This document shows, in pieces, positions 1 to 64,000 of a stretch of DNA of 64,000 nt (the first letter of the stretch is position 1; every line of letters begins with the position of its first letter). The stretch spans positions 1-64,000 of the forward strand of contig NZ_CANMRQ010000008.1 in the NCBI RefSeq assembly GCF_947500325.1. The letters run 5' to 3'. This stretch comes from an uncultured Lacinutrix sp. Lineage in GTDB: Bacteria; Bacteroidota; Bacteroidia; Flavobacteriales; Flavobacteriaceae. The notes beneath the pieces were generated by a model. That model did no database searches. It had not been told where the DNA came from and saw only the letters and a list, made by a program, of their open reading frames with translations. A program made the translations under genes and the position numbers.

Positions 1-36
1 AGTTCGTTTAACTCTTTTGTTCTCTTTACTTTTCAT
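1..36 (-). CDS. Transposase OrfA, N-terminal 12 codons only
   Basis: An ATG at 36-34 opens a frame of 12 codons (MKSKENKRVKRT) that stays open to the window edge. The lysine/arginine-rich start fits the helix-turn-helix OrfA of IS3-family transposases, and it lies just inside the putative inverted repeat ending at 77. The family call rests on the repeat, the spacing and the first residues only, because no domain is visible. Confidence 0.45.
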   Translation of the reverse strand, partial: MKSKENKRVKRT

Positions 37-77
37 TAATAAGTCGATTTTTTGTCAACTTATTTCAGGACGGGACA
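1..77 (-). mobile_element. End of an IS3-family-like insertion sequence, cut by window edge
   Basis: Read on the minus strand from position 77, the sequence begins TGTCCCGTCCTGAAAT, which looks like an IS3-family terminal inverted repeat starting with TG. About 40 nt further in, an ATG opens a very basic reading frame that runs off the window. From memory, this arrangement and the first residues (MKSKENKRVKRT) resemble the OrfA start of flavobacterial IS3-type elements. The element abuts the gldC terminator and seems not to disrupt a gene. The other end and any target duplication lie outside the window. Confidence 0.55.
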
Positions 78-84
78 CTATAAA

Positions 85-117
85 CAAAAAAGCCTTTCTA
101 TATAGAAAGGCTTTTTT
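85..117 (-). terminator. Intrinsic terminator of gldB-gldC
   Basis: Perfect hairpin with arms AAAAAGCCTTTCTA and TAGAAAGGCTTTTT. It is flanked by A and T runs, so it can work in both directions. It starts two bases after the gldC stop codon. Confidence 0.9.
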
Positions 118-118
118 A

Positions 119-451
119 TTATTTTTTCAACTCTAACTTCTCTGCAAAATAATCGCAAAAATCCTTCATGGTTGCTGTCATTTTTTCATCTTGAGTAGCG
201 CGATTAAAAGTATTACTCATTGCTACTAATGTTTGATGAAAAAACACTTTCATTTCATCTACAGGCATATCTTTTGTCCATAAATCTATACGCAAAGATT
301 CTTGTGCTTTAGCATCCCAAACAGATAACATTAAAGCTTTAGCTTCGGCATTATTTATTCCACCATCTTGCGCGGTCCAATTTAATTTTTCTGGAACACG
401 ATTTTCATCTAATTCTACATTTAGTGTAATCTCCGATTTTATATTAGCCAT
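119..451 (-). CDS. gldC: Gliding motility protein GldC
   Basis: Small soluble protein of 110 residues (MANIKSEITLNVELDENRVPEKLNW...) matching GldC, an accessory gliding motility protein of Flavobacteriia. It has no signal peptide, so it is cytoplasmic or peripheral. Its exact function is unknown; in the family, loss of GldC weakens gliding rather than abolishing it. It overlaps the gldB stop by one base (TAATG), which indicates translational coupling and one transcript. A strong terminator follows. Confidence 0.93.
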   Translation of the reverse strand: MANIKSEITLNVELDENRVPEKLNWTAQDGGINNAEAKALMLSVWDAKAQESLRIDLWTKDMPVDEMKVFFHQTLVAMSNTFNRATQDEKMTATMKDFCDYFAEKLELKK

Positions 452-1434
452 TATCTACGTGGTTTAAATTTTGAGTTTTCAAATATTTCTTTTGTGCTTT
501 TATTAAGCATTTCTTTAAAAGTCACATCATTATTTTTCATATAAGCTCGAACAATTTGCCAGCCTATGTACTGCCCTATTCTACCAGGAGACACATTATC
601 TATTTCTTCTAAATAAAACTTAGAAAAAGGTCCTGGATTAATAAAACGGCTAGGTAATTTAGAATCTGTGCTATATAATAATTCTTTATCAACAAAATAG
701 CGCCAAATATATTCTTCATTAGCTTGAGCCCATTCTATCTGTGCTTGCGAGTAGCCTATTTTTTCGGCATCTGTTTTAAAAGGAATAACTTTATCTTTAA
801 AATACAATTGCTTACCTGTATAGATTAATTCGTCTAAAAGTGTTCTGCGTTGTTGCTGAAAAATATAATAATTAGCATATTTATCTGCTAAATCAACAAC
901 TAATTGTTCTCGTTTTAAATTAGTTCTTATAAAATCTTGAATACCTTCATAAAAATGATGGTCTGCTCCTAAATAAGTGTCTAAAGATAATAATACAATA
1001 GTATCTGTAACAACTACTTTATTTCTATAATCTACATTAGAAGTAGCAGATATTACTCGAGGCGTTTTAAACTCAGGGAAGTAATATTTTAAATGCTGAA
1101 ATAACGATTCGATCTCTTTTTTTTCAATTTTAAAATCTTTAAATGTTTTTATAGTTTCAGCGTGCAACTCTTGTTGTAACGTATCTTGCATCTGCTGTAT
1201 CCAAAACGAATCTTTATATTTAACTGGAAATAAAAAAGGAAAAGTTTCTTTTAGCTTTGGTAAATTGTCTGGTTTTGATTTAGCAAAAGCAACATCAAAA
1301 CGTTCAACATTAAAACTAGCATCAATTTTTGCAATATCATCCTCTTGTTTATTATCGTCTTGACAAGAAAAGAAACTTAAGATTATTAAAAAAGTAAAAA
1401 AATATCTGTACATATAAACTAAATAGCGTTTCAT
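451..1434 (-). CDS. gldB: Gliding motility lipoprotein GldB
   Basis: Lipoprotein required for gliding in Flavobacteriia. The N-terminus has a hydrophobic signal (MYRYFFTFLIILSFFSC) ending at a lipobox cysteine, followed by acidic residues (QDDNKQEDD). The rest is the GldB domain of about 300 residues. A longer reading frame begins at 1473, but a near-perfect promoter -7 element (TACCTTTG, minus strand) lies at 1471-1478. That would put the upstream start inside the promoter, so the ATG at 1434 is chosen; an ATG at 1413 is also possible. The gene is divergent from nadE and coupled to gldC. Confidence 0.9.
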   Translation of the reverse strand: MKRYLVYMYRYFFTFLIILSFFSCQDDNKQEDDIAKIDASFNVERFDVAFAKSKPDNLPKLKETFPFLFPVKYKDSFWIQQMQDTLQQELHAETIKTFKDFKIEKKEIESLFQHLKYYFPEFKTPRVISATSNVDYRNKVVVTDTIVLLSLDTYLGADHHFYEGIQDFIRTNLKREQLVVDLADKYANYYIFQQQRRTLLDELIYTGKQLYFKDKVIPFKTDAEKIGYSQAQIEWAQANEEYIWRYFVDKELLYSTDSKLPSRFINPGPFSKFYLEEIDNVSPGRIGQYIGWQIVRAYMKNNDVTFKEMLNKSTKEIFENSKFKPRR

Positions 1435-1470
1435 TTTTATTTGGAAAACGTTTACTTTATTTTTGTTTGA

Positions 1471-1478
1471 CAAAGGTA
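1471..1478 (-). promoter_or_regulatory. Promoter -7 element of gldBC
   Basis: TACCTTTG on the minus strand matches the Bacteroidota -7 consensus TAnnTTTG exactly. It lies 37 bases before the preferred gldB start. No clear -33 TTTG was found at the usual distance. Confidence 0.5.
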
Positions 1479-1506
1479 CTATTCTTTGTTGTAAAATTCT
1501 TTAAAA

Positions 1507-2295
1507 ATGCAAACAGAAAAAGTAATAAATCACATTGTAAATTGGTTAAAAGATTATGCTACTAACGCAAAAGTTAATGGTTTTGTTGTTGGTATTTCTG
1601 GAGGCATAGATTCTGCTGTTACTTCTACGCTATGTGCAAAAACGGGTTTAGATGTTTTATGTATAGAGATGCCTATTCATCAAGCAGAAAGTCATGTATC
1701 TAGAGGTCAAGAACATATTAAGCAACTTAAAGCACGTTTTAGTAACGTACGTGATATAAAAACCGATTTGACCCCTGTTTTTGAAGAATTTAAAACAGAA
1801 GTCTCTCTTGATGGAAAAAAAGCTACTGTAGATATGGCTTTAGCTAATACTAGAGCTCGTTTACGTATGACCACGTTATATTACCATGCTGGATTATTAG
1901 GACTTTTGGTTGCAGGAACTGGTAATAAGGTTGAAGATTTTGGTGTTGGTTTTTATACCAAGTATGGAGATGGTGGTGTTGACTTAAGTCCTATTGCTGA
2001 TCTACTAAAAAGTGAAGTATATGAAATAGCTGAACTTCTTGAGGTTCCAAATTCTATAATTAAAGCTGCACCTAGCGACGGATTATTTGGAGATGCAAGA
2101 AGTGATGAAGACCAAATTGGAGCTTCTTATCCTGAATTAGAATGGGCAATGCAAAAAAGTGAGAATGGTATGACAGAAAATGACTTCTCTGGAAGGGAAA
2201 AAGAAGTATTTAAAATCTACAAACGCTTTAATAACTCAAACAAACACAAGATGATAGCAATACCAATTTGTGAAATTCCCAATAATTTAAAGTAA
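1507..2295 (+). CDS. nadE: Ammonia-dependent NAD+ synthetase
   Basis: Catalyses the last step of NAD biosynthesis: deamido-NAD + ATP + NH3 to NAD. At 262 residues it has the length of the single-domain ammonia-dependent form. No glutaminase domain is present. The ATP pyrophosphatase P-loop SGGIDS is at residues 31-36, and the substrate and ATP regions GTGNKVEDFGVGFYTKYGD and DGLFGDARSDEDQIG are intact. It is divergent from gldB with a 72-bp gap. Confidence 0.95.
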   Translation: MQTEKVINHIVNWLKDYATNAKVNGFVVGISGGIDSAVTSTLCAKTGLDVLCIEMPIHQAESHVSRGQEHIKQLKARFSNVRDIKTDLTPVFEEFKTEVSLDGKKATVDMALANTRARLRMTTLYYHAGLLGLLVAGTGNKVEDFGVGFYTKYGDGGVDLSPIADLLKSEVYEIAELLEVPNSIIKAAPSDGLFGDARSDEDQIGASYPELEWAMQKSENGMTENDFSGREKEVFKIYKRFNNSNKHKMIAIPICEIPNNLK

Positions 2296-2354
2296 TTGCT
2301 AAACATATTATAAAAATTAGTACCTTTACTAGGCTATTCAATTTATCAAATATA

Positions 2355-2399
2355 GATTCTGTTTAACAATGATACTAACTAGTTGTTAAGTATAGAATC
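2355..2399 (+). promoter_or_regulatory. Large dyad in the 5' leader of the response regulator gene
   Basis: Two-part inverted repeat: GATTCT (2355-2360) and TTAACAA (2363-2369) pair with TTGTTAA (2383-2389) and AGAATC (2394-2399). A small asymmetric internal loop and a 13-nt loop separate the arms. It ends 17 bases before the start codon. A promoter-like TACCTTTA lies at 2321-2328, so the dyad may fall in the transcript. It could be an RNA hairpin controlling translation or an operator; the sequence does not decide between them. Confidence 0.5.
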
Positions 2400-2416
2400 C
2401 ATTAAAACAAAACAAC

Positions 2417-3046
2417 ATGGTCAAGCTATTGGTAGTTGACCCACATCCTATTGTAAGTAAAGGATTGGAGCTTATTTTCGATACTACACGAGACATTTCA
2501 TTCATTGGCACCCTTAGCGATGGAGAAGCTATTTTCGATTTCATTAAACAAACTACTGTTGATGTTATTTTATGTGAAATAGATTTACCCAAACTTAATG
2601 GTATTACAGCCCTTAGACGTATAAAAAAAGAATTTCCAGAAATAAAAGTGGTTATATATAGTGCACAACCTGAAGAAGTTTATGCCCTAAATACAATTAA
2701 ACTTGGAGCCTCTGGTTACATTTCTAAAACTACAGATATTATTACTGTTAAAGATGCTATAATGAAAGCATATAATGGTGGTACTTATTTAAGTGAGTCT
2801 ATGGTTGCTCGCGTTACTAAAAACAGAAAAGGGTCTTCTACTGGCGGTTCTTTTCACAAGAAACTATCTACTAGAGAAATAGAAGTTTTAAAATTATTAT
2901 CCTCTGGAAGACGTAATAAAGAAATTGCAAAAGAACTTGCTATAAATGAGAAAACAGTAAGTACTTATCGTGCGCGATTAATGAAAAAATTAAACGTTAC
3001 TAATTTGGTAGATCTAGTAAGTCAAGCGAATCAACTAGAATTATAA
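2417..3046 (+). CDS. NarL/FixJ-type response regulator with Glu at the phosphorylation site
   Basis: 209 residues: receiver domain at about 3-120 and LuxR-type helix-turn-helix at about 143-205 (LSTREIEVLKLLSSGRRNKEIA). The position normally held by the phospho-accepting Asp, four residues before the conserved Pro, is Glu54 (LCEIDLP), and the acidic pair near the start is Asp-Pro instead of Asp-Asp. The switch Ser and conserved Lys (GYISK) remain. It may therefore act without phosphorylation. No sensor kinase is next to it. Its 3' end overlaps convergent dnaG by 6 bases. Confidence 0.88.
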   Translation: MVKLLVVDPHPIVSKGLELIFDTTRDISFIGTLSDGEAIFDFIKQTTVDVILCEIDLPKLNGITALRRIKKEFPEIKVVIYSAQPEEVYALNTIKLGASGYISKTTDIITVKDAIMKAYNGGTYLSESMVARVTKNRKGSSTGGSFHKKLSTREIEVLKLLSSGRRNKEIAKELAINEKTVSTYRARLMKKLNVTNLVDLVSQANQLEL

Positions 3047-4999
3047 AACGCGATTTAACTTTCTAGACAATAACATTTTTAAGCCAGAATAGTCTTTAAC
3101 TTCTTCTAAGACAGATTTGTTAACTTCATTTCTTTGCTCTAATGTTTGTTGTTGGAAACCTATCACTTTTAAGTCTATTAAATGGCATCTTAAACTTAAA
3201 ATTGTTTCACTAACCAATTGTGAAATGGTTTCGTTTTTGGGTTTTGGAAATATGTTTTTACGTTCCCAATCCGACAATTCATAACGTTCATCTTCCATAA
3301 GAATTGTGGTAATTTGATTTCCTACTTCTGCATCTACATTATTTATTAAATGTTCTGCAGATAGATCAGGATTTTGGTTTAAGGCTTCTATAATTTTATA
3401 ATACAAATCTTTAAACTGTGGATTAGAAAATTCCATTTCATCTTCCTGTAAGTCTAAAAATACTTTTTCAAAAACTTTAGTTTGATGAATTACTGGCTCT
3501 AGAATTAAATCACCACTATCATTTTCTTTTAAAATTAAATCTTCAAAATCTTCTGTTCTATTACCATAAAGCAATAACACTTCAATTATTTTACGTTCTA
3601 AAACAAACTGTACATCAACCTTTTTAACAGGTTGTTGCGGCTTTATAACATCAAAAGCTTTAGGAGTACTACCTTGCCTTTTGGAAGTACTATCTGTTTC
3701 TTTTTTATCAATTTGAGCTAAAGTACTAAATAGTACTTCTTCGCTTATATCCATTATACGAGCACACTCTTGAATATAGACCTCTTTCTTAATCCTATCT
3801 GGAATTTTAGCTATACTATTAATGATATCTCTAATAGTATCTGCCTTTTTTATAGGGTCGTTTTTAGAGTCTTCGTATAAAACAGAAGCTTTAAATTGAA
3901 TAAAATCTTTTGCGTTTTGCTCTAAGTAATGATTTAATTCTTCTAAGGTATTTGTTTTAGCAAAACTGTCTGGATCTTCACCTTCGGGAAAGCTACAAAC
4001 CCTAACATTCATCCCTTGTTCCAGAATCAAATCGATACCTCTTAGTGATGCTCGCATTCCTGCTGCATCTCCATCAAAAAGCACCGTTATGTTTTTAGTT
4101 AATCTATTAATTAACCTAATTTGATCACTTGTTAGTGCAGTTCCAGAAGAAGATACTGTATTTGTAACACCTGTTTGATGAAACTGTATAACATCTGTAT
4201 AACCTTCAACTAAATAACAATTATCTTCTTTAGCTATACTTTGTTTGGCATGAAAAATACCATATAAGACTTTACTTTTATGATAAATATCACTTTCTGG
4301 AGAGTTTAAGTACTTCGCAGCTTTTTTATCATTGGTTAAAATACGTCCACCAAAACCAAGAACACGCCCACTCATACTCTGTATAGGAAACATTACGCGT
4401 CCTTTAAAGCGATCAAATTGCTTATCACCTTTATCTATTGTTAAGCCCGTTTCGCTTAAAAATTCGAGCTTATACCCTTTTTTAATAGCATCGTCTGTAA
4501 AAGCACTCCATTCGTCTGTAGAATAGCCAAGATTAAATTTTGTAATCGTGTCTTCTGTAAAACCACGTTCTTTAAAATAACTTAACCCAATTGCCTTACC
4601 TTGATTAGTTTTGTGTAATATATTTTGAAAATATTTATTAGCATACTCACTAACTAAATACAAGCTTTCTCGTTTGTTTTGAGCTTCTTTTTGCTCATTA
4701 GATTGCTCGGTTTCTTCAATTTCAATATTATATTTTTTAGCTAAGTATTTTATAGCTTCTGGATATGTAAAGTGTTCATGCTCCATTAAAAAGGCTACCA
4801 CGTTTCCACCTTTACCACTTGAGAAATCTTTCCAAATTTGTTTTACTGGCGAGACCATAAAACTAGGAGAGCGTTCATCACTAAACGGACTTAAACCTTT
4901 AAAATTACTTCCGGATTTTTTTAATTGAACAAAATCACCAATAACTTCCTCTAATCGGGCTGTTTCGTATACTTGGTCTATGGTAGCTTTTGATATCAA
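3041..4999 (-). CDS. dnaG: DNA primase DnaG lacking zinc ligands
   Basis: Makes RNA primers at the replication fork. At 652 residues it has the usual length. The N-terminal CHC2 fold is recognisable (FKGLSPFSDERSPSF...KDFSSGKGGN), but all four zinc ligands are replaced: Ser37, Ser40, Asp58 and Ser61. The catalytic core and TOPRIM motifs are intact (LVEGYTDV, LFDGDAAGMRA), and a helical C-terminal DnaB-binding region follows. The start used gives the canonical MISKATIDQVYETARLEEVIGDFV. The gene is convergent with the response regulator and divergent from the T9SS adhesin gene. Confidence 0.95.
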   Translation of the reverse strand: MISKATIDQVYETARLEEVIGDFVQLKKSGSNFKGLSPFSDERSPSFMVSPVKQIWKDFSSGKGGNVVAFLMEHEHFTYPEAIKYLAKKYNIEIEETEQSNEQKEAQNKRESLYLVSEYANKYFQNILHKTNQGKAIGLSYFKERGFTEDTITKFNLGYSTDEWSAFTDDAIKKGYKLEFLSETGLTIDKGDKQFDRFKGRVMFPIQSMSGRVLGFGGRILTNDKKAAKYLNSPESDIYHKSKVLYGIFHAKQSIAKEDNCYLVEGYTDVIQFHQTGVTNTVSSSGTALTSDQIRLINRLTKNITVLFDGDAAGMRASLRGIDLILEQGMNVRVCSFPEGEDPDSFAKTNTLEELNHYLEQNAKDFIQFKASVLYEDSKNDPIKKADTIRDIINSIAKIPDRIKKEVYIQECARIMDISEEVLFSTLAQIDKKETDSTSKRQGSTPKAFDVIKPQQPVKKVDVQFVLERKIIEVLLLYGNRTEDFEDLILKENDSGDLILEPVIHQTKVFEKVFLDLQEDEMEFSNPQFKDLYYKIIEALNQNPDLSAEHLINNVDAEVGNQITTILMEDERYELSDWERKNIFPKPKNETISQLVSETILSLRCHLIDLKVIGFQQQTLEQRNEVNKSVLEEVKDYSGLKMLLSRKLNRVL

Positions 5000-5143
5000 T
5001 TTTTGAAATGTTTTAACTTTTGTAGAATTACGCTGTAAATGTAATATAAATGAATGTCTCTTGAAAATTACAATATTCTTAAAACTTAAGTATTAAAAAA
5101 AAGAGTATTTTTATATAATTAATCAATTCTAAAACAGATATTT

Positions 5144-6793
5144 ATGAAAAAAATTACGCTATTATTTTTATTATCATTTGTAAGTTTCTCTCCAATTTTT
5201 GGGCAAGCTATTTTTGATTCATCAATTCATACAGCCACAAATTTTGGAAGTGTAAATTCTCCTGGAGCCGAAGGTGTTCAAAATGTTATTGATCAAAATT
5301 CTTCAACAAAATTCTTAGATTTTAATGCTTTTGATGGAATTGGATTTGAAGTCGATTTATTAGGTGTATCTCATACAGCCATAGCCATGGAAATAGTAAC
5401 CGCTAATGATGCTCCTGAAAGAGATCCAACTTCTTATGAAGTTTTTGGTTCTAATGACGGAATGACTTATACTAGTATTACTACTGGATCAATACCATGT
5501 ATCTCTACTCGCTTTTTTTCTAGAACATTTTCATTTCTTAACACAAATACATATACATACTACAGATTAAATTTTACAGGTACATGTGGAGCAAGTTCTA
5601 TAAATCAAATAGCAGATGTTCAACTATATAGTGCTATAGGCGACATACCTACAATTACATGTCCAAGTGATATTATGATAAATAATAGTACTGGTCTATG
5701 TACAGGAAATGCTACATATAATGTTACTGCAAATGATACTGAAGATGGCACTTTGACTGCAACACTAGTAACAGGATTGGCTTCTGGAAGTGATTTTCCA
5801 ATAGGCACAACTTCTGTATCTTATACAGTTACCGATAGTGATAACAATACTGTTAGCTGTTCTTTTAACGTTATGGTAACCGATTCAGAAAATCCTACGG
5901 TTAATTGCCCATCTAATATGGTTGTAGATACCAACCCCGGAGAAAGTACAGTTATGGTTAATTATACTATATCTTCATCAGATAACTGTTCAACTATTAA
6001 TCCTTTAACTGGTTTTACACCTTTAGGCACTATCGCTGATAAGGCTTATTATATCTCAAATGCCTCATTTACTCCTGTAGATGCTTATACAGATGCTATG
6101 AGTCAAGGTGGTTTTGTAGGAACTATTAGAAATGCTACAGATGGAACTTACCTTTTAAATGCTATTAATATGCTTGGTTCTGCTGGAGATATTCTTATTG
6201 GATATGATGATGTTACAACTGAAGGTTCTTTTGTTTGGAACAGTGGAGATACTTCTACTTACACTAACTGGAATGCAGGTGAACCTAACAATGCTGGAAA
6301 TGAAGATTATACCGTAATGCAATCTTCTGGTGGTTGGAATGATGTTGTTGGAACATCTGGTAATTATAGATACTTATTAGAAGTAGATTATACACCTTTA
6401 CAAACTGCTGGTTTATCTAGCGGTAGTGACTTCCCAATTGGCACAACTACCAACACCTTTGTTGTTACTGATGTTGCTGGTAATTCAGTGACTTGTTCTT
6501 TTGACATTACGGTAAATGAAGTGCTAAGTGTTAATTCTTTTAATTTAGAAACTGGAGTATTAATACTTCCAAATCCTGCTGATAAAATTTTAACTATCAA
6601 AAACGATTCTGATATTATTCTTGACAAAGCTATTATTTATGATATTAATGGAAGAACAGTCAATACCATACACTTTAATTCTATACTAGAAAATAAAACA
6701 TTGAATATATCTACCTTAACTTCTGGTTTATACCTTATTGAAATTAAAGGTATCAATGGGAATATAACCGTGAAGAAATTTATAAAAAAATAA
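5144..6793 (+). CDS. Secreted T9SS cargo with discoidin-like, HYR and C-type lectin domains
   Basis: 549 residues. Signal peptide at about 1-21 (ending SPIFGQA), a discoidin/F5-8C-like region at about 25-163 (YEVFGSNDG...YYRLNFTG), HYR domain 1 at about 169-246, and the first half of HYR domain 2 at about 251-287. A C-type-lectin-like domain follows at about 290-416 (WNAGEPNN, WND), then the second half of HYR 2 at about 418-457, and a type A T9SS sorting domain at 467-549 (ILPNPADK...GLYLIEIKG). This implies export by Sec, then by T9SS to the cell surface, with glycan or surface binding likely. Its ligand is unknown. It is monocistronic. Confidence 0.85.
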   Translation: MKKITLLFLLSFVSFSPIFGQAIFDSSIHTATNFGSVNSPGAEGVQNVIDQNSSTKFLDFNAFDGIGFEVDLLGVSHTAIAMEIVTANDAPERDPTSYEVFGSNDGMTYTSITTGSIPCISTRFFSRTFSFLNTNTYTYYRLNFTGTCGASSINQIADVQLYSAIGDIPTITCPSDIMINNSTGLCTGNATYNVTANDTEDGTLTATLVTGLASGSDFPIGTTSVSYTVTDSDNNTVSCSFNVMVTDSENPTVNCPSNMVVDTNPGESTVMVNYTISSSDNCSTINPLTGFTPLGTIADKAYYISNASFTPVDAYTDAMSQGGFVGTIRNATDGTYLLNAINMLGSAGDILIGYDDVTTEGSFVWNSGDTSTYTNWNAGEPNNAGNEDYTVMQSSGGWNDVVGTSGNYRYLLEVDYTPLQTAGLSSGSDFPIGTTTNTFVVTDVAGNSVTCSFDITVNEVLSVNSFNLETGVLILPNPADKILTIKNDSDIILDKAIIYDINGRTVNTIHFNSILENKTLNISTLTSGLYLIEIKGINGNITVKKFIKK

Positions 6794-6810
6794 TATACTC
6801 ATTTTATAAT

Positions 6811-6846
6811 AAAAAGCCTCTTCTGTAGAATTGAAGAGGCTTTTTT
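6811..6846. terminator. Bidirectional intrinsic terminator
   Basis: GCCTCTTC (6816-6823) pairs with GAAGAGGC (6833-6840), flanked by an A run and a T run. It lies between convergent genes and can serve both. Confidence 0.9.
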
Positions 6847-6868
6847 AAATTAACTAACTCACTTAAAA

Positions 6869-7951
6869 TTATTCTAAATCAAGTCTTATACCTAAAGACA
6901 CATTGTTTTGTTTAATAGAATTACTTTTAAAAGTTTCAGACAAATCATACTTAGCAAATAAACTTAAATTTCCATAACCAACATATGCTCCTAATCCATA
7001 AACAAAAGGGTTTACATTATAATTTTGTTTAATTTTTTGTTTTGTTCTCTCACCATCGTCTTTATACCATAGCTTTTGCTTTGCCCCAATATTAAAGCCT
7101 GCATAACCTCCAATACCAAATTTAAATCCTTTATGTGTATATCTTATGCGATCTTTCTTTTCTACTTTTCCATGTTGCCCAAATTCAAGATATAAAGGCA
7201 CAACTATATTTGTTGTTCTAAATTTTGCTTGCCTTAAGTCTTGAGGAAATTCTTCTATAGTAGTTGTATTGCCGTCTTGTACAAAATACTTATTATCTTT
7301 TAAATCGTATTTATTCCATTGAAAAGACACACCGTATCTAAGTCTTGCTAGGTTAGAATTTTTAAGAATTCTTGTTTTCCACTGGAAACCTAATTCAAAA
7401 AAACCTGAACCTCCAATTTTATATGGCGAATCACTAAGGCTTTGCCCATCTATTATTGCATTATTAATTCCTGTAGATACAACTAAACCACTAACAGTTC
7501 TAAAATCGTATTTTACTGGTTTCTTAGTATCGTCTGAGTTAATGACTGTTACTCCTGTAAAACTAGCATCGTTATCGCCAAAAGTTATACCAAAACGTTT
7601 TTTACTTTTTTTACTAAAATCATTAGGCAGATTATTTCTATCATTAAATGCGACTTTGTTTTCTAACATCGCAATGCGATCTTCTATATTTAACGCACGT
7701 TTTTTTGCTACTTCTTGTTTTAAATCTTCACCTTCTTCATAAGTAATTTCTTTTTTACTTACACGTGTATTAATTTGTTCTACTTCGTATTTTAAAGCAT
7801 CTTTTTCATCACTTCGTATCTTTTCTTTTAAAGCTTCAATCTTTTGAGCTTTTTCATCTTGTTCTTGAGATTGTGTTGTGTCCTGCCCTATTGCATTTGT
7901 GACATAAAGACTGACAAATAAATAGATTACGTACTTTGTAATTGTGTTCAT
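6869..7951 (-). CDS. Outer membrane beta-barrel protein with coiled-coil N-terminus
   Basis: 360 residues. Signal peptide (MNTITKYVIYLFVSLYVTNAIGQ), then a charged coiled-coil-like segment (about 25-105, rich in E, K and Q). The rest is alternating aromatic/polar strands ending NNVSLGIRLDLE, typical of an outer membrane barrel. No named family was recognised with certainty. It lies downstream of the sigma factor and its membrane partner with 70 bp between, so it may be in the same transcript and under that sigma factor. Confidence 0.7.
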   Translation of the reverse strand: MNTITKYVIYLFVSLYVTNAIGQDTTQSQEQDEKAQKIEALKEKIRSDEKDALKYEVEQINTRVSKKEITYEEGEDLKQEVAKKRALNIEDRIAMLENKVAFNDRNNLPNDFSKKSKKRFGITFGDNDASFTGVTVINSDDTKKPVKYDFRTVSGLVVSTGINNAIIDGQSLSDSPYKIGGSGFFELGFQWKTRILKNSNLARLRYGVSFQWNKYDLKDNKYFVQDGNTTTIEEFPQDLRQAKFRTTNIVVPLYLEFGQHGKVEKKDRIRYTHKGFKFGIGGYAGFNIGAKQKLWYKDDGERTKQKIKQNYNVNPFVYGLGAYVGYGNLSLFAKYDLSETFKSNSIKQNNVSLGIRLDLE

Positions 7952-8021
7952 AATTGTTCGTTTTTTGCCTCTTCATTAGTTAAAACAAAGAGAACATTAA
8001 TGATTATTTTAATTGATGTTT

Positions 8022-8831
8022 TTATTCGTTGCGCTCTGCAACATATGTTTTAACAGTGCGATAACCGCCTTTAACTGTTTTTAGTAGTTTATCCCTGAAT
8101 GTTTCTTCTAAATCATCTTCAACGTCTTGAAGTAATTCATTATAATCTAAAGGAATAGTATTTTTGGGTTGGTTTTTTACTATTTTATTTTTGGCATTAT
8201 TTAATAATGCATCTAACTCACTATCTGTAATTTCTATTATTTCCTTTTGAGATATAGCAACTGCTTTTTCATTTAATACTATTGACTGCTTTTTAATCCC
8301 TTTTTCTAAACCATTATTCGTTTCATTTAAAACATAATAAGCGTTGTTATTATTTTTATTTGATTTATTTCCAATAATATTGCTTTTTACGTCTTTGCTC
8401 TTTTTCTGTTTGTTATTTACTGTTTTAGTACTTGCTAAATGATTGCTATCACTTTTAATTTGCTCTACTGTGGTATCTTTAATTTCGACTTTTTTCTCTT
8501 CTACTGTTTCTAATACAATTTCGTTCTTAATTCCATCTTGCAGTATTGCTTCCTTTTCTACATTTTTATTAGTTTCTATTGCTTTAGTCTCTATGTCTGT
8601 TACATTTTCTTTTACATTACTTTTATCACTAGACATAAAAAACATATTATACATAAACACTACTCCTATAAAGCTTGCCGCTATACTTAACCAAAGTTTA
8701 TTATTAATTCCTTTTTTCTTTTCTTTAGCATCTAATTTGTTTGCTAAAGCATCCCAACTATTTGCAGACGGCGTAATAGTGCGCTGCTCAAGTTTCTCCT
8801 TCAAGTTCTCTTCAAATTTAATTGGTGCCAT
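8022..8831 (-). CDS. Single-pass membrane protein, possible anti-sigma factor
   Basis: 269 residues. A cytoplasmic N-terminus of about 45 residues (KFEENLKEKLEQRTITPSAN) is followed by one membrane segment at about 47-66 (LWLSIAASFIGVVFMYNMFF) and a low-complexity K/N/E-rich extracytoplasmic tail. The PSANSWDAL motif near the N-terminus is common in Bacteroidota proteins encoded beside ECF sigma factors. It overlaps the sigma gene by 14 bases, as anti-sigma genes often do. No conserved anti-sigma zinc motif is visible, so the role is inferred from position and topology. Confidence 0.6.
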   Translation of the reverse strand: MAPIKFEENLKEKLEQRTITPSANSWDALANKLDAKEKKKGINNKLWLSIAASFIGVVFMYNMFFMSSDKSNVKENVTDIETKAIETNKNVEKEAILQDGIKNEIVLETVEEKKVEIKDTTVEQIKSDSNHLASTKTVNNKQKKSKDVKSNIIGNKSNKNNNNAYYVLNETNNGLEKGIKKQSIVLNEKAVAISQKEIIEITDSELDALLNNAKNKIVKNQPKNTIPLDYNELLQDVEDDLEETFRDKLLKTVKGGYRTVKTYVAERNE

Positions 8832-9381
8832 AACTCGATGTATTAAATGTTTTTATTTGTTTTTGAAGCATTTTTCGTGCTTTAAATAATTGTGATTTTG
8901 ATGTGCCTTCGCTAATATTCAATAGCGTTGCTATTTCATGATGTTTATAACCTTCAATAGCATACATAACAAATACAATTCTATAACCTTCAGGTAGCTT
9001 ATCTATAAGCTTCTGTATATGATCTACATCAATATCTGATTGTACTGCGTCATAATGACTATCATGAGTTTCAATATCATCTGTTGCAAATTCAATCTTC
9101 TTTTTTTGTCTTAAAAATGAAATCGATTCTCTAACCATAATTCTTCGCATCCAACCTTCAAAACTCCCTTCTGCTTTAAATTTTTTCAAATTTGAAAACA
9201 CTTTAAAAAAACCATTAAGCATTGCTTCTTCAGCATGATGTATGTCTTTAATATAATAGCGACATATACTTAGCATTTTTGGTGCATGTAATTCATACAA
9301 AATATGCTGCGCTTCGCGGTTATTTTGAGAAGCTCTTTTTATGAGCTTAACTTCATCTTTATATAATTGTATTACTTTCAA
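8818..9381 (-). CDS. ECF-type RNA polymerase sigma factor
   Basis: 187 residues with sigma region 2 (about 25-95, including DIHHAEEAMLNGFFKVFSNL and the promoter-melting segment) and region 4 (about 125-178, LPEGYRIVFVMYAIEGYKHHEIATLLNISEGTSKS). Regions 1 and 3 are absent, as expected for ECF sigma factors. Coupled translation with the membrane protein gene downstream suggests a sigma/anti-sigma pair controlling envelope functions. Its target promoters cannot be seen here. Confidence 0.92.
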   Translation of the reverse strand: MKVIQLYKDEVKLIKRASQNNREAQHILYELHAPKMLSICRYYIKDIHHAEEAMLNGFFKVFSNLKKFKAEGSFEGWMRRIMVRESISFLRQKKKIEFATDDIETHDSHYDAVQSDIDVDHIQKLIDKLPEGYRIVFVMYAIEGYKHHEIATLLNISEGTSKSQLFKARKMLQKQIKTFNTSSYGTN

Positions 9382-9537
9382 ATAAAAACGCTGTTAGTTT
9401 TAGACTTCTATTTATAAAGACGGAATATTTTTATAAATGGTTGCTTCATATTACAAAAAAAAGTGATAAATATTATAACTTACTGATTTTAAATACTTAA
9501 CACAAGTGTAAAAATGATGTTTTTTAATATAGCTTCT

Positions 9538-10515
9538 TTATTTTTTACGTTCTATAACGTAATTAACCATCAATTCTAATGATGATTTATATTCTGAATC
9601 AGGAAAGTTTTCTAAGATACTTAGTGCTTCGGTTTGAAAAGTTTTCATTTTAGAAACTGCATATTCCAATCCGCCATTCTTTTTAACAAAATCGATAACT
9701 TGATCAACTCGTTTTTTGTCTTTGTTATGGTTTTTAATGGAATTGATTAACCATTTTTTATCTGCTTTACTACAATTATTAAGCACATGAATTAATGGTA
9801 AAGTCATTTTTTGCTCTTTAATATCTATACCTACAGGTTTACCAATACTTTTAGAACCATAATCGAATAAATCGTCTTTTATTTGAAAAGCCATGCCTAT
9901 ACGTTCTCCAAAAAGCCTCATCATTTCTACTTCTGGTGAATCTGGTTTAACAGAAGCTGCGCCTAAACTACAACATGCTGCAATAAGCGTTGCTGTCTTT
10001 TGTCTAATAATTTCGTAATATATGGCTTCCGTTATGTCTAATTTTCTAGCTTTTTCAATTTGCAGTAATTCTCCTTCACTCATTTCTCTAACTGCTACAG
10101 AAATAATTTTAAGCAAATCAAAATCTCCATTATCTATAGAAAGTAGTAAACCTTTAGATAATAAATAATCTCCTATTAGAACCGCAATTTTGTTTTTCCA
10201 AAGTGCATTTATAGAGAAGAAACCTCTTCGCTTATTACTGTCGTCTACAACATCATCATGCACTAAAGTGGCTGTATGTATTAATTCTATAACCGAAGCA
10301 CCTCGATACGTTCTATCTTTAACATCTCCATTACTAACCATTTTTGCTACTAGAAATACAAACATTGGTCGCATTTGTTTTCCTTTTCTATTAACTATAT
10401 AATGTGTAATACGATTTAAAAGCGCTACTTGAGAAGACATGGCTAGGCGAAACTTTTTTTCAAAAAGTTCCATTTCGTAAGCAATTGGTTGTTTTATTTG
10501 TTCGGTTATTTTCAC
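9538..10515 (-). CDS. Polyprenyl (probably octaprenyl-type) diphosphate synthase
   Basis: 325 residues of the trans-isoprenyl diphosphate synthase family. Both Asp-rich motifs that bind Mg and substrate are present: LVHDDVVDD and FQIKDDLFDY. The length and the lack of an extended N-terminus fit long-chain synthases that make the side chain of menaquinone, the respiratory quinone of flavobacteria. Product length cannot be read reliably from the sequence. It has a 43-bp gap from rlmN upstream and may be cotranscribed. Confidence 0.9.
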   Translation of the reverse strand: MKITEQIKQPIAYEMELFEKKFRLAMSSQVALLNRITHYIVNRKGKQMRPMFVFLVAKMVSNGDVKDRTYRGASVIELIHTATLVHDDVVDDSNKRRGFFSINALWKNKIAVLIGDYLLSKGLLLSIDNGDFDLLKIISVAVREMSEGELLQIEKARKLDITEAIYYEIIRQKTATLIAACCSLGAASVKPDSPEVEMMRLFGERIGMAFQIKDDLFDYGSKSIGKPVGIDIKEQKMTLPLIHVLNNCSKADKKWLINSIKNHNKDKKRVDQVIDFVKKNGGLEYAVSKMKTFQTEALSILENFPDSEYKSSLELMVNYVIERKK

Positions 10516-10558
10516 AGGTTTAACAAATATATAGCTTCACTAAATGATAAACGATATT

Positions 10559-11599
10559 TTAACTTTTATTTGCTAATTGTCCACACGCAGCATCAATATC
10601 TTTTCCTCTACTTCTGCGCACATTAACGACTATATTATTACGTTCTAAAATACGAATATAATCATCTATAGCTTGATTAGATGCTTGTTGAAATTCACCA
10701 TCATCTATAGGATTATATTCTATAATATTGACTTTACATGGCACATATTTACAAAACCTTACCAAAGCTTCAATATCTTTAATACTATCATTAATGCCAT
10801 TCCATACAACATACTCATAAGTAATCTTCCTTTGTGTTTTCTCGTACCAATGTTCTAACGCTTCTTTTAAATCTTTAAGCGGAAACGTTTTATTAAATGG
10901 CATAATTGTAGTTCTTACTTCATCTATGGCAGAATGAAGAGAAACAGCCAAATTGAATTTCACGTCATCATCAGCCATTTTTTTAATCATTTTTGGCACG
11001 CCAGAAGTTGACACTACAATTCGCTTTGGAGACATCCCTAAGCCTTCAGGAGATGTTATTTTGTCTATAGCTTTAATTACATTATTATAATTCATGAGTG
11101 GTTCTCCCATGCCCATAAATACAATATTACTTAATGGCCTATTAAAATAGAGTTTACTTTCTTTATCTATTGCAACAACTTGATCGTATATTTCATCTGG
11201 ATTTAGATTACGCATACGTTTTAAACGTGCAGTAGCACAAAACTTACAATCTAAACTACAACCTACTTGACTTGACACACAAGCTGTTGTTCTTGTTTCT
11301 GTTGGTATTAATACAGACTCTACAATTAACCCATCGTGTAATCTTACTGCATTTTTAACAGTTCCATCACTGCTACGTTGCATGGTATCTACACTTATAT
11401 GATTAATAACAAAGTTATCCTGCAACATTTGGCGCGTTTCTTTTGAAATATTTGTCATATCTTCAAAAACATGAGCACCTTTACTCCATAACCATTCGTA
11501 AACTTGGTTTCCTCTAAATGCTTTATCTCCTTCTTTTACAAAGAATTCACGTAGCTGTTCTTTAGTTAGTGCACGTATGTCTTTTTTCTTGTCTGCCAT
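10559..11599 (-). CDS. rlmN: Dual-specificity RNA methyltransferase RlmN
   Basis: Radical SAM enzyme that methylates C2 of A2503 in 23S rRNA and A37 in some tRNAs. At 346 residues it has normal length. The radical SAM cluster motif CSLDCKFC is present, along with GMGEPLMNYNN, and the C-terminal catalytic cysteine lies in DAACGQL. An N-terminal accessory domain (LTKEQLREFF...RGNQVYEWLW) completes the fold. Confidence 0.96.
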   Translation of the reverse strand: MADKKKDIRALTKEQLREFFVKEGDKAFRGNQVYEWLWSKGAHVFEDMTNISKETRQMLQDNFVINHISVDTMQRSSDGTVKNAVRLHDGLIVESVLIPTETRTTACVSSQVGCSLDCKFCATARLKRMRNLNPDEIYDQVVAIDKESKLYFNRPLSNIVFMGMGEPLMNYNNVIKAIDKITSPEGLGMSPKRIVVSTSGVPKMIKKMADDDVKFNLAVSLHSAIDEVRTTIMPFNKTFPLKDLKEALEHWYEKTQRKITYEYVVWNGINDSIKDIEALVRFCKYVPCKVNIIEYNPIDDGEFQQASNQAIDDYIRILERNNIVVNVRRSRGKDIDAACGQLANKS

Positions 11600-11661
11600 T
11601 ATAATGCAAAAATAGTGAAAGGATTGAGTAATTACGATTATGAATTACAAATAATAAAAAA

Positions 11662-11689
11662 GACCTCATCAATAAAGTTTGACGAGGTC
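11662..11689 (-). terminator. Terminator downstream of queA
   Basis: GACCTCATC (11662-11670) and GACGAGGTC (11681-11689) form a hairpin with one mismatch. On the minus strand it is followed by a T-rich run (TTTTTATTATT). It separates queA from rlmN. Confidence 0.75.
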
Positions 11690-11712
11690 CATTATATTTT
11701 AGTTTATATCTT

Positions 11713-12762
11713 TTAGATAATTAACATTGCATCTCCATAACTGTAAAACTTATATTTTTCTTTTACAGCTTCTTCATAAGCCTTTTTAATAAAATCATGA
11801 CCTGCAAAAGCAGAAGCCATCATTAATAATGTTGATTTTGGAGTATGAAAATTTGTAATCATGCAGTTAGCAATACTAAACTCGTATGGAGGGAAAATAA
11901 ATTTATTAGTCCATCCTTCTATTTCATTTAAAGTCCCACTAGAAGATACAGCACTTTCAACAGCACGCATTGCAGTAGTACCTACAGCACATATACGCTT
12001 TCTGTTTTTTAACGCTGTATTTATTTGCCCTACTGTTTTTGGACCTATAGTTACTTCTTCGCTGTCCATTTTATGCTTAGATAAATCTTCCACCTCTACT
12101 GGGTTAAAAGTACCTAAACCAACATGTAATGTAACTTCAGCAAAATCAATACCTTTTATCTCTAATCTTTTTAATAAGTGCTTAGAAAAGTGTAATCCTG
12201 CAGTTGGTGCCGCTACTGCTCCTTCATTTTTTGCAAAAATAGTTTGGTAACGCTCTTCATCTTCTGGTTCTACTTCTCTTTTAATATATTTAGGCAATGG
12301 TGTTTCTCCTAATTGGCTTAGTTTTGAACGAAACTCATTATAAGAACCATCATATAAAAAACGTAAAGTTCTACCTCTTGACGTTGTATTATCAATAACT
12401 TCAGCAACTAAAGATTCATCGTCACCAAAATATAATTTATTACCTATTCTTATTTTTCTTGCAGGATCTACTAGTACATCCCAAAGACGTTGTTCTTGGT
12501 TTAATTCTCTTAATAAGAAAACCTCAATCCTTGCTCCTGTTTTTTCTTTGTTACCAAACAAGCGTGCAGGAAACACCTTTGTATTATTAAGAATCATTAC
12601 GTCATCTTCTTCAAAATAATCAATAAGATCCTTAAACATTTTGTGTTCAATAGTCTGTTCTTTTCTATTCAACACCATTAAACGAGATTCATCTCTGTTT
12701 TCGGCTGGATATTCGGCTAGTAATTCTTCTGGTAATTCGAAGTTAAAATGTGATAATTTCAT
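11713..12762 (-). CDS. queA: S-adenosylmethionine:tRNA ribosyltransferase-isomerase QueA
   Basis: Transfers and isomerises the ribose of SAM onto 7-aminomethyl-7-deazaguanine in tRNA, making epoxyqueuosine at the wobble position. 349 residues, full length. Family signatures are the start [26 protein letters not shown] and the motifs [17 protein letters not shown] and the C-terminal [15 protein letters not shown]. Its own terminator suggests a short transcript. Confidence 0.96.
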
Positions 12763-12844
12763 ATAGTTAGTCTAAACTTTTTATTTTCTCAAAGCTGCAA
12801 ATATACAATCTCGAGATAGGCGTTGTCAAGTAAATGACTGATTA

Positions 12845-14077
12845 TTATTTTATAAACTTAAAACCAAGTGCCTTTAAGTCTTCCCAAAACGTAGGAAACG
12901 ATTTAGAAACAACCATAGCATCTTCTATTATTATTGGCACTTTTAAAGCTAATGGCGCAAATGCCATTGCCATTCTATGATCATTATATGTTGCTATAGC
13001 TATATTTTCTTTTATTGATTTTGAAGTAAACAGCTTTAACGAATCGTTAGTGATATCTACTTGACCTCCCAATTTTTCAATTTCGGTTTTTAAAGCTTCT
13101 AATCTATCTGTTTCTTTAATTTTTAAAGTATGTAATCCCGTTAAGTAGCATTCTACTCCTAACCCAAAAGCTGTTACTACAATTGTTTGCGCTATATCTG
13201 GCGAATTACTTAAATCGAAATTAATGTTTATTTCTTTAGATATAATACTTTGTTTTTTAAGTATTACTGTATTGTCTTTAAAAACAGTTTCAACGCCAAA
13301 GCTTTTATATATTTCTGCTAAAGACGAATCTCCTTGTAAGCTAGTTTCTTTATAAGATGATAATGTTATAACTGTCCCAACTGGAGATAACGCAATAATA
13401 CTATAAAAGTATGAGGCTGAAGACCAATCGGATTCAACGGTTAATACCTTATCAATCACTAAATCTTCTTTTTTAGGTCTAACTGTAATAATATTATTAC
13501 TGAATTGCGTTTCTATACCTATTTCATTTAATAAACTTAAGGTCATGTTTATATATGGCACAGAAGTAATTTTACCATTAAGGGTTAACTCTATACCGTT
13601 TTCCAATTTTGAAGCAATAAGCAATACTGCCGAAATATATTGACTACTTACATTTGCCTCTAAGCATACACGATTCTTTGTTAACTTTCTTCCTTTAATC
13701 AATAATGGTGGAAAGCCTTGATTTTCTTTATAACTAATAGCTGCTCCCAATTGATTTAATGCATCGACCAAAATTTCAATAGGCCGTTCTTTCATTCGCT
13801 TAGATCCTGTTAACTCAATAGTTCTTCCTTCTTGAGTAGAGAAAAATGCTGTTAAAAAGCGCATTGCCGTTCCTGCGTGATGAATATCAATAATAGTATC
13901 CTTAGACGCTAATGCTTTGGTCATTAACTTAGAATCGTCACTATTAGAGACATTTTGTATTTTAATTTCTGGATACAATGCTTGCAAAAGCAATAAGCGA
14001 TTAGACTCACTTTTTGAACCTGTTACTTGTATAGAATTGTTATTATTTAATACAGATTGTTCGAGATGTAAATTCAT
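12845..14077 (-). CDS. aroA: 3-phosphoshikimate 1-carboxyvinyltransferase (EPSP synthase)
   Basis: Sixth step of the shikimate pathway: shikimate-3-phosphate + PEP to EPSP. 410 residues, slightly short for the family. Motifs include GSKSESNRLLLLQAL near the N-terminus, the active-site stretch HAGTAMRFLTAF and the C-terminal KETDRLEAL and DHRMAMAFAPLAL. It feeds chorismate to the Phe/Tyr operon at 21-25 kb. MazG-like and transglutaminase-like genes lie upstream on the same strand. Confidence 0.95.
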   Translation of the reverse strand: MNLHLEQSVLNNNNSIQVTGSKSESNRLLLLQALYPEIKIQNVSNSDDSKLMTKALASKDTIIDIHHAGTAMRFLTAFFSTQEGRTIELTGSKRMKERPIEILVDALNQLGAAISYKENQGFPPLLIKGRKLTKNRVCLEANVSSQYISAVLLIASKLENGIELTLNGKITSVPYINMTLSLLNEIGIETQFSNNIITVRPKKEDLVIDKVLTVESDWSSASYFYSIIALSPVGTVITLSSYKETSLQGDSSLAEIYKSFGVETVFKDNTVILKKQSIISKEININFDLSNSPDIAQTIVVTAFGLGVECYLTGLHTLKIKETDRLEALKTEIEKLGGQVDITNDSLKLFTSKSIKENIAIATYNDHRMAMAFAPLALKVPIIIEDAMVVSKSFPTFWEDLKALGFKFIK

Positions 14078-14112
14078 GGTATTTAATATCTATCTTATGA
14101 AAAAAGACCAAA

Positions 14113-14439
14113 TTATTTTAATTTTTCGTTATTATGATGTCTATCATGATCTCGTTTTGTCTTTATATCTAACTTTTTATCAAAAGCTTCTTGTAAGTTA
14201 ACTCCCGTTTGATTAGCAAGACATAAAACCACAAACATAACATCTGCTAGCTCTTCTCCTAAATCTTTATTTTTATCACTTTCTTTTTCACTTTGCTCTC
14301 CATAACGCCTAGCAATTATTCTTGCTACTTCTCCAACTTCTTCTGTTAGTTGCGCCATATTAGTTAATTCGTTAAAATAACGAACACCATGGTTTTTAAT
14401 CCAATTATCTACTTCTTGCTGCGCGTTTTTTATATTCAT
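14113..14439 (-). CDS. MazG-like nucleotide pyrophosphohydrolase
   Basis: 108 residues of the all-alpha NTP pyrophosphatase (MazG-like) fold. The Mg-binding pattern is visible as EEVGEVARI with DLGEELADVMF. Such small enzymes hydrolyse dNTPs or NTPs to monophosphates, often as house-cleaning enzymes. The substrate is not predictable here. It lies 2 bp after the upstream transglutaminase-like gene. Confidence 0.85.
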   Translation of the reverse strand: MNIKNAQQEVDNWIKNHGVRYFNELTNMAQLTEEVGEVARIIARRYGEQSEKESDKNKDLGEELADVMFVVLCLANQTGVNLQEAFDKKLDIKTKRDHDRHHNNEKLK

Positions 14440-14441
14440 AA

Positions 14442-16454
14442 TTAAGCCTTTTTTAGCACAATTTTTTCAGATTGCTTATCAACTAAAAACTGAAAAAACT
14501 GTTTAAACACATTGTAATCACTAGGAAAAACAAGTGTTCTATTTATATCTAAATTAATAATTAATTGAATTGAAGATTCACCATTTTTTTTAGTGATATA
14601 GCTAAACTTTGCTTCATTCGTATTAAATTCAACTTTAGCATTTTCTGGAATAGACTCTACAATATAGCCTTCTGGTAATTTTATATTTACACTATACTTA
14701 TCTGTAATTGGGTGAATAAAATCAATTGGAAACTGTCTTGTTTCCTGTTTAAAAATATTCTCTTCAACTGTAAGAAATAAAAGCGGAGAAAGGTAAAGGT
14801 TACCACCTATTTCTTCTACTGCAGATTCTAATTCAAAATCATATGAAAACATTACAGGTTTCCCTATTTTATCTATATTAGAAATCTTTAAATTAGAAAT
14901 TTCTACACCATCATTTCCTCTTTCTAATCGTTTAATAGTACTTTCTTCACTAGCATTAGTATACAAATTGCGATACTCTAATGCTAGATGATTTGTTAAT
15001 TGGGTTCTTACTTTTCCATTAATTGATAAATCGCTTTCAATATTAAAATTAATACTATTTACTTCTTTCGATTTTTTGCCTGTAGCTAAACTTACCCAAG
15101 CAGAGCTTCCTCGCTCTCTAATAATTCGTCCTTGCCAATTTAATATACGTTCAGGTAGTATATTTGGAATAGCATATTTTGAAGATGCATCTAATAATAT
15201 TAAATTATCTTTTAACTCTATCGCTGCAATAACATAATTAAACCCTGATGTACTTGGCACAATTGGAATTCCATTATCCCTAGTGCTAATTAAAACAGGG
15301 TTTGCAGATAAACCAGCATATTTAAGCATTGAAGTGAGCATTAAATTAATATCTGCTACATTTCCAACACCTTCTTTATAAGCCTTTTTCACCCCTTTTT
15401 CTGAAGTATACCCTATAAAACCATTCCATTTCACTTTATTCTTTACAAAATTATAAATCAAAGCAGCCTTCTCCATAGGGTCTTCAACTCCATTTAATAA
15501 TGTATTCACCTCATCTTTATAATAATTTTGTCTATCTAACTGTCCTCCAAAACCATCACTGTCGAAAATATTCTTAGTAACTTTTTCCCAATTTGTGCTA
15601 TAATATTTAAGCTGTCCATTAGGACCTCTATAGTACTCGTATTCTAATGCTATTTTTGAACGATAATTATCTCTATTATCTACCAATGGTTCATTGCTTA
15701 AAGCTGGAATATTATCCATATATACTTTAAAACCATTTTCTTTGAATTCAAAATCTGAAGATTGAAAAGTTGTTTGTGAAGCAAATTGACCACTTCGGGA
15801 TTTTGATGTTATTGTCTCTTTTCTATTATTAGTATACTCTTCGAATTTGGGATAAAAGACCGCTTTAGGATTTACTATTTTTTTAAAGTTAAAATACTCT
15901 GGAATAACAACATCTACTTCTAATTTTTTAATAGGAATATCGTATTGCAAAACAACATCATCAATTTGCATAAATTGAGATTCAATTATATATTTCATCT
16001 CAATAATACAGCCTTCTTTTACATTAGGCATTGTTAAAGTAGTAGTAGACCAATATTTGTTATTCTTCTCCTCGAAAATCCCTTCCTTTTTTAATTTCGT
16101 TTTTTCAATTTTCCCATTCTCCAAAGTATATGTATACGCTTTTAAATCATTCAATTCTTCTTTACTTGAATTAGATCTATCGTATAATCTAAATCGTTTA
16201 TTAGCCCATTCGAAACCTTGTTTGTCATATATTTTTATACGTTCATGATATTCATTTTGTTGAACAAAACCATCATCTTCTCTATAATCAAAAGACACAT
16301 TATGCTTTTTATAGAGTACAGTTGCGTGTGCATCTGGATCATCTTGGTTAGAAGTCTCCATTAGTTCTTCTTTACTAATTTTTCCAAACTTATAATTTTG
16401 TGCAAAAGCAATGTTTAGTAATAATAATGCTATAATTGTTAATTTAATTTTCAT
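14442..16454 (-). CDS. Exported DUF3857 protein with degenerate transglutaminase domain
   Basis: 670 residues. Signal peptide (MKIKLTIIALLLLNIAFAQ), DUF3857 domain at about 50-230, then a transglutaminase-like core at about 320-440. The usual catalytic Cys site reads GNVADINLML (no Cys) and the His site reads FNYVIAAIE (Tyr for His); only the Asp site (LLDASS) remains. It is therefore probably catalytically dead. A beta-rich C-terminus follows. It lies 3 bp after a paralogue that keeps the catalytic residues, so the two were probably made by tandem duplication and may work together in the periplasm. Confidence 0.85.
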   Translation of the reverse strand: MKIKLTIIALLLLNIAFAQNYKFGKISKEELMETSNQDDPDAHATVLYKKHNVSFDYREDDGFVQQNEYHERIKIYDKQGFEWANKRFRLYDRSNSSKEELNDLKAYTYTLENGKIEKTKLKKEGIFEEKNNKYWSTTTLTMPNVKEGCIIEMKYIIESQFMQIDDVVLQYDIPIKKLEVDVVIPEYFNFKKIVNPKAVFYPKFEEYTNNRKETITSKSRSGQFASQTTFQSSDFEFKENGFKVYMDNIPALSNEPLVDNRDNYRSKIALEYEYYRGPNGQLKYYSTNWEKVTKNIFDSDGFGGQLDRQNYYKDEVNTLLNGVEDPMEKAALIYNFVKNKVKWNGFIGYTSEKGVKKAYKEGVGNVADINLMLTSMLKYAGLSANPVLISTRDNGIPIVPSTSGFNYVIAAIELKDNLILLDASSKYAIPNILPERILNWQGRIIRERGSSAWVSLATGKKSKEVNSINFNIESDLSINGKVRTQLTNHLALEYRNLYTNASEESTIKRLERGNDGVEISNLKISNIDKIGKPVMFSYDFELESAVEEIGGNLYLSPLLFLTVEENIFKQETRQFPIDFIHPITDKYSVNIKLPEGYIVESIPENAKVEFNTNEAKFSYITKKNGESSIQLIINLDINRTLVFPSDYNVFKQFFQFLVDKQSEKIVLKKA

Positions 16455-16457
16455 TAG

Positions 16458-18359
16458 TTAGATGTTGTTTTTTATTGCTATTCTAGATTTATCATGTTTT
16501 ACTATTTCAAGACAGAACTTTCTAAACGCCTTATAGTCCTCTTTTGAGTATTTTCCTTTATTAATAATTAAATATCTTTTATACAGTATTGTATTATTAT
16601 CTTTTTTTTCAATTGACACTTTATAACTGCCAAACTTATTTGAAATATTTACCGCTTCTTTTAAACTCTCTATAGTATACTTTTCATTAATAGTAATAGT
16701 ATATTCATCACTATCACTAAAACCTCTGTCTATTTCAAAAGGTAAAGTTCTATTTTTATATCTCGGTGGTGTATATGTTCTTTTATTAAACAAATTAGGT
16801 GTTAATAACAATCTTTGTCCTGCTTTTGAAGCATAGTTTGTTGATTTTAGCTCTAAATCTTCTGTAAATACAATATTCTCTTTATCATTATTCAACTTAA
16901 GAGATATAATATTTAAATTATTGATATTATCGTAATGATTCTTGTAAAACAATTTTTGATCTTTTATATCTTGAGATTCAAGATGTGTATGATTGTCGTA
17001 TTGAGAGCCTTTATACACGACATTTACTTTTGCTCTCATATTTCCTAAATCATCAATAATAACATCTGCTTTTGTTACTTGTGTATTCCCTATAGTTTCA
17101 TATACTTTAGTATGTACTATTTCCCCACCATTTGGAGTTATTACAAGTACATCTCTATCGTCTGTAAAGTTAGCATTGTAGCCAAAAGGAGCTTCTTGAC
17201 TTGTACATTCTAGCCAAATATAATCACCTTTATTAGGTATCGTTAAAATAACATGATTCCCTTCAAGAGAAGAAAAATCTTCATCTATGCTTCTAATATT
17301 AGAATCCCCATAAACAACAGTATAATATGAATCGACTCCTACCGTTTCTAATAAAGATTTAGTATAATTTGTTAATCCCTTACAATCTCCATATCCCAAT
17401 CTATCTACATCACTTGCTAACATTGGTTTCCAACCTCCAATCCCTACTTGAATACTAACATAGCGACTTTTGTCTTGCATATGTTTATATACAATTTTTG
17501 CTTTTTCGATTGACGAACTTATATTTTTGGTCTTTTCTATTATTGCTTGTTTTACATCTTCAGGTAACTCTTCGGTTCCTTTAATAAGCTTATCATTCAT
17601 CCATTGCCCAAAATTTTGCCAATTAGTATTAGTGCCTTTTACACCTTCCATGCTAAATTCTTTTAAGGCCAATTTTAAAAAAGGAACAAATGTAGTGAAC
17701 GACGGACTATAGGCTTCAGAAACAACAGCAGGCAAATTAGTTGCTGTATAATGAAATTCAGACAATTCTTCAATACCATCATAGCCTTCAAAATTAGATG
17801 CTTTTTTTGTTAACTCTACTCCTGAATTATTATTCACTTTATAACTTGAAAATTCTGTACTTACATAATAGCCTTCAATAGGAATCCACCTAGGAATAAA
17901 TGCTGTATTTGTTCTTACGGTTTCAACTGTAAACTCTACTGTATATGGGTATGCAATTGGTGTGTATTCAAAATACATTGCTCTATTATCGTTAAATATT
18001 GAAAAACCATCAGCTACGCTAATATCTTTAAAGTCTTTCTTTTTAATTTTTTTTATTTCCTGTCCAACAACATTATATATTTTAGCTTCTAACTTTTTAA
18101 CTGTTATTGAATTATCGTAATTAACATAACCGCCAACTTTAGATTGCCCAGATTCATTGTAAACCGTTACAATACGATGTTGTTTAACAATCATTTTATT
18201 TATAGATTCGATGTTAATCTCAATAATATTACTTCTAACTACAGCATTACTCTTCTCCTTAAGTTCAGGACTTACTGTTAAAGCGATAAATTTTTCTTGT
18301 GAAAATGTTAAGTAGGACATTAGTATAAAAAATATACTAATAATAGATTTTAAGCGCAT
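16458..18359 (-). CDS. Exported DUF3857/transglutaminase-like protein
   Basis: 633 residues. Signal peptide (MRLKSIISIFFILMSYLTFSQ), DUF3857 domain at about 50-240, transglutaminase-like core at about 270-400 with a complete-looking Cys-His-Asp/Glu set: GYGDCKGLTNY, GNHVILTIP and YIWLECTS. Likely periplasmic or outer-membrane associated. The family is widespread in Bacteroidota and mostly uncharacterised; it may act as a protease or peptide-processing enzyme. It pairs with the catalytically altered paralogue immediately downstream. Confidence 0.85.
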   Translation of the reverse strand: MRLKSIISIFFILMSYLTFSQEKFIALTVSPELKEKSNAVVRSNIIEINIESINKMIVKQHRIVTVYNESGQSKVGGYVNYDNSITVKKLEAKIYNVVGQEIKKIKKKDFKDISVADGFSIFNDNRAMYFEYTPIAYPYTVEFTVETVRTNTAFIPRWIPIEGYYVSTEFSSYKVNNNSGVELTKKASNFEGYDGIEELSEFHYTATNLPAVVSEAYSPSFTTFVPFLKLALKEFSMEGVKGTNTNWQNFGQWMNDKLIKGTEELPEDVKQAIIEKTKNISSSIEKAKIVYKHMQDKSRYVSIQVGIGGWKPMLASDVDRLGYGDCKGLTNYTKSLLETVGVDSYYTVVYGDSNIRSIDEDFSSLEGNHVILTIPNKGDYIWLECTSQEAPFGYNANFTDDRDVLVITPNGGEIVHTKVYETIGNTQVTKADVIIDDLGNMRAKVNVVYKGSQYDNHTHLESQDIKDQKLFYKNHYDNINNLNIISLKLNNDKENIVFTEDLELKSTNYASKAGQRLLLTPNLFNKRTYTPPRYKNRTLPFEIDRGFSDSDEYTITINEKYTIESLKEAVNISNKFGSYKVSIEKKDNNTILYKRYLIINKGKYSKEDYKAFRKFCLEIVKHDKSRIAIKNNI

Positions 18360-18423
18360 GTTATTTTATTAGGTGTTAAATATAAATAATATACCACAGT
18401 ATATAAGGCGTTTAAGCTGTTTT

Positions 18424-18933
18424 TTATTTTTTTTGAAAGCGTAAAAACATTAGCAATATAAAACATGGTATCGCTATATATTTTAATTCACTCACAATGA
18501 CTTGCATTCCCCATTTAGAAAAGAACTTACTAATACCAATAGGTGATACTTTTATTATTTGCCATGGAAAGAAGAACCGATCATTATTAAATGGCACAAA
18601 AAAGCCAACACCTTTGCCTCCTGTTGTTAATGCATCTAAAATGCCATGAGAAAGCGTTGAAAAAAATAAGATTAAAAAAAAGAGCTTCTTTCTTTCCTTT
18701 CCAAGTAAAAATGCTAAAAGTAATGCCCACATAATGGCAAAGATTATTGAATGTGTAAAACCACGATGCCCTAATGGATGCAAATACGGAATTCCAAAGT
18801 TAAAAGCAAGTACATCTATATCTGGAAGTATAGCAGAAACCACTGCTAAAAACAATAATAGCCTATTAGATTTTGAATCTATTACTTTAGACAATGTAAA
18901 ACCTACTAAACCATGACCAAATAAAGATGCCAT
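18424..18933 (-). CDS. YdjM/DUF457-type membrane-bound metal-dependent hydrolase
   Basis: 169 residues with about four hydrophobic segments and conserved His/Asp motifs: FGHGLVGF near the start, LPDIDVLAF, GHRGFTHS and LSHGILDALT. These match the membrane-bound hydrolase family typified by YdjM. The substrate is unknown. It has a 1-bp gap from dtd upstream, so the two are likely cotranscribed. Confidence 0.88.
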   Translation of the reverse strand: MASLFGHGLVGFTLSKVIDSKSNRLLLFLAVVSAILPDIDVLAFNFGIPYLHPLGHRGFTHSIIFAIMWALLLAFLLGKERKKLFFLILFFSTLSHGILDALTTGGKGVGFFVPFNNDRFFFPWQIIKVSPIGISKFFSKWGMQVIVSELKYIAIPCFILLMFLRFQKK

Positions 18934-18934
18934 A

Positions 18935-19387
18935 TTATGTTTTATTTTTAGAATCGATAATGATTGTTACTGGGCCATCATTAAGAAGTTCCACTTTCAT
19001 ATCTGCTCCAAATCTACCGGTTTGAACTGTTTTATTGATTGTCAATTCTAAAGTTTTATTAAAAGCTTCATAAAGAGGAATCGCGACATCTGGTTTTGCT
19101 GCTTTAATATAACTTGGTCTATTCCCTTTTTTTGTACTCGCTTGAAGTGTAAATTGACTAACAACTATAATATCCCCATTAGTTTCAATTAACGATGTAT
19201 TCATGACGCCATTCTCATCATTAAAAATACGCATGTTTGCTATTTTATTAGTCAACCAACTAATATCTTCTTGTGTATCTTCATTAACGATTCCTAATAG
19301 CACTAATAATCCATTGGTAATTAAAGCTACTTTTTCATCGTCTATAGTAACGCTAGCATGAGATACTCTTTGAATAACTGCTTTCAT
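18935..19387 (-). CDS. dtd: D-aminoacyl-tRNA deacylase
   Basis: Removes D-amino acids wrongly attached to tRNA. 150 residues with the signatures MKAVIQRVSHASV, SQFTLQASTKKGNRPSY and the C-terminal GRFGADMKVELLNDGPVT, which carries the Gly-cis-Pro motif. It sits 41 bp downstream of rsgA, in a cluster of translation-related genes. Confidence 0.97.
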   Translation of the reverse strand: MKAVIQRVSHASVTIDDEKVALITNGLLVLLGIVNEDTQEDISWLTNKIANMRIFNDENGVMNTSLIETNGDIIVVSQFTLQASTKKGNRPSYIKAAKPDVAIPLYEAFNKTLELTINKTVQTGRFGADMKVELLNDGPVTIIIDSKNKT

Positions 19388-19428
19388 ATCTTTTATAAAA
19401 AAAATGGGAAGATTAAATTAGTATTATT

Positions 19429-20379
19429 CTATTCTTGATTCCATATATCGGTTCTATAATGCTGCTCGTCTCCTTCTATAATTTGCAAATAGCTAGCATA
19501 TCTAGATGCTGCTATTTCATCATTATTTAATGCGGTTTTCACAGCACATTTAGGCTCTTCTATATGCAAACAATTGTTAAACTTACAATCTTGTTTTAAG
19601 GCAAAAAACTCTGGGAAATAGTCTCCTATTTCTTCTTTCTCCATATCTACTACTCCAAATCCTTTAATACCTGGTGTATCTATAATTTTAGCATTAAAAC
19701 TTAAATCAAACATCTCTGCAAAAGTTGTTGTGTGTTGCCCTTGCATGTGTTGTGTAGAAATAGCTTTTGTTTTTAAATCTAAACTTGGCTCAATAGCATT
19801 AACTAAAGTAGATTTACCAACTCCAGAATGTCCAGTAAACATACTTACTTTACCTTCCATTAACCCTTTTACTTTTTCTATATTCTTTCCTGTTTTAGCA
19901 GAAATTTCTATGCACTCATATCCAATGTCTCTGTACACATGTGCTAAGTATTTTACTTCTAAAATTGTCTCTTCTGTATAGGTGTCTATTTTATTAAAAA
20001 GCAGCACTGTTTTAATTGAATAGGCTTCGGCTGTAACTAAAAACCGATCTATAAAACTTGTAAATGTTGGCGGATTATCTATTGTTATTAATAAAAAAAC
20101 CTGATCTATGTTTGAAGCAATAATATGTGTTTGCTTAGATAAATTCACCGACTTTCTAACGATGTAATTTTCTCGATCATGGATATTAGTAATAACACCA
20201 GTTTCTTGATCACTTTTTGTATCTAAATCAAAATCTACATAGTCGCCAACGGCAATAGGATTAGTACTCTTTATACCTTGTAATCGAAATTTACCTTTTA
20301 TACGGCATTCGTATGTAGCACCAAGTTCGGTTTTTACCGTGTACCAACTTCCTGTAGATTTATAAACAAGTCCTGTCAT
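19429..20379 (-). CDS. rsgA: Ribosome small subunit-dependent GTPase RsgA
   Basis: Circularly permuted GTPase that assists late 30S subunit maturation. 316 residues: N-terminal OB fold (about 1-65), then GTPase motifs in permuted order G4 (NKID), G1 (GHSGVGKST), G2/G3 (TTTFAEMF, DTPGIKGFG), then a zinc-binding tail with CKFNNCLHIEEPKC. All key residues are present. Confidence 0.97.
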   Translation of the reverse strand: MTGLVYKSTGSWYTVKTELGATYECRIKGKFRLQGIKSTNPIAVGDYVDFDLDTKSDQETGVITNIHDRENYIVRKSVNLSKQTHIIASNIDQVFLLITIDNPPTFTSFIDRFLVTAEAYSIKTVLLFNKIDTYTEETILEVKYLAHVYRDIGYECIEISAKTGKNIEKVKGLMEGKVSMFTGHSGVGKSTLVNAIEPSLDLKTKAISTQHMQGQHTTTFAEMFDLSFNAKIIDTPGIKGFGVVDMEKEEIGDYFPEFFALKQDCKFNNCLHIEEPKCAVKTALNNDEIAASRYASYLQIIEGDEQHYRTDIWNQE

Positions 20380-20424
20380 TCATTATATTATAATACAAAA
20401 TAACGACTTTTATATTAAATTATA

Positions 20425-20940
20425 TTATCTAACAATTGCTTTTTTAGTGGAAAGTACTTTTCCATCTGCAATAATATTTAATATGTAAATTCCAGATGGA
20501 TAATTAGATAAGTCAACAGAAACTTTATTTGTTATATTCTGAAATTTTTCAGATAAAACAGATTGCCCAGAAATTGAATTAACTGCTATCTCTATCGAGC
20601 TATATTTTTCATCAACACGTATTTGAAATATACCATTAGATGATGGATTAGGGTATAATTTAACATCCTTTATTTCATTTGATGAAATAGTCTCAACAGC
20701 AATTCCTTTCATTTTAAAATTACAGCCGCTGTTTTTTTCTTCTGAATAACATTCGGTTGTCGTAGTTGAATAACAATACGTTGTATTACAAGACTTCCTA
20801 GATCCATACGCTACTATTTCAACTTCCTCTAAAGTAATTGACATTTCAGAATCCTTATTTTCTTCTTTTTCAATTTTTGATTGTGCTTGAGTCATAGATA
20901 AGCAAGCAAAGACTAATAGTAATGGTAAAATTCGTTTCAT
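20425..20940 (-). CDS. Small Cys-containing T9SS cargo protein
   Basis: 171 residues. Signal peptide (MKRILPLLLVFACLSMTQAQ), an acidic spacer, a short region with four cysteines (SCNTTYC...TEC...SGC, about residues 54-78), then a type A T9SS sorting domain (about 93-171, KLYPNPSSNGIFQI to the C-terminal STKKAIVR). It is predicted to be secreted or surface-attached through T9SS. The mature part is only about 70 residues; a bioactive peptide or structural protein is possible but not shown. A pair of LytTR-like repeats lies 65 bp upstream. Confidence 0.8.
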   Translation of the reverse strand: MKRILPLLLVFACLSMTQAQSKIEKEENKDSEMSITLEEVEIVAYGSRKSCNTTYCYSTTTTECYSEEKNSGCNFKMKGIAVETISSNEIKDVKLYPNPSSNGIFQIRVDEKYSSIEIAVNSISGQSVLSEKFQNITNKVSVDLSNYPSGIYILNIIADGKVLSTKKAIVR

Positions 20941-20965
20941 AATTTTATGGTTTTTAATTATGATA

Positions 20966-21033
20966 CAAACCTATATTGAAATATGATATACTAAAAGGCA
21001 GAATGAGTAAACACCCCTTTTAGATGAGTAAAC
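20966..21033 (-). promoter_or_regulatory. LytTR-like direct repeats plus -7 element
   Basis: On the minus strand GTTTACTC occurs at 21026-21033 and again at 21005-21012, a 21-bp period (13-bp gap). Both copies are followed by AT. A -7 element TAGGTTTG lies at 20966-20973, 31 bp after the repeats. The proximal repeat begins 65 bp before the start codon at 20940. Direct repeats two helical turns apart are typical of LytTR-family regulators. The same arrangement occurs at 35584-35651. Confidence 0.75.
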
Positions 21034-21041
21034 AATGAAAA

Positions 21042-21064
21042 AAGCCTCACAAATTGCAAGGCTT
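21042..21064 (-). terminator. Terminator of the Phe/Tyr operon
   Basis: AAGCCT (21042-21047) pairs with AGGCTT (21059-21064); on the minus strand the hairpin runs into TTTTC. It is a short stem 20 bases after the DAHP synthase stop codon. Confidence 0.65.
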
Positions 21065-21083
21065 AATATAAAACTAAAGGTTA

Positions 21084-22166
21084 TTATCCTTTTATAACTT
21101 TTTCTTGGTGATTAATCGATTCTTGGTGAATGGCCTTAAACATCTTTAAAATAAACTCTTCACTTAATCCTTTTTCTTCTCCTTGTAATACCATTTTACC
21201 AAGAATTTCATTCCAGCGTTTACTTTGTAATACGGCCACATTTTTACGTTTTTTAAGTGCTCCAATACCATCTGCTACTTGCATACGTTTCCCCATTAAA
21301 TCAATTAATTGGTTGTCTACAACGTCTATTTGCGCTCTTAAATTTGTAAGTTCTTTATTATACTCTGCTTCAGGATCTGTTTCTTTTCTAATACGTAAAT
21401 CTTCCATAATTTGTACTAAACGCTTAGGTGTTACTTGTTGTGCAGCATCACTCCATGCATTATCTGGGTCGACATGTGTTTCAATCATTAACCCATCAAA
21501 ATTCAAATCTAAAGCTGTTTGAGAGACATCAAAAATCATATCTCGTTTACCAGTAATATGAGAAGGATCATTAATTAATGGTAAATCTGGAAATTTAGTC
21601 TGTAACTCAATTGCTATTTGCCATTCTGGATTATTTCTATATTTAGATTTTTCGTAGGTTGAGAAACCTCTATGAATAACGCCTAATTTTTTAATATCTG
21701 CAGAAGCTAATCGTTCTATAGCTCCAAGCCATAATGGTAAATCTGGATTTACTGGATTTTTTACTAATACAACTTTATCTGTTCCTTTTAAAGCATCTGC
21801 TATTTCTTGAACAATAAATGGACTTACTGTAGATCGCGCACCAATCCATAACAAATCTATATCATGTTCTAAAGCTAATTCTACATGTGCTCTATTAGCA
21901 ACCTCTGTTGCTGTCATTAATCCTGTTTCTTCTTTTACTTTTTGCAACCATTTTAAACCTAATGCTCCAACGCCTTCAAAATTCCCTGGTCTCGTTCTAG
22001 GTTTCCAAATACCTGCTCTGTAGTAGCTAACATCTGTGTCTTTAAGTTCATGTGCAATTTTTAAAACTTGTTCTTCAGTTTCTGCACTGCATGGACCAGC
22101 GATTACTAATGGATGATTTAACTTCAAATCATCTAACCATGTTCTTAATTCTTTTTTATTTTCCAT
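21084..22166 (-). CDS. Bifunctional DAHP synthase / chorismate mutase
   Basis: Fusion of 3-deoxy-7-phosphoheptulonate synthase (about 1-260; VIAGPCSAE, WKPRTRPGNFEG, HRGFST) with a C-terminal AroQ-type chorismate mutase (about 270-355; LRAQIDVVDNQLIDLMGKRM). One protein thus catalyses both the entry step of the shikimate pathway and the first step from chorismate to Phe/Tyr. An upstream ATG at 22181 is possible; the start at 22166 (MENKKELRTWL) fits the family better. Last gene of the attenuated operon. Prephenate or chorismate feedback through the mutase domain is plausible from related fusions. Confidence 0.93.
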   Translation of the reverse strand: MENKKELRTWLDDLKLNHPLVIAGPCSAETEEQVLKIAHELKDTDVSYYRAGIWKPRTRPGNFEGVGALGLKWLQKVKEETGLMTATEVANRAHVELALEHDIDLLWIGARSTVSPFIVQEIADALKGTDKVVLVKNPVNPDLPLWLGAIERLASADIKKLGVIHRGFSTYEKSKYRNNPEWQIAIELQTKFPDLPLINDPSHITGKRDMIFDVSQTALDLNFDGLMIETHVDPDNAWSDAAQQVTPKRLVQIMEDLRIRKETDPEAEYNKELTNLRAQIDVVDNQLIDLMGKRMQVADGIGALKKRKNVAVLQSKRWNEILGKMVLQGEEKGLSEEFILKMFKAIHQESINHQEKVIKG

Positions 22167-22208
22167 TTTATTAATTTTCAAACATTTTAGACCTAACTAA
22201 AGATGTTA

Positions 22209-23063
22209 TTATTTTATTCCGTTTAATATTTGTTTTATATAATTGGTATCTTTCATTTCATTATAAACACCTTCAAAATCATCATTCTCAATAAGCTCTT
22301 TAAATTGTTCAAGATTAGATATGTAATCTTCTAGTGTTTCAATAACATTATCCTTATTAAGTTTAAAAATTGGCGCCCACATAGCTGGTGAGCTTTTTGC
22401 TAAACGTACTGTACTTTCAAATCCACTACCAGCCATATCGAAAATATCACGTTCGTTTTTTTCTTTTTCAATAACTGTTTTACCTAACATAAACGAACTT
22501 ATATGAGATAAATGGGACATATAGGCTATATGCTTGTCGTGAGATTCGGGATTCATATAGCGCATACGCATACCTATATTTGAAAAGAGATTAAGAGCCT
22601 TTTCTTGCAACTTAAATGCTGTTTTTTCAACCTCACAAACAATATTGGTTTTGTGTTGAAACAAATCACGAATTGCTGCTTTAGGACCAGAAAATTCTGT
22701 ACCTGCAATAGGGTGCATGGCTAAGAAGTTTCTTCTCTTTTTATGGTTTTCTACAACCTTACAAATATGAGATTTTGTAGACCCCACATCCACAACCAAT
22801 CCAAAATCTGAAATTTTATCTAAAACTTCAGATAATATTCTAACAGTAGCATCTACTGGTATTGCAATAACTACTAAATCGGCTTTATCTAAATCTTCAA
22901 TTGTAGCTTTTTCATCTATTACTCCTAATTCCAAGGCTTCATTAAGATGTGCTTGGTTATTATCAATACCAAAAATTGTTGACTCCGGTTTTTTATGCTT
23001 AATATCTAAAGCTAAACTACCTCCAATTAATCCAACACCAATTATATATATATTACTTATCAT
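22209..23063 (-). CDS. tyrA: Prephenate dehydrogenase TyrA
   Basis: NAD-dependent oxidation of prephenate to 4-hydroxyphenylpyruvate, the tyrosine branch. 284 residues: Rossmann motif GVGLIGGSLALD, then HPIAGTEFSGP and HLSHISSFML. No chorismate mutase or ACT domain is attached; the mutase is on the downstream DAHP synthase. The start overlaps the aminotransferase stop by 4 bases, so it is translationally coupled. Confidence 0.94.
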   Translation of the reverse strand: MISNIYIIGVGLIGGSLALDIKHKKPESTIFGIDNNQAHLNEALELGVIDEKATIEDLDKADLVVIAIPVDATVRILSEVLDKISDFGLVVDVGSTKSHICKVVENHKKRRNFLAMHPIAGTEFSGPKAAIRDLFQHKTNIVCEVEKTAFKLQEKALNLFSNIGMRMRYMNPESHDKHIAYMSHLSHISSFMLGKTVIEKEKNERDIFDMAGSGFESTVRLAKSSPAMWAPIFKLNKDNVIETLEDYISNLEQFKELIENDDFEGVYNEMKDTNYIKQILNGIK

Positions 23064-24199
23064 ACTCTTGCTATTGCTTCTTCTATATCTTCTTCACTTG
23101 CACATAATGAAAAACGCACATAACCTTCGCCATTACTTCCAAAAACTGTCCCTGGAGCAATAAATATATAGTGTTCTTTTAATAATTTATCTATAAACGC
23201 TTCAGCTTTAAAGTGTGTTGGTAATTTTGCCCAAACGAATAAACCACAACTATCTTCTTGATAAGTACAATTTAGTTTTGTTGCTAGTTTCCAAATCAAT
23301 TTACGTCTTTGCTCATAGACATTATTTAAACTTAAGAACCAAAGCTTACTACATTTTAAAGCTTCAATAGCTCCTTTTTGAATGCCATAAAACATACCTG
23401 AATCCATATTACTTTTTACTTTTAATATGGCATTAATATACTCGTACTTCCCTAAAACCATACCTACTCGCCAACCAGCCATATTAAAAGTTTTACTTAG
23501 AGAATTTAACTCTAAACAAACCTCTTTTGCGCCTTCCACACTTAATATACTTTGTGGTTTATTATTTAATATAAAGCTATAAGGGTTATCATTAACTAAT
23601 AGAATATTATGCCTTTTTGCAAACGCTATTAATGCTTTAAAGTTTTTTAAATTGCCTTTAGCGCCTGTTGGCATATGCGGATAGCTAATCCACATTATTT
23701 TTACTTTAGACAAATCCTTCTTTTCTAGATCCTCAATTTTTGGGCACCAATTATTACCTTCATTTAAGTCATAAAAAATAGGTTCTGCTTCTAACAATCT
23801 AGTTACAGACGTATATGTTGGATATCCTGGATTTGGAATGAGTACTTGATCTCCAGCATTTAAAAATGCCATTGAAATATGCATAACACCTTCCTTACTA
23901 CCCATTAAAGGTAAAACCTCTGTAGTATCATTTAAAAAAACATTAAAATGCGTTCTATAAAACTTTGTTATAGCCGATCTTAATTCTGGTAAACCTTGAT
24001 AGCTTTGATATTTATGAGCATTACTATCACTCATACTTTCTTTAATCACTCTTATCACTTGACTTGGTGGTTGTAAATCTGGACTACCAATACCCAAATT
24101 AATAATGGGTTTACCACTAGCTTTAAGAAAATTAACTTCTTTTAGTTTCTTGGAAAAATAATACTCCTCAACACTATGTAATCTTTTTGCGAATTCCAT
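23060..24199 (-). CDS. Class I PLP-dependent aminotransferase (aromatic branch)
   Basis: 379 residues of aminotransferase fold type I. The Schiff-base lysine lies in NSLSKTFNMAGWRVGM; other motifs are PNPGYPTYT, WISYPHMPTGA and the C-terminal RFSLCASEEDIEEA. Its place between prephenate dehydratase and prephenate dehydrogenase suggests transamination of phenylpyruvate and hydroxyphenylpyruvate, or possibly of prephenate. The sequence alone does not fix the substrate. It overlaps both neighbours by 1-4 bases. Confidence 0.88.
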   Translation of the reverse strand: MEFAKRLHSVEEYYFSKKLKEVNFLKASGKPIINLGIGSPDLQPPSQVIRVIKESMSDSNAHKYQSYQGLPELRSAITKFYRTHFNVFLNDTTEVLPLMGSKEGVMHISMAFLNAGDQVLIPNPGYPTYTSVTRLLEAEPIFYDLNEGNNWCPKIEDLEKKDLSKVKIMWISYPHMPTGAKGNLKNFKALIAFAKRHNILLVNDNPYSFILNNKPQSILSVEGAKEVCLELNSLSKTFNMAGWRVGMVLGKYEYINAILKVKSNMDSGMFYGIQKGAIEALKCSKLWFLSLNNVYEQRRKLIWKLATKLNCTYQEDSCGLFVWAKLPTHFKAEAFIDKLLKEHYIFIAPGTVFGSNGEGYVRFSLCASEEDIEEAIARV

Positions 24200-25026
24200 T
24201 AGAGTTTAGCGTTTTTATATTCACCTAAAATTTTAAAATGTGTTGCCATAATATTTATAATTTCTTTTGCCTTTTCAAAGTGACTATACTCTTGAAAAGT
24301 GACATCTACAAAAAACGAATACAACCATGGTGTTTCAATCTTGGGTAATGATTGTATTTTAGTTAAGTTTAATTTACAATCACTCATTACATTAAGTATA
24401 GTTGCTAAACTGCCTCTTTTGTGATCGAGTTCAAATTTTAATGAGGCTTTATTTATTTCTGTCTTTTCAATTTCTGCATGATTTCTTTTTACTACTGCAA
24501 ACCTCGTTTCATTATGTTTAATAGTTTGTATACTCTCTGCTAATATCTCTAGATTAAAAATACCTGCAGCTAAATAACTAGCTATTGCTGCAATTCCATT
24601 TATTTTTTCTTCAGAAATACGCCTCGAAACCTCAGCCGTATCTTTTGCTTCAACTAACTTAATATGAGGATACTTTTTAAAGAATACTTTACATTGCAAT
24701 AATGCCATTGGATGAGAATGCACTTCTTTTATATCTTCAATACTTTGATTAGGCAATGCCATTAAATGATGTTGAATATCTAAATAATGCTCACCTACAA
24801 TATGAAGGTTATTATTATCTATTAATGCGTAATTAGGTATAATAGAACCTGCTATAGAATTCTCTAAAGCCATAATAGCCGCATCTGTTTTACCATGTAA
24901 TAATGTGTTGACTGTATCGTCAAAAGACAGGCATTCATCTACTAAGGTATTAGCACCAAAATAGTCTTGCGACACGATATGGTGAAATGATCCTTTTACG
25001 CCTTGGATAGCTACATTTTTTTGCAA
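24199..25026 (-). CDS. pheA: Prephenate dehydratase PheA
   Basis: Converts prephenate to phenylpyruvate, the phenylalanine branch. 275 residues: periplasmic-binding-like catalytic domain (about 1-175; GSFHHIVSQDYF and the catalytic NETRFAVV) followed by an ACT domain (about 190-265; FELDHKRGSLATIL, KIQSLPKIETPWLYSFFVD) for Phe feedback. The family's ESRP-like ACT motif appears as KIETPW. First structural gene of the operon, lying behind the leader peptide and attenuator. Confidence 0.95.
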   Translation of the reverse strand: MQKNVAIQGVKGSFHHIVSQDYFGANTLVDECLSFDDTVNTLLHGKTDAAIMALENSIAGSIIPNYALIDNNNLHIVGEHYLDIQHHLMALPNQSIEDIKEVHSHPMALLQCKVFFKKYPHIKLVEAKDTAEVSRRISEEKINGIAAIASYLAAGIFNLEILAESIQTIKHNETRFAVVKRNHAEIEKTEINKASLKFELDHKRGSLATILNVMSDCKLNLTKIQSLPKIETPWLYSFFVDVTFQEYSHFEKAKEIINIMATHFKILGEYKNAKL

Positions 25027-25069
25027 ACCGAACTTATTTTTTTAGATGTTAAACTTATTTAAACAAAAA

Positions 25070-25135
25070 AAGTCTCGATAAAAATCGAGACTTAGTTTTA
25101 AATATATATTTTACAATTACATATATAGCGTCTCG
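25070..25135 (-). promoter_or_regulatory. Transcription attenuator of the Phe/Tyr operon
   Basis: Terminator: on the minus strand AAGTCTCGA (25093-25085) pairs with TCGAGACTT (25078-25070) and is followed by a run of seven T. Antiterminator: CGAGAC (25135-25130), inside the 3' end of the leader peptide gene, can pair with GTCTCG of the terminator's 5' arm, and flanking ATATAT blocks can lengthen this pairing. The two structures are mutually exclusive. Ribosomes stalled on the aromatic codons upstream should leave CGAGAC free and allow read-through into pheA. A clear anti-antiterminator (1:2) stem was not found. Confidence 0.8.
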
Positions 25136-25200
25136 TTCCTTTTGTTAAAAAAGAAATAAAACCAACTAAAATATGTGTTTTGTATTGTTTTCATATTCAT
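25117..25200 (-). CDS. Aromatic-rich leader peptide of the pheA operon
   Basis: Short frame of 27 codons with stop, starting MNMKTIQNT and containing YFSWFYFFF: eight aromatic residues (five Phe, two Tyr, one Trp) in nine positions, then another Tyr near the end (TLYM). A second ATG lies two codons in. A promoter-like pair lies just upstream (25232-25261) and the terminator just downstream. The aromatic run ahead of an aromatic biosynthetic operon marks it as a regulatory leader peptide; the peptide itself probably has no function. Confidence 0.8.
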   Translation of the reverse strand: MNMKTIQNTYFSWFYFFFNKRNETLYM

Positions 25201-25231
25201 TATTCGCTAATACGAATATCTAATTATAATG

Positions 25232-25261
25232 CTAAAGTAAATAATAAATTGATATAACAAA
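25232..25261 (-). promoter_or_regulatory. Putative promoter of the Phe/Tyr operon leader
   Basis: On the minus strand TTTG (25261-25258), 18 bases, then TACTTTAG (25239-25232), one mismatch from the Bacteroidota -7 consensus. It would start a transcript about 25 bases before the leader peptide ATG. Confidence 0.5.
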
Positions 25262-25320
25262 ATACTAAAGCTTTATTTTTAATGTTTTAGCTGAAGAATT
25301 AAAGATTTAAACTGAAACCA

Positions 25321-25349
25321 TTGTTTAAATTATAGAATGTTTATTTTTG
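25321..25349 (+). promoter_or_regulatory. Putative promoter of gldA
   Basis: TTG at 25321, 18 bases, then TATTTTTG at 25342-25349, an exact match to TAnnTTTG. The untranslated leader would be only about 10 bases. Confidence 0.5.
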
Positions 25350-25365
25350 AAGCAAAGAATTTAAG

Positions 25366-26259
25366 ATGTCTATAAAAGTTAAAAACATATCGAAGATTTA
25401 CGGCGAACAAAAAGCCTTAAACAATATCTCTTTTGAAATTGAAAAGCCTGAAATTGTTGGTTTTTTAGGTCCAAATGGTGCTGGAAAATCTACAATGATG
25501 AAAATTTTAACCACTTTTATTAGTCCAACTGAAGGTGAAGCAGAAGTTAATAACCACTCTATTGCTACAGCGGCAAAACAAGTACAGCAAAGTGTAGGTT
25601 ATTTACCAGAGCACAACCCATTATATTTAGAACAATATGTACGGGAATATTTAGCATTTAATGCTAATGTCTATAATATTAGTAAATCTCGTATTGAAGA
25701 GGTTATAACACTTACTGGTTTATCTCCAGAGTCTCATAAAAAAATAGGGCAACTCTCTAAGGGTTATAGACAGCGTGTTGGTTTGGCAAATGCTTTATTA
25801 CACAATCCAGATGTTTTAATTCTAGATGAACCCACTACTGGTTTAGACCCAAACCAATTGGTAGATATTAGAAATTTAATTAAAACTATTGGTAAAGAAA
25901 AAACAGTATTTCTATCTACACATATTATGCAAGAAGTAGAAGCGATGTGTGACCGCGTTATAATAATTAATAAAGGTGAGATTGTTGCGAATAAAAAATT
26001 AAAAGAATTACGAGAAGGCCAAGAACAAATTGTTATTGTAGAATTTGATTACCGTGTTGAAGATGCTTTTTTATTAAAACTACCAAACGCGAAAAGTGTT
26101 ACTAATACTCACGATTTTATATACGAAATCACTTTTTCTACTACACAAGATATGCGTTCCCATGTCTTTGATTTCGCTCATGATAATGAACTAAAGATTT
26201 TACAGCTTAACCAAAAGTATGCTAGTTTAGAAAGTATGTTTAGGGATTTGACTAGTTAG
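25366..26259 (+). CDS. gldA: Gliding motility ABC transporter ATP-binding protein GldA
   Basis: 297 residues. Complete ABC ATPase: Walker A GPNGAGKST (about 36-44), Q-loop, signature LSKGYRQRVGLANAL, Walker B VLILDEPTTGLDP, H-loop STHIMQEVEAMC. A C-terminal region of about 80 residues is typical of GldA. In flavobacteria GldA works with the membrane proteins GldF and GldG, which are not in the window, in a transporter needed for gliding. It is transcribed alone here and lies divergent from the Phe/Tyr operon. Confidence 0.92.
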   Translation: MSIKVKNISKIYGEQKALNNISFEIEKPEIVGFLGPNGAGKSTMMKILTTFISPTEGEAEVNNHSIATAAKQVQQSVGYLPEHNPLYLEQYVREYLAFNANVYNISKSRIEEVITLTGLSPESHKKIGQLSKGYRQRVGLANALLHNPDVLILDEPTTGLDPNQLVDIRNLIKTIGKEKTVFLSTHIMQEVEAMCDRVIIINKGEIVANKKLKELREGQEQIVIVEFDYRVEDAFLLKLPNAKSVTNTHDFIYEITFSTTQDMRSHVFDFAHDNELKILQLNQKYASLESMFRDLTS

Positions 26260-26287
26260 ATTACTACTAAATGTATACGAATATTAA

Positions 26288-26319
26288 TTACACAATTTAA
26301 TTTTTGCCTTTTTGTGTAA
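26288..26319. terminator. Possible terminator between gldA and the DUF1963 gene
   Basis: TTACACAA (26288-26295) pairs perfectly with TTGTGTAA (26312-26319) around a 16-base T-rich loop, between two convergent genes. It lacks a good T tract on either side, so termination is only possible. Confidence 0.35.
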
Positions 26320-26345
26320 ATGTTGAATTTGACTTGTCGGTATTT

Positions 26346-27296
26346 TTATGTCATTTGAAAAGACATTTTAATATTATTAAAGTTCATATTTTCTAAATCG
26401 GTTTTTGATAGTCCGAAATAATAAGTTCCACTTCCTCCATATTTTGTTAAGTCAGTATTTGAATCATAACAGTCTAATTGTAATAATAATTCATATGTTT
26501 TTGATAATTCTATAATATCATTCCATCGTTTTTGATGTTCAGAACTTTCTGCTCCATAGAGCTCTAATTCTTTTGAAGCAAATTCATAAACTACACTTGA
26601 TTGAATTGCTCTGTCGTGCCCTAGAATTTGGTGCATATTATTTGAATCTTGATAAAGTTCCTCTCCGATATATTCTTCTGTAGGTTGATAAAAATAGAAG
26701 TATAAATCATTATTATATTTTTTATCTAATTCAAAAAGTTTATAATTTTCGTCATCTGGAAGTGTATAAAATTCAAAATATTCAATTAAAGCTGTCTTAA
26801 AAGTTTGGTTTTCTTCAAGGTCTTTTGGAAATTCTGTTCTGATTAGGTTTTCACTTTCTCTGAATAGAAGTTTAAAAGGTTGGTTTACTCCATTAAATTC
26901 GTTCCATTCTTCGTCAAGACTTAAAAAGATATAGAAAAAGCCTTTTTTTGGCAATAAATTTTCTTTATCAAATTTCGTCAATTCTGCAAGATTGTATTGA
27001 GCACAAAACAGCATTGATTTTCCATTTATTGTAGGCCAATCAAAACCTTTTGGTAAATCAGGTTTTCCACCAATTTTAGATTTTCCAATTTTCACATTTT
27101 TATCATCACTGGATTTAGTTTTAATTCCAACAGTTGGTCTAATCATTTTGATTAGTTCCTCTTTGTCTTCTTTATCAATCTGGACTTCCTCCGAATTCCG
27201 AATGAATGACTTTATTTTATCTAAATTATTCTTTTTAAAACTAAACATTTGTTTTTCAGCTTCTTTTTTATTTTCTCTTTTATTAATCTCTAACAA
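26346..27296 (-). CDS. DUF1963 (YwqG-like) protein
   Basis: 316 residues. The family motif is clear: SKIGGKPDLPKGFDWP...LFCAQYNLAEL, followed by an acidic central part and the C-terminal LLQLDCYDSNTDLTKYGGSGTYYF. It has no signal peptide, so it is cytoplasmic. The family's function is unknown; members often occur near toxin-immunity genes, and this copy sits at the edge of such an island. A start at 27248 (MFSFKKNN) is an alternative. Confidence 0.85.
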   Translation of the reverse strand: MLEINKRENKKEAEKQMFSFKKNNLDKIKSFIRNSEEVQIDKEDKEELIKMIRPTVGIKTKSSDDKNVKIGKSKIGGKPDLPKGFDWPTINGKSMLFCAQYNLAELTKFDKENLLPKKGFFYIFLSLDEEWNEFNGVNQPFKLLFRESENLIRTEFPKDLEENQTFKTALIEYFEFYTLPDDENYKLFELDKKYNNDLYFYFYQPTEEYIGEELYQDSNNMHQILGHDRAIQSSVVYEFASKELELYGAESSEHQKRWNDIIELSKTYELLLQLDCYDSNTDLTKYGGSGTYYFGLSKTDLENMNFNNIKMSFQMT

Positions 27297-27356
27297 CTTC
27301 TTATATATTTGAATATAAAGTTGAGGAATATAATAATCAAAGTCGTTTTATCCTTC

Positions 27357-27539
27357 TTAATGATTATTAATTTTCTTTCTCTTAATAAGAGTTATTACTA
27401 TCATAATAAGGGCTAAAAAGAGAGCTATATATAAGTAACTTATTACAAAATAGGTGTCTTTTAAGTTTAGAGTAAAATAATTGTCTTTCACAAAAAATCC
27501 TACTATTAAAATTATTAGAATTAAAATTAGTTTTTTCAT
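27357..27539 (-). CDS. Small two-helix membrane protein
   Basis: 60 residues with two hydrophobic helices (about 2-16 and 29-52) and a basic C-terminus (IKRKKINNH). No family was recognised. It could be an inner-membrane immunity or toxin-like small protein, given the island context, but nothing in the sequence proves expression. Confidence 0.4.
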   Translation of the reverse strand: MKKLILILIILIVGFFVKDNYFTLNLKDTYFVISYLYIALFLALIMIVITLIKRKKINNH

Positions 27540-27635
27540 AATTTGATATGTTTTTCGTCTAAGAAAAAGGCATTAAAAAATGTGAATTCTCCTTGAGGAA
27601 TATCTTGAAATTATATGTCTAATATTCTTTAAATA

Positions 27636-28166
27636 CTAATCAAGAGGAATACTAAATGTTATTTCACTCATATTTTGTCGATGCCTTAAAAAGGCTTTAA
27701 TCTGAAAATTTTCTTTTTTCCAAATAATAAATAATGGGTTTTCTTCAAAAGTTCCTTCTCTTAAATCTATATCACTTTTTTTAAAATGTCCCTCGTTAGA
27801 TTTTGTTTCACTTACTACCTTTCTTTTTTCAATCACAAATATACTAGTAGGTTCTCCATATTTTTTAATAAATGCATCATAAAATTGACGGTTTATTACC
27901 TTAGGAAAATGAACCGAGATTGATTGCACTGTATCTTTTTCATTAGTTTCTATGCTTAGAGAATTATATTCCATACCATAGAAATCTTTCTTAATAGATT
28001 TATCAGATATGTAATAAAAACTTTCACTAAAAAGAGTGTTTTCAAAATCACTTCCAATTGCTTCTTTGGTAATTGAAAGATTCTTATCTAATAAATGCTC
28101 AAACCTTATGTAATCCATAAAATAGCTGTTTGTATTTAAAAGTAACAATAACAATAACTTAATCAT
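27636..28166 (-). CDS. Hypothetical exported protein
   Basis: About 176 residues from the ATG at 28166 (MIKLLLLLLLNTNSYF), giving a short hydrophobic signal-like N-terminus. A longer frame starts at 28190 but overlaps the upstream small frame. The body has alternating polar/hydrophobic beta-like stretches (SLSIETNEKDTVQSISVHFPKV) and ends MSEITFSIPLD. No family was recognised. It lies in the accessory island and may be cotranscribed with the genes upstream. Confidence 0.5.
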   Translation of the reverse strand: MIKLLLLLLLNTNSYFMDYIRFEHLLDKNLSITKEAIGSDFENTLFSESFYYISDKSIKKDFYGMEYNSLSIETNEKDTVQSISVHFPKVINRQFYDAFIKKYGEPTSIFVIEKRKVVSETKSNEGHFKKSDIDLREGTFEENPLFIIWKKENFQIKAFLRHRQNMSEITFSIPLD

Positions 28167-28176
28167 ATTCTCATTA

Positions 28177-28347
28177 TTAATTACAATCATACGGATTACC
28201 TATTCCTATAACACTCGTTAAATATGGAGCTGGGCTAGGTATAGGAAAAGGTTCTACTGTAGTACTAAAACTTCCTCCAACTAGAGATAATTGGCTCATA
28301 ATTGCTTCTTTAAAAACATCAGCTAGGGGAATAAAACATGATACCAT
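28177..28347 (-). CDS. Small frame or gene remnant in the island
   Basis: 56 codons from an ATG at 28347 (MVSCFIPLADVFKEAIM) to VIGIGNPYDCN. The same frame continues upstream through two stop codons to the stop of the 28438 gene, with a readable stretch (EKPVLIKTCAICC) between, so this may be what is left of a larger gene. It contains QLSLVGG, which superficially resembles a double-glycine leader. No homologous family was recognised. 28348-28437 holds nothing else that I can identify. Confidence 0.3.
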   Translation of the reverse strand: MVSCFIPLADVFKEAIMSQLSLVGGSFSTTVEPFPIPSPAPYLTSVIGIGNPYDCN

Positions 28348-28437
28348 AGGTAATTAACAGCATATCGCACATGTCTTTATCAAAACAGGCTTTTCAATAC
28401 ATTTTTGTTCTTTTTTTGAAGATTTCCAAACATAATT

Positions 28438-29172
28438 TTAGTTTTTGTAATTATAATCAAAACTCTTGATTAAATCTTTATTTTGAGGTTTTGTATTGTA
28501 ATCTGTTAAAGTATAAAGTTCAAATATCTTAGGTGTATCTATATCATAAATTTTTGCTTGTATAATTAGCCCTTCTAGTTTTAGTTTCTTTTTTAGTTTT
28601 AAGAAATCATAGTAATGTATAGGAACGTTAATCTCTGTCGACAAATACAGTTCTGCTACTTGTTTTAATACTCCAATGGAAGTATTTATTGCTTCTACTA
28701 TTTTTACTTTATAACCGTTTAGCCCTAAAACTGATATAGTATCATTTCTATCTATTTTTATATCATAACTTGTTTTCCAATTTAAATTTTTACTTGCCGA
28801 AAAATTCACTTTATAACAATAGTAATTTAGTTCTGTTGTTCTATTTGTGTAATGATCAAAATTGCTTGTAATTAAAGAATGCTTAGCTTCTTTCGTTTTT
28901 ATTATAACAGTGTCTTTAAAAACAAAATATTCAACATTGGTATCAAGTTTTTTATTTTGCACGCTCTTTTTTAAGTCTTCATTTATTTTTTTCATAAACA
29001 AAGAATCTTCTTTTGTTTTTATTTCGTTCTGAATAAAATTACTTTTTAAAATAGATAAAAATTGATCTTTATCTATTTTAAACGATATATTATAAGATAG
29101 CTTTCCTTTAAAATCTTGACAGAAAGATATACTTGTTATTAAAGATAAAAATACAAGCAATAGTTTTTTCAT
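28438..29172 (-). CDS. Exported GLPGLI-like protein
   Basis: 244 residues. Signal peptide (MKKLLLVFLSLITSISFCQ). The C-terminal half follows the pattern of the Bacteroidota GLPGLI family: GLNGYKVKIVEA, then AELYLSTEINVPI, then KLEGLIIQAKIY in place of the name-giving GLPGLI motif. It is probably periplasmic or outer-membrane associated. Family function is unknown. It lies 7 bp after the Imm49-like gene, so they likely share a transcript. Confidence 0.5.
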   Translation of the reverse strand: MKKLLLVFLSLITSISFCQDFKGKLSYNISFKIDKDQFLSILKSNFIQNEIKTKEDSLFMKKINEDLKKSVQNKKLDTNVEYFVFKDTVIIKTKEAKHSLITSNFDHYTNRTTELNYYCYKVNFSASKNLNWKTSYDIKIDRNDTISVLGLNGYKVKIVEAINTSIGVLKQVAELYLSTEINVPIHYYDFLKLKKKLKLEGLIIQAKIYDIDTPKIFELYTLTDYNTKPQNKDLIKSFDYNYKN

Positions 29173-29178
29173 TGGTTT

Positions 29179-30399
29179 TTAATTTTTATTAAATAATTTC
29201 TTGAAAAAACCTCCAGTATTATTTTGTTTAATTTCTAATTCTTTTTTTAAGTTATCATATTGTTCTCCATCTACAAGTTTAATTCCCATAATATCGAAAC
29301 ACACATTTATAACCTCGAAGAAATAATCTAGTTCGTTTTTCATACTAGTCCACATATTGGTAAATGGTTTACTTTCTATATAAATAAAGTCTTCATCGCT
29401 ATGTGAAATATGGTAGCTACCTAACTTAGCAAAGGCATAGTTTGTTTTATCAAACTCTTGTGGGTTAGTAAAAGCAGCATAAATAATATTGGTATTATCT
29501 TCTAACTCTTGCTTACTATATTTTGCCTCCCAATTTTGTTGTATTAGCCCTTGTATTATGCTTTTATTTACCTCTATTTTATTTTTAGGTATGTCTTTAC
29601 GATACTCAGCATTGGGTTTAGGCTTTTCTTGCTTGGTTTTTATATTAGGTTTATAGTCTGGCTTTAAAAAATCATATTCTATTATATACTCTTTATTTGG
29701 CTTAATTGGTAATAACTCTTTTGGTAATAAAGGATGATCTATGTCTACCTCTATACTTTTAATCCATGCTAATTTTGCATATACTGTTGCTTCATAAGAT
29801 ATAAGCTTATGACTTATCATGCCTTTATCTGGTGATTTATTATGGTTTTTAGGAAGCAAGAAGAACTCTAAAAGTTCTTCTACTCCCTTTTTATCACCTT
29901 CAATTATTGCTTTTAAAATAGCAGCGTCTTGCTCTTTTAAAGCATAATTTTTGTGTTTTTTTTCAAAAACATCTAATAACTCTAAAGCTTTTTCTTTATT
30001 GTCTTTTAAAATTTCTTGAATTACATATCCTAATGTATGTCCATTTGTAAGTCTAAACTCTTTTGATGGGATTCTATCTATATCTATTTCAATAAAGTTT
30101 TTTATCAATTCATTACTATCGGAAAACAAAAAATAAAAATTATTAATTTGGGTTGGGAAATATTTAAAATTATCCCATTTATTAATAAATTCTAACAATT
30201 TCTGTCCAGAATAAATTGACTGTTTAGCTTTATTAATATTATTTTCTTCAAAAAAATAATATAAAAATTTTGATACACAATCAGATCTTAGAGTTGAAGC
30301 TATTCTAAGAATATTATGTTTTGGATTATTTTGAATAGCATCTAAATACTTAATTTGTCTTTCATTAGTTTTATCAAATGCTTTTTGTAAGGTAATCAT
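29179..30399 (-). CDS. Immunity protein 49-like protein
   Basis: 406 residues, cytoplasmic and largely helical. The segment ISYEATVYAKLAWIKSIEVDIDHPLLPKELLP matches, from memory, the core of Imm49, a family of immunity proteins of polymorphic toxin systems. A low-complexity K/P-rich linker (about 248-275) and a C-terminal helical region (about 280-400) follow. It is encoded just after the nuclease-like toxin tip at 30416-30820, the usual toxin-then-immunity order, with a 16-bp gap. Confidence 0.55.
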   Translation of the reverse strand: MITLQKAFDKTNERQIKYLDAIQNNPKHNILRIASTLRSDCVSKFLYYFFEENNINKAKQSIYSGQKLLEFINKWDNFKYFPTQINNFYFLFSDSNELIKNFIEIDIDRIPSKEFRLTNGHTLGYVIQEILKDNKEKALELLDVFEKKHKNYALKEQDAAILKAIIEGDKKGVEELLEFFLLPKNHNKSPDKGMISHKLISYEATVYAKLAWIKSIEVDIDHPLLPKELLPIKPNKEYIIEYDFLKPDYKPNIKTKQEKPKPNAEYRKDIPKNKIEVNKSIIQGLIQQNWEAKYSKQELEDNTNIIYAAFTNPQEFDKTNYAFAKLGSYHISHSDEDFIYIESKPFTNMWTSMKNELDYFFEVINVCFDIMGIKLVDGEQYDNLKKELEIKQNNTGGFFKKLFNKN

Positions 30400-30415
30400 A
30401 TGCCTATTTTAAATT

Positions 30416-30820
30416 CTAAAATCCTGTTATATTAGTAATTATAAGTTCTCCTGTGTTTTTGTTAACACCTGAAACTAAATGTGTTATAGTTCCACCATCA
30501 ATGTTGATGAAATTATTAATCTCACTTGCTAAGTCTGCTAAGTCACCACCTTGTAAATCCATTCTAACTAATACATCATCAATCCAATCTGTTGTCATTT
30601 GTGTACAACCATTGCAACTTGAACCTGTCGTACCCACAACATTATGGGTTAAATCTATAGTGCCAACACTACTAACCTGTTTACTTTCGTTAATAATAAT
30701 ATCTGTAATGTTACCACTTGGGTCTCTTTTTATAAGTACATTATCAAAGCCATTATTTCCTGGTAAATGTACATCAAAAGATGGAGGTACATACCCATCT
30801 TGATGTAATAGGTTTTGCAT
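30416..30820 (-). CDS. Orphan toxin C-terminal tip, nuclease-like
   Basis: 134 residues from the first ATG, but the frame is open for 10 more codons upstream (TLRGDKTEVL) to a stop. It therefore looks like a detached C-terminal cassette of a larger protein. It shows a D...ExK arrangement (Asp26, Glu45, Lys47 in NGFDNVLIKRD and INESKQ) and TQMTTDWIDDVL, the style of restriction-endonuclease-fold polymorphic toxins. No signal peptide or delivery domain remains. It is followed by an Imm49-like gene. Confidence 0.5.
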   Translation of the reverse strand: MQNLLHQDGYVPPSFDVHLPGNNGFDNVLIKRDPSGNITDIIINESKQVSSVGTIDLTHNVVGTTGSSCNGCTQMTTDWIDDVLVRMDLQGGDLADLASEINNFINIDGGTITHLVSGVNKNTGELIITNITGF

Positions 30821-30911
30821 TAAAACCTCGGTTTTATCACCTCTTAGGGTTTAATAAGTCAGATAATATTAATCTTTCCTATTCTAATATTAGTTCTTGG
30901 AATATTTCTAA

Positions 30912-30955
30912 TTACTCAAAAATAATACGACCAGTAAACTGTTTTAAATATCTAA
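30912..30955 (-). pseudogene. Degraded copy of the 3' end of the DUF2807 gene
   Basis: 44 bases nearly identical (39 of 45 aligned positions, one gap) to 35788-35832, the last codons of the DUF2807 gene. In frame it still reads QFTGRIIFE-stop against EFTGRVIFE-stop. The upstream part of the gene is missing. The surrounding stretch 30851-31141 has no gene; besides this remnant it holds only an imperfect hairpin near 31018-31052 (AACAAAAG...CTTTTGTT). Confidence 0.6.
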
Positions 30956-31141
30956 CTCATGCTAAGGCTCGTTCGTTTGTAACGAATGTTATAAACAATA
31001 AAACTCAATATTATAACAAACAAAAGCTACAATTACTATTGCAACTTTTGTTTATTTCTAATCTCTTTCGTCACTCGTTAAAGACCAGCGATAGCATTAG
31101 ACTTGACTAGTAAAAATAAATACCACTAAAATATTTATCTA

Positions 31142-32011
31142 CTAATCTACACTTAAAAAATTCAAAGGATATCTAGTATATGTTTCCGTTTTTTGATCTT
31201 CATTAAGATTTTCATATATATTATTATAAGTTTTTAATGCATATTCATTTCTTAATGACTTTATTACTTCTTTTATATTTTTTTCACAGCTAAGTACTTC
31301 TTTGTATTTAGTATCTCTTTCAGTTTTGAAGAAAATAACATATTTAGATTTATTCTCTAGCACATGATTTCTAACAATTATTTTTAATTGTTCTATTGTT
31401 TTTTTTACTTCATTTACATATAAAGTATTTCTTGAATCTAAATATATATTTAAGGCATTTTCGGCATCTAAATTCTGTAAATCTATTTCATTAATCCCTG
31501 CTTGAGTATCTATAGCGCAAAAAAGATAAAAAGCTCTTAACTTATAGTAATCAATATCAAAATCACTATCCGATAATACTTTTAGCATCTCTTTGGCTTT
31601 AATATGAGGTTTGGCATTATTAAATAGAGCTTGTTTAGTTCCTTTTAGTTTGGATAAATCGTAATTTAAAGAATCTTTTAATATTGTTTTTTTGCAATCA
31701 TAAAATTTGTTTGTGTTTGCTTTTTTTATTTTCTGAGTTTCAACACAAAATAATTTAGATGGGGTTATAATATTTTTATTTGCAAAGTTTTGTACTAAAA
31801 CCCTATAACTTTCTCCACTACTATCTTCTACAACACCTTCATTTATTAAAAGTGTTTCATAATCTAAAATTAATTGTTTTAGTGAAGTTCCCTCATCTGA
31901 AATAGCTTTGTAAGTGCATTTCATTAATTCACTCTCAATTCTTTTAGATTGAGAATAAATATTGGATATATTAATAAATAATAATAGAATAGATATTATA
32001 AACTTATTCAT
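31142..32011 (-). CDS. Hypothetical exported protein
   Basis: 289 residues with a signal peptide (MNKFIISILLLFINISNIYSQ) and a mainly alpha-helical, lysine-rich body. No family was recognised. It is the last intact gene of the cluster behind the lipoprotein toxin candidate, 9 bp after the lipoprotein gene upstream, so it is probably cotranscribed. It could be a periplasmic partner or immunity protein; this is a guess from context. Confidence 0.5.
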   Translation of the reverse strand: MNKFIISILLLFINISNIYSQSKRIESELMKCTYKAISDEGTSLKQLILDYETLLINEGVVEDSSGESYRVLVQNFANKNIITPSKLFCVETQKIKKANTNKFYDCKKTILKDSLNYDLSKLKGTKQALFNNAKPHIKAKEMLKVLSDSDFDIDYYKLRAFYLFCAIDTQAGINEIDLQNLDAENALNIYLDSRNTLYVNEVKKTIEQLKIIVRNHVLENKSKYVIFFKTERDTKYKEVLSCEKNIKEVIKSLRNEYALKTYNNIYENLNEDQKTETYTRYPLNFLSVD

Positions 32012-32020
32012 AATATCGAT

Positions 32021-32815
32021 CTATTTTAAAGACATTTTCACAAGTTCATATTTAGTTTCTACACCTTTAATTATATTACTTTCTTCAATAATCTCTAATG
32101 GAAAATAATTATCTAGTATAATCTTATTATTTATTACCGGATGAAATTTACTTTTAATTTTATCTGTAACAAACATCTTTTGTGTAGAAGTAAAGACACT
32201 ACTAGTAGTATTTGGTATAATATCTTCTAGTATATTAGAATGCTCTACTTCAATTTTAAAACAAACAAAACCATTAATTATCTTTGTTTCATTTTTAAAT
32301 TCTTTTATTTTTAAATTATTATCATTGGAATATTCATATTTCTTATTTAGAAAATATTTTGAAACAGAATCTGATTTAGCTAAATAAAACCAAGTTTTTT
32401 TATCCCTATTAACCACTCTGTAATCTCCTATTATTTTTGCATTAATTTTTTCGGTTATTATAATCAAAGAATCTTGATAACTATGTCTAATATTTTCTTT
32501 CTTCCCATTATAAATAAAGGAAAATATTTTTTTACCAATAGAACTAGTCTTTAAGCTTAACATTCTATCTAATTCAATGCTATCTATCGGTTGATTTAAT
32601 TGTTTTCTTTCATCTATGATTTGTTGCTTCATCTCACTAACTAATATTGCATTTGTTTTTTCAGTAGACGTATTAAACTCCTCTTCATTAAGTACCGAAC
32701 TAATTTTTGAAAATTCAATGTCTCCTTTTTTTGGAAAAAATATTTTGGACTCAATTTTAGATGTTTTACAACCCATTGTAACAATTAATCCTATGATACA
32801 TATTATATATTTCAT
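32021..32815 (-). CDS. Hypothetical lipoprotein, distantly GLPGLI-like
   Basis: 264 residues. Lipoprotein signal peptide ending MGCKTSK (lipobox Cys at about 16). The C-terminal half (TKIINGFVCFKIEVE, KMFVTDKI, FPLEIIEES) resembles GLPGLI-type proteins in layout, without the motif itself. It lacks the acidic K(D/E)2 export signal after the Cys, so a periplasm-facing location is likely. It overlaps the upstream gene by 4 bases. Confidence 0.5.
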   Translation of the reverse strand: MKYIICIIGLIVTMGCKTSKIESKIFFPKKGDIEFSKISSVLNEEEFNTSTEKTNAILVSEMKQQIIDERKQLNQPIDSIELDRMLSLKTSSIGKKIFSFIYNGKKENIRHSYQDSLIIITEKINAKIIGDYRVVNRDKKTWFYLAKSDSVSKYFLNKKYEYSNDNNLKIKEFKNETKIINGFVCFKIEVEHSNILEDIIPNTTSSVFTSTQKMFVTDKIKSKFHPVINNKIILDNYFPLEIIEESNIIKGVETKYELVKMSLK

Positions 32816-33486
32816 AAAACTTTTATTCTTTTGTCTAATTCAGATATTTCTTTAAATGCCATTCCAGTGTATTTTTTTTCCTCTATGGCTTCTTTTAATT
32901 GTTCTGAAACATAATATCCGCCTCCTATGGGGTAACGTGCTGTTTTAAAAAAGTCTTTTTTTGCACTTTCTAAATTTAGAATAAGTTTATTACATTTAAT
33001 CATTTTATTTTCCTTCATAGAAGATTCAACTAAATTTATATATTCTGAATAATCATTAATCCTAATTTTACCCATATTTGATTGCCAATTGCTTATATCC
33101 CCTAAATAAAAATCGCTTTTTTCAAAATCAATAAAATTATCTTTAGTTGGTATTGGCATATGAAATAATTTATAGTTGTTTAAAATTTCTGATTTATAAT
33201 GTACTTTTAAATCCCATGTTTTAAAATCCACAACATCAAAATCTTTTAAAAACTCGACAAAAGAGTCTTTAATAATTAAAAATTTTGAAGAACTTATGTA
33301 ACTTCCTTTTATATAAGTTGTAAGTTTTGCCTTAGGATTAATTACAGGTTCTGGAGTAATTAAGTTCTTAATCGGTTTTAAATAATCTAAATCTCTTAAA
33401 TTACCAATAGCTTTTGGAGAATCACATTGAGGGTAATGTCCAATCTCTTTATTATCTATTGAGTGTGTAAGCCAATAATATTTCAT
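32812..33486 (-). CDS. DUF1629/Imm11-like probable immunity protein
   Basis: 224 residues, no signal peptide. The C-terminal KLILNLESAKKDFFKTARYPIGGGYYVSEQLKEAIEEKKYTGMAFKEI pattern resembles immunity proteins of the DUF1629/Imm11/Imm43 type, which end in a similar 'voseqlkdai...glef' segment. The match is from memory and imperfect. It sits two genes after the lipoprotein toxin candidate, in the same operon. Confidence 0.4.
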   Translation of the reverse strand: MKYYWLTHSIDNKEIGHYPQCDSPKAIGNLRDLDYLKPIKNLITPEPVINPKAKLTTYIKGSYISSSKFLIIKDSFVEFLKDFDVVDFKTWDLKVHYKSEILNNYKLFHMPIPTKDNFIDFEKSDFYLGDISNWQSNMGKIRINDYSEYINLVESSMKENKMIKCNKLILNLESAKKDFFKTARYPIGGGYYVSEQLKEAIEEKKYTGMAFKEISELDKRIKVL

Positions 33487-33549
33487 ATGTTTACGGATAA
33501 ACTATTAAATCTGCAATCTGACCAAGGTTTAATGTCGGATTGTTGTTTA

Positions 33550-33897
33550 TTAATCTCTTACAACTTCTATTTTTGATTTGCTCTTTCTTTTGAGGCTTTC
33601 AACAACAATATTCTTACATTTATTACTCCTTATAGAACGCCTGATTTTTCTCATTACAGGCCTAGAAACATAATAAAACCCTTTATCTTTTGTTGAAATT
33701 TTAAAAATCTTAGATTGACTTTTATGAGCAGCAAAAATTAATTTCCCATTTGGTAGTTTATCATATAAACTAGAATCTATGGAGTCATGATTTTCAATAG
33801 CCTCACAAGTGTAATACTTACTGATTTTTGATTTTTTATTCTGACTAAAGCTATTAATTGTAGATATAATAAATAAAATATAGACTATTTTTTTCAT
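33550..33897 (-). CDS. Small exported basic protein next to the toxin candidate
   Basis: 115 residues. Signal peptide (MKKIVYILFIISTINSFSQ), then a strongly basic mature part (MRKIRRSIRSNKCKN, LKRKSKSKIEV) with two cysteines. It starts 2 bp after the stop of the HExxH lipoprotein, so the two are cotranscribed and probably coupled. Position and export make it the first candidate for that protein's immunity or partner protein. No family was recognised. Confidence 0.5.
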   Translation of the reverse strand: MKKIVYILFIISTINSFSQNKKSKISKYYTCEAIENHDSIDSSLYDKLPNGKLIFAAHKSQSKIFKISTKDKGFYYVSRPVMRKIRRSIRSNKCKNIVVESLKRKSKSKIEVVRD

Positions 33898-33899
33898 AA

Positions 33900-35558
33900 T
33901 TAATTAATTGGGATTAATACTATATTTCCATTTGGATCTACTTCATAATATCCTCCAACAAAAAGCTCTTCAAAAAGTAATCCTAATTCTAATTCTTCAT
34001 TATCTTGCATTGTTCCATCAAAAGCATTATCAGCAAAATGCACATATTCATGTAAACATACAGCAAAAGTAACTAACCCATCAAACAACTGCAACTGTTG
34101 TGTTTGCTCTGTAGTTGGATTTTCAATTGCTGCCAAAGCTTCAAGAGCATTAACTAAATCTACATCTATTACAATTTTATTTGGTTCTAAAGGGTTAAAT
34201 CTACCTTTAATTTCTTGTCCATTAACAACACCTAATTGCTCAATATGGATTTCAGGTCCTTCTCCCCATGTAAAATCTTCTTTTATTTCTTCATCACTTA
34301 AACCTGTTAAATTAGAAATAGTATCTATCAATCTAGTATTATTTTTAAGATAAGGAATATATTCTTTTAACAAGATTGTTAGCTCGGGATAATCAATTGC
34401 ATAAGTGCTTCCGTCAGGGTATTTAAAGAATGGAGCTATGGTGATTAATGTCCCTTCAATAGCTGCGTTAATTATTTCTTCGGCTAGCTCTTCATCATCA
34501 GAATTAATGATTAAAAAATTAGAAACTAATTGATAAACTTCAAAATTATCTGCATGTGTTATCCAGTCTATCTGCCCTTGGGTTAAATCTAGCTGGTAAA
34601 TAGGGCTTATATTTAAAACACCAACATTAGTACAATCTTCGTATGTTCCCTGTGGTTCTGTAGTTGTTGGCGTAGCTATAGTTGTTTGTAAATCTATTTG
34701 TGCCATTCTATTGCCAAGCATATGGCAATAACATTCTCCATCACCTCTTGGTCCATCACAATGTCCTGTTTGTGAACCATTTGAGTTCCCTCCACCATCT
34801 TCTTCCTCTTCATCTTCACTTATTTCTTCACTATCTCCAGAACTATCACCTCCAAAAGGGACATATACCCAAGGATTCCATGGTGAATATCCCGTATCAA
34901 GTCCTGTGTCAACTACTGGGATAGTATTGGTATCATCATTAGAATCACCATTTGGATTTGTAGTATTGTCTGCACAGGGGTTTCCTCTTGAACTCACCGC
35001 AGATACTAAACCATTGTTTAAGGTATAAGTGTTAATTAAATTTCCTGAGTAACTATAGATTTCTACACTTCCTGAGAAGTTTTTTAAATCTCTATCTTTA
35101 GTATTATGCCACGTTTCATTTGGTATATACTTAATAAAGTAACTCTTTATCTCATTTTGAGGTTCTTCTATGATAATTAGGTTTATAAAAGTCTCTAAAT
35201 CATTATCTATTACTTCAAAAGTGTATTTATTAGTATTAGTAACATCATTTCTTAGTCGTAAAACTTGATTTGTGTTTATATATCCCAAAGGTGTCTGCTC
35301 TACTTTTGAATAGGCCTGAGTTTCTGTACTCTTAGTTATTTTTTTATTTTCTACTTTAACTCTAAAACTACCATTGGTCTCTTTTTTTAAGTAGTCAATA
35401 ATATGTGGGACATCTTTAGCGTATAAGGTGCTTTGTAAAGCAATCTCTTCATGTTGTTTTTCAATAAAAACGTCTTCTTCTTTTTCACAATTAGTGAATA
35501 AAGCGACTGTTAAAAACAGCATTGCAAATTGTAGGTACTTTTTAAATTTTAGTTTCAT
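33900..35558 (-). CDS. Surface lipoprotein with HExxH metallopeptidase-toxin-like C-terminus
   Basis: 552 residues. Lipoprotein signal (FLTVALFTNC) followed by EKEED, which fits the X-K-(D/E)2 surface-export signal of flavobacterial lipoproteins. Then comes an N-terminal domain (about 30-195), an acidic low-complexity linker (about 197-262), and a short Cys/His segment (CDGPRGDGECYCH). A connector follows (LDLTQGQIDWITHADNF..., about 320-370) of a kind seen, from memory, before variable toxin tips in flavobacteria. The C-terminal domain carries HEYVHFAD (503-510) and FEE near 530, a zincin pattern. It is probably a contact-dependent toxin; a surface peptidase is the alternative. LytTR-like repeats lie upstream. 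Confidence 0.6.
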   Translation of the reverse strand: MKLKFKKYLQFAMLFLTVALFTNCEKEEDVFIEKQHEEIALQSTLYAKDVPHIIDYLKKETNGSFRVKVENKKITKSTETQAYSKVEQTPLGYINTNQVLRLRNDVTNTNKYTFEVIDNDLETFINLIIIEEPQNEIKSYFIKYIPNETWHNTKDRDLKNFSGSVEIYSYSGNLINTYTLNNGLVSAVSSRGNPCADNTTNPNGDSNDDTNTIPVVDTGLDTGYSPWNPWVYVPFGGDSSGDSEEISEDEEEEDGGGNSNGSQTGHCDGPRGDGECYCHMLGNRMAQIDLQTTIATPTTTEPQGTYEDCTNVGVLNISPIYQLDLTQGQIDWITHADNFEVYQLVSNFLIINSDDEELAEEIINAAIEGTLITIAPFFKYPDGSTYAIDYPELTILLKEYIPYLKNNTRLIDTISNLTGLSDEEIKEDFTWGEGPEIHIEQLGVVNGQEIKGRFNPLEPNKIVIDVDLVNALEALAAIENPTTEQTQQLQLFDGLVTFAVCLHEYVHFADNAFDGTMQDNEELELGLLFEELFVGGYYEVDPNGNIVLIPIN

Positions 35559-35583
35559 AGAGTTAAGGTTTGTAATGATTAAG

Positions 35584-35651
35584 CGAAATTAAATATTAAT
35601 GCTTGTTTGTAAAAGATATAACGAGTAAACTATTCTTTTTATTGAGTAAAC
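35584..35651 (-). promoter_or_regulatory. LytTR-like direct repeats plus -7-like element
   Basis: On the minus strand GTTTACTC occurs at 35644-35651 and 35623-35630, a 21-bp period. A -7-like TAATTTCG (one mismatch) lies at 35584-35591, 31 bp after the repeats. The proximal repeat begins 65 bp before the lipoprotein start codon. All these spacings equal those at 20966-21033. Confidence 0.7.
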
Positions 35652-35721
35652 AGAGCTTTTAAATGAGGGAATACAATAATTAAAAATTGCAGTGCAAATA
35701 AAAGACTTTTCTTACAGAATA

Positions 35722-35745
35722 AAAATACGTAGAACTACGTATTTT
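35722..35745 (-). terminator. Terminator-like hairpin after the DUF2807 gene
   Basis: AAAATACGTA (35722-35731) and TACGTATTTT (35736-35745) form a perfect 10-bp stem with a 4-base loop. A second hairpin, ATTCCTGC/GCAGGAAT (35767-35786), lies between it and the stop codon. Both separate the acyloxyacyl hydrolase-DUF2807 transcript from the island. Confidence 0.6.
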
Positions 35746-35787
35746 ATCAAGTTTTAATTATATAAGATTCCTGCTTTCGCAGGAATT

Positions 35788-36534
35788 TTACTCAAAAATA
35801 ACACGGCCAGTAAACTCTTCTTGAATATCTAATGTTGGTGGTGTATTTACAACAATAACATCTCCTGTACTCACCAATTCTGCTTCTAAAGATACTTGAG
35901 GATTTATAATAATATCATTTGTACCACGATGGTAAATATCTGCATTTTGTGCTATAAGATTTCTACCTTCAAAACGCCCATCGCCAGAGGCATGGTTAAC
36001 TTTTAAATTATTAACTGTACCACTTACATAAGTTGTGGTTAAATTATTGATTACAACAAAAAGACTATTAGCATTTACCTCAACATCAAAAATACCTACA
36101 TTACCAAAATCGCTTGATGAATCGTCTTCTGAAATTAGTTTTAAGTCACTATAATTTAATACTCCATTACTTCTAACAGTAAATTGACTGCTATTTCTTA
36201 TTTCGGTAATATTTGATGCACTAACATATATCTTAGTTATACCATAATCTCGTGTAAGATTACAACCGTTTTCGTCTTTTAAAAGTAATCTTCCGTTTTC
36301 AACAGTTACTTTTACATCATTCAATAAATTCTCCCCTGTTTCTACAACTACACTTTGTGTAGTATCATCTGTAACAATTAACTCTACATTTTTAAATGCA
36401 GTTATTTTTGTAAAAGCACCAACAGTAAATTCTTTCTGGATTATATCTCCTGTATTTTGAAAACAATCTGGTGCATTTTCACTATCGCAACCTACTAAAG
36501 TTAGTACTGTAAATATGTATAATAGTTTTTTCAT
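35788..36534 (-). CDS. DUF2807 (head GIN domain) lipoprotein
   Basis: 248 residues. Lipoprotein signal (MKKLLYIFTVLTLVGC) and one DUF2807 domain, a right-handed beta-helix-like fold: EFTVGAFTKITAFKNVELIVTDD at the start and repeated short strands afterwards. The family is common in Bacteroidota and is thought to be surface- or periplasm-located, with adhesin-like folds but no proven function. It starts 1 bp after the acyloxyacyl hydrolase gene. The last codons are duplicated as a remnant at 30912. Confidence 0.85.
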   Translation of the reverse strand: MKKLLYIFTVLTLVGCDSENAPDCFQNTGDIIQKEFTVGAFTKITAFKNVELIVTDDTTQSVVVETGENLLNDVKVTVENGRLLLKDENGCNLTRDYGITKIYVSASNITEIRNSSQFTVRSNGVLNYSDLKLISEDDSSSDFGNVGIFDVEVNANSLFVVINNLTTTYVSGTVNNLKVNHASGDGRFEGRNLIAQNADIYHRGTNDIIINPQVSLEAELVSTGDVIVVNTPPTLDIQEEFTGRVIFE

Positions 36535-36535
36535 T

Positions 36536-37630
36536 TTATAATCTTATTCCAATTCCTAATTCTACTGCTTCTGCCTTTGCGGCATGCGATTTTAATGTTA
36601 GTGCCGCATAAAATTTATTGCCTATGTAACGTTTTAAGCCTATTCTATTATACACACGTCCTTCAAAATCAAAAGGATAGTAAACATAATACCCTAACTG
36701 CGTTATTAAAGACGTTTTACTAATAAACAACTCATGCCCTACAAATACACCAACACGTTTATAATCTTCATTTCCTGTTAAATTATCTAGAGGAAAAGCG
36801 ACTGCTCTATATTTTATGTGTTGTTTTAAAAAATTAGAAAAGAAAACGTCTGTCCCTAATTGAATAGCACTTTTTCTATTTAAACGTTTATCTGCATAAG
36901 CAGAAACGATATAAAAAGCATATTGACCAGTGCCTATAATATCACTTTCATTAACTCCTGTTCTAAATGCTAGATTGTATTTAATTTTTTCAGTAAACTT
37001 TTTATCTTCAGTAGATTCAATATACTCTGGTTGGTTTTCTGCATCAAGTAAATAATTCACACCAAGGTTAAACGTGATACTATTAATAGAACTATTTGGC
37101 GCCTTTACATTTGCATTTGAATAATGTATTAAAGATAATCCCGTTTGTAAGCCAAAACCTTTAAATATATTTTCCTTTTTATAATTAAGCATTAAATAAG
37201 TAGAACTTAATACACGAGTTCCAAAAGCCGTATTTCTAAAATTTTCTTTTTTATCGTACGGATTTGTTGTTACTGCCAAACCTTGACCTATTCTAAACAT
37301 TAAATGACGTTTTAGAAAATAAAAATTATAGTGCGCATATATACCATAATTATCTCCTAAAAACTCATTTTTTAAATCTTGATATATAAAAGACGCTCCA
37401 TAATCTGGATAGTTATAACGACTTTCCCATGTATTTTTTCCAAATGTTTTTTGGTTATAACTTAAAATAACACCAGTAGGATGCCCTGTAATTAAATGTG
37501 AAATATCACTATTGTGTTCGGCTATATTTCCATAGAAGACATTTGCTTCTAGAGTGAATGGATTCTTTTGGTCTTGAGCATTAGTAAACAAAATGCTTAA
37601 GAGAAAAATACTGCTAAAAAAATACTTCAT
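36536..37630 (-). CDS. PagL-like acyloxyacyl hydrolase (lipid A deacylase)
   Basis: 364 residues. Signal peptide (MKYFFSSIFLLSILFTNAQ) and a beta-barrel body of the PagL/acyloxyacyl hydrolase family. The catalytic His-Ser pattern appears as LSLIHYSNANVKAPNSSIN, and the protein ends with barrel strands (GIGIRL). It likely removes the 3-O acyl chain of lipid A in the outer membrane, or is a related barrel. The extra length compared with PagL is normal for Bacteroidota members. Confidence 0.8.
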   Translation of the reverse strand: MKYFFSSIFLLSILFTNAQDQKNPFTLEANVFYGNIAEHNSDISHLITGHPTGVILSYNQKTFGKNTWESRYNYPDYGASFIYQDLKNEFLGDNYGIYAHYNFYFLKRHLMFRIGQGLAVTTNPYDKKENFRNTAFGTRVLSSTYLMLNYKKENIFKGFGLQTGLSLIHYSNANVKAPNSSINSITFNLGVNYLLDAENQPEYIESTEDKKFTEKIKYNLAFRTGVNESDIIGTGQYAFYIVSAYADKRLNRKSAIQLGTDVFFSNFLKQHIKYRAVAFPLDNLTGNEDYKRVGVFVGHELFISKTSLITQLGYYVYYPFDFEGRVYNRIGLKRYIGNKFYAALTLKSHAAKAEAVELGIGIRL

Positions 37631-37651
37631 TAATTTATTTAGTTAAGACCG

Positions 37652-37659
37652 CAAATGTA
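37652..37659 (-). promoter_or_regulatory. -7 element of the acyloxyacyl hydrolase promoter
   Basis: TACATTTG on the minus strand, an exact TAnnTTTG match 22 bases before the start codon. It separates this transcript from cysM upstream. Confidence 0.5.
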
Positions 37660-37702
37660 AAATAAATTAAATAGAGTATTAATATGATTTTGTATTTAGA
37701 TA

Positions 37703-38599
37703 TTATAGTTCATCAAACAATGGAGAAGACAAATAGCGATCACCTCTATCGCAAATAACAGCAACAACCAATCCTTCTTCTATTGTTTCAATAAGTTTTA
37801 ATGCAGAAGCCACAGAACCACCGCTACTCATGCCTGCAAAAATCCCTTCTTCTTTTGCCAGTCTTTGAGACATTTCTATTGCTTCGGTTTGATTAACTTC
37901 TATTATTTTATCAACTTTGGAAGGGTTAAAAATACCAGGCACATAATCTGGTGACCATTTTCTAATACCAGGAATTCTAGAACCATCTTCTGGTTGTGCT
38001 CCTACTATAGTAATGGTATTATTTTGCTCTTTTAAAAAAGTAGACGTCCCCATTATTGTTCCTGTAGTTCCCATAGCAGATACAAAATGTGTTATTGCTC
38101 CATTTGTGTCTCTCCAAATCTCTGGTCCTGTTGTTTTATAATGCGCTTTCCAGTTATCATTATTTTCAAACTGATTTAATAGCACATATCCTTTTTCATC
38201 TCTCATATTGAAAGCAATGTCTCTTGAGCCTTCAATGCCTTTCTCTGAAGATGTTAAAATCACTTCTGCACCATAAGCCTTCATTGTCTTAACACGCTCT
38301 ATAGTGGCTGTCTCTGGCATGACTAATTTAATTTTTAGCCCAAATAGTTGTGCTACGTATGCTAATGCAATTCCTGTATTACCACTTGTTGCCTCTACTA
38401 AAGTTCCGCCTTCTCTAATCACTCCTTTTTTTAATGCTTCAGCAATCATATTATAAGCTGCACGATCTTTAACGCTACCGCCAGGATTATTACCTTCTAA
38501 TTTTAGAAAAAGTTCTACGTTAGGTTTGTTTACTAAACGTGTTGTTTTTACTAGCGGAGTGTTTCCTATTTGACTTAAAATCCCTTCTGTCTTAACCAT
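37703..38599 (-). CDS. cysM: Cysteine synthase (CysM/CysK type)
   Basis: Makes cysteine from O-acetylserine and sulfide (or thiosulfate). 298 residues, PLP fold type II: the lysine is in NPGGSVKDRAAYNM, the phosphate-binding loop is TSGNTGIAL, and the C-terminal GISSGG motif reads AGMSSGGSV. The length and KWSPDYVPGIF resemble CysM. The start overlaps the cysE stop by 8 bases. It is the final gene of the sulfur cluster. Confidence 0.93.
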   Translation of the reverse strand: MVKTEGILSQIGNTPLVKTTRLVNKPNVELFLKLEGNNPGGSVKDRAAYNMIAEALKKGVIREGGTLVEATSGNTGIALAYVAQLFGLKIKLVMPETATIERVKTMKAYGAEVILTSSEKGIEGSRDIAFNMRDEKGYVLLNQFENNDNWKAHYKTTGPEIWRDTNGAITHFVSAMGTTGTIMGTSTFLKEQNNTITIVGAQPEDGSRIPGIRKWSPDYVPGIFNPSKVDKIIEVNQTEAIEMSQRLAKEEGIFAGMSSGGSVASALKLIETIEEGLVVAVICDRGDRYLSSPLFDEL

Positions 38600-39350
38600 T
38601 TCTTCTCGTGCTTATTTTTATTTCTGATTGATACGTTACTAGTGAATTTTCGGGTACAGATTGTGTAATCCATACGTTAGCTCCAATAATACTATTTGCT
38701 CCAATAACTATATCTCCTCCTAAAATAGTAGCATTAGCATAAATAGTAACATTATTCTCAATTGTTGGGTGACGCTTAATAAACGATAAACTTTTTTTAA
38801 CCTGAATACCTCCTAAAGTAACTCCTTGATATATTTTTACATGATCCTTAATTATAGTCGTTTCACCTATTACAATTCCGGTTCCATGATCTATAAAAAA
38901 AGAATTTCCTATTGAAGCTCCTGGGTGAATATCTATTCCTGTAATACCATGTACATATTCACTCATCATTCTAGATATTGAAAAAGCATCTAATTTATAC
39001 AAGGCATTACTCAATCTATATATTGCTATAGCATGAAAGCCTGGATAAGCAAGATATACTTCCTCTAAACTTTTAGTAGCGGGATCATTTTGTTCTATAG
39101 CAATAGCATCTAAATCTAGTGCTTCTCTTATGTCCTTAAATTGTGATTTAAACTTAAACCAAATTTCATCTACTTCTAAATCTAATGTATTTGTTATTCT
39201 AAAAAACAAGACCTCAATAGCTTCTATATTTTTGTTATAATAACCTTGATCAAATAGCGCATAAAACAGTTTTTTAGTAAACGTTTTTACAGTGTCTTTT
39301 AAGCAAATATTGTAATTAGTTCTCGTTTTTTTTTGAGCAATCTCTTTCAT
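38592..39350 (-). CDS. cysE: Serine O-acetyltransferase
   Basis: Acetylates serine for cysteine synthesis. 252 residues: N-terminal helical domain and a C-terminal left-handed beta-helix with hexapeptide repeats. Catalytic His/Asp lie in DIHPGASIGNSFFIDHGTGIVIGE and in YQGVTLGG. The longer N-terminus fits the EpsC/SAT form found in Bacteroidota. It lies between ferredoxin and cysM. Confidence 0.93.
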   Translation of the reverse strand: MKEIAQKKTRTNYNICLKDTVKTFTKKLFYALFDQGYYNKNIEAIEVLFFRITNTLDLEVDEIWFKFKSQFKDIREALDLDAIAIEQNDPATKSLEEVYLAYPGFHAIAIYRLSNALYKLDAFSISRMMSEYVHGITGIDIHPGASIGNSFFIDHGTGIVIGETTIIKDHVKIYQGVTLGGIQVKKSLSFIKRHPTIENNVTIYANATILGGDIVIGANSIIGANVWITQSVPENSLVTYQSEIKISTRRNG

Positions 39351-39360
39351 AGTTTATTAT

Positions 39361-39690
39361 TTATGATTCTGGAGCTAATTCAATTTCTAATTCATTAAGC
39401 TTTGCTGTTATTGGTATTTGACAGCTTAATCTGCTACTCTCTTTAACATCAAAAGCTTCAGATAACATGGCATCTTCTTCATCTCCTTTTACATCAAGAT
39501 CATGCTTAGATAATACATAACATTGACAGGAAGCGCACATAGCCATGCCACCACATATACCAATAGTACCTTCTGGAGCCAACTCATATGATTTAATAAC
39601 TTCCATTAAATTCATAGCCATGTCTGTTGGTGCCAACACTTTGTGTTTTTCACCTTCTCGATCTGTTATATGTATGGTTACATCTTGCAT
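39361..39690 (-). CDS. 2Fe-2S ferredoxin (adrenodoxin-like)
   Basis: 109 residues with cluster ligands in CGGMAMCASCQC and a fourth Cys in RLSCQIP, the C-x5-C-x2-C...C pattern of vertebrate-type and bacterial hydroxylase-type 2Fe-2S ferredoxins. Coupled to the reductase upstream (stop and start share a base), it probably carries electrons to the sulfite reductase in this cluster. Confidence 0.92.
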   Translation of the reverse strand: MQDVTIHITDREGEKHKVLAPTDMAMNLMEVIKSYELAPEGTIGICGGMAMCASCQCYVLSKHDLDVKGDEEDAMLSEAFDVKESSRLSCQIPITAKLNELEIELAPES

Positions 39691-40739
39691 TACACAATAG
39701 CTTTTACAACAGCTTTTGGAGATTCTTTACGAGTACCATCAAAGCCATTTATACCACTAACTGTTGTGTATTTTAAAACAAACTTCTTTCCTGGGTTTAA
39801 TATTTTATATGCAGATTGGCACATTAATGTTGCCTCATGAAATCCACAAAGAATTAATTTTAACTTTCCTTCGTATGTATTAACATCTCCAATAGCAAAT
39901 ATGCCAGGGATATTAGTTTGGTAATCTAAAGTGTCTACTTTTATTGCATTCTTTTCAATTTCTAATCCCCAACTCCCAATAGGGCCTAACTTTGGTGACA
40001 ACCCAAAAAGAGGAATAAAATAATCTGTTTCCAAAATAGCCTCTTCACCATCTTTTGCAACTGTAATAGCTTCTATATTATTTTCACCATGCAAAGCTGT
40101 AACTTCTGCCGGAGTTATTAAATTTATTTTATTTAATAACTTCAATTCTTGTACTTTTTCTACCGAATCTAATGCGCCTCTAAACTCATTACGTCTATGA
40201 ATTAAAGTGACTTCTGATGCTACGTCGGCCAGAAAAATACTCCAGTCTAGTGCTGAATCTCCACCACCAGCAATAACCACTTTCTTATCTCTATAAGCTT
40301 CTGGATCTTTAATAAAATAAGCGACTCCTTTATCTTCATACTGCTCTATGTTTTCTAACTTAGGCTTCCTTGGCTCAAAACTTCCTAAGCCACCAGCTAT
40401 AGCAATAATAGGCGCATGATGTTTTGTTCCTTTATTAGTAGTAACAATAAAGCTTCCGTCTTCTTGTTTTTCTATTGTTTCTGCACGCTCTCCTAAAGTA
40501 AAACCAGGTTCAAATTGCTTGCCTTGTTCTAATAGGTTTTGTGTTAAATCTCCTGCTAATATTTCTGGAAAACCAGGGATATCATAAATAGGTTTTTTTG
40601 GGTATAATTCGGAGCATTGACCGCCAGGTTGTGGTAAGGCATCAATTAAATGGCACTTTAATTTTAACAGTCCTGCTTCAAATACAGTAAATAAACCCGT
40701 TGGCCCTGCTCCTATTATTAGTATATCTGTTTTAATCAT
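39690..40739 (-). CDS. Thioredoxin-reductase-like ferredoxin-NADP+ reductase
   Basis: 349 residues. FAD-binding GAGPTGLFTVFEAG at the N-terminus, NAD(P)-binding GGGDSALDWS at about 157-166 and a second FAD motif GIFAIGDVNTYEGKLKLI. It lacks the redox CxxC of thioredoxin reductase, which fits the TrxB-type FNR group. It should reduce the ferredoxins encoded on either side for sulfite reduction. Confidence 0.9.
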   Translation of the reverse strand: MIKTDILIIGAGPTGLFTVFEAGLLKLKCHLIDALPQPGGQCSELYPKKPIYDIPGFPEILAGDLTQNLLEQGKQFEPGFTLGERAETIEKQEDGSFIVTTNKGTKHHAPIIAIAGGLGSFEPRKPKLENIEQYEDKGVAYFIKDPEAYRDKKVVIAGGGDSALDWSIFLADVASEVTLIHRRNEFRGALDSVEKVQELKLLNKINLITPAEVTALHGENNIEAITVAKDGEEAILETDYFIPLFGLSPKLGPIGSWGLEIEKNAIKVDTLDYQTNIPGIFAIGDVNTYEGKLKLILCGFHEATLMCQSAYKILNPGKKFVLKYTTVSGINGFDGTRKESPKAVVKAIV

Positions 40740-40743
40740 TCTA

Positions 40744-41322
40744 TTATATTTTTTCTACTAAACCTTTAGTAAATTCATTTAATGTTTCAACCTTATGTTC
40801 AAAATCTCCTTTTATTGTTTTTATATATTTATTTAGATTTCTTACTAAATCGTCTATATTTTCTGGTATAACATCTTCAAAAAATTGACGTAATCTTTTC
40901 GCAGTCGTTGGAGATTTACCATTAGTTGAAATTGCGACTTTAACATTCCCTTTTGTTACAATTCCGCCCATATAAAAATCACAATATGGCGGATTATCTG
41001 CTACATTAACCAACTTACTTTGTGCTCTACAATCTTGATATACTTGAATGTTAACTTCTGGATTATCTGTCGTTGCTATAACAATGTGCTTTCTATCTAA
41101 ATAGTTAATATTATAATAATCTTTTATTAGGTTAACATTGCCTTTTCTTGCCACTTCTAATGTTCCTTTTCTATACATTGGAGACAACATCGTTACTTTA
41201 GCATCTGGACTAGATTTTAATAAGAATGTAAGCTTCTCTTCTGCTACATATCCACCACCAACAATTAGAATGTCCAGGTTTTTAACTTTTAAAAACAATG
41301 GATATAAATTATTTCTTTCCAT
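40744..41322 (-). CDS. Precorrin-2 dehydrogenase / sirohydrochlorin ferrochelatase domain protein
   Basis: 192 residues homologous to the N-terminal half of CysG (Met8p). The NAD-binding motif is ILIVGGGYVAEEKL, followed by ATDNPEVN and the CDFYMGGIV...AISTNGKSPT region. It should turn precorrin-2 into sirohydrochlorin and insert iron to give siroheme for the sulfite reductase. The SUMT half is a separate gene 5 bp upstream. Confidence 0.92.
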   Translation of the reverse strand: MERNNLYPLFLKVKNLDILIVGGGYVAEEKLTFLLKSSPDAKVTMLSPMYRKGTLEVARKGNVNLIKDYYNINYLDRKHIVIATTDNPEVNIQVYQDCRAQSKLVNVADNPPYCDFYMGGIVTKGNVKVAISTNGKSPTTAKRLRQFFEDVIPENIDDLVRNLNKYIKTIKGDFEHKVETLNEFTKGLVEKI

Positions 41323-41327
41323 AAATT

Positions 41328-42107
41328 TTAAACTAAAACTGGTTCTGAAAATCGTGTTACCCTATTTGCTTTTTCATACATAGATGATAAATCAATACGC
41401 TCGTTAACTACTTCTCCAATAATTATTATTGCTGGAGATGCTAGTTGTTTTTCTTTAACTATTGCTTCTATAGTATCTATAGTACCAATGCCAACTTTCT
41501 CTATATCTGTAGTGCCGTTTTGTATAATTGCTACTGGTGTTTCTGACTTTCCTTCTGCAGAAAAGAGACGAGTAATTTCTGAAAGTTTTCCCATTCCCAT
41601 TAAAACAACTACTGTTGCTTTAGATTTTGCTGCCAATGCAATATCTCCAGAAATTTCATGTGATTTTGTAGTGCCAGTAATAACCCAAAAACTTTCAGAA
41701 GCATTTCGTTTAGTTAACGGAATTCCTTGATATGCAGGTACCGCTGAAGATGATGAGATACCAGGTACTACAGCAACTTCAATTGCATAATCTTTAGCAT
41801 ATTCTAACTCTTCTGCTCCTCGTCCAAAAATAAATGGATCACCGCCTTTTAAACGTACAACATGCCCACATCGCAACGCCCGTTCAACAATCATCTCATT
41901 TATTTGATTTTGCTGATAGGCATAACAACCTTTTCGTTTTCCTACAAAAATAAGCTCTGTATGTTTTGATGCATAGTCTAATAAATCTTTATTAACAAGA
42001 GCATCATATAAAATAACATCGGCAGACGCTATTGTTTTTACTGCCTTTAAGGTGATTAAGTCCGGATCGCCTGGCCCAGCTCCAACTACTGTTAATTTTG
42101 GTATCAT
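41328..42107 (-). CDS. cobA: Uroporphyrinogen-III C-methyltransferase
   Basis: Adds two SAM-derived methyl groups to uroporphyrinogen III, giving precorrin-2 for siroheme. 259 residues with the SUMT signatures VVGAGPGDPDLITLKA, KGGDPFIFGRG and the C-terminal PAIIIIGEVV. It is placed between sulfite reductase and the precorrin-2 dehydrogenase gene, all with gaps of 5 bp. Confidence 0.95.
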   Translation of the reverse strand: MIPKLTVVGAGPGDPDLITLKAVKTIASADVILYDALVNKDLLDYASKHTELIFVGKRKGCYAYQQNQINEMIVERALRCGHVVRLKGGDPFIFGRGAEELEYAKDYAIEVAVVPGISSSSAVPAYQGIPLTKRNASESFWVITGTTKSHEISGDIALAAKSKATVVVLMGMGKLSEITRLFSAEGKSETPVAIIQNGTTDIEKVGIGTIDTIEAIVKEKQLASPAIIIIGEVVNERIDLSSMYEKANRVTRFSEPVLV

Positions 42108-42112
42108 GATTT

Positions 42113-44206
42113 TTAATTTTTAACAGCTAGTTGTGTTTCTCTATATTCCTTAACGGCATCTAGAAAATAACGCGCTGAATTAATATAATTAGCTGCAAAG
42201 TCTACAGTTGGCGAATAGACTTTTATTTGATATACCACATCTGAAAATGAAGTATCTATATTTATTTTTTTGGTTTCAACAAACAACTCATCAAATTGCT
42301 TAATAATACTTGCTTGCGTATTTGTTTTTATATTTTCTGAAAGTAAAATTGCTTTTGCAGAATTTACCATGGAACGGTATGCTTCGTAGATAGCACTAGA
42401 ATACACTTTATTATTAAATGCTACTTTAGCTTCTTCTATTTTCTCTTCACTTTCTAGAAACAATGTGGAAATTAAATCGATAACTACTCCTGCACATTCT
42501 CCAATACCTATTGCTTTAACATAATGCTCTTCTGTTCCCCAATCAATAAAATCTTCCTGTGTTAAATTATCTATATTAGATAAATCTGTTAATAGTTCAT
42601 AGAAGTATTTCTCTCCTTTTTCTTTATAGTAGTCAGCATACAATTGCTCTTTTCCGTTAGCTTCATAATCATTAAGAATACGACGTAATGCTTCTGGACC
42701 TCTACGACTTGGAACCTTGACTACTTTATCTGCAAAATAAGCTTTACCATTTCCTATATTTCCTCCGCCTAAAAGCACTTGTAATCCCGGAGCAACTAAT
42801 TTATCTTTAGTTCTTATAGACATACCTTGAAAACCAATGTTTGCCATATTGTGTTGTCCACAAGCATTCATACAACCACTAATTTTAATCACTAGATCTT
42901 CATTTTGTAAATAACTAGGGTATTCTGTTTTTATAATACGCTCTAATTCTTCAGCAATACCAGTACTACTTGCAATTCCTAAATTACAAGTATCTGTACC
43001 AGGACATGCCGTTATATCTACTGCTTTATTATATCCTGCTTCAGCAAAACCTAATTTTTCTAATTCTGAATAGAAAAATGGAATCAAGTCTTCTCTAACA
43101 AAAGGAATTAATATATTTTGCCTTAATGTTAAGCGTATTTCTCCTGCTCCATATTGCTCAACTAAATTGGCCAACAAACGTGCTTTATCTGTATAAAAAT
43201 CTCCTAATAATACCTTTACCCCAATAGCAAAATAGCCCTTTTGTTTTTGAGGAATTACATTTGTAGACTTCCATAAATCGAAGGCCTTTCTATCTTTTAT
43301 TTCTACAATAGGCGTTTCTACTTCTACTGGAATAGAGGTTACATAATCCGTTTCATCTATTTTTACCGTTTTAAATTCAATAGCATTTTGCTCTTCAGCT
43401 ACTAATTCTTTAAAAGCCTCTAAACCAATATCTTTTATTAAAAATTTCAACCTAGCTTTAGCTCTACTTTTACGCTCTCCATAACGATCAAACACTCTTA
43501 AAACACCTTCCATTAAAGGAATTATTTTATCTGAAGCTAAGAATTCGTAAAACACATCTGCATGTCTAGGCTGAGAGCCTAAACCACCACCTAGCATTAC
43601 TTTAAAGCCTTTTATACCGTTTTCAATTTTAGCTATAAAGCCTAAATCATGCATATATGACAATCCTGTATCCTCATCTGTAGCAGAAAAAGAGACTTTA
43701 AACTTCCTACCCATTTCTTGGCAAATAGCGTTTCTTAGAAAAAAACGAAATAGAGCATCTGCATATGGAGACACATCAAAAGGTTCGTTAACATCTATTC
43801 CTGCTGTTTCACTTGCAGTTACATTTCTAACTGTATTTCCACAAGCTTCTCTTAAGGTTACATTATCTTTTTCTAATTCTGCCCAAAGTTCTGGCGTACG
43901 ATTTAAATCTACATAATGAATTTGTATATCCTGACGCGTTGTTATATGCAACCGACTTCTTGAATACTCGTCTGAAACTTCACTAATTCTTCGTAATTGA
44001 TGACTTAACACCTTACCATATGGTAGCTTTATACGAATCATTTGCACACCATGTTGACGCTGACCATAAACACCACGAGCTAAACGCAAGCTTCTAAATT
44101 TTTCTTCGTCGATTTTTCCATTATGAAAAAGCTCTATTTTATTAGCTAATTCTATGACATCCTTTTCTACTATAGGATTTTCAATTTCTGTTCTAAAACT
44201 TTGCAT
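42113..44206 (-). CDS. Ferredoxin-dependent sulfite (or nitrite) reductase with C-terminal HEPN domain
   Basis: 697 residues. The first 560 or so form a complete siroheme/4Fe-4S reductase: SRSRLHITTRQDIQIHYV, CPGTDTCNLG and GCMNACGQHN carry the cluster and siroheme ligands. Residues from about 577 to the end form an all-helical HEPN-like domain (KVYSSAIYEAYRSMVNSAKAILL) without the His of the RNase motif RxxxxH, so probably not a nuclease. Neighbours for sulfate activation, siroheme and ferredoxin point to sulfite as substrate. Confidence 0.88.
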   Translation of the reverse strand: MQSFRTEIENPIVEKDVIELANKIELFHNGKIDEEKFRSLRLARGVYGQRQHGVQMIRIKLPYGKVLSHQLRRISEVSDEYSRSRLHITTRQDIQIHYVDLNRTPELWAELEKDNVTLREACGNTVRNVTASETAGIDVNEPFDVSPYADALFRFFLRNAICQEMGRKFKVSFSATDEDTGLSYMHDLGFIAKIENGIKGFKVMLGGGLGSQPRHADVFYEFLASDKIIPLMEGVLRVFDRYGERKSRAKARLKFLIKDIGLEAFKELVAEEQNAIEFKTVKIDETDYVTSIPVEVETPIVEIKDRKAFDLWKSTNVIPQKQKGYFAIGVKVLLGDFYTDKARLLANLVEQYGAGEIRLTLRQNILIPFVREDLIPFFYSELEKLGFAEAGYNKAVDITACPGTDTCNLGIASSTGIAEELERIIKTEYPSYLQNEDLVIKISGCMNACGQHNMANIGFQGMSIRTKDKLVAPGLQVLLGGGNIGNGKAYFADKVVKVPSRRGPEALRRILNDYEANGKEQLYADYYKEKGEKYFYELLTDLSNIDNLTQEDFIDWGTEEHYVKAIGIGECAGVVIDLISTLFLESEEKIEEAKVAFNNKVYSSAIYEAYRSMVNSAKAILLSENIKTNTQASIIKQFDELFVETKKINIDTSFSDVVYQIKVYSPTVDFAANYINSARYFLDAVKEYRETQLAVKN

Positions 44207-44259
44207 TATTATTAATCTTAGCTTAAAACTACTTTTACGCAGTTTCTTATTTATAATTT

Positions 44260-44619
<360 letters not shown>

Positions 44620-44628
44620 TTAAAAGAG

Positions 44629-45876
44629 TTATTGGATAAATCCTGCACCGACTGTATTATTAGATTGATTATCTATTAATATAAAAGAGCCATTTGTTCT
44701 GTGTGATTTAAAAGAATCGTAAAAAACAGGTTTATTTAACTTAAAAGAAACTGATGCTATGTCATTCATATTTAAAGCCTTTGCATTCTCATCGATTCCT
44801 GAATAATCTGGATTTATTTTATGATGTATACGATCTACTTTTGCTAACACTTTATTTACTCCATGCTGTATTATATACTTGCTTCCTAGGGTTAATTGTT
44901 GTGAATCCATCCAAGAAATAGTTGCAACAAATTGTTTATCTATAGTTGGCAAATCATTAGCTTTAACAATCATATCGCCGCGGCTAATATTTACATCGTT
45001 TTCAAGTGTTATTACTACAGAAGAGCGTCTTGAAGCTGTTTCTACTTTTTGATCATGAAATAATATTTCTTTTATTTTAGATCTTGTTTGTGAAGGCAAC
45101 ACCACTACTTCATCTCCTAGACTAAGTTCTCCTCCATATATTTTTCCTGCATAACCTCTAAAATCATGGAATTCTTCGGTCTTTGGTCTAATTACATATT
45201 GTACTGGAAATCTTGGTGTACCTGTATTGTATATATCTTGATTATCTATTTTTTCTAAATACTGTAATAATGTTTCACCAGTATACCAAGGTGTGTTTTT
45301 AGATTTATTAACTACATTATCTCCTTTTAAAGCACTAACTGGCACAAAAGTTATTTTTTGGTCCTTATAATCTCTTTTACTCATTAAAGCTTCAAAGTCT
45401 GCTTTAATTTCATCGTATTTTTCCTTAGAAAAATCTACTAAATCCATTTTATTTATAGCGACTATAACTGTTTTAATTCTTAATAGATTATTAATAAAAA
45501 AATGACGATTAGTTTGCTCTATAACACCTTTACGAGCATCAATTAATACTATAGCTGCTTGAGATGTTGAAGCTCCTGTAACCATATTTCTAGTATACTC
45601 GACATGTCCAGGTGTATCTGCAATTATGTAACTTTTATTTGCAGTAGAAAAATAAATATGTGCGACATCTATTGTTATACCTTGTTCTCTTTCTGCTACT
45701 AATCCATCTGTTGCTAAAGAAAAATCTAAATAATCGTAACCTAGTTGCTTACTCTTTTTTTCTATTGCTTCTAATTTATCTGTAGTTAGTGATTTGGTAT
45801 CGTAAAGTAATCTTCCAATTAATGTACTTTTTCCATCATCTACGCTTCCTGCTGTTGCTATTTTTAAAACTTCCAT
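44629..45876 (-). CDS. cysN: Sulfate adenylyltransferase subunit 1 (GTPase)
   Basis: GTPase subunit of ATP sulfurylase, which makes APS from sulfate. 415 residues: G1 GSVDDGKST, G3 DTPGHVEYTRNM, G4 NKMDLV, then two beta-barrel domains. It stops before any CysC (APS kinase) domain. It works with CysD, encoded 23 bp upstream. Confidence 0.95.
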   Translation of the reverse strand: MEVLKIATAGSVDDGKSTLIGRLLYDTKSLTTDKLEAIEKKSKQLGYDYLDFSLATDGLVAEREQGITIDVAHIYFSTANKSYIIADTPGHVEYTRNMVTGASTSQAAIVLIDARKGVIEQTNRHFFINNLLRIKTVIVAINKMDLVDFSKEKYDEIKADFEALMSKRDYKDQKITFVPVSALKGDNVVNKSKNTPWYTGETLLQYLEKIDNQDIYNTGTPRFPVQYVIRPKTEEFHDFRGYAGKIYGGELSLGDEVVVLPSQTRSKIKEILFHDQKVETASRRSSVVITLENDVNISRGDMIVKANDLPTIDKQFVATISWMDSQQLTLGSKYIIQHGVNKVLAKVDRIHHKINPDYSGIDENAKALNMNDIASVSFKLNKPVFYDSFKSHRTNGSFILIDNQSNNTVGAGFIQ

Positions 45877-45899
45877 TTATTATATTTAATTACTTTATA

Positions 45900-46802
45900 T
45901 TAAAAATATCCTTGTTGTTTTCTTTTTTCCATTGCAGCCTCAGAACGTTTATCATCTATTCTTGCTCCTCTTTCTGAGATTGAAGATTCTCTAATTTCTT
46001 GTACCACACTTTTAATATCTGCTGCAGTAGATAACACTGCCGCAGTACAACTCATATCTCCTACTGTTCTAAATCGTACTATTCTTTCTATAACCTCCTC
46101 GTCTTTATCTCTATAAACCACATCATCATCTGCAGACCATATTAAACCATCTCTTAAAAATGTAGCTCTTGTATGAGCAAAATAGATTGAAGGAATTTCA
46201 ATTTGTTCTTTTTGTATATATGACCAGACATCTAATTCTGTCCAGTTAGAAATAGGAAAAACACGTACATTTTGCCCTAACTCGATTTGGCCATTAAGCA
46301 TATCGAATAATTCTGGCCTTTGGTTTTTCTCGTCCCATTGCCCAAAATCATCACGTACAGAAAAAATACGCTCTTTTGCTCTTGCTTTTTCCTCATCACG
46401 TCTTGCTCCTCCAATACATGCATCAAACTTAAATTCTTCAATAGCATCTAAAAGAGTAGTAGTTTGTAATACATTTCTACTAGAATATCTTCCAGATTCT
46501 TCTTTAACTTTACCTTCATCAATAGAATCTTGAACATTTCTTACAATAAGTTCTAAACCTAATTCTTTGACTAAGCGGTCTCTAAATTCTATAGTTTCAG
46601 GAAAATTATGTCCTGTATCGATATGCATTAATGGGAAAGGAATTTTTGCTGGATAAAATGCCTTTTGCGCTAGACGCACTAAGGTGATTGAATCTTTTCC
46701 CCCAGAAAATAAAAGCACTGGCTTTTCGAATTGAGCAGCCACTTCTCGCATAATGTATATAGCTTCACTTTCTAATGGATTTACTTTTGATGTATCTTTC
46801 AT
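45900..46802 (-). CDS. cysD: Sulfate adenylyltransferase subunit 2
   Basis: Catalytic subunit of ATP sulfurylase. About 300 residues from the ATG at 46802 (MKDTSKVNPLESEAIYIMREVAAQF), which gives the normal family length. A longer frame from 46844 would overlap cysH. The PP-loop is LFSGGKDSITL, with GGARRDEEKARAKER downstream and the C-terminal SERGARIDDK. Confidence 0.95.
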   Translation of the reverse strand: MKDTSKVNPLESEAIYIMREVAAQFEKPVLLFSGGKDSITLVRLAQKAFYPAKIPFPLMHIDTGHNFPETIEFRDRLVKELGLELIVRNVQDSIDEGKVKEESGRYSSRNVLQTTTLLDAIEEFKFDACIGGARRDEEKARAKERIFSVRDDFGQWDEKNQRPELFDMLNGQIELGQNVRVFPISNWTELDVWSYIQKEQIEIPSIYFAHTRATFLRDGLIWSADDDVVYRDKDEEVIERIVRFRTVGDMSCTAAVLSTAADIKSVVQEIRESSISERGARIDDKRSEAAMEKRKQQGYF

Positions 46803-46827
46803 TTGGTTATTATATGTTTTAGAGGTA

Positions 46828-47442
46828 TTAAGCATGTAATCCACACTCTCTATTAGCTAATTGTTTTGTTGGATCGAAATATTTAAATTCATTTGGCAAA
46901 TTATTTTCTTCTAAATAGTCATCTAATTCTTCATCTGTCCAATTGTAAAAAGGACTCACTTTTATTACTCCATTTTTATCTTGAGAAACAATATTTATAC
47001 TGTCTCTAAATGCAGTTTGTCCTTTACGTAAATTTGTAAACCACACATCTGGTTTATGCTCATCCATCGCTCTTTTAAAAGGCTCTAATTTTACTTGTTC
47101 TGTAAATATCTTATGCGCAGGATTATTAATTTCGGGAATACCTAAAACGATATCTCTATGTGCTGTTGTTTGCATTGGCACAAATAATTTTACATTTAAA
47201 TTTAATTGCTTAATAACTTCTTCTGCATGTTTATATGTATTAGGTGTATTATACCCTGTATCACACCAAACCACTTTAATATCCTTTTTTATTTGACTTG
47301 TAACATTTAAAATAGCAGCTTCATAGGGTCTAAAATTAGTTGTAACTAATGGCGATTTAGCAATTCCTATTGCCCATTTCACAATCTCTATAGGTGTTTT
47401 ACCTTGTAACTTTTTGTTTATTTTATTTAAGTCTAATTCCAT
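46828..47442 (-). CDS. cysH: Phosphoadenylyl-sulfate (or adenylyl-sulfate) reductase
   Basis: About 204 residues. It has the PAPS-reductase fold and the C-terminal catalytic ECGLH motif (RECGLHA). The two Cys pairs that bind 4Fe-4S in typical APS reductases are absent, so it looks like a PAPS-type enzyme, although no APS kinase gene is in the cluster. The usual P-loop region is shortened at the N-terminus (SPLVTTNFRPYEAAIL). The ATG at 47442 overlaps the upstream stop as TAATG and is preferred over 47454. Confidence 0.88.
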   Translation of the reverse strand: MELDLNKINKKLQGKTPIEIVKWAIGIAKSPLVTTNFRPYEAAILNVTSQIKKDIKVVWCDTGYNTPNTYKHAEEVIKQLNLNVKLFVPMQTTAHRDIVLGIPEINNPAHKIFTEQVKLEPFKRAMDEHKPDVWFTNLRKGQTAFRDSINIVSQDKNGVIKVSPFYNWTDEELDDYLEENNLPNEFKYFDPTKQLANRECGLHA

Positions 47443-47735
47443 TATTTTCCCCATTTTATTTTATTCCAAGCACGCTCATGAAAAAAGTACAAACCCATTT
47501 TTGAGACTAGCTCAATTCCTCCAATTGAAATTGCCATTGCTATTGTTCCTGTAATTAAATACGATATAAGTACAGTATCTAATGTCCCAATTACTCTCCA
47601 ACTAATTGTTTTCATTAAACTTCTCTTTATTTTCTCTTCAGAGGTTTTGTTTTCTATTTTATTTTGCGCACCATTTAAAGAAGTCTCTTTTCCTTCTTTT
47701 TTAATGTCATTTTTATATAAAATATTTATCATCAT
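47442..47735 (-). CDS. DUF2061 small membrane protein
   Basis: 97 residues. A hydrophilic N-terminus is followed by a DUF2061 domain: SLMKTISWRVIGTLDTVLISYLITGTIAMAISIGGIELVSK with two membrane segments, then FHERAWNKIKWGK. The family often lies in sulfate assimilation operons. Its role is unknown; a link to sulfate uptake is possible. First gene behind the operator at 47750, coupled to cysH. Confidence 0.88.
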   Translation of the reverse strand: MMINILYKNDIKKEGKETSLNGAQNKIENKTSEEKIKRSLMKTISWRVIGTLDTVLISYLITGTIAMAISIGGIELVSKMGLYFFHERAWNKIKWGK

Positions 47736-47749
47736 TTTTATTACTATTT

Positions 47750-47774
47750 AATTCCTATAGGAATACTAGGAATT
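47750..47774 (-). promoter_or_regulatory. Putative Rrf2-type operator before the cys genes
   Basis: ATTCCTATAGGAAT (47751-47764) is a perfect 14-bp palindrome. A further AGGAATT at 47768-47774 makes a second, wider dyad with AATTCCT at 47750-47756. It begins about where transcription from the promoter at 47780-47811 should start, a position suited to repression. The Rrf2 regulator gene is immediately upstream. Confidence 0.65.
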
Positions 47775-47779
47775 TAAAA

Positions 47780-47811
47780 CAAATGTAAATCAAGAAATTA
47801 AATCTAGCAAA
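47780..47811 (-). promoter_or_regulatory. Promoter of the sulfate assimilation genes
   Basis: On the minus strand TTTG (47811-47808), 20 bases, then TACATTTG (47787-47780): exact matches to both Bacteroidota promoter boxes with normal spacing. It lies in the 85-bp gap between the Rrf2 gene and the DUF2061 gene. Confidence 0.7.
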
Positions 47812-47820
47812 GTATTTATG

Positions 47821-48237
47821 TTATTTTTGAGAAATTAAATCTGAGAGTGTTGTATTATTAAATATTTTTAAAGTACTATCTCTTACATCTAGCATTAGAT
47901 TATGGACTGCACAAACAGTTTCATCAGGACAATCATCACATCTCTCATAAAAATTAAGACTTACACACGGTACCATCGCAATAGGCCCTTCAAGTGCACG
48001 CATAACATCAGCCATTTTTATATCTTCTGGCTCTTTTATAAGATAATACCCTCCTGTTTTTCCTTTTTTAGAACCTAAAACTCCATTTTTTTTAAGAGTT
48101 AGTAATATACTCTCTAAAAATTTTTGAGATATATTTTCTGCTTTAGAAATGTTTGCAATTTGAACAGGGTCGCGTTCTTCTTTTTTTCCTAAATGCACTA
48201 GAGCCTTAATTCCATATTTTGTTTTCTTTGAAAGCAT
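47821..48237 (-). CDS. Rrf2-family transcriptional regulator
   Basis: 138 residues. N-terminal winged helix (KYGIKALVHLGKKEERDPVQIANISKAENISQKFLESILLTLKKNGVLGSKKGKTGGYYL) and a C-terminal Cys cluster (CVSLNFYERCDDCPDETVC) like those holding Fe-S clusters in IscR and NsrR. It could sense Fe-S or cysteine status. Position suggests it controls the cys genes downstream through the palindrome at 47750, comparable in concept to CymR of Firmicutes; that is an inference. Confidence 0.9.
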   Translation of the reverse strand: MLSKKTKYGIKALVHLGKKEERDPVQIANISKAENISQKFLESILLTLKKNGVLGSKKGKTGGYYLIKEPEDIKMADVMRALEGPIAMVPCVSLNFYERCDDCPDETVCAVHNLMLDVRDSTLKIFNNTTLSDLISQK

Positions 48238-48264
48238 ACAACAAATGTACTTATTTTTAATTAT

Positions 48265-49221
48265 TTAAAAGATAGCTTCGGCTATTGCCTTAATATTATC
48301 ACTTTTCCCCATTGAATAATAATGTAATACTGGAATACCAGCTTTTTCTAATTCTTTAGATTGCTGTATACACCATTCTATACCTATTTGTCTCACTTCT
48401 TTATTATCCTTACACTTTACAACCTCTAATATAAGAGCTTCTGGTAAATCTACATGAAACCTATGGGGAATTATATTTAATTGTCTTTTAGTAGCTATAG
48501 GTTTTAACCCTGGTATTATTGGCACTGTTATCCCTTCATTTCTACATTTTTTTACAAATTCAAAATATTTTTGATTATCAAAAAACATTTGAGTGACTAT
48601 ATATTCTGCTCCGTTTTTAATTTTCTTTTTTAAAAAATGAATATCACTATCCAAACTTGGTGCTTCCATATGCTTTTCTGGATAAGCGCCAACTCCTACA
48701 CAAAAGTTTGTTGCTGAACAATTTTCTAATTCATCATCTAAATATTTAGCATTATTTAAATTTGAAATTTGTGTTACAAGTTCACTTGCATAATGATGCC
48801 CTTCTTTTTCAGGTGCAAAATACGTTTCTGTTTTTACTGCGTCACCACGTAAAGCCATGACATTATCAATTCCTAAAAAATCCAGATCAATTAAAAAATT
48901 CTCGGTATCTTCTTTAGTAAAACCTCCACATAGAATATGAGGAATAGCGTCGACTTGATATTTATTTTGTAGTGCAGCACATATCCCTACTGTACCTGGA
49001 CGTTTTTTAACAACTTGCTTTTTTAATAAACCATTACCACAATCTTTATAAGTATACTCTTCTCTGTGATAAGTAACATCAATAAATGGAGGTTTAAATT
49101 CCATTAAAGGGTCTATATTATCAAAAATAGATTGAATATGCTGTCCTTTTAAAGGTGGCAAAATCTCGAATGAAAAGCGTGTTTTCCCATTCGCTTCGTT
49201 TATATGTTCTACTACTTTCAT
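48265..49221 (-). CDS. metF: 5,10-methylenetetrahydrofolate reductase
   Basis: Makes 5-methyltetrahydrofolate, the methyl donor for methionine synthase. About 318 residues: TRFSFEILPPLKG at the N-terminus, the FAD-binding region with LALRGD-like VMALRGDAV, and TQMFFDNQKYFEF. The ATG at 49221 (MKVVEHINEANG) avoids the overlap that the earlier ATG at 49251 would make with metH, and is preferred. It follows the second metH gene directly. Confidence 0.94.
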   Translation of the reverse strand: MKVVEHINEANGKTRFSFEILPPLKGQHIQSIFDNIDPLMEFKPPFIDVTYHREEYTYKDCGNGLLKKQVVKKRPGTVGICAALQNKYQVDAIPHILCGGFTKEDTENFLIDLDFLGIDNVMALRGDAVKTETYFAPEKEGHHYASELVTQISNLNNAKYLDDELENCSATNFCVGVGAYPEKHMEAPSLDSDIHFLKKKIKNGAEYIVTQMFFDNQKYFEFVKKCRNEGITVPIIPGLKPIATKRQLNIIPHRFHVDLPEALILEVVKCKDNKEVRQIGIEWCIQQSKELEKAGIPVLHYYSMGKSDNIKAIAEAIF

Positions 49222-49223
49222 AC

Positions 49224-51923
49224 TTATTCTGCTAGATTTGGATTTAGCCATTTTCTAGCTATTTCTTCATTAATACTTCTACGTTTAGCATAATCCTTTA
49301 ATTGATCTTCTTTTATTTTTCCAAGACCGAAATATTTAGCTTCTTTATTACCAAAATAATAACCACTTACACTCGCTGCTGGCCACATAGCCAAACTTTC
49401 AGTTAGTTTTACTCCAATATTTTTTTCAACATCTAAAAGCTCCCAAATCGTTGTTTTCTCTAAATGATCTGGACATGCTGGATATCCAGGCGCTGGACGA
49501 ATGCCTTTATAATTTTCTTTTATTAAATCTTGATTACTTAATGTTTCATTTTCAGTATAAGCCCAATGTTTTGTTCGTACTTCTTTATGTAAATACTCTG
49601 CAAAAGCCTCGGCTAATCTATCTGCTAAAGCTTTTATCATAATAGAGTTGTAATCATCATTATTAGCTTCAAATTGTTCTGCCAACTCTTTTGTTCCAAA
49701 GCCCGTAGTCACGCAAAATGCACCAATATAATCCTGAATTCCTGTAGCTTTAGGTGCAATAAAATCGGCTAATGCAAAGTTTGGAATGCTTTCTCGTTTT
49801 TTAAGCTGTTGGCGTAAGGTTAAAAATTTAATATTCTTACTTTGGCTATCAAATCCGCTTGAGCACATATTAGGAACCTTTACTTCAATATCATCATCAT
49901 TTACGGTATTTGCTGGAAACAAACCAAAAACAGCTTTTGCTTTTAACAATTTCTCATCAAATATTTCCCTAAGTAGTTCTTGAGCATCTGCAAATAATTC
50001 TGTTGCTTGGGTTCCAACTATTTCATCTTTTAAAATATCTGGGTATTTACCATGTAAGTCCCAACTTCTAAAAAAGGGCGACCAATCAATAAATGACTCA
50101 AGTGACTTAATATCAAATTCATGAATAGTTTGAACACCTAACTGTTTTGGTTTTACAATGCTTGTAGTTTCCCAATCAATTTTAAATTTTCGTGCTCTCG
50201 CTTCATCAATTGTTCTGTATTCTTTTTGTTTTGTTCGACTTAAAAATTGTTCTCGAAATTTATTATACTCTTCACGAATTTGATTTTTATATAATGTGTT
50301 ACTTTCTTGTAATAAATCTCCAACTACAGTAACTGCACGAGATGCATCATTAATATGGATAACAGTATTTTGGTAATGCGGCGCAATTTTTACAGCAGTA
50401 TGTGCTTTTGATGTTGTTGCTCCTCCAATAATTAATGGGATTTCGATATTTTGTTTTTCTAATTCCTTAGACACATAAACCATTTCATCTAATGACGGTG
50501 TTATTAATCCACTTAAACCAATTACATCTACTCTTTCTTTTATAGCAGTTTCTATAATTTTTTCTGGAGGAACCATGACTCCTAAATCAATGATTTCGTA
50601 ATTATTACACCCCAAAACAACACTTACTATATTTTTCCCTATATCATGAACATCTCCTTTTACAGTTGCCATTAAAATCTTTCCAGCAAACTCTTGTTTT
50701 CCATCTTTTTCATCTTCAATAAACGGCTGTAAATAAGCTACTGCTTTTTTCATTACTCTTGCTGATTTCACAACTTGTGGTAAGAACATTTTTCCACTTC
50801 CAAAAAGATCTCCAACAACATTCATTCCTATCATTAAATGTCCCTCAATCACTTGTATTGGTCTAGAAACTGATAATCTCGCTTCTTCAACATCTTCAAC
50901 AATAAAAGCATCTATCCCTTTTACTAAGGCATGTGTTATTCTAGATTGTAAGTTTAAATTACGCCATTCCTGTATTGTTTCGGTTTCTTCTTTTTTATTC
51001 CCTTTTACTGTTTCTGCAAAATCTAAGAGCCGTTCTGTAGCATCATCTTTTCTATCAAATAAGACATCTTCAACACGTTCTAATAATTCTTTATCTATTT
51101 CATCATAAATCTCCAACATTGTTGGGTTTACAATTCCTAAATTCATTCCATTTTTTATGGCATGATATAAAAACGAAGAGTGCATTGCCTCTCGAACCGT
51201 ATTATTTCCTCTAAATGAGAATGACACATTACTCACGCCTCCAGAGACATTAGCATAAGGTAAATTTTCACGAATCCATTTAGTAGCATTAAAGAAGTCT
51301 AGAGCATTTTTTCTGTGTTCTTCCATTCCTGTAGCCACAGGAAATATATTAGGGTCGAATATGATGTCTTGAGGAGGAAAATTGACTTCACTAACTAATA
51401 TATCGTAAGATCGTTTACATATTTCAATACGTCTTTCATAAGTATCTGCTTGCCCATGCTCATCAAAAGCCATCACAATTACTGCAGCTCCATAACGTTT
51501 TACTAATTTTGCTTGGTATTTAAATTGGGCTTCTCCTTCTTTTAAACTAATAGAATTTACTACACTTTTCCCTTGAACAACTTGTAACCCCGCTTCAATT
51601 ATTTCCCATTTAGAGCTATCAATCATAATTGGGACTCTTGCAATATCTGGTTCTGAAGCAATAAGATTTAAAAAGGTAGTCATAGCTTCTACACCATCAA
51701 GCATACCTTCATCCATATTGACATCAATAATTTGCGCACCACCTTCTACTTGGTCTCTAGCAACACTTAACGCTTCTTCAAATTTTTCTTCTTTTATTAA
51801 ACGTAAAAATTTACGAGAGCCAGTAACATTAGTTCGCTCTCCAACATTAATAAAATTAGTATCTGGTGTAACTACAAGTGGCTCTAAGCCAGATAATGTT
51901 AAATATTTATTATCCTTAGGCAT
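49224..51923 (-). CDS. metH: Cobalamin-dependent methionine synthase, C-terminal three domains
   Basis: 899 residues: pterin-binding domain (about 1-300; [23 protein letters not shown]), B12-binding cap and Rossmann domain (about 340-560; [18 protein letters not shown] with the cobalt-ligating His) and SAM-binding activation domain (about 570-895; [12 protein letters not shown]). The homocysteine-binding first domain is the separate gene 11 bp upstream; together they equal the length of E. coli MetH. Confidence 0.95.
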
Positions 51924-51934
51924 AACTTTAATCT

Positions 51935-52945
51935 TTAAAAAGTTTCTGCTTGCACAGAGATTTGACGGGGTTTATAATTTGCAGACACATCTGCAATGGC
52001 TTTAATATGATCTGGGTTTGTGCCACAGCAACCTCCAATAATATTTATTAAATCATCTTTAAGATAGCTTTCAATATACGCTTGCATTTCTTCTGCAGAT
52101 TCATCATACTCACCAAAAGCATTTGGCAATCCTGCATTAGGGTGTGCCGAAGTATAAAATGTTGTCTCATTTGCTAATCGTTTTAAATACGGCTGTAACT
52201 GCTCGGCTCCTAAGGCACAATTAAATCCTACACTTAACAACTGCACATGAGAAATAGATGCTAAAAAAGCTTCGACTGTCTGCCCAGACAATGTGCGCCC
52301 TGAAGCATCAGTAATTGTTCCAGATACCATAATTGGAATATCAATATTACGTTCTTCTTTTACTTCTTCTATAGCAAATAATGCTGCTTTTGCATTTAAT
52401 GTATCGAAGATCGTTTCTACTAAAAGTAAATCTACACCACCATCAACTAAAGCTTCTATTTGTTGTTTATACGCTAATCGTAATTCTTCGAACGTTACTG
52501 CGCGATACTCTGGTTTATTAACATCCGGAGATAAACTAGCAGTTCTATTTGTTGGCCCAATACTACCCGCAACAAATCTTGGTTTCTTAGGATTCTTTTG
52601 AGTAAACTCATTAGCTACATATTTTGCAATTTTTGCCGATTCGTAATTTAATTCATAGACTAAATCTTCCATATCGTAATCTGCCATAGCTATAGTTGTA
52701 CCTGAGAATGTATTTGTTTCTACAATATCTGCTCCGGCTTCAAAATACTGCCTATGTATATCTGAAATAGCTTGAGGTTGTGTTAAAGACAACAAATCAT
52801 TATTACCTTGTAAAGGCGATGGATAATCTTTAAAACGCTCTCCACGAAAATCTGCTTCAGTGAAATTATAACGCTGTAACATTGTTCCCATTGCTCCATC
52901 TAAAATTAGAATTCGCTTTTGTATTTCTTCTTCAATATTTGCCAT
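51935..52945 (-). CDS. Homocysteine S-methyltransferase domain of split methionine synthase
   Basis: 336 residues equal to the first domain of Met[16 protein letters not shown] at the start, and zinc ligands in VGFNCALG and [11 protein letters not shown]. It must pair with the protein encoded next to it to complete methionine synthase. It overlaps metZ by one base and lies 11 bp before the second metH gene. Confidence 0.93.
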
Positions 52946-54111
52946 TAATTCAATGCTTGATTTAAATCATTTATAATATCATCTACATATTCTAACCCCA
53001 CAGAAACACGAACCAAACCTCCAGTAATTCCTGTTTGTAATCTATCGTCTTCAGACAGTTTAGCATGTGTTGTTGATGCTGGATGCGTTACTATACTTCT
53101 AGTATCTCCTAAATTTGCAGATAGAGATAATAACTTTATTCTATTCAAAAAGTTTCTACCAGCTTCAATACCTCCTTTTATTTCGAAAGCCACAATATTA
53201 CCTCCTAATTTCATTTGCTTTTTGGCCAATTCATATTGCGGATGCGATTTTAAAAACGGGTATTTAACTAGATTTACTTTATTATGCGTCTCCAAAAATT
53301 GAGCTACTTTAAATGCGTTTTCACAATGCTTATCTACTCTTACTGGAAGTGTTTCTAAACTTTTAGACAATACCCATGCATTAAAAGGCGATAACGCTGG
53401 TCCTGTATTTCTTGAAAACAAATAGATTTTTTGTATTAATGCTTCACTACCAACTGTAACGCCGCCTAAAACGCGACCTTGTCCATCAATTAGTTTTGTT
53501 GCAGAATGAATAACGATATCGGCTCCAAACTTTATTGGTTGCTGTAAATATGGTGTTGCAAAACAGTTATCTATTATTAAGATAAGATTATGTTTTTTTG
53601 CAATTTGCCCCAATAGTTCTAAATCTAAAATATCTACTGCAGGATTTGTTGGGCTTTCTGCATAAATTACTTTTGTATTAGGTTGTATAAGACTTTCTAT
53701 CTTGTCAATTTCATTGATTTTAAAATAGTTAGTTGAGATATTCCATTTTGGCAGAATATTATTATACATTGTTTGCGTTGATCCAAATACACTTCTAGAT
53801 GAAATAATATGATCTCCTGCATTTAATAAAGCTGCAAATGTTGAAAATACGGCAGACATTCCAGATGCGAAAGCATAGCCTCTTTCTGCGCCTTCCATTT
53901 TACATATTTTCTCAATAAATTCTGATGTATTTGGATTTGAATAACGGCTATAGATATTACGATCCTTTTCATCTGCAAAAGAAGCTCGCATATCTTCTGC
54001 ATCTTCAAAAATATAACTAGATGTTAAATACAAAGGATTTGAATGCTCTAAGTATTGAGAGCGCTCTATTTGCGTACGTATTGCCTGTGTTTCTATATGA
54101 TTAGAACTCAT
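52945..54111 (-). CDS. metZ: O-succinylhomoserine (O-acylhomoserine) sulfhydrylase
   Basis: PLP enzyme of the Cys/Met metabolism family making homocysteine from acylhomoserine and sulfide. 388 residues: YSRYSNPNTSEFIEKICKMEGAE, SATKLIDGQGRVLGG with the PLP lysine, and the C-terminal HPASTTHAKLSEDDR. It resembles MetZ more than MetY by length. A second, longer enzyme of the same superfamily (57615) is in the same operon. Confidence 0.88.
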   Translation of the reverse strand: MSSNHIETQAIRTQIERSQYLEHSNPLYLTSSYIFEDAEDMRASFADEKDRNIYSRYSNPNTSEFIEKICKMEGAERGYAFASGMSAVFSTFAALLNAGDHIISSRSVFGSTQTMYNNILPKWNISTNYFKINEIDKIESLIQPNTKVIYAESPTNPAVDILDLELLGQIAKKHNLILIIDNCFATPYLQQPIKFGADIVIHSATKLIDGQGRVLGGVTVGSEALIQKIYLFSRNTGPALSPFNAWVLSKSLETLPVRVDKHCENAFKVAQFLETHNKVNLVKYPFLKSHPQYELAKKQMKLGGNIVAFEIKGGIEAGRNFLNRIKLLSLSANLGDTRSIVTHPASTTHAKLSEDDRLQTGITGGLVRVSVGLEYVDDIINDLNQALN

Positions 54112-54116
54112 TCTTT

Positions 54117-57100
54117 TTAATTATTTTTTTCTGTTAATCTTAGAATATCACCAAAAACACCTCTTGCTGTAACTGAAGCTCCAGCACCAGCACCTTGAAT
54201 AACAATAGGGTTTTCCCCATAACTTTCTGTATATATTTCGAATATTGAATCTGCACCTTTTAAAGCTCCAAGTGCTGATTGCTCAGGAACAGACACTAAT
54301 TTCACATCTAATTTAGCTCCATTATCATCTGCCAGATCACCATATAAATCCCCAATATATCTTAACACATGATTTGGATCTTGTTGCTCTTTTTTCTTTT
54401 GAAAAATTGGATTTAACGTATGCAATGATTCCAAAAATGCTGAAGTTTCTATAGTCCGTAAATTTTCAGGAATTAAGTTTTCTACAGACACATCACTTAA
54501 ATCGTTATGTAAATCTAATTCTCTAGCCAAGATTAATAATTTTCTTGCTACATCATTACCACTTAAATCTTCTCTAGGGTTTGGTTCTGTATACCCTTTA
54601 TCTAAAGCTTGTTGTAACGCTTCTGAAAACAAAATATCTTCTGAAGAAAACGTATTAAACAAATAACTTAAAGACCCAGAAAACACACCTCGAATACGCA
54701 CTATGTTTTCTCCCGACAAATGCAATAGCTTAATGGTATCTATTAAGGGCAAACCGGCTCCAACATTAGTTTCATACAAGTATGATTTTTGGTATTTCTC
54801 TAAGGTTTTACGTAATTTATTATAGAATTCTAGATCAATAGTATTGGCTATTTTATTTGAAGACACCAAATCGAAACCTGTTTCTACTAATTGAATATAG
54901 TTAGAAACAAACTCTAAACTAGACGTATTATCAATAGCTATTAAATTTTCTAAATGATTAGATTTTGCATATTCAAAAACATCTTCTATTGTATAATTTT
55001 CTCCTTCATCATTAAGATCGTTTTCCCAGTTTTTATTGATTCCTTTTTTATTTAGCAATATTTTTTTAGAATTTGCAATTGCAAAAATATTTAGTTTAAT
55101 GCCTTTTCTTTTTTCAATATCTTCTGCAGAAGCTATAATTTGATTAATGAGTTCACTACCAACCAAACCATGTCCAAAAATAGCAAGGTTTATCTTTTTT
55201 GAAATACCAAAAATTTCACCATGCATGACGTTTAACGCTTTATGCAACTGCTCTTTTTTAAGTACTATACTTACATTTTCTCCAGTAATAGTATTATTAA
55301 ATAACAGAGGTGTTATTTGATTTTTAATTAAAGCATTAAATGGTTTATGAAACGTACTTAATTCTTGACCTACAATTGATATAACCGAAACATCATCTAT
55401 AACATTAATCTTGTTAATGTCCTGCGAATAGAAATCGTTTTCAAATTCTTTCTCTAATGCAATTACTGCTTTAGTAGCTTTATTTGCATCTATAACCAAA
55501 CCTATTCCTCGTTCTGAAGAGCCTTGTGATATAATACTAACACTAATATCTTCGTTACTTAAAGCCTTAAAAATTCTTGCGTCGACACCAACTTTCCCCA
55601 ACAAACCACGTCCTTCAATATTTACTAAGGCTACATTATCTAAAACGGATAATGAGCGAATACCATTAGCGTTATTTTGAGAGGTAATAATAGTGCCTTT
55701 ATCATCAGGATTAAACGTATTTAATATGCGAAGCGGAATGTTTTTTTCTATTAATGGAATAATAGTTTTAGCATGTAAGATGGTTGTTCCAAAATTTGCA
55801 AGCTCATTCGCTTCTGTAAATGATAATCTTTCAATTTTTCTGGCATCTGTTACTAAATCGGGGTTTGCGGTGTAAATTCCATTTACATGCGTATAATTCT
55901 GTAACTCTTCTGCATTTAAATAGTTTGCTAATAATGACGCTGTATAATTACTTCCATTTCTACCTAAAGTCGTTGTTTTATTATCTTTATTAGAAGCTAT
56001 AAAACCTGTTACAATATTTACTGTTGTTCCATTATTTTGTTTAAAATAATCAACAACATTTTTCTTAGATATAGCATCATTAGGTTTAGCATTACCAAAA
56101 TTATCATCAGTTTTAATAAGAGCTCTAGCATCTGCAGCTTTAGCGTTTATATTTTTGTCTTTTAATAAAGCAGAAATTAATTTGGCCGAAATTAATTCGC
56201 CTTGCGCCAAAACTTCATCTTTTATTTTTTGATTATAATCACCTAATAACTGGACACCTTCAAATAAACTATCTAATCTTGAAAATTCTTGAGACAAATC
56301 TGCATTAGTCAATAAATTTTGATAGTCTTTAAAGGCTTTTAATTGTTCTTGATAGTTTTCATTTTCTAAAGCTTTGTCTAGAATAGCTTCTAATTCATCT
56401 GTTGCTTGTCCTCTTGCTGAGACAACCACTGCAATATTTTCTTTCGCTTTTACTTTATTTTCTATTATAGAAATTACTCGGTTTATACCTTCGCCATTAG
56501 CTAAAGATTTACCACCAAATTTTAATATTTTCATTCTTTTTTCTTTTGATTCCGGATTAAAAATGTCTTTAATAATATTTTCTAGCTGTTCGAATTCAAT
56601 TAAAAAAGCATCATGACCATGAATAGAATTTATCTCGTTGTAAGTAACATTAGGATGTGTTAATGCTAACTGTTTTTGTGTTTCTCTATTTTCTTCTGCT
56701 GTAAAAAACAAATCAGAATCTACAGCTACAATTGTTATTTTAGATTGTATACTATCTAAGATGTTTTCACTATTTTCTCTCCCTTTAGTAACATCAATTG
56801 TACGCAATAATTGGTTCATTAATTTATATGCAGATAATTGAAAACGTTCTTGTAATTTCTTACCATGATGTAATAACCAACTCTCTACATTAAACAATTC
56901 TAACACCTCGTTTTTTGAACGTTGAAAACGTGATTTAAAAGATTCTGGCGTTCTATAACATAGCATAGCATGCATTCTTGCATCATGAACAGGGTTATTA
57001 GAATTAGTTAAAAACTGCTCTTGAATTTGACAATTTGCCATTAACCAATCTGTAGATTTCCAATCTGTTGCTACAGGTATTAAATGCATAGAAAGATTTG

Positions 57101-57515
57101 GTTTTAATACTGCCATTTCCCATGAAATGCCTCCGCCAAGAGAACCTCCAATAACAGCAAAAAGGTTGTCTATTTTTAATTTCTCAAGACCTATTAAAAA
57201 TAGTTTAGCAATGTCTCGTGCGACAAAATCTTTATAATTTTCTATTTCAAAACCATCATAACCATTTCCTGGAATATTAAATGCTAAAACAGTATATCGA
57301 TTAGTATCAATAACCTTATTATCGCCTACTAAATCTGACCACCAACCATTTTCACCTGAGACACTACTGTTTCCTGTTAATGCGTGATTAACTAATACAA
57401 TGGGTGCATCTAGTAATGGTCTACCAAACACTTCGTAAGACAAATTGAGAGACTCAATCTTACTTCCATTTAAAGTGACATAATCTAAAATAGATATATG
57501 ATGTATCTGATTCAT
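54117..57515 (-). CDS. Fusion: homoserine O-acetyltransferase - aspartokinase - homoserine dehydrogenase
   Basis: 1132 residues. Residues 1-325 are a MetX-like alpha/beta hydrolase (VNHALTGNSS, nucleophile in GGSLGGG at about 123-129, HGHDAF at about 299-304). From Met328 (ATG at 56534) begins a complete ThrA: aspartokinase (KFGGKSLANGEG, to about 630; Lys replaces the usual Thr in KFGGTS), ACT regulatory region, and homoserine dehydrogenase (GHGLVGSELINQI, about 790-1132). One chain could thus phosphorylate aspartate, reduce the semialdehyde and acylate homoserine. The internal Met allows a separate ThrA product. Confidence 0.92.
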   Translation of the reverse strand: MNQIHHISILDYVTLNGSKIESLNLSYEVFGRPLLDAPIVLVNHALTGNSSVSGENGWWSDLVGDNKVIDTNRYTVLAFNIPGNGYDGFEIENYKDFVARDIAKLFLIGLEKLKIDNLFAVIGGSLGGGISWEMAVLKPNLSMHLIPVATDWKSTDWLMANCQIQEQFLTNSNNPVHDARMHAMLCYRTPESFKSRFQRSKNEVLELFNVESWLLHHGKKLQERFQLSAYKLMNQLLRTIDVTKGRENSENILDSIQSKITIVAVDSDLFFTAEENRETQKQLALTHPNVTYNEINSIHGHDAFLIEFEQLENIIKDIFNPESKEKRMKILKFGGKSLANGEGINRVISIIENKVKAKENIAVVVSARGQATDELEAILDKALENENYQEQLKAFKDYQNLLTNADLSQEFSRLDSLFEGVQLLGDYNQKIKDEVLAQGELISAKLISALLKDKNINAKAADARALIKTDDNFGNAKPNDAISKKNVVDYFKQNNGTTVNIVTGFIASNKDNKTTTLGRNGSNYTASLLANYLNAEELQNYTHVNGIYTANPDLVTDARKIERLSFTEANELANFGTTILHAKTIIPLIEKNIPLRILNTFNPDDKGTIITSQNNANGIRSLSVLDNVALVNIEGRGLLGKVGVDARIFKALSNEDISVSIISQGSSERGIGLVIDANKATKAVIALEKEFENDFYSQDINKINVIDDVSVISIVGQELSTFHKPFNALIKNQITPLLFNNTITGENVSIVLKKEQLHKALNVMHGEIFGISKKINLAIFGHGLVGSELINQIIASAEDIEKRKGIKLNIFAIANSKKILLNKKGINKNWENDLNDEGENYTIEDVFEYAKSNHLENLIAIDNTSSLEFVSNYIQLVETGFDLVSSNKIANTIDLEFYNKLRKTLEKYQKSYLYETNVGAGLPLIDTIKLLHLSGENIVRIRGVFSGSLSYLFNTFSSEDILFSEALQQALDKGYTEPNPREDLSGNDVARKLLILARELDLHNDLSDVSVENLIPENLRTIETSAFLESLHTLNPIFQKKKEQQDPNHVLRYIGDLYGDLADDNGAKLDVKLVSVPEQSALGALKGADSIFEIYTESYGENPIVIQGAGAGASVTARGVFGDILRLTEKNN

Positions 57516-57614
57516 TTTATCAGTTTAAAAAATTGCTAATTAGTTTAGAAAAGAGCTACGCCACATTATCAAAATGCGTAACTCAATTCCAAACATCGAT
57601 CTAACTAAAAAAAA

Positions 57615-58907
57615 TTATGAAAGAACTGGTTGTTTAACTAGTTCGAAAGCAGCTTTTAAATCTGATTTAAGATCTTCAATATTTTCAATACCAACAGACA
57701 AACGAATTAAATCTTTTGTTACTCCTGTACTTTCTTGATCGGTATCATTTAACTGTTGATGCGTTGTACTTGCTGGGTGAATAATTAATGATTTTGTATC
57801 TCCAATATTGGCTAATAATGAGAATACTTTTGTACTATCTACTACTTTTTTTGCAGATTCATAACCACCATCTAAACCAAAAGTTACAATTCCACTTTGC
57901 CCTTCTGGCAAGTACTTTCTTGCTAAATCTTTGTATTTGCTAGTCTCTAGTCCTGGATAATTAACCCATGTTACTTGAGGTTGTTCTTGCAACCACTTAG
58001 CTAAAGCAAGTGCATTACTACTGTGTTTTTTTATACGTAACTCTAAGGTCTCTAAACCTTGAATGATTTGAAAAGAATTAAATGGACTTATAGCACCACC
58101 ATAATCCCGTAATCCTTCAATTCTTATTTTGGCAATGAATGCAGCCGCTCCAATTGCTTCATGATAAACTAACCCGTGATAACCAGCAGATGGCTCTGTA
58201 AATTCTGGGAATTTTCCGCTAGACCAATCAAAAGTTCCAGCATCAATTATAGCACCTCCAAGCGCGGTTCCATTTCCGTTAATATATTTTGTTAACGAAT
58301 GAATGACGATATTGGCTCCATATTTTATTGGGTTTAATAAATAAGGCGTTGCCACTGTATTATCTACAATTAAAGGCACCTTATATGCTTTTGCCTCTTT
58401 TGAAATAGCTTCGATATCTAAAACATCTAACTTTGGATTTCCTAATGATTCAATAAAAAATACTCTAGTATTTTCTTGCGCAGCCTCTTTAAAATTTTCA
58501 GGATTTGACGGATCTACAAATGTTGTTGTAATACCATGTCTTGGTAAAGTCACGCTCAATAAATTATAAGTACCACCATACAAACTATTTGAAGCAACAA
58601 TATGATCTCCAGCCTTTAGAAGTGTTAGCAATGTTGTAGCTATAGCCGATGTTCCTGAAGCTGTAGCAACAGCTCCAACACCACCTTCTAATGCAGCCAA
58701 TCTTTGCTCCAAAATATCATTTGTTGGATTATTAAGTCGTGTGTAAATAAACCCTGGTACAGATAGGTTAAATCTTCCAGCTGCGTCATCTGAGTCATCG
58801 AATACGTATGCTGTAGATTGATAAATAGGCACAGCTCTTGTACCTCCATTTTTGTCGACATCGTGTCCTGCGTGCAACGCTTTCGTTGCGAATTTTTGTG
58901 TACTCAT
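57615..58907 (-). CDS. metY: O-acetylhomoserine sulfhydrylase
   Basis: 430 residues of the PLP-dependent Cys/Met family, with the long form typical of MetY: FATKALHAGHD, YTRLNNPTNDILEQRLAALEGG, SLTKYINGNGTALGG with the PLP lysine, and HPASTTHQQLNDTDQ. It makes homocysteine from O-acetylhomoserine and sulfide. First gene after the SAM riboswitch. The 99-bp gap to the next gene holds a hairpin (GAGCTACGC/GCGTAACTC, 57553-57584) followed by TTTTC on the minus strand, perhaps a weak internal terminator. Confidence 0.93.
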   Translation of the reverse strand: MSTQKFATKALHAGHDVDKNGGTRAVPIYQSTAYVFDDSDDAAGRFNLSVPGFIYTRLNNPTNDILEQRLAALEGGVGAVATASGTSAIATTLLTLLKAGDHIVASNSLYGGTYNLLSVTLPRHGITTTFVDPSNPENFKEAAQENTRVFFIESLGNPKLDVLDIEAISKEAKAYKVPLIVDNTVATPYLLNPIKYGANIVIHSLTKYINGNGTALGGAIIDAGTFDWSSGKFPEFTEPSAGYHGLVYHEAIGAAAFIAKIRIEGLRDYGGAISPFNSFQIIQGLETLELRIKKHSSNALALAKWLQEQPQVTWVNYPGLETSKYKDLARKYLPEGQSGIVTFGLDGGYESAKKVVDSTKVFSLLANIGDTKSLIIHPASTTHQQLNDTDQESTGVTKDLIRLSVGIENIEDLKSDLKAAFELVKQPVLS

Positions 58908-59049
58908 TTTTCTAATTTTTTTGAGTTAATTAAATGAGTGCTTATAAAAAAGCACAATTAAACCAAAAGTCAAATCAGCCTCGAAAGGCATATTTAATAG
59001 AAAAATGTTATAAGAAATATACGTAACTACAGATGGGTGATTACGTTTG

Positions 59050-59170
59050 GTTATCTATCCGAAATAGCAAAAAATGACTTGCGCATTCAAGTAGAATTTA
59101 GCACCTTCTTAGTAAATCTAAGGGTTGCTAAGGTTTCATAGGGTCTAATCCCTCCACCTTTCTTGATAAC
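59050..59170 (-). promoter_or_regulatory. SAM-I (S-box) riboswitch
   Basis: Read on the minus strand the aptamer shows the S-box landmarks in order: GTTATCAAGA (P1 5' strand), GGTGGAGGGA, GACCCTATGAAACC, TTAGCAACC, then AAGGTGCTAA, and a closing GATAAC (59055-59050) that pairs with GTTATC (59170-59165). It precedes metY, a classic SAM-controlled gene. Between the aptamer and the ATG (58908-59049) there are two small stems (58978-58989; 58938-58955), but no convincing intrinsic terminator, so the expression platform is unclear and may act on translation. Confidence 0.95.
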
Positions 59171-59200
59171 ATTTCAATAAAGCTTTGAACTTTGTGAGCA

Positions 59201-59233
59201 CAAATATTGTGAAAAAGATTTTATTCTACCAAA
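59201..59233 (-). promoter_or_regulatory. Putative promoter of the met operon
   Basis: On the minus strand TTTG (59233-59230), 21 bases, then AATATTTG (59208-59201), near the Bacteroidota consensus. It would start transcription some 25 bases before the riboswitch. 59234-59361 is AT-rich with no gene seen. Confidence 0.4.
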
Positions 59234-59361
59234 TAAAAAAAGATTTTTTTTCATTAAAAATGATTTTAAAACATTTTAAAGTGAATTAAAATCTACAAAT
59301 ACATGATCTTACAAAATATTTATCTATACAAATTAATGTGATAATTATTCTATATCAGATT

Positions 59362-60915
59362 TTAATTATTATTTATTTCAGCTAGATACTTTTCTCTAAT
59401 TATTTTATCGACTGGTTTGTTTTCAATTTTACTTTCCAGCCAAGAAATAATATCTAAGTATAAAAATGCACGTCCTTCAAATGGATCATTTTCATAAATT
59501 TTCAGCTTTTTATGTAATGTTTTAAATGCTTTTTTTATGTCATGCGGATAAATATCTTGTAATCCACGAATGAACTTTATCATCTCTTTTTGTACTTCAT
59601 GAAGGTCATTCATTTTTATTAAAAACTTATAAGTACTTCTTAATAGTGTTTCTAAATGGTAATCTAAACCAGCTTCATAATGCGCCACTAAATTTAAAAC
59701 ACGAGAAAAACATAAAAGATCTTCTCGCATTGTTAATGTTTTATTAGAAATTATTTTACCTAAATACTCAATTGCTTTTCTATTTTTTCCCGCTCCAAAA
59801 TACAAACTAGCAAACTTGTAATAAAAAGTCATAGTATGATGTTCATCTATTCTATTTTTAAAACGAACCAGATCTTGTTCCATTTTTGGAACTAGACTTA
59901 GACCATCTTCAAAAGTGCCATCAATAAAATGTAAATTAATTTTATTTAAATTGATATATAAAAAAGATAAAGCCTCTACATTTTCATCATTAGGCAACTT
60001 ATTTTCAGCGACTATCGCTTCCAACTTGTTAAGCGAACTTTCAAACTTTTCTCTATTTTTTAAAAAGAATAGTGATTCTAACAAGTAGTTATTTCCTTTC
60101 AAAAAGAAGACAGGGTTCAAATGAATCATATTAGAGTTTTGATAAAATAAATCAACCCATTTTGAAGCATATTTATAACAATTCAAAAAATCTTGCATTA
60201 GAAAACTATACCACAAATACGCATTATACAACCATAATTTCTCTCGAAATCCTAATTTTTTAATATCATATTTTGGCAAACGTTTATCAAAATAATCTTG
60301 CACCCATATACTTTCTTCTTTGTTTCTAACGTAACCTGTTTTTAAAAATAATCCATACAATTGAAGTGATAAATTTGACAACTTACTAGCTATTACATTA
60401 GCTGCACTTAACTCTTTGGCCTGTATAGTTAACTCATCGGCTCGACCACTCATACTTCTTGTAATGTACTGCGATTCAATTACCTTTTCTAACTCAACAA
60501 TTTCGTATGCTAAATTTTTCTCTTCATTTACAATAGCTAGGTCTTTTGCTTTATCTAATATTTTTAAACTTTGTTTGTATAGACCTTTATGGTATAAAAT
60601 AGAAGCAAAATCTAATTGCTCTCGAATTTGAGATCTTATATTTTGATGAGAAGGATTCAATTTTAAGCTAATTAAAATCTGTTTATATAGATGGGCCTTT
60701 ACATTAGCTAACTGTTGTTTTTTAACCTCTGTAGATTTCAGAATAACTCTTTCATCATAAACAGACATTTTATCTAAAACATTAAAAACGCTTAAAAATT
60801 TTGAGTCTGAGTTCACTCCCAAACGTCCAACATACAACTTAAATTGTCTTTTTTCAGATTTGGTTAAGGATTTTACCAATAAAAATAAGTTGTCTTTTTG
60901 ATCTTTAGTCATCAA
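59362..60915 (-). CDS. Large alpha-helical repeat protein, function unknown
   Basis: 517 residues, no signal peptide, almost wholly helical with TPR-like pairs (LYHKGLYKQSLKILDKAKDLAI at about 110-131, FYYKFASLYFGAGKNRKAIEYLGKI at about 372-396). The N-terminus (LFLLVKSLTKSEKRQFKLYV) is a recognisable start of a Bacteroidota family without known function. A second Met follows the first. It lies divergent from leuA. Confidence 0.75.
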   Translation of the reverse strand: MMTKDQKDNLFLLVKSLTKSEKRQFKLYVGRLGVNSDSKFLSVFNVLDKMSVYDERVILKSTEVKKQQLANVKAHLYKQILISLKLNPSHQNIRSQIREQLDFASILYHKGLYKQSLKILDKAKDLAIVNEEKNLAYEIVELEKVIESQYITRSMSGRADELTIQAKELSAANVIASKLSNLSLQLYGLFLKTGYVRNKEESIWVQDYFDKRLPKYDIKKLGFREKLWLYNAYLWYSFLMQDFLNCYKYASKWVDLFYQNSNMIHLNPVFFLKGNNYLLESLFFLKNREKFESSLNKLEAIVAENKLPNDENVEALSFLYINLNKINLHFIDGTFEDGLSLVPKMEQDLVRFKNRIDEHHTMTFYYKFASLYFGAGKNRKAIEYLGKIISNKTLTMREDLLCFSRVLNLVAHYEAGLDYHLETLLRSTYKFLIKMNDLHEVQKEMIKFIRGLQDIYPHDIKKAFKTLHKKLKIYENDPFEGRAFLYLDIISWLESKIENKPVDKIIREKYLAEINNN

Positions 60916-61060
60916 TTAAAATAAAATATAAACAATTGATTATCAGATTAATAAACTCAATTATTTGTGTTGAACATCGTAAAACCATATTATTATTATC
61001 GGTCTAGCATTTATCCAAAATATAAATTCGTAGTACAATAGAAAAATAAATCTCTAAGAA

Positions 61061-62236
61061 ATGTCAAAACAACATATTCAAATATTCGATACAACCCTTC
61101 GTGACGGAGAGCAGGTTCCGGGTTGCAAATTAAACACCGAACAAAAGGTCGTCATTGCGAAACAATTAGATCATTTAGGAGTCGATGTTATTGAAGCTGG
61201 TTTTCCCGTTTCTAGTCCTGGAGATTTTAAATCGGTAACTGCTATATCAAAAACTGTAAAAAACGCAACTGTTTGCGGATTAACTCGAGCAGTAGAAAAT
61301 GATATTAAAGTAGCTGCTGATGCCTTAAAATATGCTAAAAAACCTAGAATACATACAGGTATTGGTACAAGCGACTCTCATATAAAATTTAAATTCAACT
61401 CTAATCGAGAAGAGATTATTAAACGTGCTTTTGCTGCTGTTAGTTATGCAAAATCTTTTGTTGAAGATGTTGAATTTTACGCAGAAGACGCTGGTAGAAC
61501 AGATAACGAGTATTTAGCTCGTGTATGTGAAGCCGCTATAAAAGCTGGAGCAACTGTTTTAAATATTCCAGATACAACAGGTTACTGTCTTCCTAGTGAA
61601 TATGGCGAAAAAATGAAGTATTTAATGGAGAATGTAAAAGGTATTGAAAAGGCTATCTTATCATGTCATTGTCATAACGATTTAGGTTTAGCAACTGCCA
61701 ACTCTATTGAAGGTGTTATTAATGGTGCACGACAAATTGAATGTACAATTAATGGTATTGGAGAACGTGCAGGAAACACTGCTTTAGAAGAAGTTGTCAT
61801 GGTTTTAAAACAACATTCCGATTTACAATTAGATACAAACATAGACACTACAAAACTTTTTGGCCTAAGCCAATTAGTAAGTGATAATATGGGCATTTAC
61901 ACTCAACCCAATAAAGCTATAGTTGGTGCTAATGCCTTTGCTCACAGCTCTGGGATACATCAAGATGGTGTTATTAAAAACAGAGAAACGTATGAAATTA
62001 TAGACCCGAAAGATGTAGGAGTCACCGAATCTGCAATTGTATTAACGGCTCGTAGTGGACGAGCAGCTTTAGCTTATAGAGCTAAGAATGTTGGTTATGA
62101 ATTAACTAAATTACAACTAGATGATGTTTACGCAAATTTCTTGTCTTTTGCAGACAAAAAGAAAGAGATTAATGATGGAGACATTCATCAAATAATTGAA
62201 ACAAGTAAAGTTTACAATCAAATAATAAGTGCATAG
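61061..62236 (+). CDS. leuA: 2-isopropylmalate synthase
   Basis: First committed step of leucine synthesis: 2-oxoisovalerate + acetyl-CoA. 391 residues, the short form without the C-terminal LeuA regulatory (allosteric) domain. Motifs: [29 protein letters not shown] and [14 protein letters not shown]. Homocitrate or citramalate synthases look similar, but leuC and leuD follow directly. Lack of the allosteric domain suggests altered leucine feedback. Confidence 0.92.
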
Positions 62237-62240
62237 TATC

Positions 62241-63623
62241 ATGAAGAAGACATTATTTGATAAAGTTTGGGATGCTCATGTCGTTGATTCTATAGAAAAT
62301 GGCCCACAAGTTTTATATATAGATAAACATTTAATTCATGAAGTGACTAGTCCACAAGCCTTTAATGAATTAGAAAAACGTAGGATTCCTATCTTTCGTC
62401 CAAATCAAATTGTGGCTACTGCAGACCACAATACACCTACAGAAAACCAACACTTACCAATTAAAGATGAGAACTCTAGAAAACAACTAGAACAACTCTC
62501 TAATAATTGTAAAAAAAATAACATTACACTTTATGAATTAGGACACGAGTATAATGGTATTGTTCACGTTATGGCTCCAGAATTGGGCATTACTCAACCT
62601 GGAATGACTATTGTTTGCGGAGACAGCCATACCTCAACACATGGCGCTTTTGGTACTATTGCTTTTGGTATTGGTACTAGTCAAGTGGCTCAAGTTTTCG
62701 CAAGTCAATGTTTACTATTAAAAAAACCAAAAAGCTTGCGTGTTTCTGTAAATGGCAAACTAAAAAAAGGTGTATTACCTAAAGATGTTATTTTATATAT
62801 TATTGCTAAGTTAGGCACCAATGCTGGCACAGGATACTTTTGCGAATATGCAGGCGATGTATTTGAAAACATGTCTATGGAAGGCAGAATGACGGTTTGT
62901 AATATGAGTATTGAAATGGGAGCACGCGGAGGCATGATTGCTCCAGACCAAACCACTTTTGATTATGTAAAAGGAAAAACATTTGCACCAATTGGAAATG
63001 ATTTTGATAAAAAAGTTAACTATTGGAAAACATTACCAACAGATCAAGGCGCTACCTTCGATAAAGAATACTTTTTTGATGCCGAAGATATTGAACCAAT
63101 GGTTACTTATGGAACAAATCCAGGAATGGGAATAAAAGTTTCCGAAAACATACCAGAATTAAACGATGCTTCTTTTGAAAAATCTTTAGAATATATGGAT
63201 TTCAAAAAAGGAGAATCATTAGTTAATAAACCAATAAACTTCGTATTTATAGGAAGCTGTACCAACTCAAGAATTGAAGATTTTAGAGTTGCTGCAAACT
63301 ACATAAAAGGCAAACAAAAAGCAGATAATGTAACTGCTTGGCTTGTTCCTGGAAGCAAGCAAGTTGAAGCTCAAATTATTAAAGAAGGTTTAAAAACAAT
63401 TTTTGACGCAGCAGGTTTTAAATTACGTCAACCAGGCTGTAGTGCTTGTTTAGCCATGAACGACGATAAAATTCCTCAAGGAGAATACTGTGTCTCTACA
63501 AGTAACAGGAATTTTGAAGGTAGACAAGGACAAGGTGCCCGAACTATTTTAGCAAGTCCTTTAGTAGCTGCAGCCACAGCTGTTGAAGGCAAAATTATTG
63601 ACATAACTAAACAATTGAATTAA
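62241..63623 (+). CDS. leuC: 3-isopropylmalate dehydratase large subunit
   Basis: Aconitase-family subunit holding the 4Fe-4S cluster. About 460 residues from the ATG at 62241 ([15 protein letters not shown]), four bases after the leuA stop; an earlier ATG at 62229 overlaps leuA. Cluster ligands lie in [12 protein letters not shown] and [10 protein letters not shown], and the signature [13 protein letters not shown] is intact. Confidence 0.96.
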
Positions 63624-63624
63624 G

Positions 63625-64000
63625 ATGGAAAAGTTTACAACATTACAGTCGAAAGCTATTCCATTAGCGATTGAAAATATAGATACAGATCAAATTATTC
63701 CTGCTCGCTTTTTAAAAGCAACAGACAGAAATGGTTTTGGTGATAATGTTTTTAGAGATTGGCGTTTTAACGAGGATAATTCTAAAAATGAAGATTTCAC
63801 ATTGAACAACCCAAAATATTCTGGCAGCATTTTAGTTGCTGGCGATAATTTTGGTTGCGGTTCTAGTAGAGAACATGCCGCATGGGCTTTAAGCGATTAT
63901 GGTTTTAAGGTTATTGTTTCAAGTTTCTTTGCAGATATTTTTAAAGGAAACGCCTTAAACAATGGTCTACTTCCTGTTCAAGTTTCGCCAGAATTTTTAA
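63625..64000 (+). CDS. leuD: 3-isopropylmalate dehydratase small subunit, cut by window end
   Basis: The first 125 codons are present, starting [20 protein letters not shown] one base after the leuC stop. Family motifs are [12 protein letters not shown] and the swivel-domain signature [13 protein letters not shown], followed by [18 protein letters not shown]. The frame is open to the end of the window. It forms the isomerase with LeuC. Confidence 0.96.

Follow-up and report, generated by a model that had tools for sequence, protein, structure and literature searches.

Leader-peptide attenuation is a classical mechanism of transcriptional control and needs a ribosome that travels close behind RNA polymerase. 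The enterobacterial pheA and pheST leaders combine a Phe-rich leader gene with alternative antiterminator and terminator structures, and pheA is also the first gene of the operon described here. A single leader can read more than one of the amino acids made by the operon under its control, as in the E. coli ilvGMEDA and thr leaders. Candidate attenuators in Bacteroidetes/Chlorobi are reportedly mentioned in the abstract of a 2004 article by Vitreschak (FEMS Microbiol Lett).

Within the family, the main-text section of an earlier study names for Flavobacterium psychrophilum a structured 5' element ahead of pheA that is conserved in other Flavobacteriaceae genera, and it describes strong clues that leader-peptide attenuation acts in front of flavobacterial operons for amino-acid biosynthesis (PMC9723704). 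Because that section lists both, this kind of element is already known, and the original prediction, which had called classical attenuation less documented in Bacteroidota, is to be corrected as to novelty, a flavobacterial mechanism having already been hinted at in print. The F. psychrophilum element precedes the same gene in the same family as the element studied here and is likely the same element; neither a peptide nor segments nor a mechanism is described for it in the main-text section. Among the open-licence papers listed by the literature searches, no other dealt with a Bacteroidota pheA leader. To what is known, comparison of sequences would add a sensor of three amino acids, an antiterminator that changes together with its terminator, a spacing rule and the spread of the element.

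The element studied here is very probably a ribosome-mediated transcription attenuator of the operon encoding PheA, an aminotransferase, TyrA and a DAHP synthase-chorismate mutase. It differs from the enterobacterial Phe leaders in that it would read all three aromatic amino acids and in that tyrA and DAHP synthase belong to its operon as well. The enterobacterial model Phe_leader (Rfam RF01859) scored 18.7 bits against a cut-off of 55 and matched only the terminator part (25064-25117). The likeness to the E. coli ilvGMEDA and thr leaders, which read Ile/Val/Leu or Thr/Ile instead of three aromatic residues, lies in the logic.

Locus and leader peptide gene

On the minus strand of the window (the whole 64,000-nt stretch of DNA analysed), the leader frame sits between pheA and a divergent gene on the plus strand (25366-26259), which was named a putative ABC-transporter-like ATPase gene from its sequence. 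Pfam matches confirmed the four downstream genes expected to be controlled together, all on the minus strand: pheA, encoding prephenate dehydratase (24199..25026, with a TTG start in the ORF list; PF00800, E 1.5e-52), a class I/II aminotransferase gene (23060..24199; PF00155), tyrA, encoding prephenate dehydrogenase (22209..23063; PF02153 and PF20463), and the DAHP synthase-chorismate mutase fusion (21084..22181; PF00793 and PF01817). The closest named relatives belong to Lacinutrix, with pheA identity of up to 84%. This gene order was kept in 79 of the 80 nearest loci, the 80th showing pheA and the aminotransferase gene only.

The leader peptide gene, MKTIQNTYFSWFYFFFNKRNETLYM, occupies 25117..25194 of the minus strand including its stop codon and would encode 25 amino acids, a type of peptide that is also found in relatives. 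A frame of 27 residues, the length first proposed, does exist from an in-frame ATG at 25200, two residues further upstream, and runs to the same stop ending at 25117; the 25-residue form is likelier because the start in relatives aligns with ATG 25194. Codon listing verified that eight of the nine codons of the predicted sensing run, YFSWFYFFF (25147..25173, minus strand), are aromatic. The operon had been called a Phe/Tyr operon; besides codons for Phe and Tyr, the leader contains one for Trp. Across 212 leaders (see below), Phe and Tyr occurred in all 212 and Trp in 160, so that all three residues were found together in 160/212. The Trp codon fits the operon because the latter includes DAHP synthase, the enzyme that feeds all three aromatic pathways; stalling for lack of any of the three would therefore make sense. 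The 212 scoring leaders comprised 196 distinct peptides, and among close relatives a core, TY-x-x-W-FYFFF, was conserved at the residue level.

A promoter-like pair, as originally proposed, lies just upstream and consists of a predicted -33-like box, TTTG (25258..25261, minus strand), assigned from the Bacteroidota-type consensus, and a predicted -7-like box, TACTTTAG (25232..25239, minus strand), which we take to be a Bacteroidota -7 box (consensus TAnnTTTG). The promoter would presumably be of the Bacteroidota type, unlike those of enterobacterial pheA leaders. In 192 of the 212 loci, the pattern TAnnTT(T/A)G was present in the 70 nt that precede the leader ATG, compared with 527 of 4240 simple shuffles. 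The distance from its end to the ATG was 10-20 nt in 155 of these 192 loci, with a median of 16 nt; in the window, 37 nt separate the box from ATG 25194. Since the start codon lies at a median of 16 nt past the box, the 5' untranslated region of the leader mRNA may be only about 10 nt long.

Terminator and antiterminator

The original prediction of a perfect terminator with a T run was borne out except for its stem, which has 10 bp and not 9. This stem is formed by AAGTCTCGAT and ATCGAGACTT (25093-25084 / 25079-25070), and the T run ends at 25065. By sequence, therefore, an intrinsic terminator lies between the leader and the first structural gene. We refer to AAGTCTCGAT (25084..25093, minus strand) as segment 3, which is common to the antiterminator and the terminator, and to ATCGAGACTT with the T run (25065..25079, minus strand) as segment 4, the terminator end, whose core was matched in 81 of 81 aligned regions. 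Segment 2, CGAGAC (25130..25135, minus strand), is the 5' side of the antiterminator and starts 11 nt past the last Phe codon; it lies inside the leader frame and is complementary to GTCTCG (25091-25086) in the 5' arm of the terminator, as had been noted. A search with the exact pattern GTCTCGATN{0,8}ATCGRGA returned a single occurrence in the 4.57-Mb genome, which was unique in the window too and ruled out that the terminator is a common genomic repeat.

We folded the window element with an assumed front footprint of 12 nt for the ribosome. When segment 4 was left out and the ribosome was placed in the aromatic run, the antiterminator formed, and it was also obtained in the RNAalifold consensus of 63 sequences folded without segment 4. 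Moving the ribosome to the stop codon left the terminator as the sole structure. When segment 4 was included, the terminator was the minimum-energy fold at every ribosome position tried, stalled positions among them, and the switch must therefore depend on the order of folding during transcription. Such dependence is usual for attenuators.

These parts suggest the following course of events. A ribosome would follow RNA polymerase along the leader gene and, if charged tRNA-Phe, tRNA-Tyr or tRNA-Trp were short, would stall in the aromatic run with its front edge ending just before segment 2 (CGAGAC), which would thus be left free. Free segment 2 would pair with segment 3 (GTCTCG), the 3:4 terminator would not form, and the operon would be transcribed. 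With plentiful aromatic amino acids, the ribosome would reach the stop codon and cover segment 2, so that 3:4 would form and transcription would stop near 25065; read-through would change between the two conditions.

Spacing of the segments and a possible protector hairpin

Analysis of 212 loci revealed that the best pairing segment starts 7-14 nt past the last aromatic codon in 208 of them, compared with 216 of 1060 shuffled segments, with a mode of 11 nt (109/212 loci). This distance is approximately that to the front edge of a ribosome whose A site holds the last aromatic codon. The commonest distance from the start of segment 2 to the stop codon is 16 nt (76/212), so that a ribosome positioned on the stop codon would cover the segment; across all 212 loci, the start ranged from 31 nt upstream of the first base of the stop codon to 9 nt downstream of it. 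The loci thus carry, with positional exceptions, an antiterminator that would exclude the terminator and that would be freed by a stalled ribosome and covered by one at the stop codon.

A protector hairpin (1:2) could form between segment 1, UUUCUUUU of the Phe codons, and AAAAGGAA just before CGAGAC. It has an energy of -8.0 kcal/mol in the window, where it appears in the ribosome-free fold, and it is also seen in the RNAalifold consensus of 63 sequences. Compared with synonymous recoding, it reached p<=0.05 in only 1 of 77 loci, a comparison that is weak where early-ending frames cut the test window at the stop; compared with swaps, the figure was 21 of 196 loci, hardly better than the swaps themselves. 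The hairpin is thus present in the folds but not supported against chance in either comparison, and evidence for it is mixed. The third codon of FYFFF was TTC in 75 and TAC in 2 of 77 close loci, giving a wobble C in all 77, whereas Phe was encoded by TTT 62 times and by TTC 8 times in five window genes (the four of the operon and one neighbour). A C-G pair in the 1:2 hairpin would account for the fixed wobble C, as would a requirement to interrupt a long run of U.

Co-change of antiterminator and terminator

In the alignment of 63 close sequences, 98.1% and 100% of the cells of the two stems were paired and no two-sided change was seen. Such near-invariance is expected because one segment must fit two partners, and the evidence for co-change therefore rests on more distant loci. 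There, a different terminator sequence is accompanied by a matching difference in its complement at the end of the leader gene, in support of the alternative stems predicted from the window. The window pair CGAGAC/GTCTCG is replaced elsewhere by CGGGAC/GTCCCG, TCAGGATT/AATCCTGA and GAGGCTTT/AAAGCCTC, and further distant loci carry AGCGGGA/TCCCGCT, CCGGGTT/AACCCGG, GGCAGGA/TCCTGCC and others. The mean duplex energy between segment 2 and the terminator arm was -11.0 kcal/mol for a locus's own pair and -6.8 kcal/mol for swapped pairs, and the own pairing ranked in the best 5% of swaps in 155 of 212 loci but not in the other 57. Among 135 distinct loci outside the nearest-80 set (window included), at least six contiguous Watson-Crick pairs were found in 89 own combinations, compared with 628 of 11918 swaps; the longest own complement was shorter than six pairs in 46 of the 135. 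The arm read GTCTCG in 56 of these loci and differently in 79, and 52 of the 79 showed at least six own pairs.

Co-change also weighs against the idea that the frame encodes a small stable protein or membrane peptide, whose short transcript the terminator merely ends. A frame with its own promoter-like box and with the TY-x-x-W-FYFFF core conserved in close relatives would suit such a product. Its aromatic residues, however, vary in order among lineages, every counted frame lies upstream of pheA, and the part of the peptide that follows the aromatic run varies from lineage to lineage along with the terminator sequence. A protein would need no end complementary to a terminator. We therefore consider a small protein very unlikely, and the attenuator remains the preferred reading.

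Occurrence of the leader compared with chance

To score leaders automatically, we used a detector that required an ATG frame of 10-45 residues with at least six aromatic residues (F/Y/W) in nine and a terminator within 80 nt. It was applied to 278 pheA upstream regions, consisting of the window, the 80 nearest loci, 57 loci (L084-L140) and 140 further stretches. An aromatic frame with a terminator was detected in 212 of the 278 regions, compared with 1 of 2780 dinucleotide shuffles, and an aromatic frame alone in 228, compared with 43 of 2780 shuffles; in the 16 loci that make up the difference, no terminator was scored automatically. These counts are not independent events, because the loci are mutually related and some are present in both collections (L012 and L113, for example, carry an identical leader). 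As controls, other stretches of the window gave a frame in 11 of 633, none of them with a terminator, and flank stretches of the relatives gave a frame in 37 of 2543, one of them with a terminator, which proved to be the leader of locus L057 itself. When the 412 nt upstream in the window were dinucleotide-shuffled 3000 times, 72 of the shuffles gave at least six aromatic residues in nine, 2 gave at least eight, and 1 gave a frame with a terminator.

The excess of aromatic frames over shuffles, like the spacing tied to the last aromatic codon, argues against an incidental frame in front of a terminator that is controlled through a protein- or ligand-binding leader RNA (a riboswitch, a T-box or the target of an RNA-binding protein). 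Such an RNA would agree with the structure of the element and the terminator at its end, and also with the structured pheA 5' element of F. psychrophilum, which is given without an Rfam hit in the main-text section of PMC9723704. No Rfam family, riboswitches and known leaders included, reached its gathering score in the region, and no T-box was among the Rfam matches listed for it; control of this kind is accordingly highly improbable, and ribosome-mediated attenuation accounts for both the frame and its spacing.

Elsewhere in the window, a SAM riboswitch (RF00162, 77.6 bits) was detected on the minus strand at 59048-59172, with a homoserine dehydrogenase domain (54141-54749) downstream on the same strand.

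Spread across relatives

Among the 80 nearest loci, the frame was found in 78 and the terminator core in all 80, in agreement with the conservation that the original prediction had called for. In the two exceptions (L013 and L014), the frame is cut by the contig end, and its remaining part and the terminator are visible. In a sample of the same family, pheA was matched in 108 of 119 genomes, of which 100 scored automatically. The eight misses comprised two loci with the leader further upstream (L128 and L185), four in which leader and terminator were recognised by eye (L147, L183, L202 and L208), and two with no leader within 500 nt upstream of pheA (L196 and L205). In L128, a 110-nt repeat that contains a CCCGC.../...GCGGG hairpin occurs three times within the 400 nt preceding pheA, and the leader is located near position 957 of the locus.

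All figures on spread cover only genomes with a pheA match. Within the order but outside the family, frames were found in 3/3, 1/1 and 3/3 regions of families f2, f3 and f9, respectively, and in 4/5 regions of family f15 (with 5 or 6 aromatics); the single region of family f12 had no frame. In the class sample outside the order, 47 of 49 pheA matches were taken in: 30 showed an aromatic frame, 22 of these also with an automatically scored terminator, three members of family f31 had a weaker TYFWFYP frame, and 14 were other misses. The 13 regions of family f5 showed no ATG aromatic frame. Neither was one present upstream of pheA in family f16 (L105-L112; 8 of 13 genomes looked at), whose genomes of 0.6 Mb suggest reduced insect symbionts, as if attenuator control had been lost with reduction. 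In one of these loci (L107), a TTG frame with seven aromatics in nine overlaps the pheA start and has no terminator.

Other leaders in the same genome

The same genome contains MNFIQLHHHHFHTCNQAS before hisG, MNTNLNHTWWWNSRNTIRE before trpE and MKKQIVNIISIIVIVIISQG / MKLVNSIIIIIVIINST before ilvD. All of these leaders, rich in His, Trp or Ile/Val codons, have a terminator-like hairpin downstream and are candidate attenuators. A hydrophobic aromatic run could be translated slowly for other reasons, yet attenuation by general stalling (slow translation, (p)ppGpp or cold) in place of Phe, Tyr and Trp tRNA charging is most improbable, as each of these leaders matches the product of its operon.

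His-rich leaders were observed before hisG in 8 of 8 loci, the one in L286, which belongs to the same genome as the window, containing HHHHFH. Before trpE, L310, also of this genome, has a Trp leader with WWW and a terminator-like hairpin downstream; among L310-L317, the same WWW-type peptide was present in 6 of 8 loci, L317 had a different peptide with WWW, and L316 showed no such leader. On the reverse complement of L303, two tandem Ile/Val-rich leaders start at 978 and 1115 just upstream of ilvD (80421-81374, outside the window), each with its own terminator-like hairpin, and they are apparently two successive ribosome-dependent attenuators. When the two best frames per locus were considered in 8 other ilvD loci, four (L302, L304, L308 and L309) had one such leader, and the other four showed no leader with a good terminator. 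No aromatic frame was found up to 350 nt upstream of pheS in 9 loci, and no thrA leader was found in L290 and L295, two loci in which the sequence available before the gene was about 350 nt long.

Implications

We tentatively raise the possibility, which we regard as rather doubtful, that the element represents a reduced design of attenuator, old in the class, which senses Phe, Tyr and Trp together, works independently of a protector hairpin and uses the front edge of the ribosome as its ruler. The appearance of the 1:2 hairpin in both the ribosome-free window fold and the consensus fold counts against it. If the design were true, an untranslated leader would antiterminate, in contrast to the E. 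coli trp leader, which terminates when untranslated, and translation would need to be tightly coupled to transcription. The phylum mostly lacks Shine-Dalgarno sites.

An attenuator of this kind would explain how a single operon that supplies Phe, Tyr and Trp is adjusted to a shortage of any one of them, and its features give annotators a means of recognising such leader genes. The same attenuation logic, with its co-changing parts and spacing rule, at one operon in many families of the class would make transcription-translation coupling in the phylum directly testable by simple reporters.
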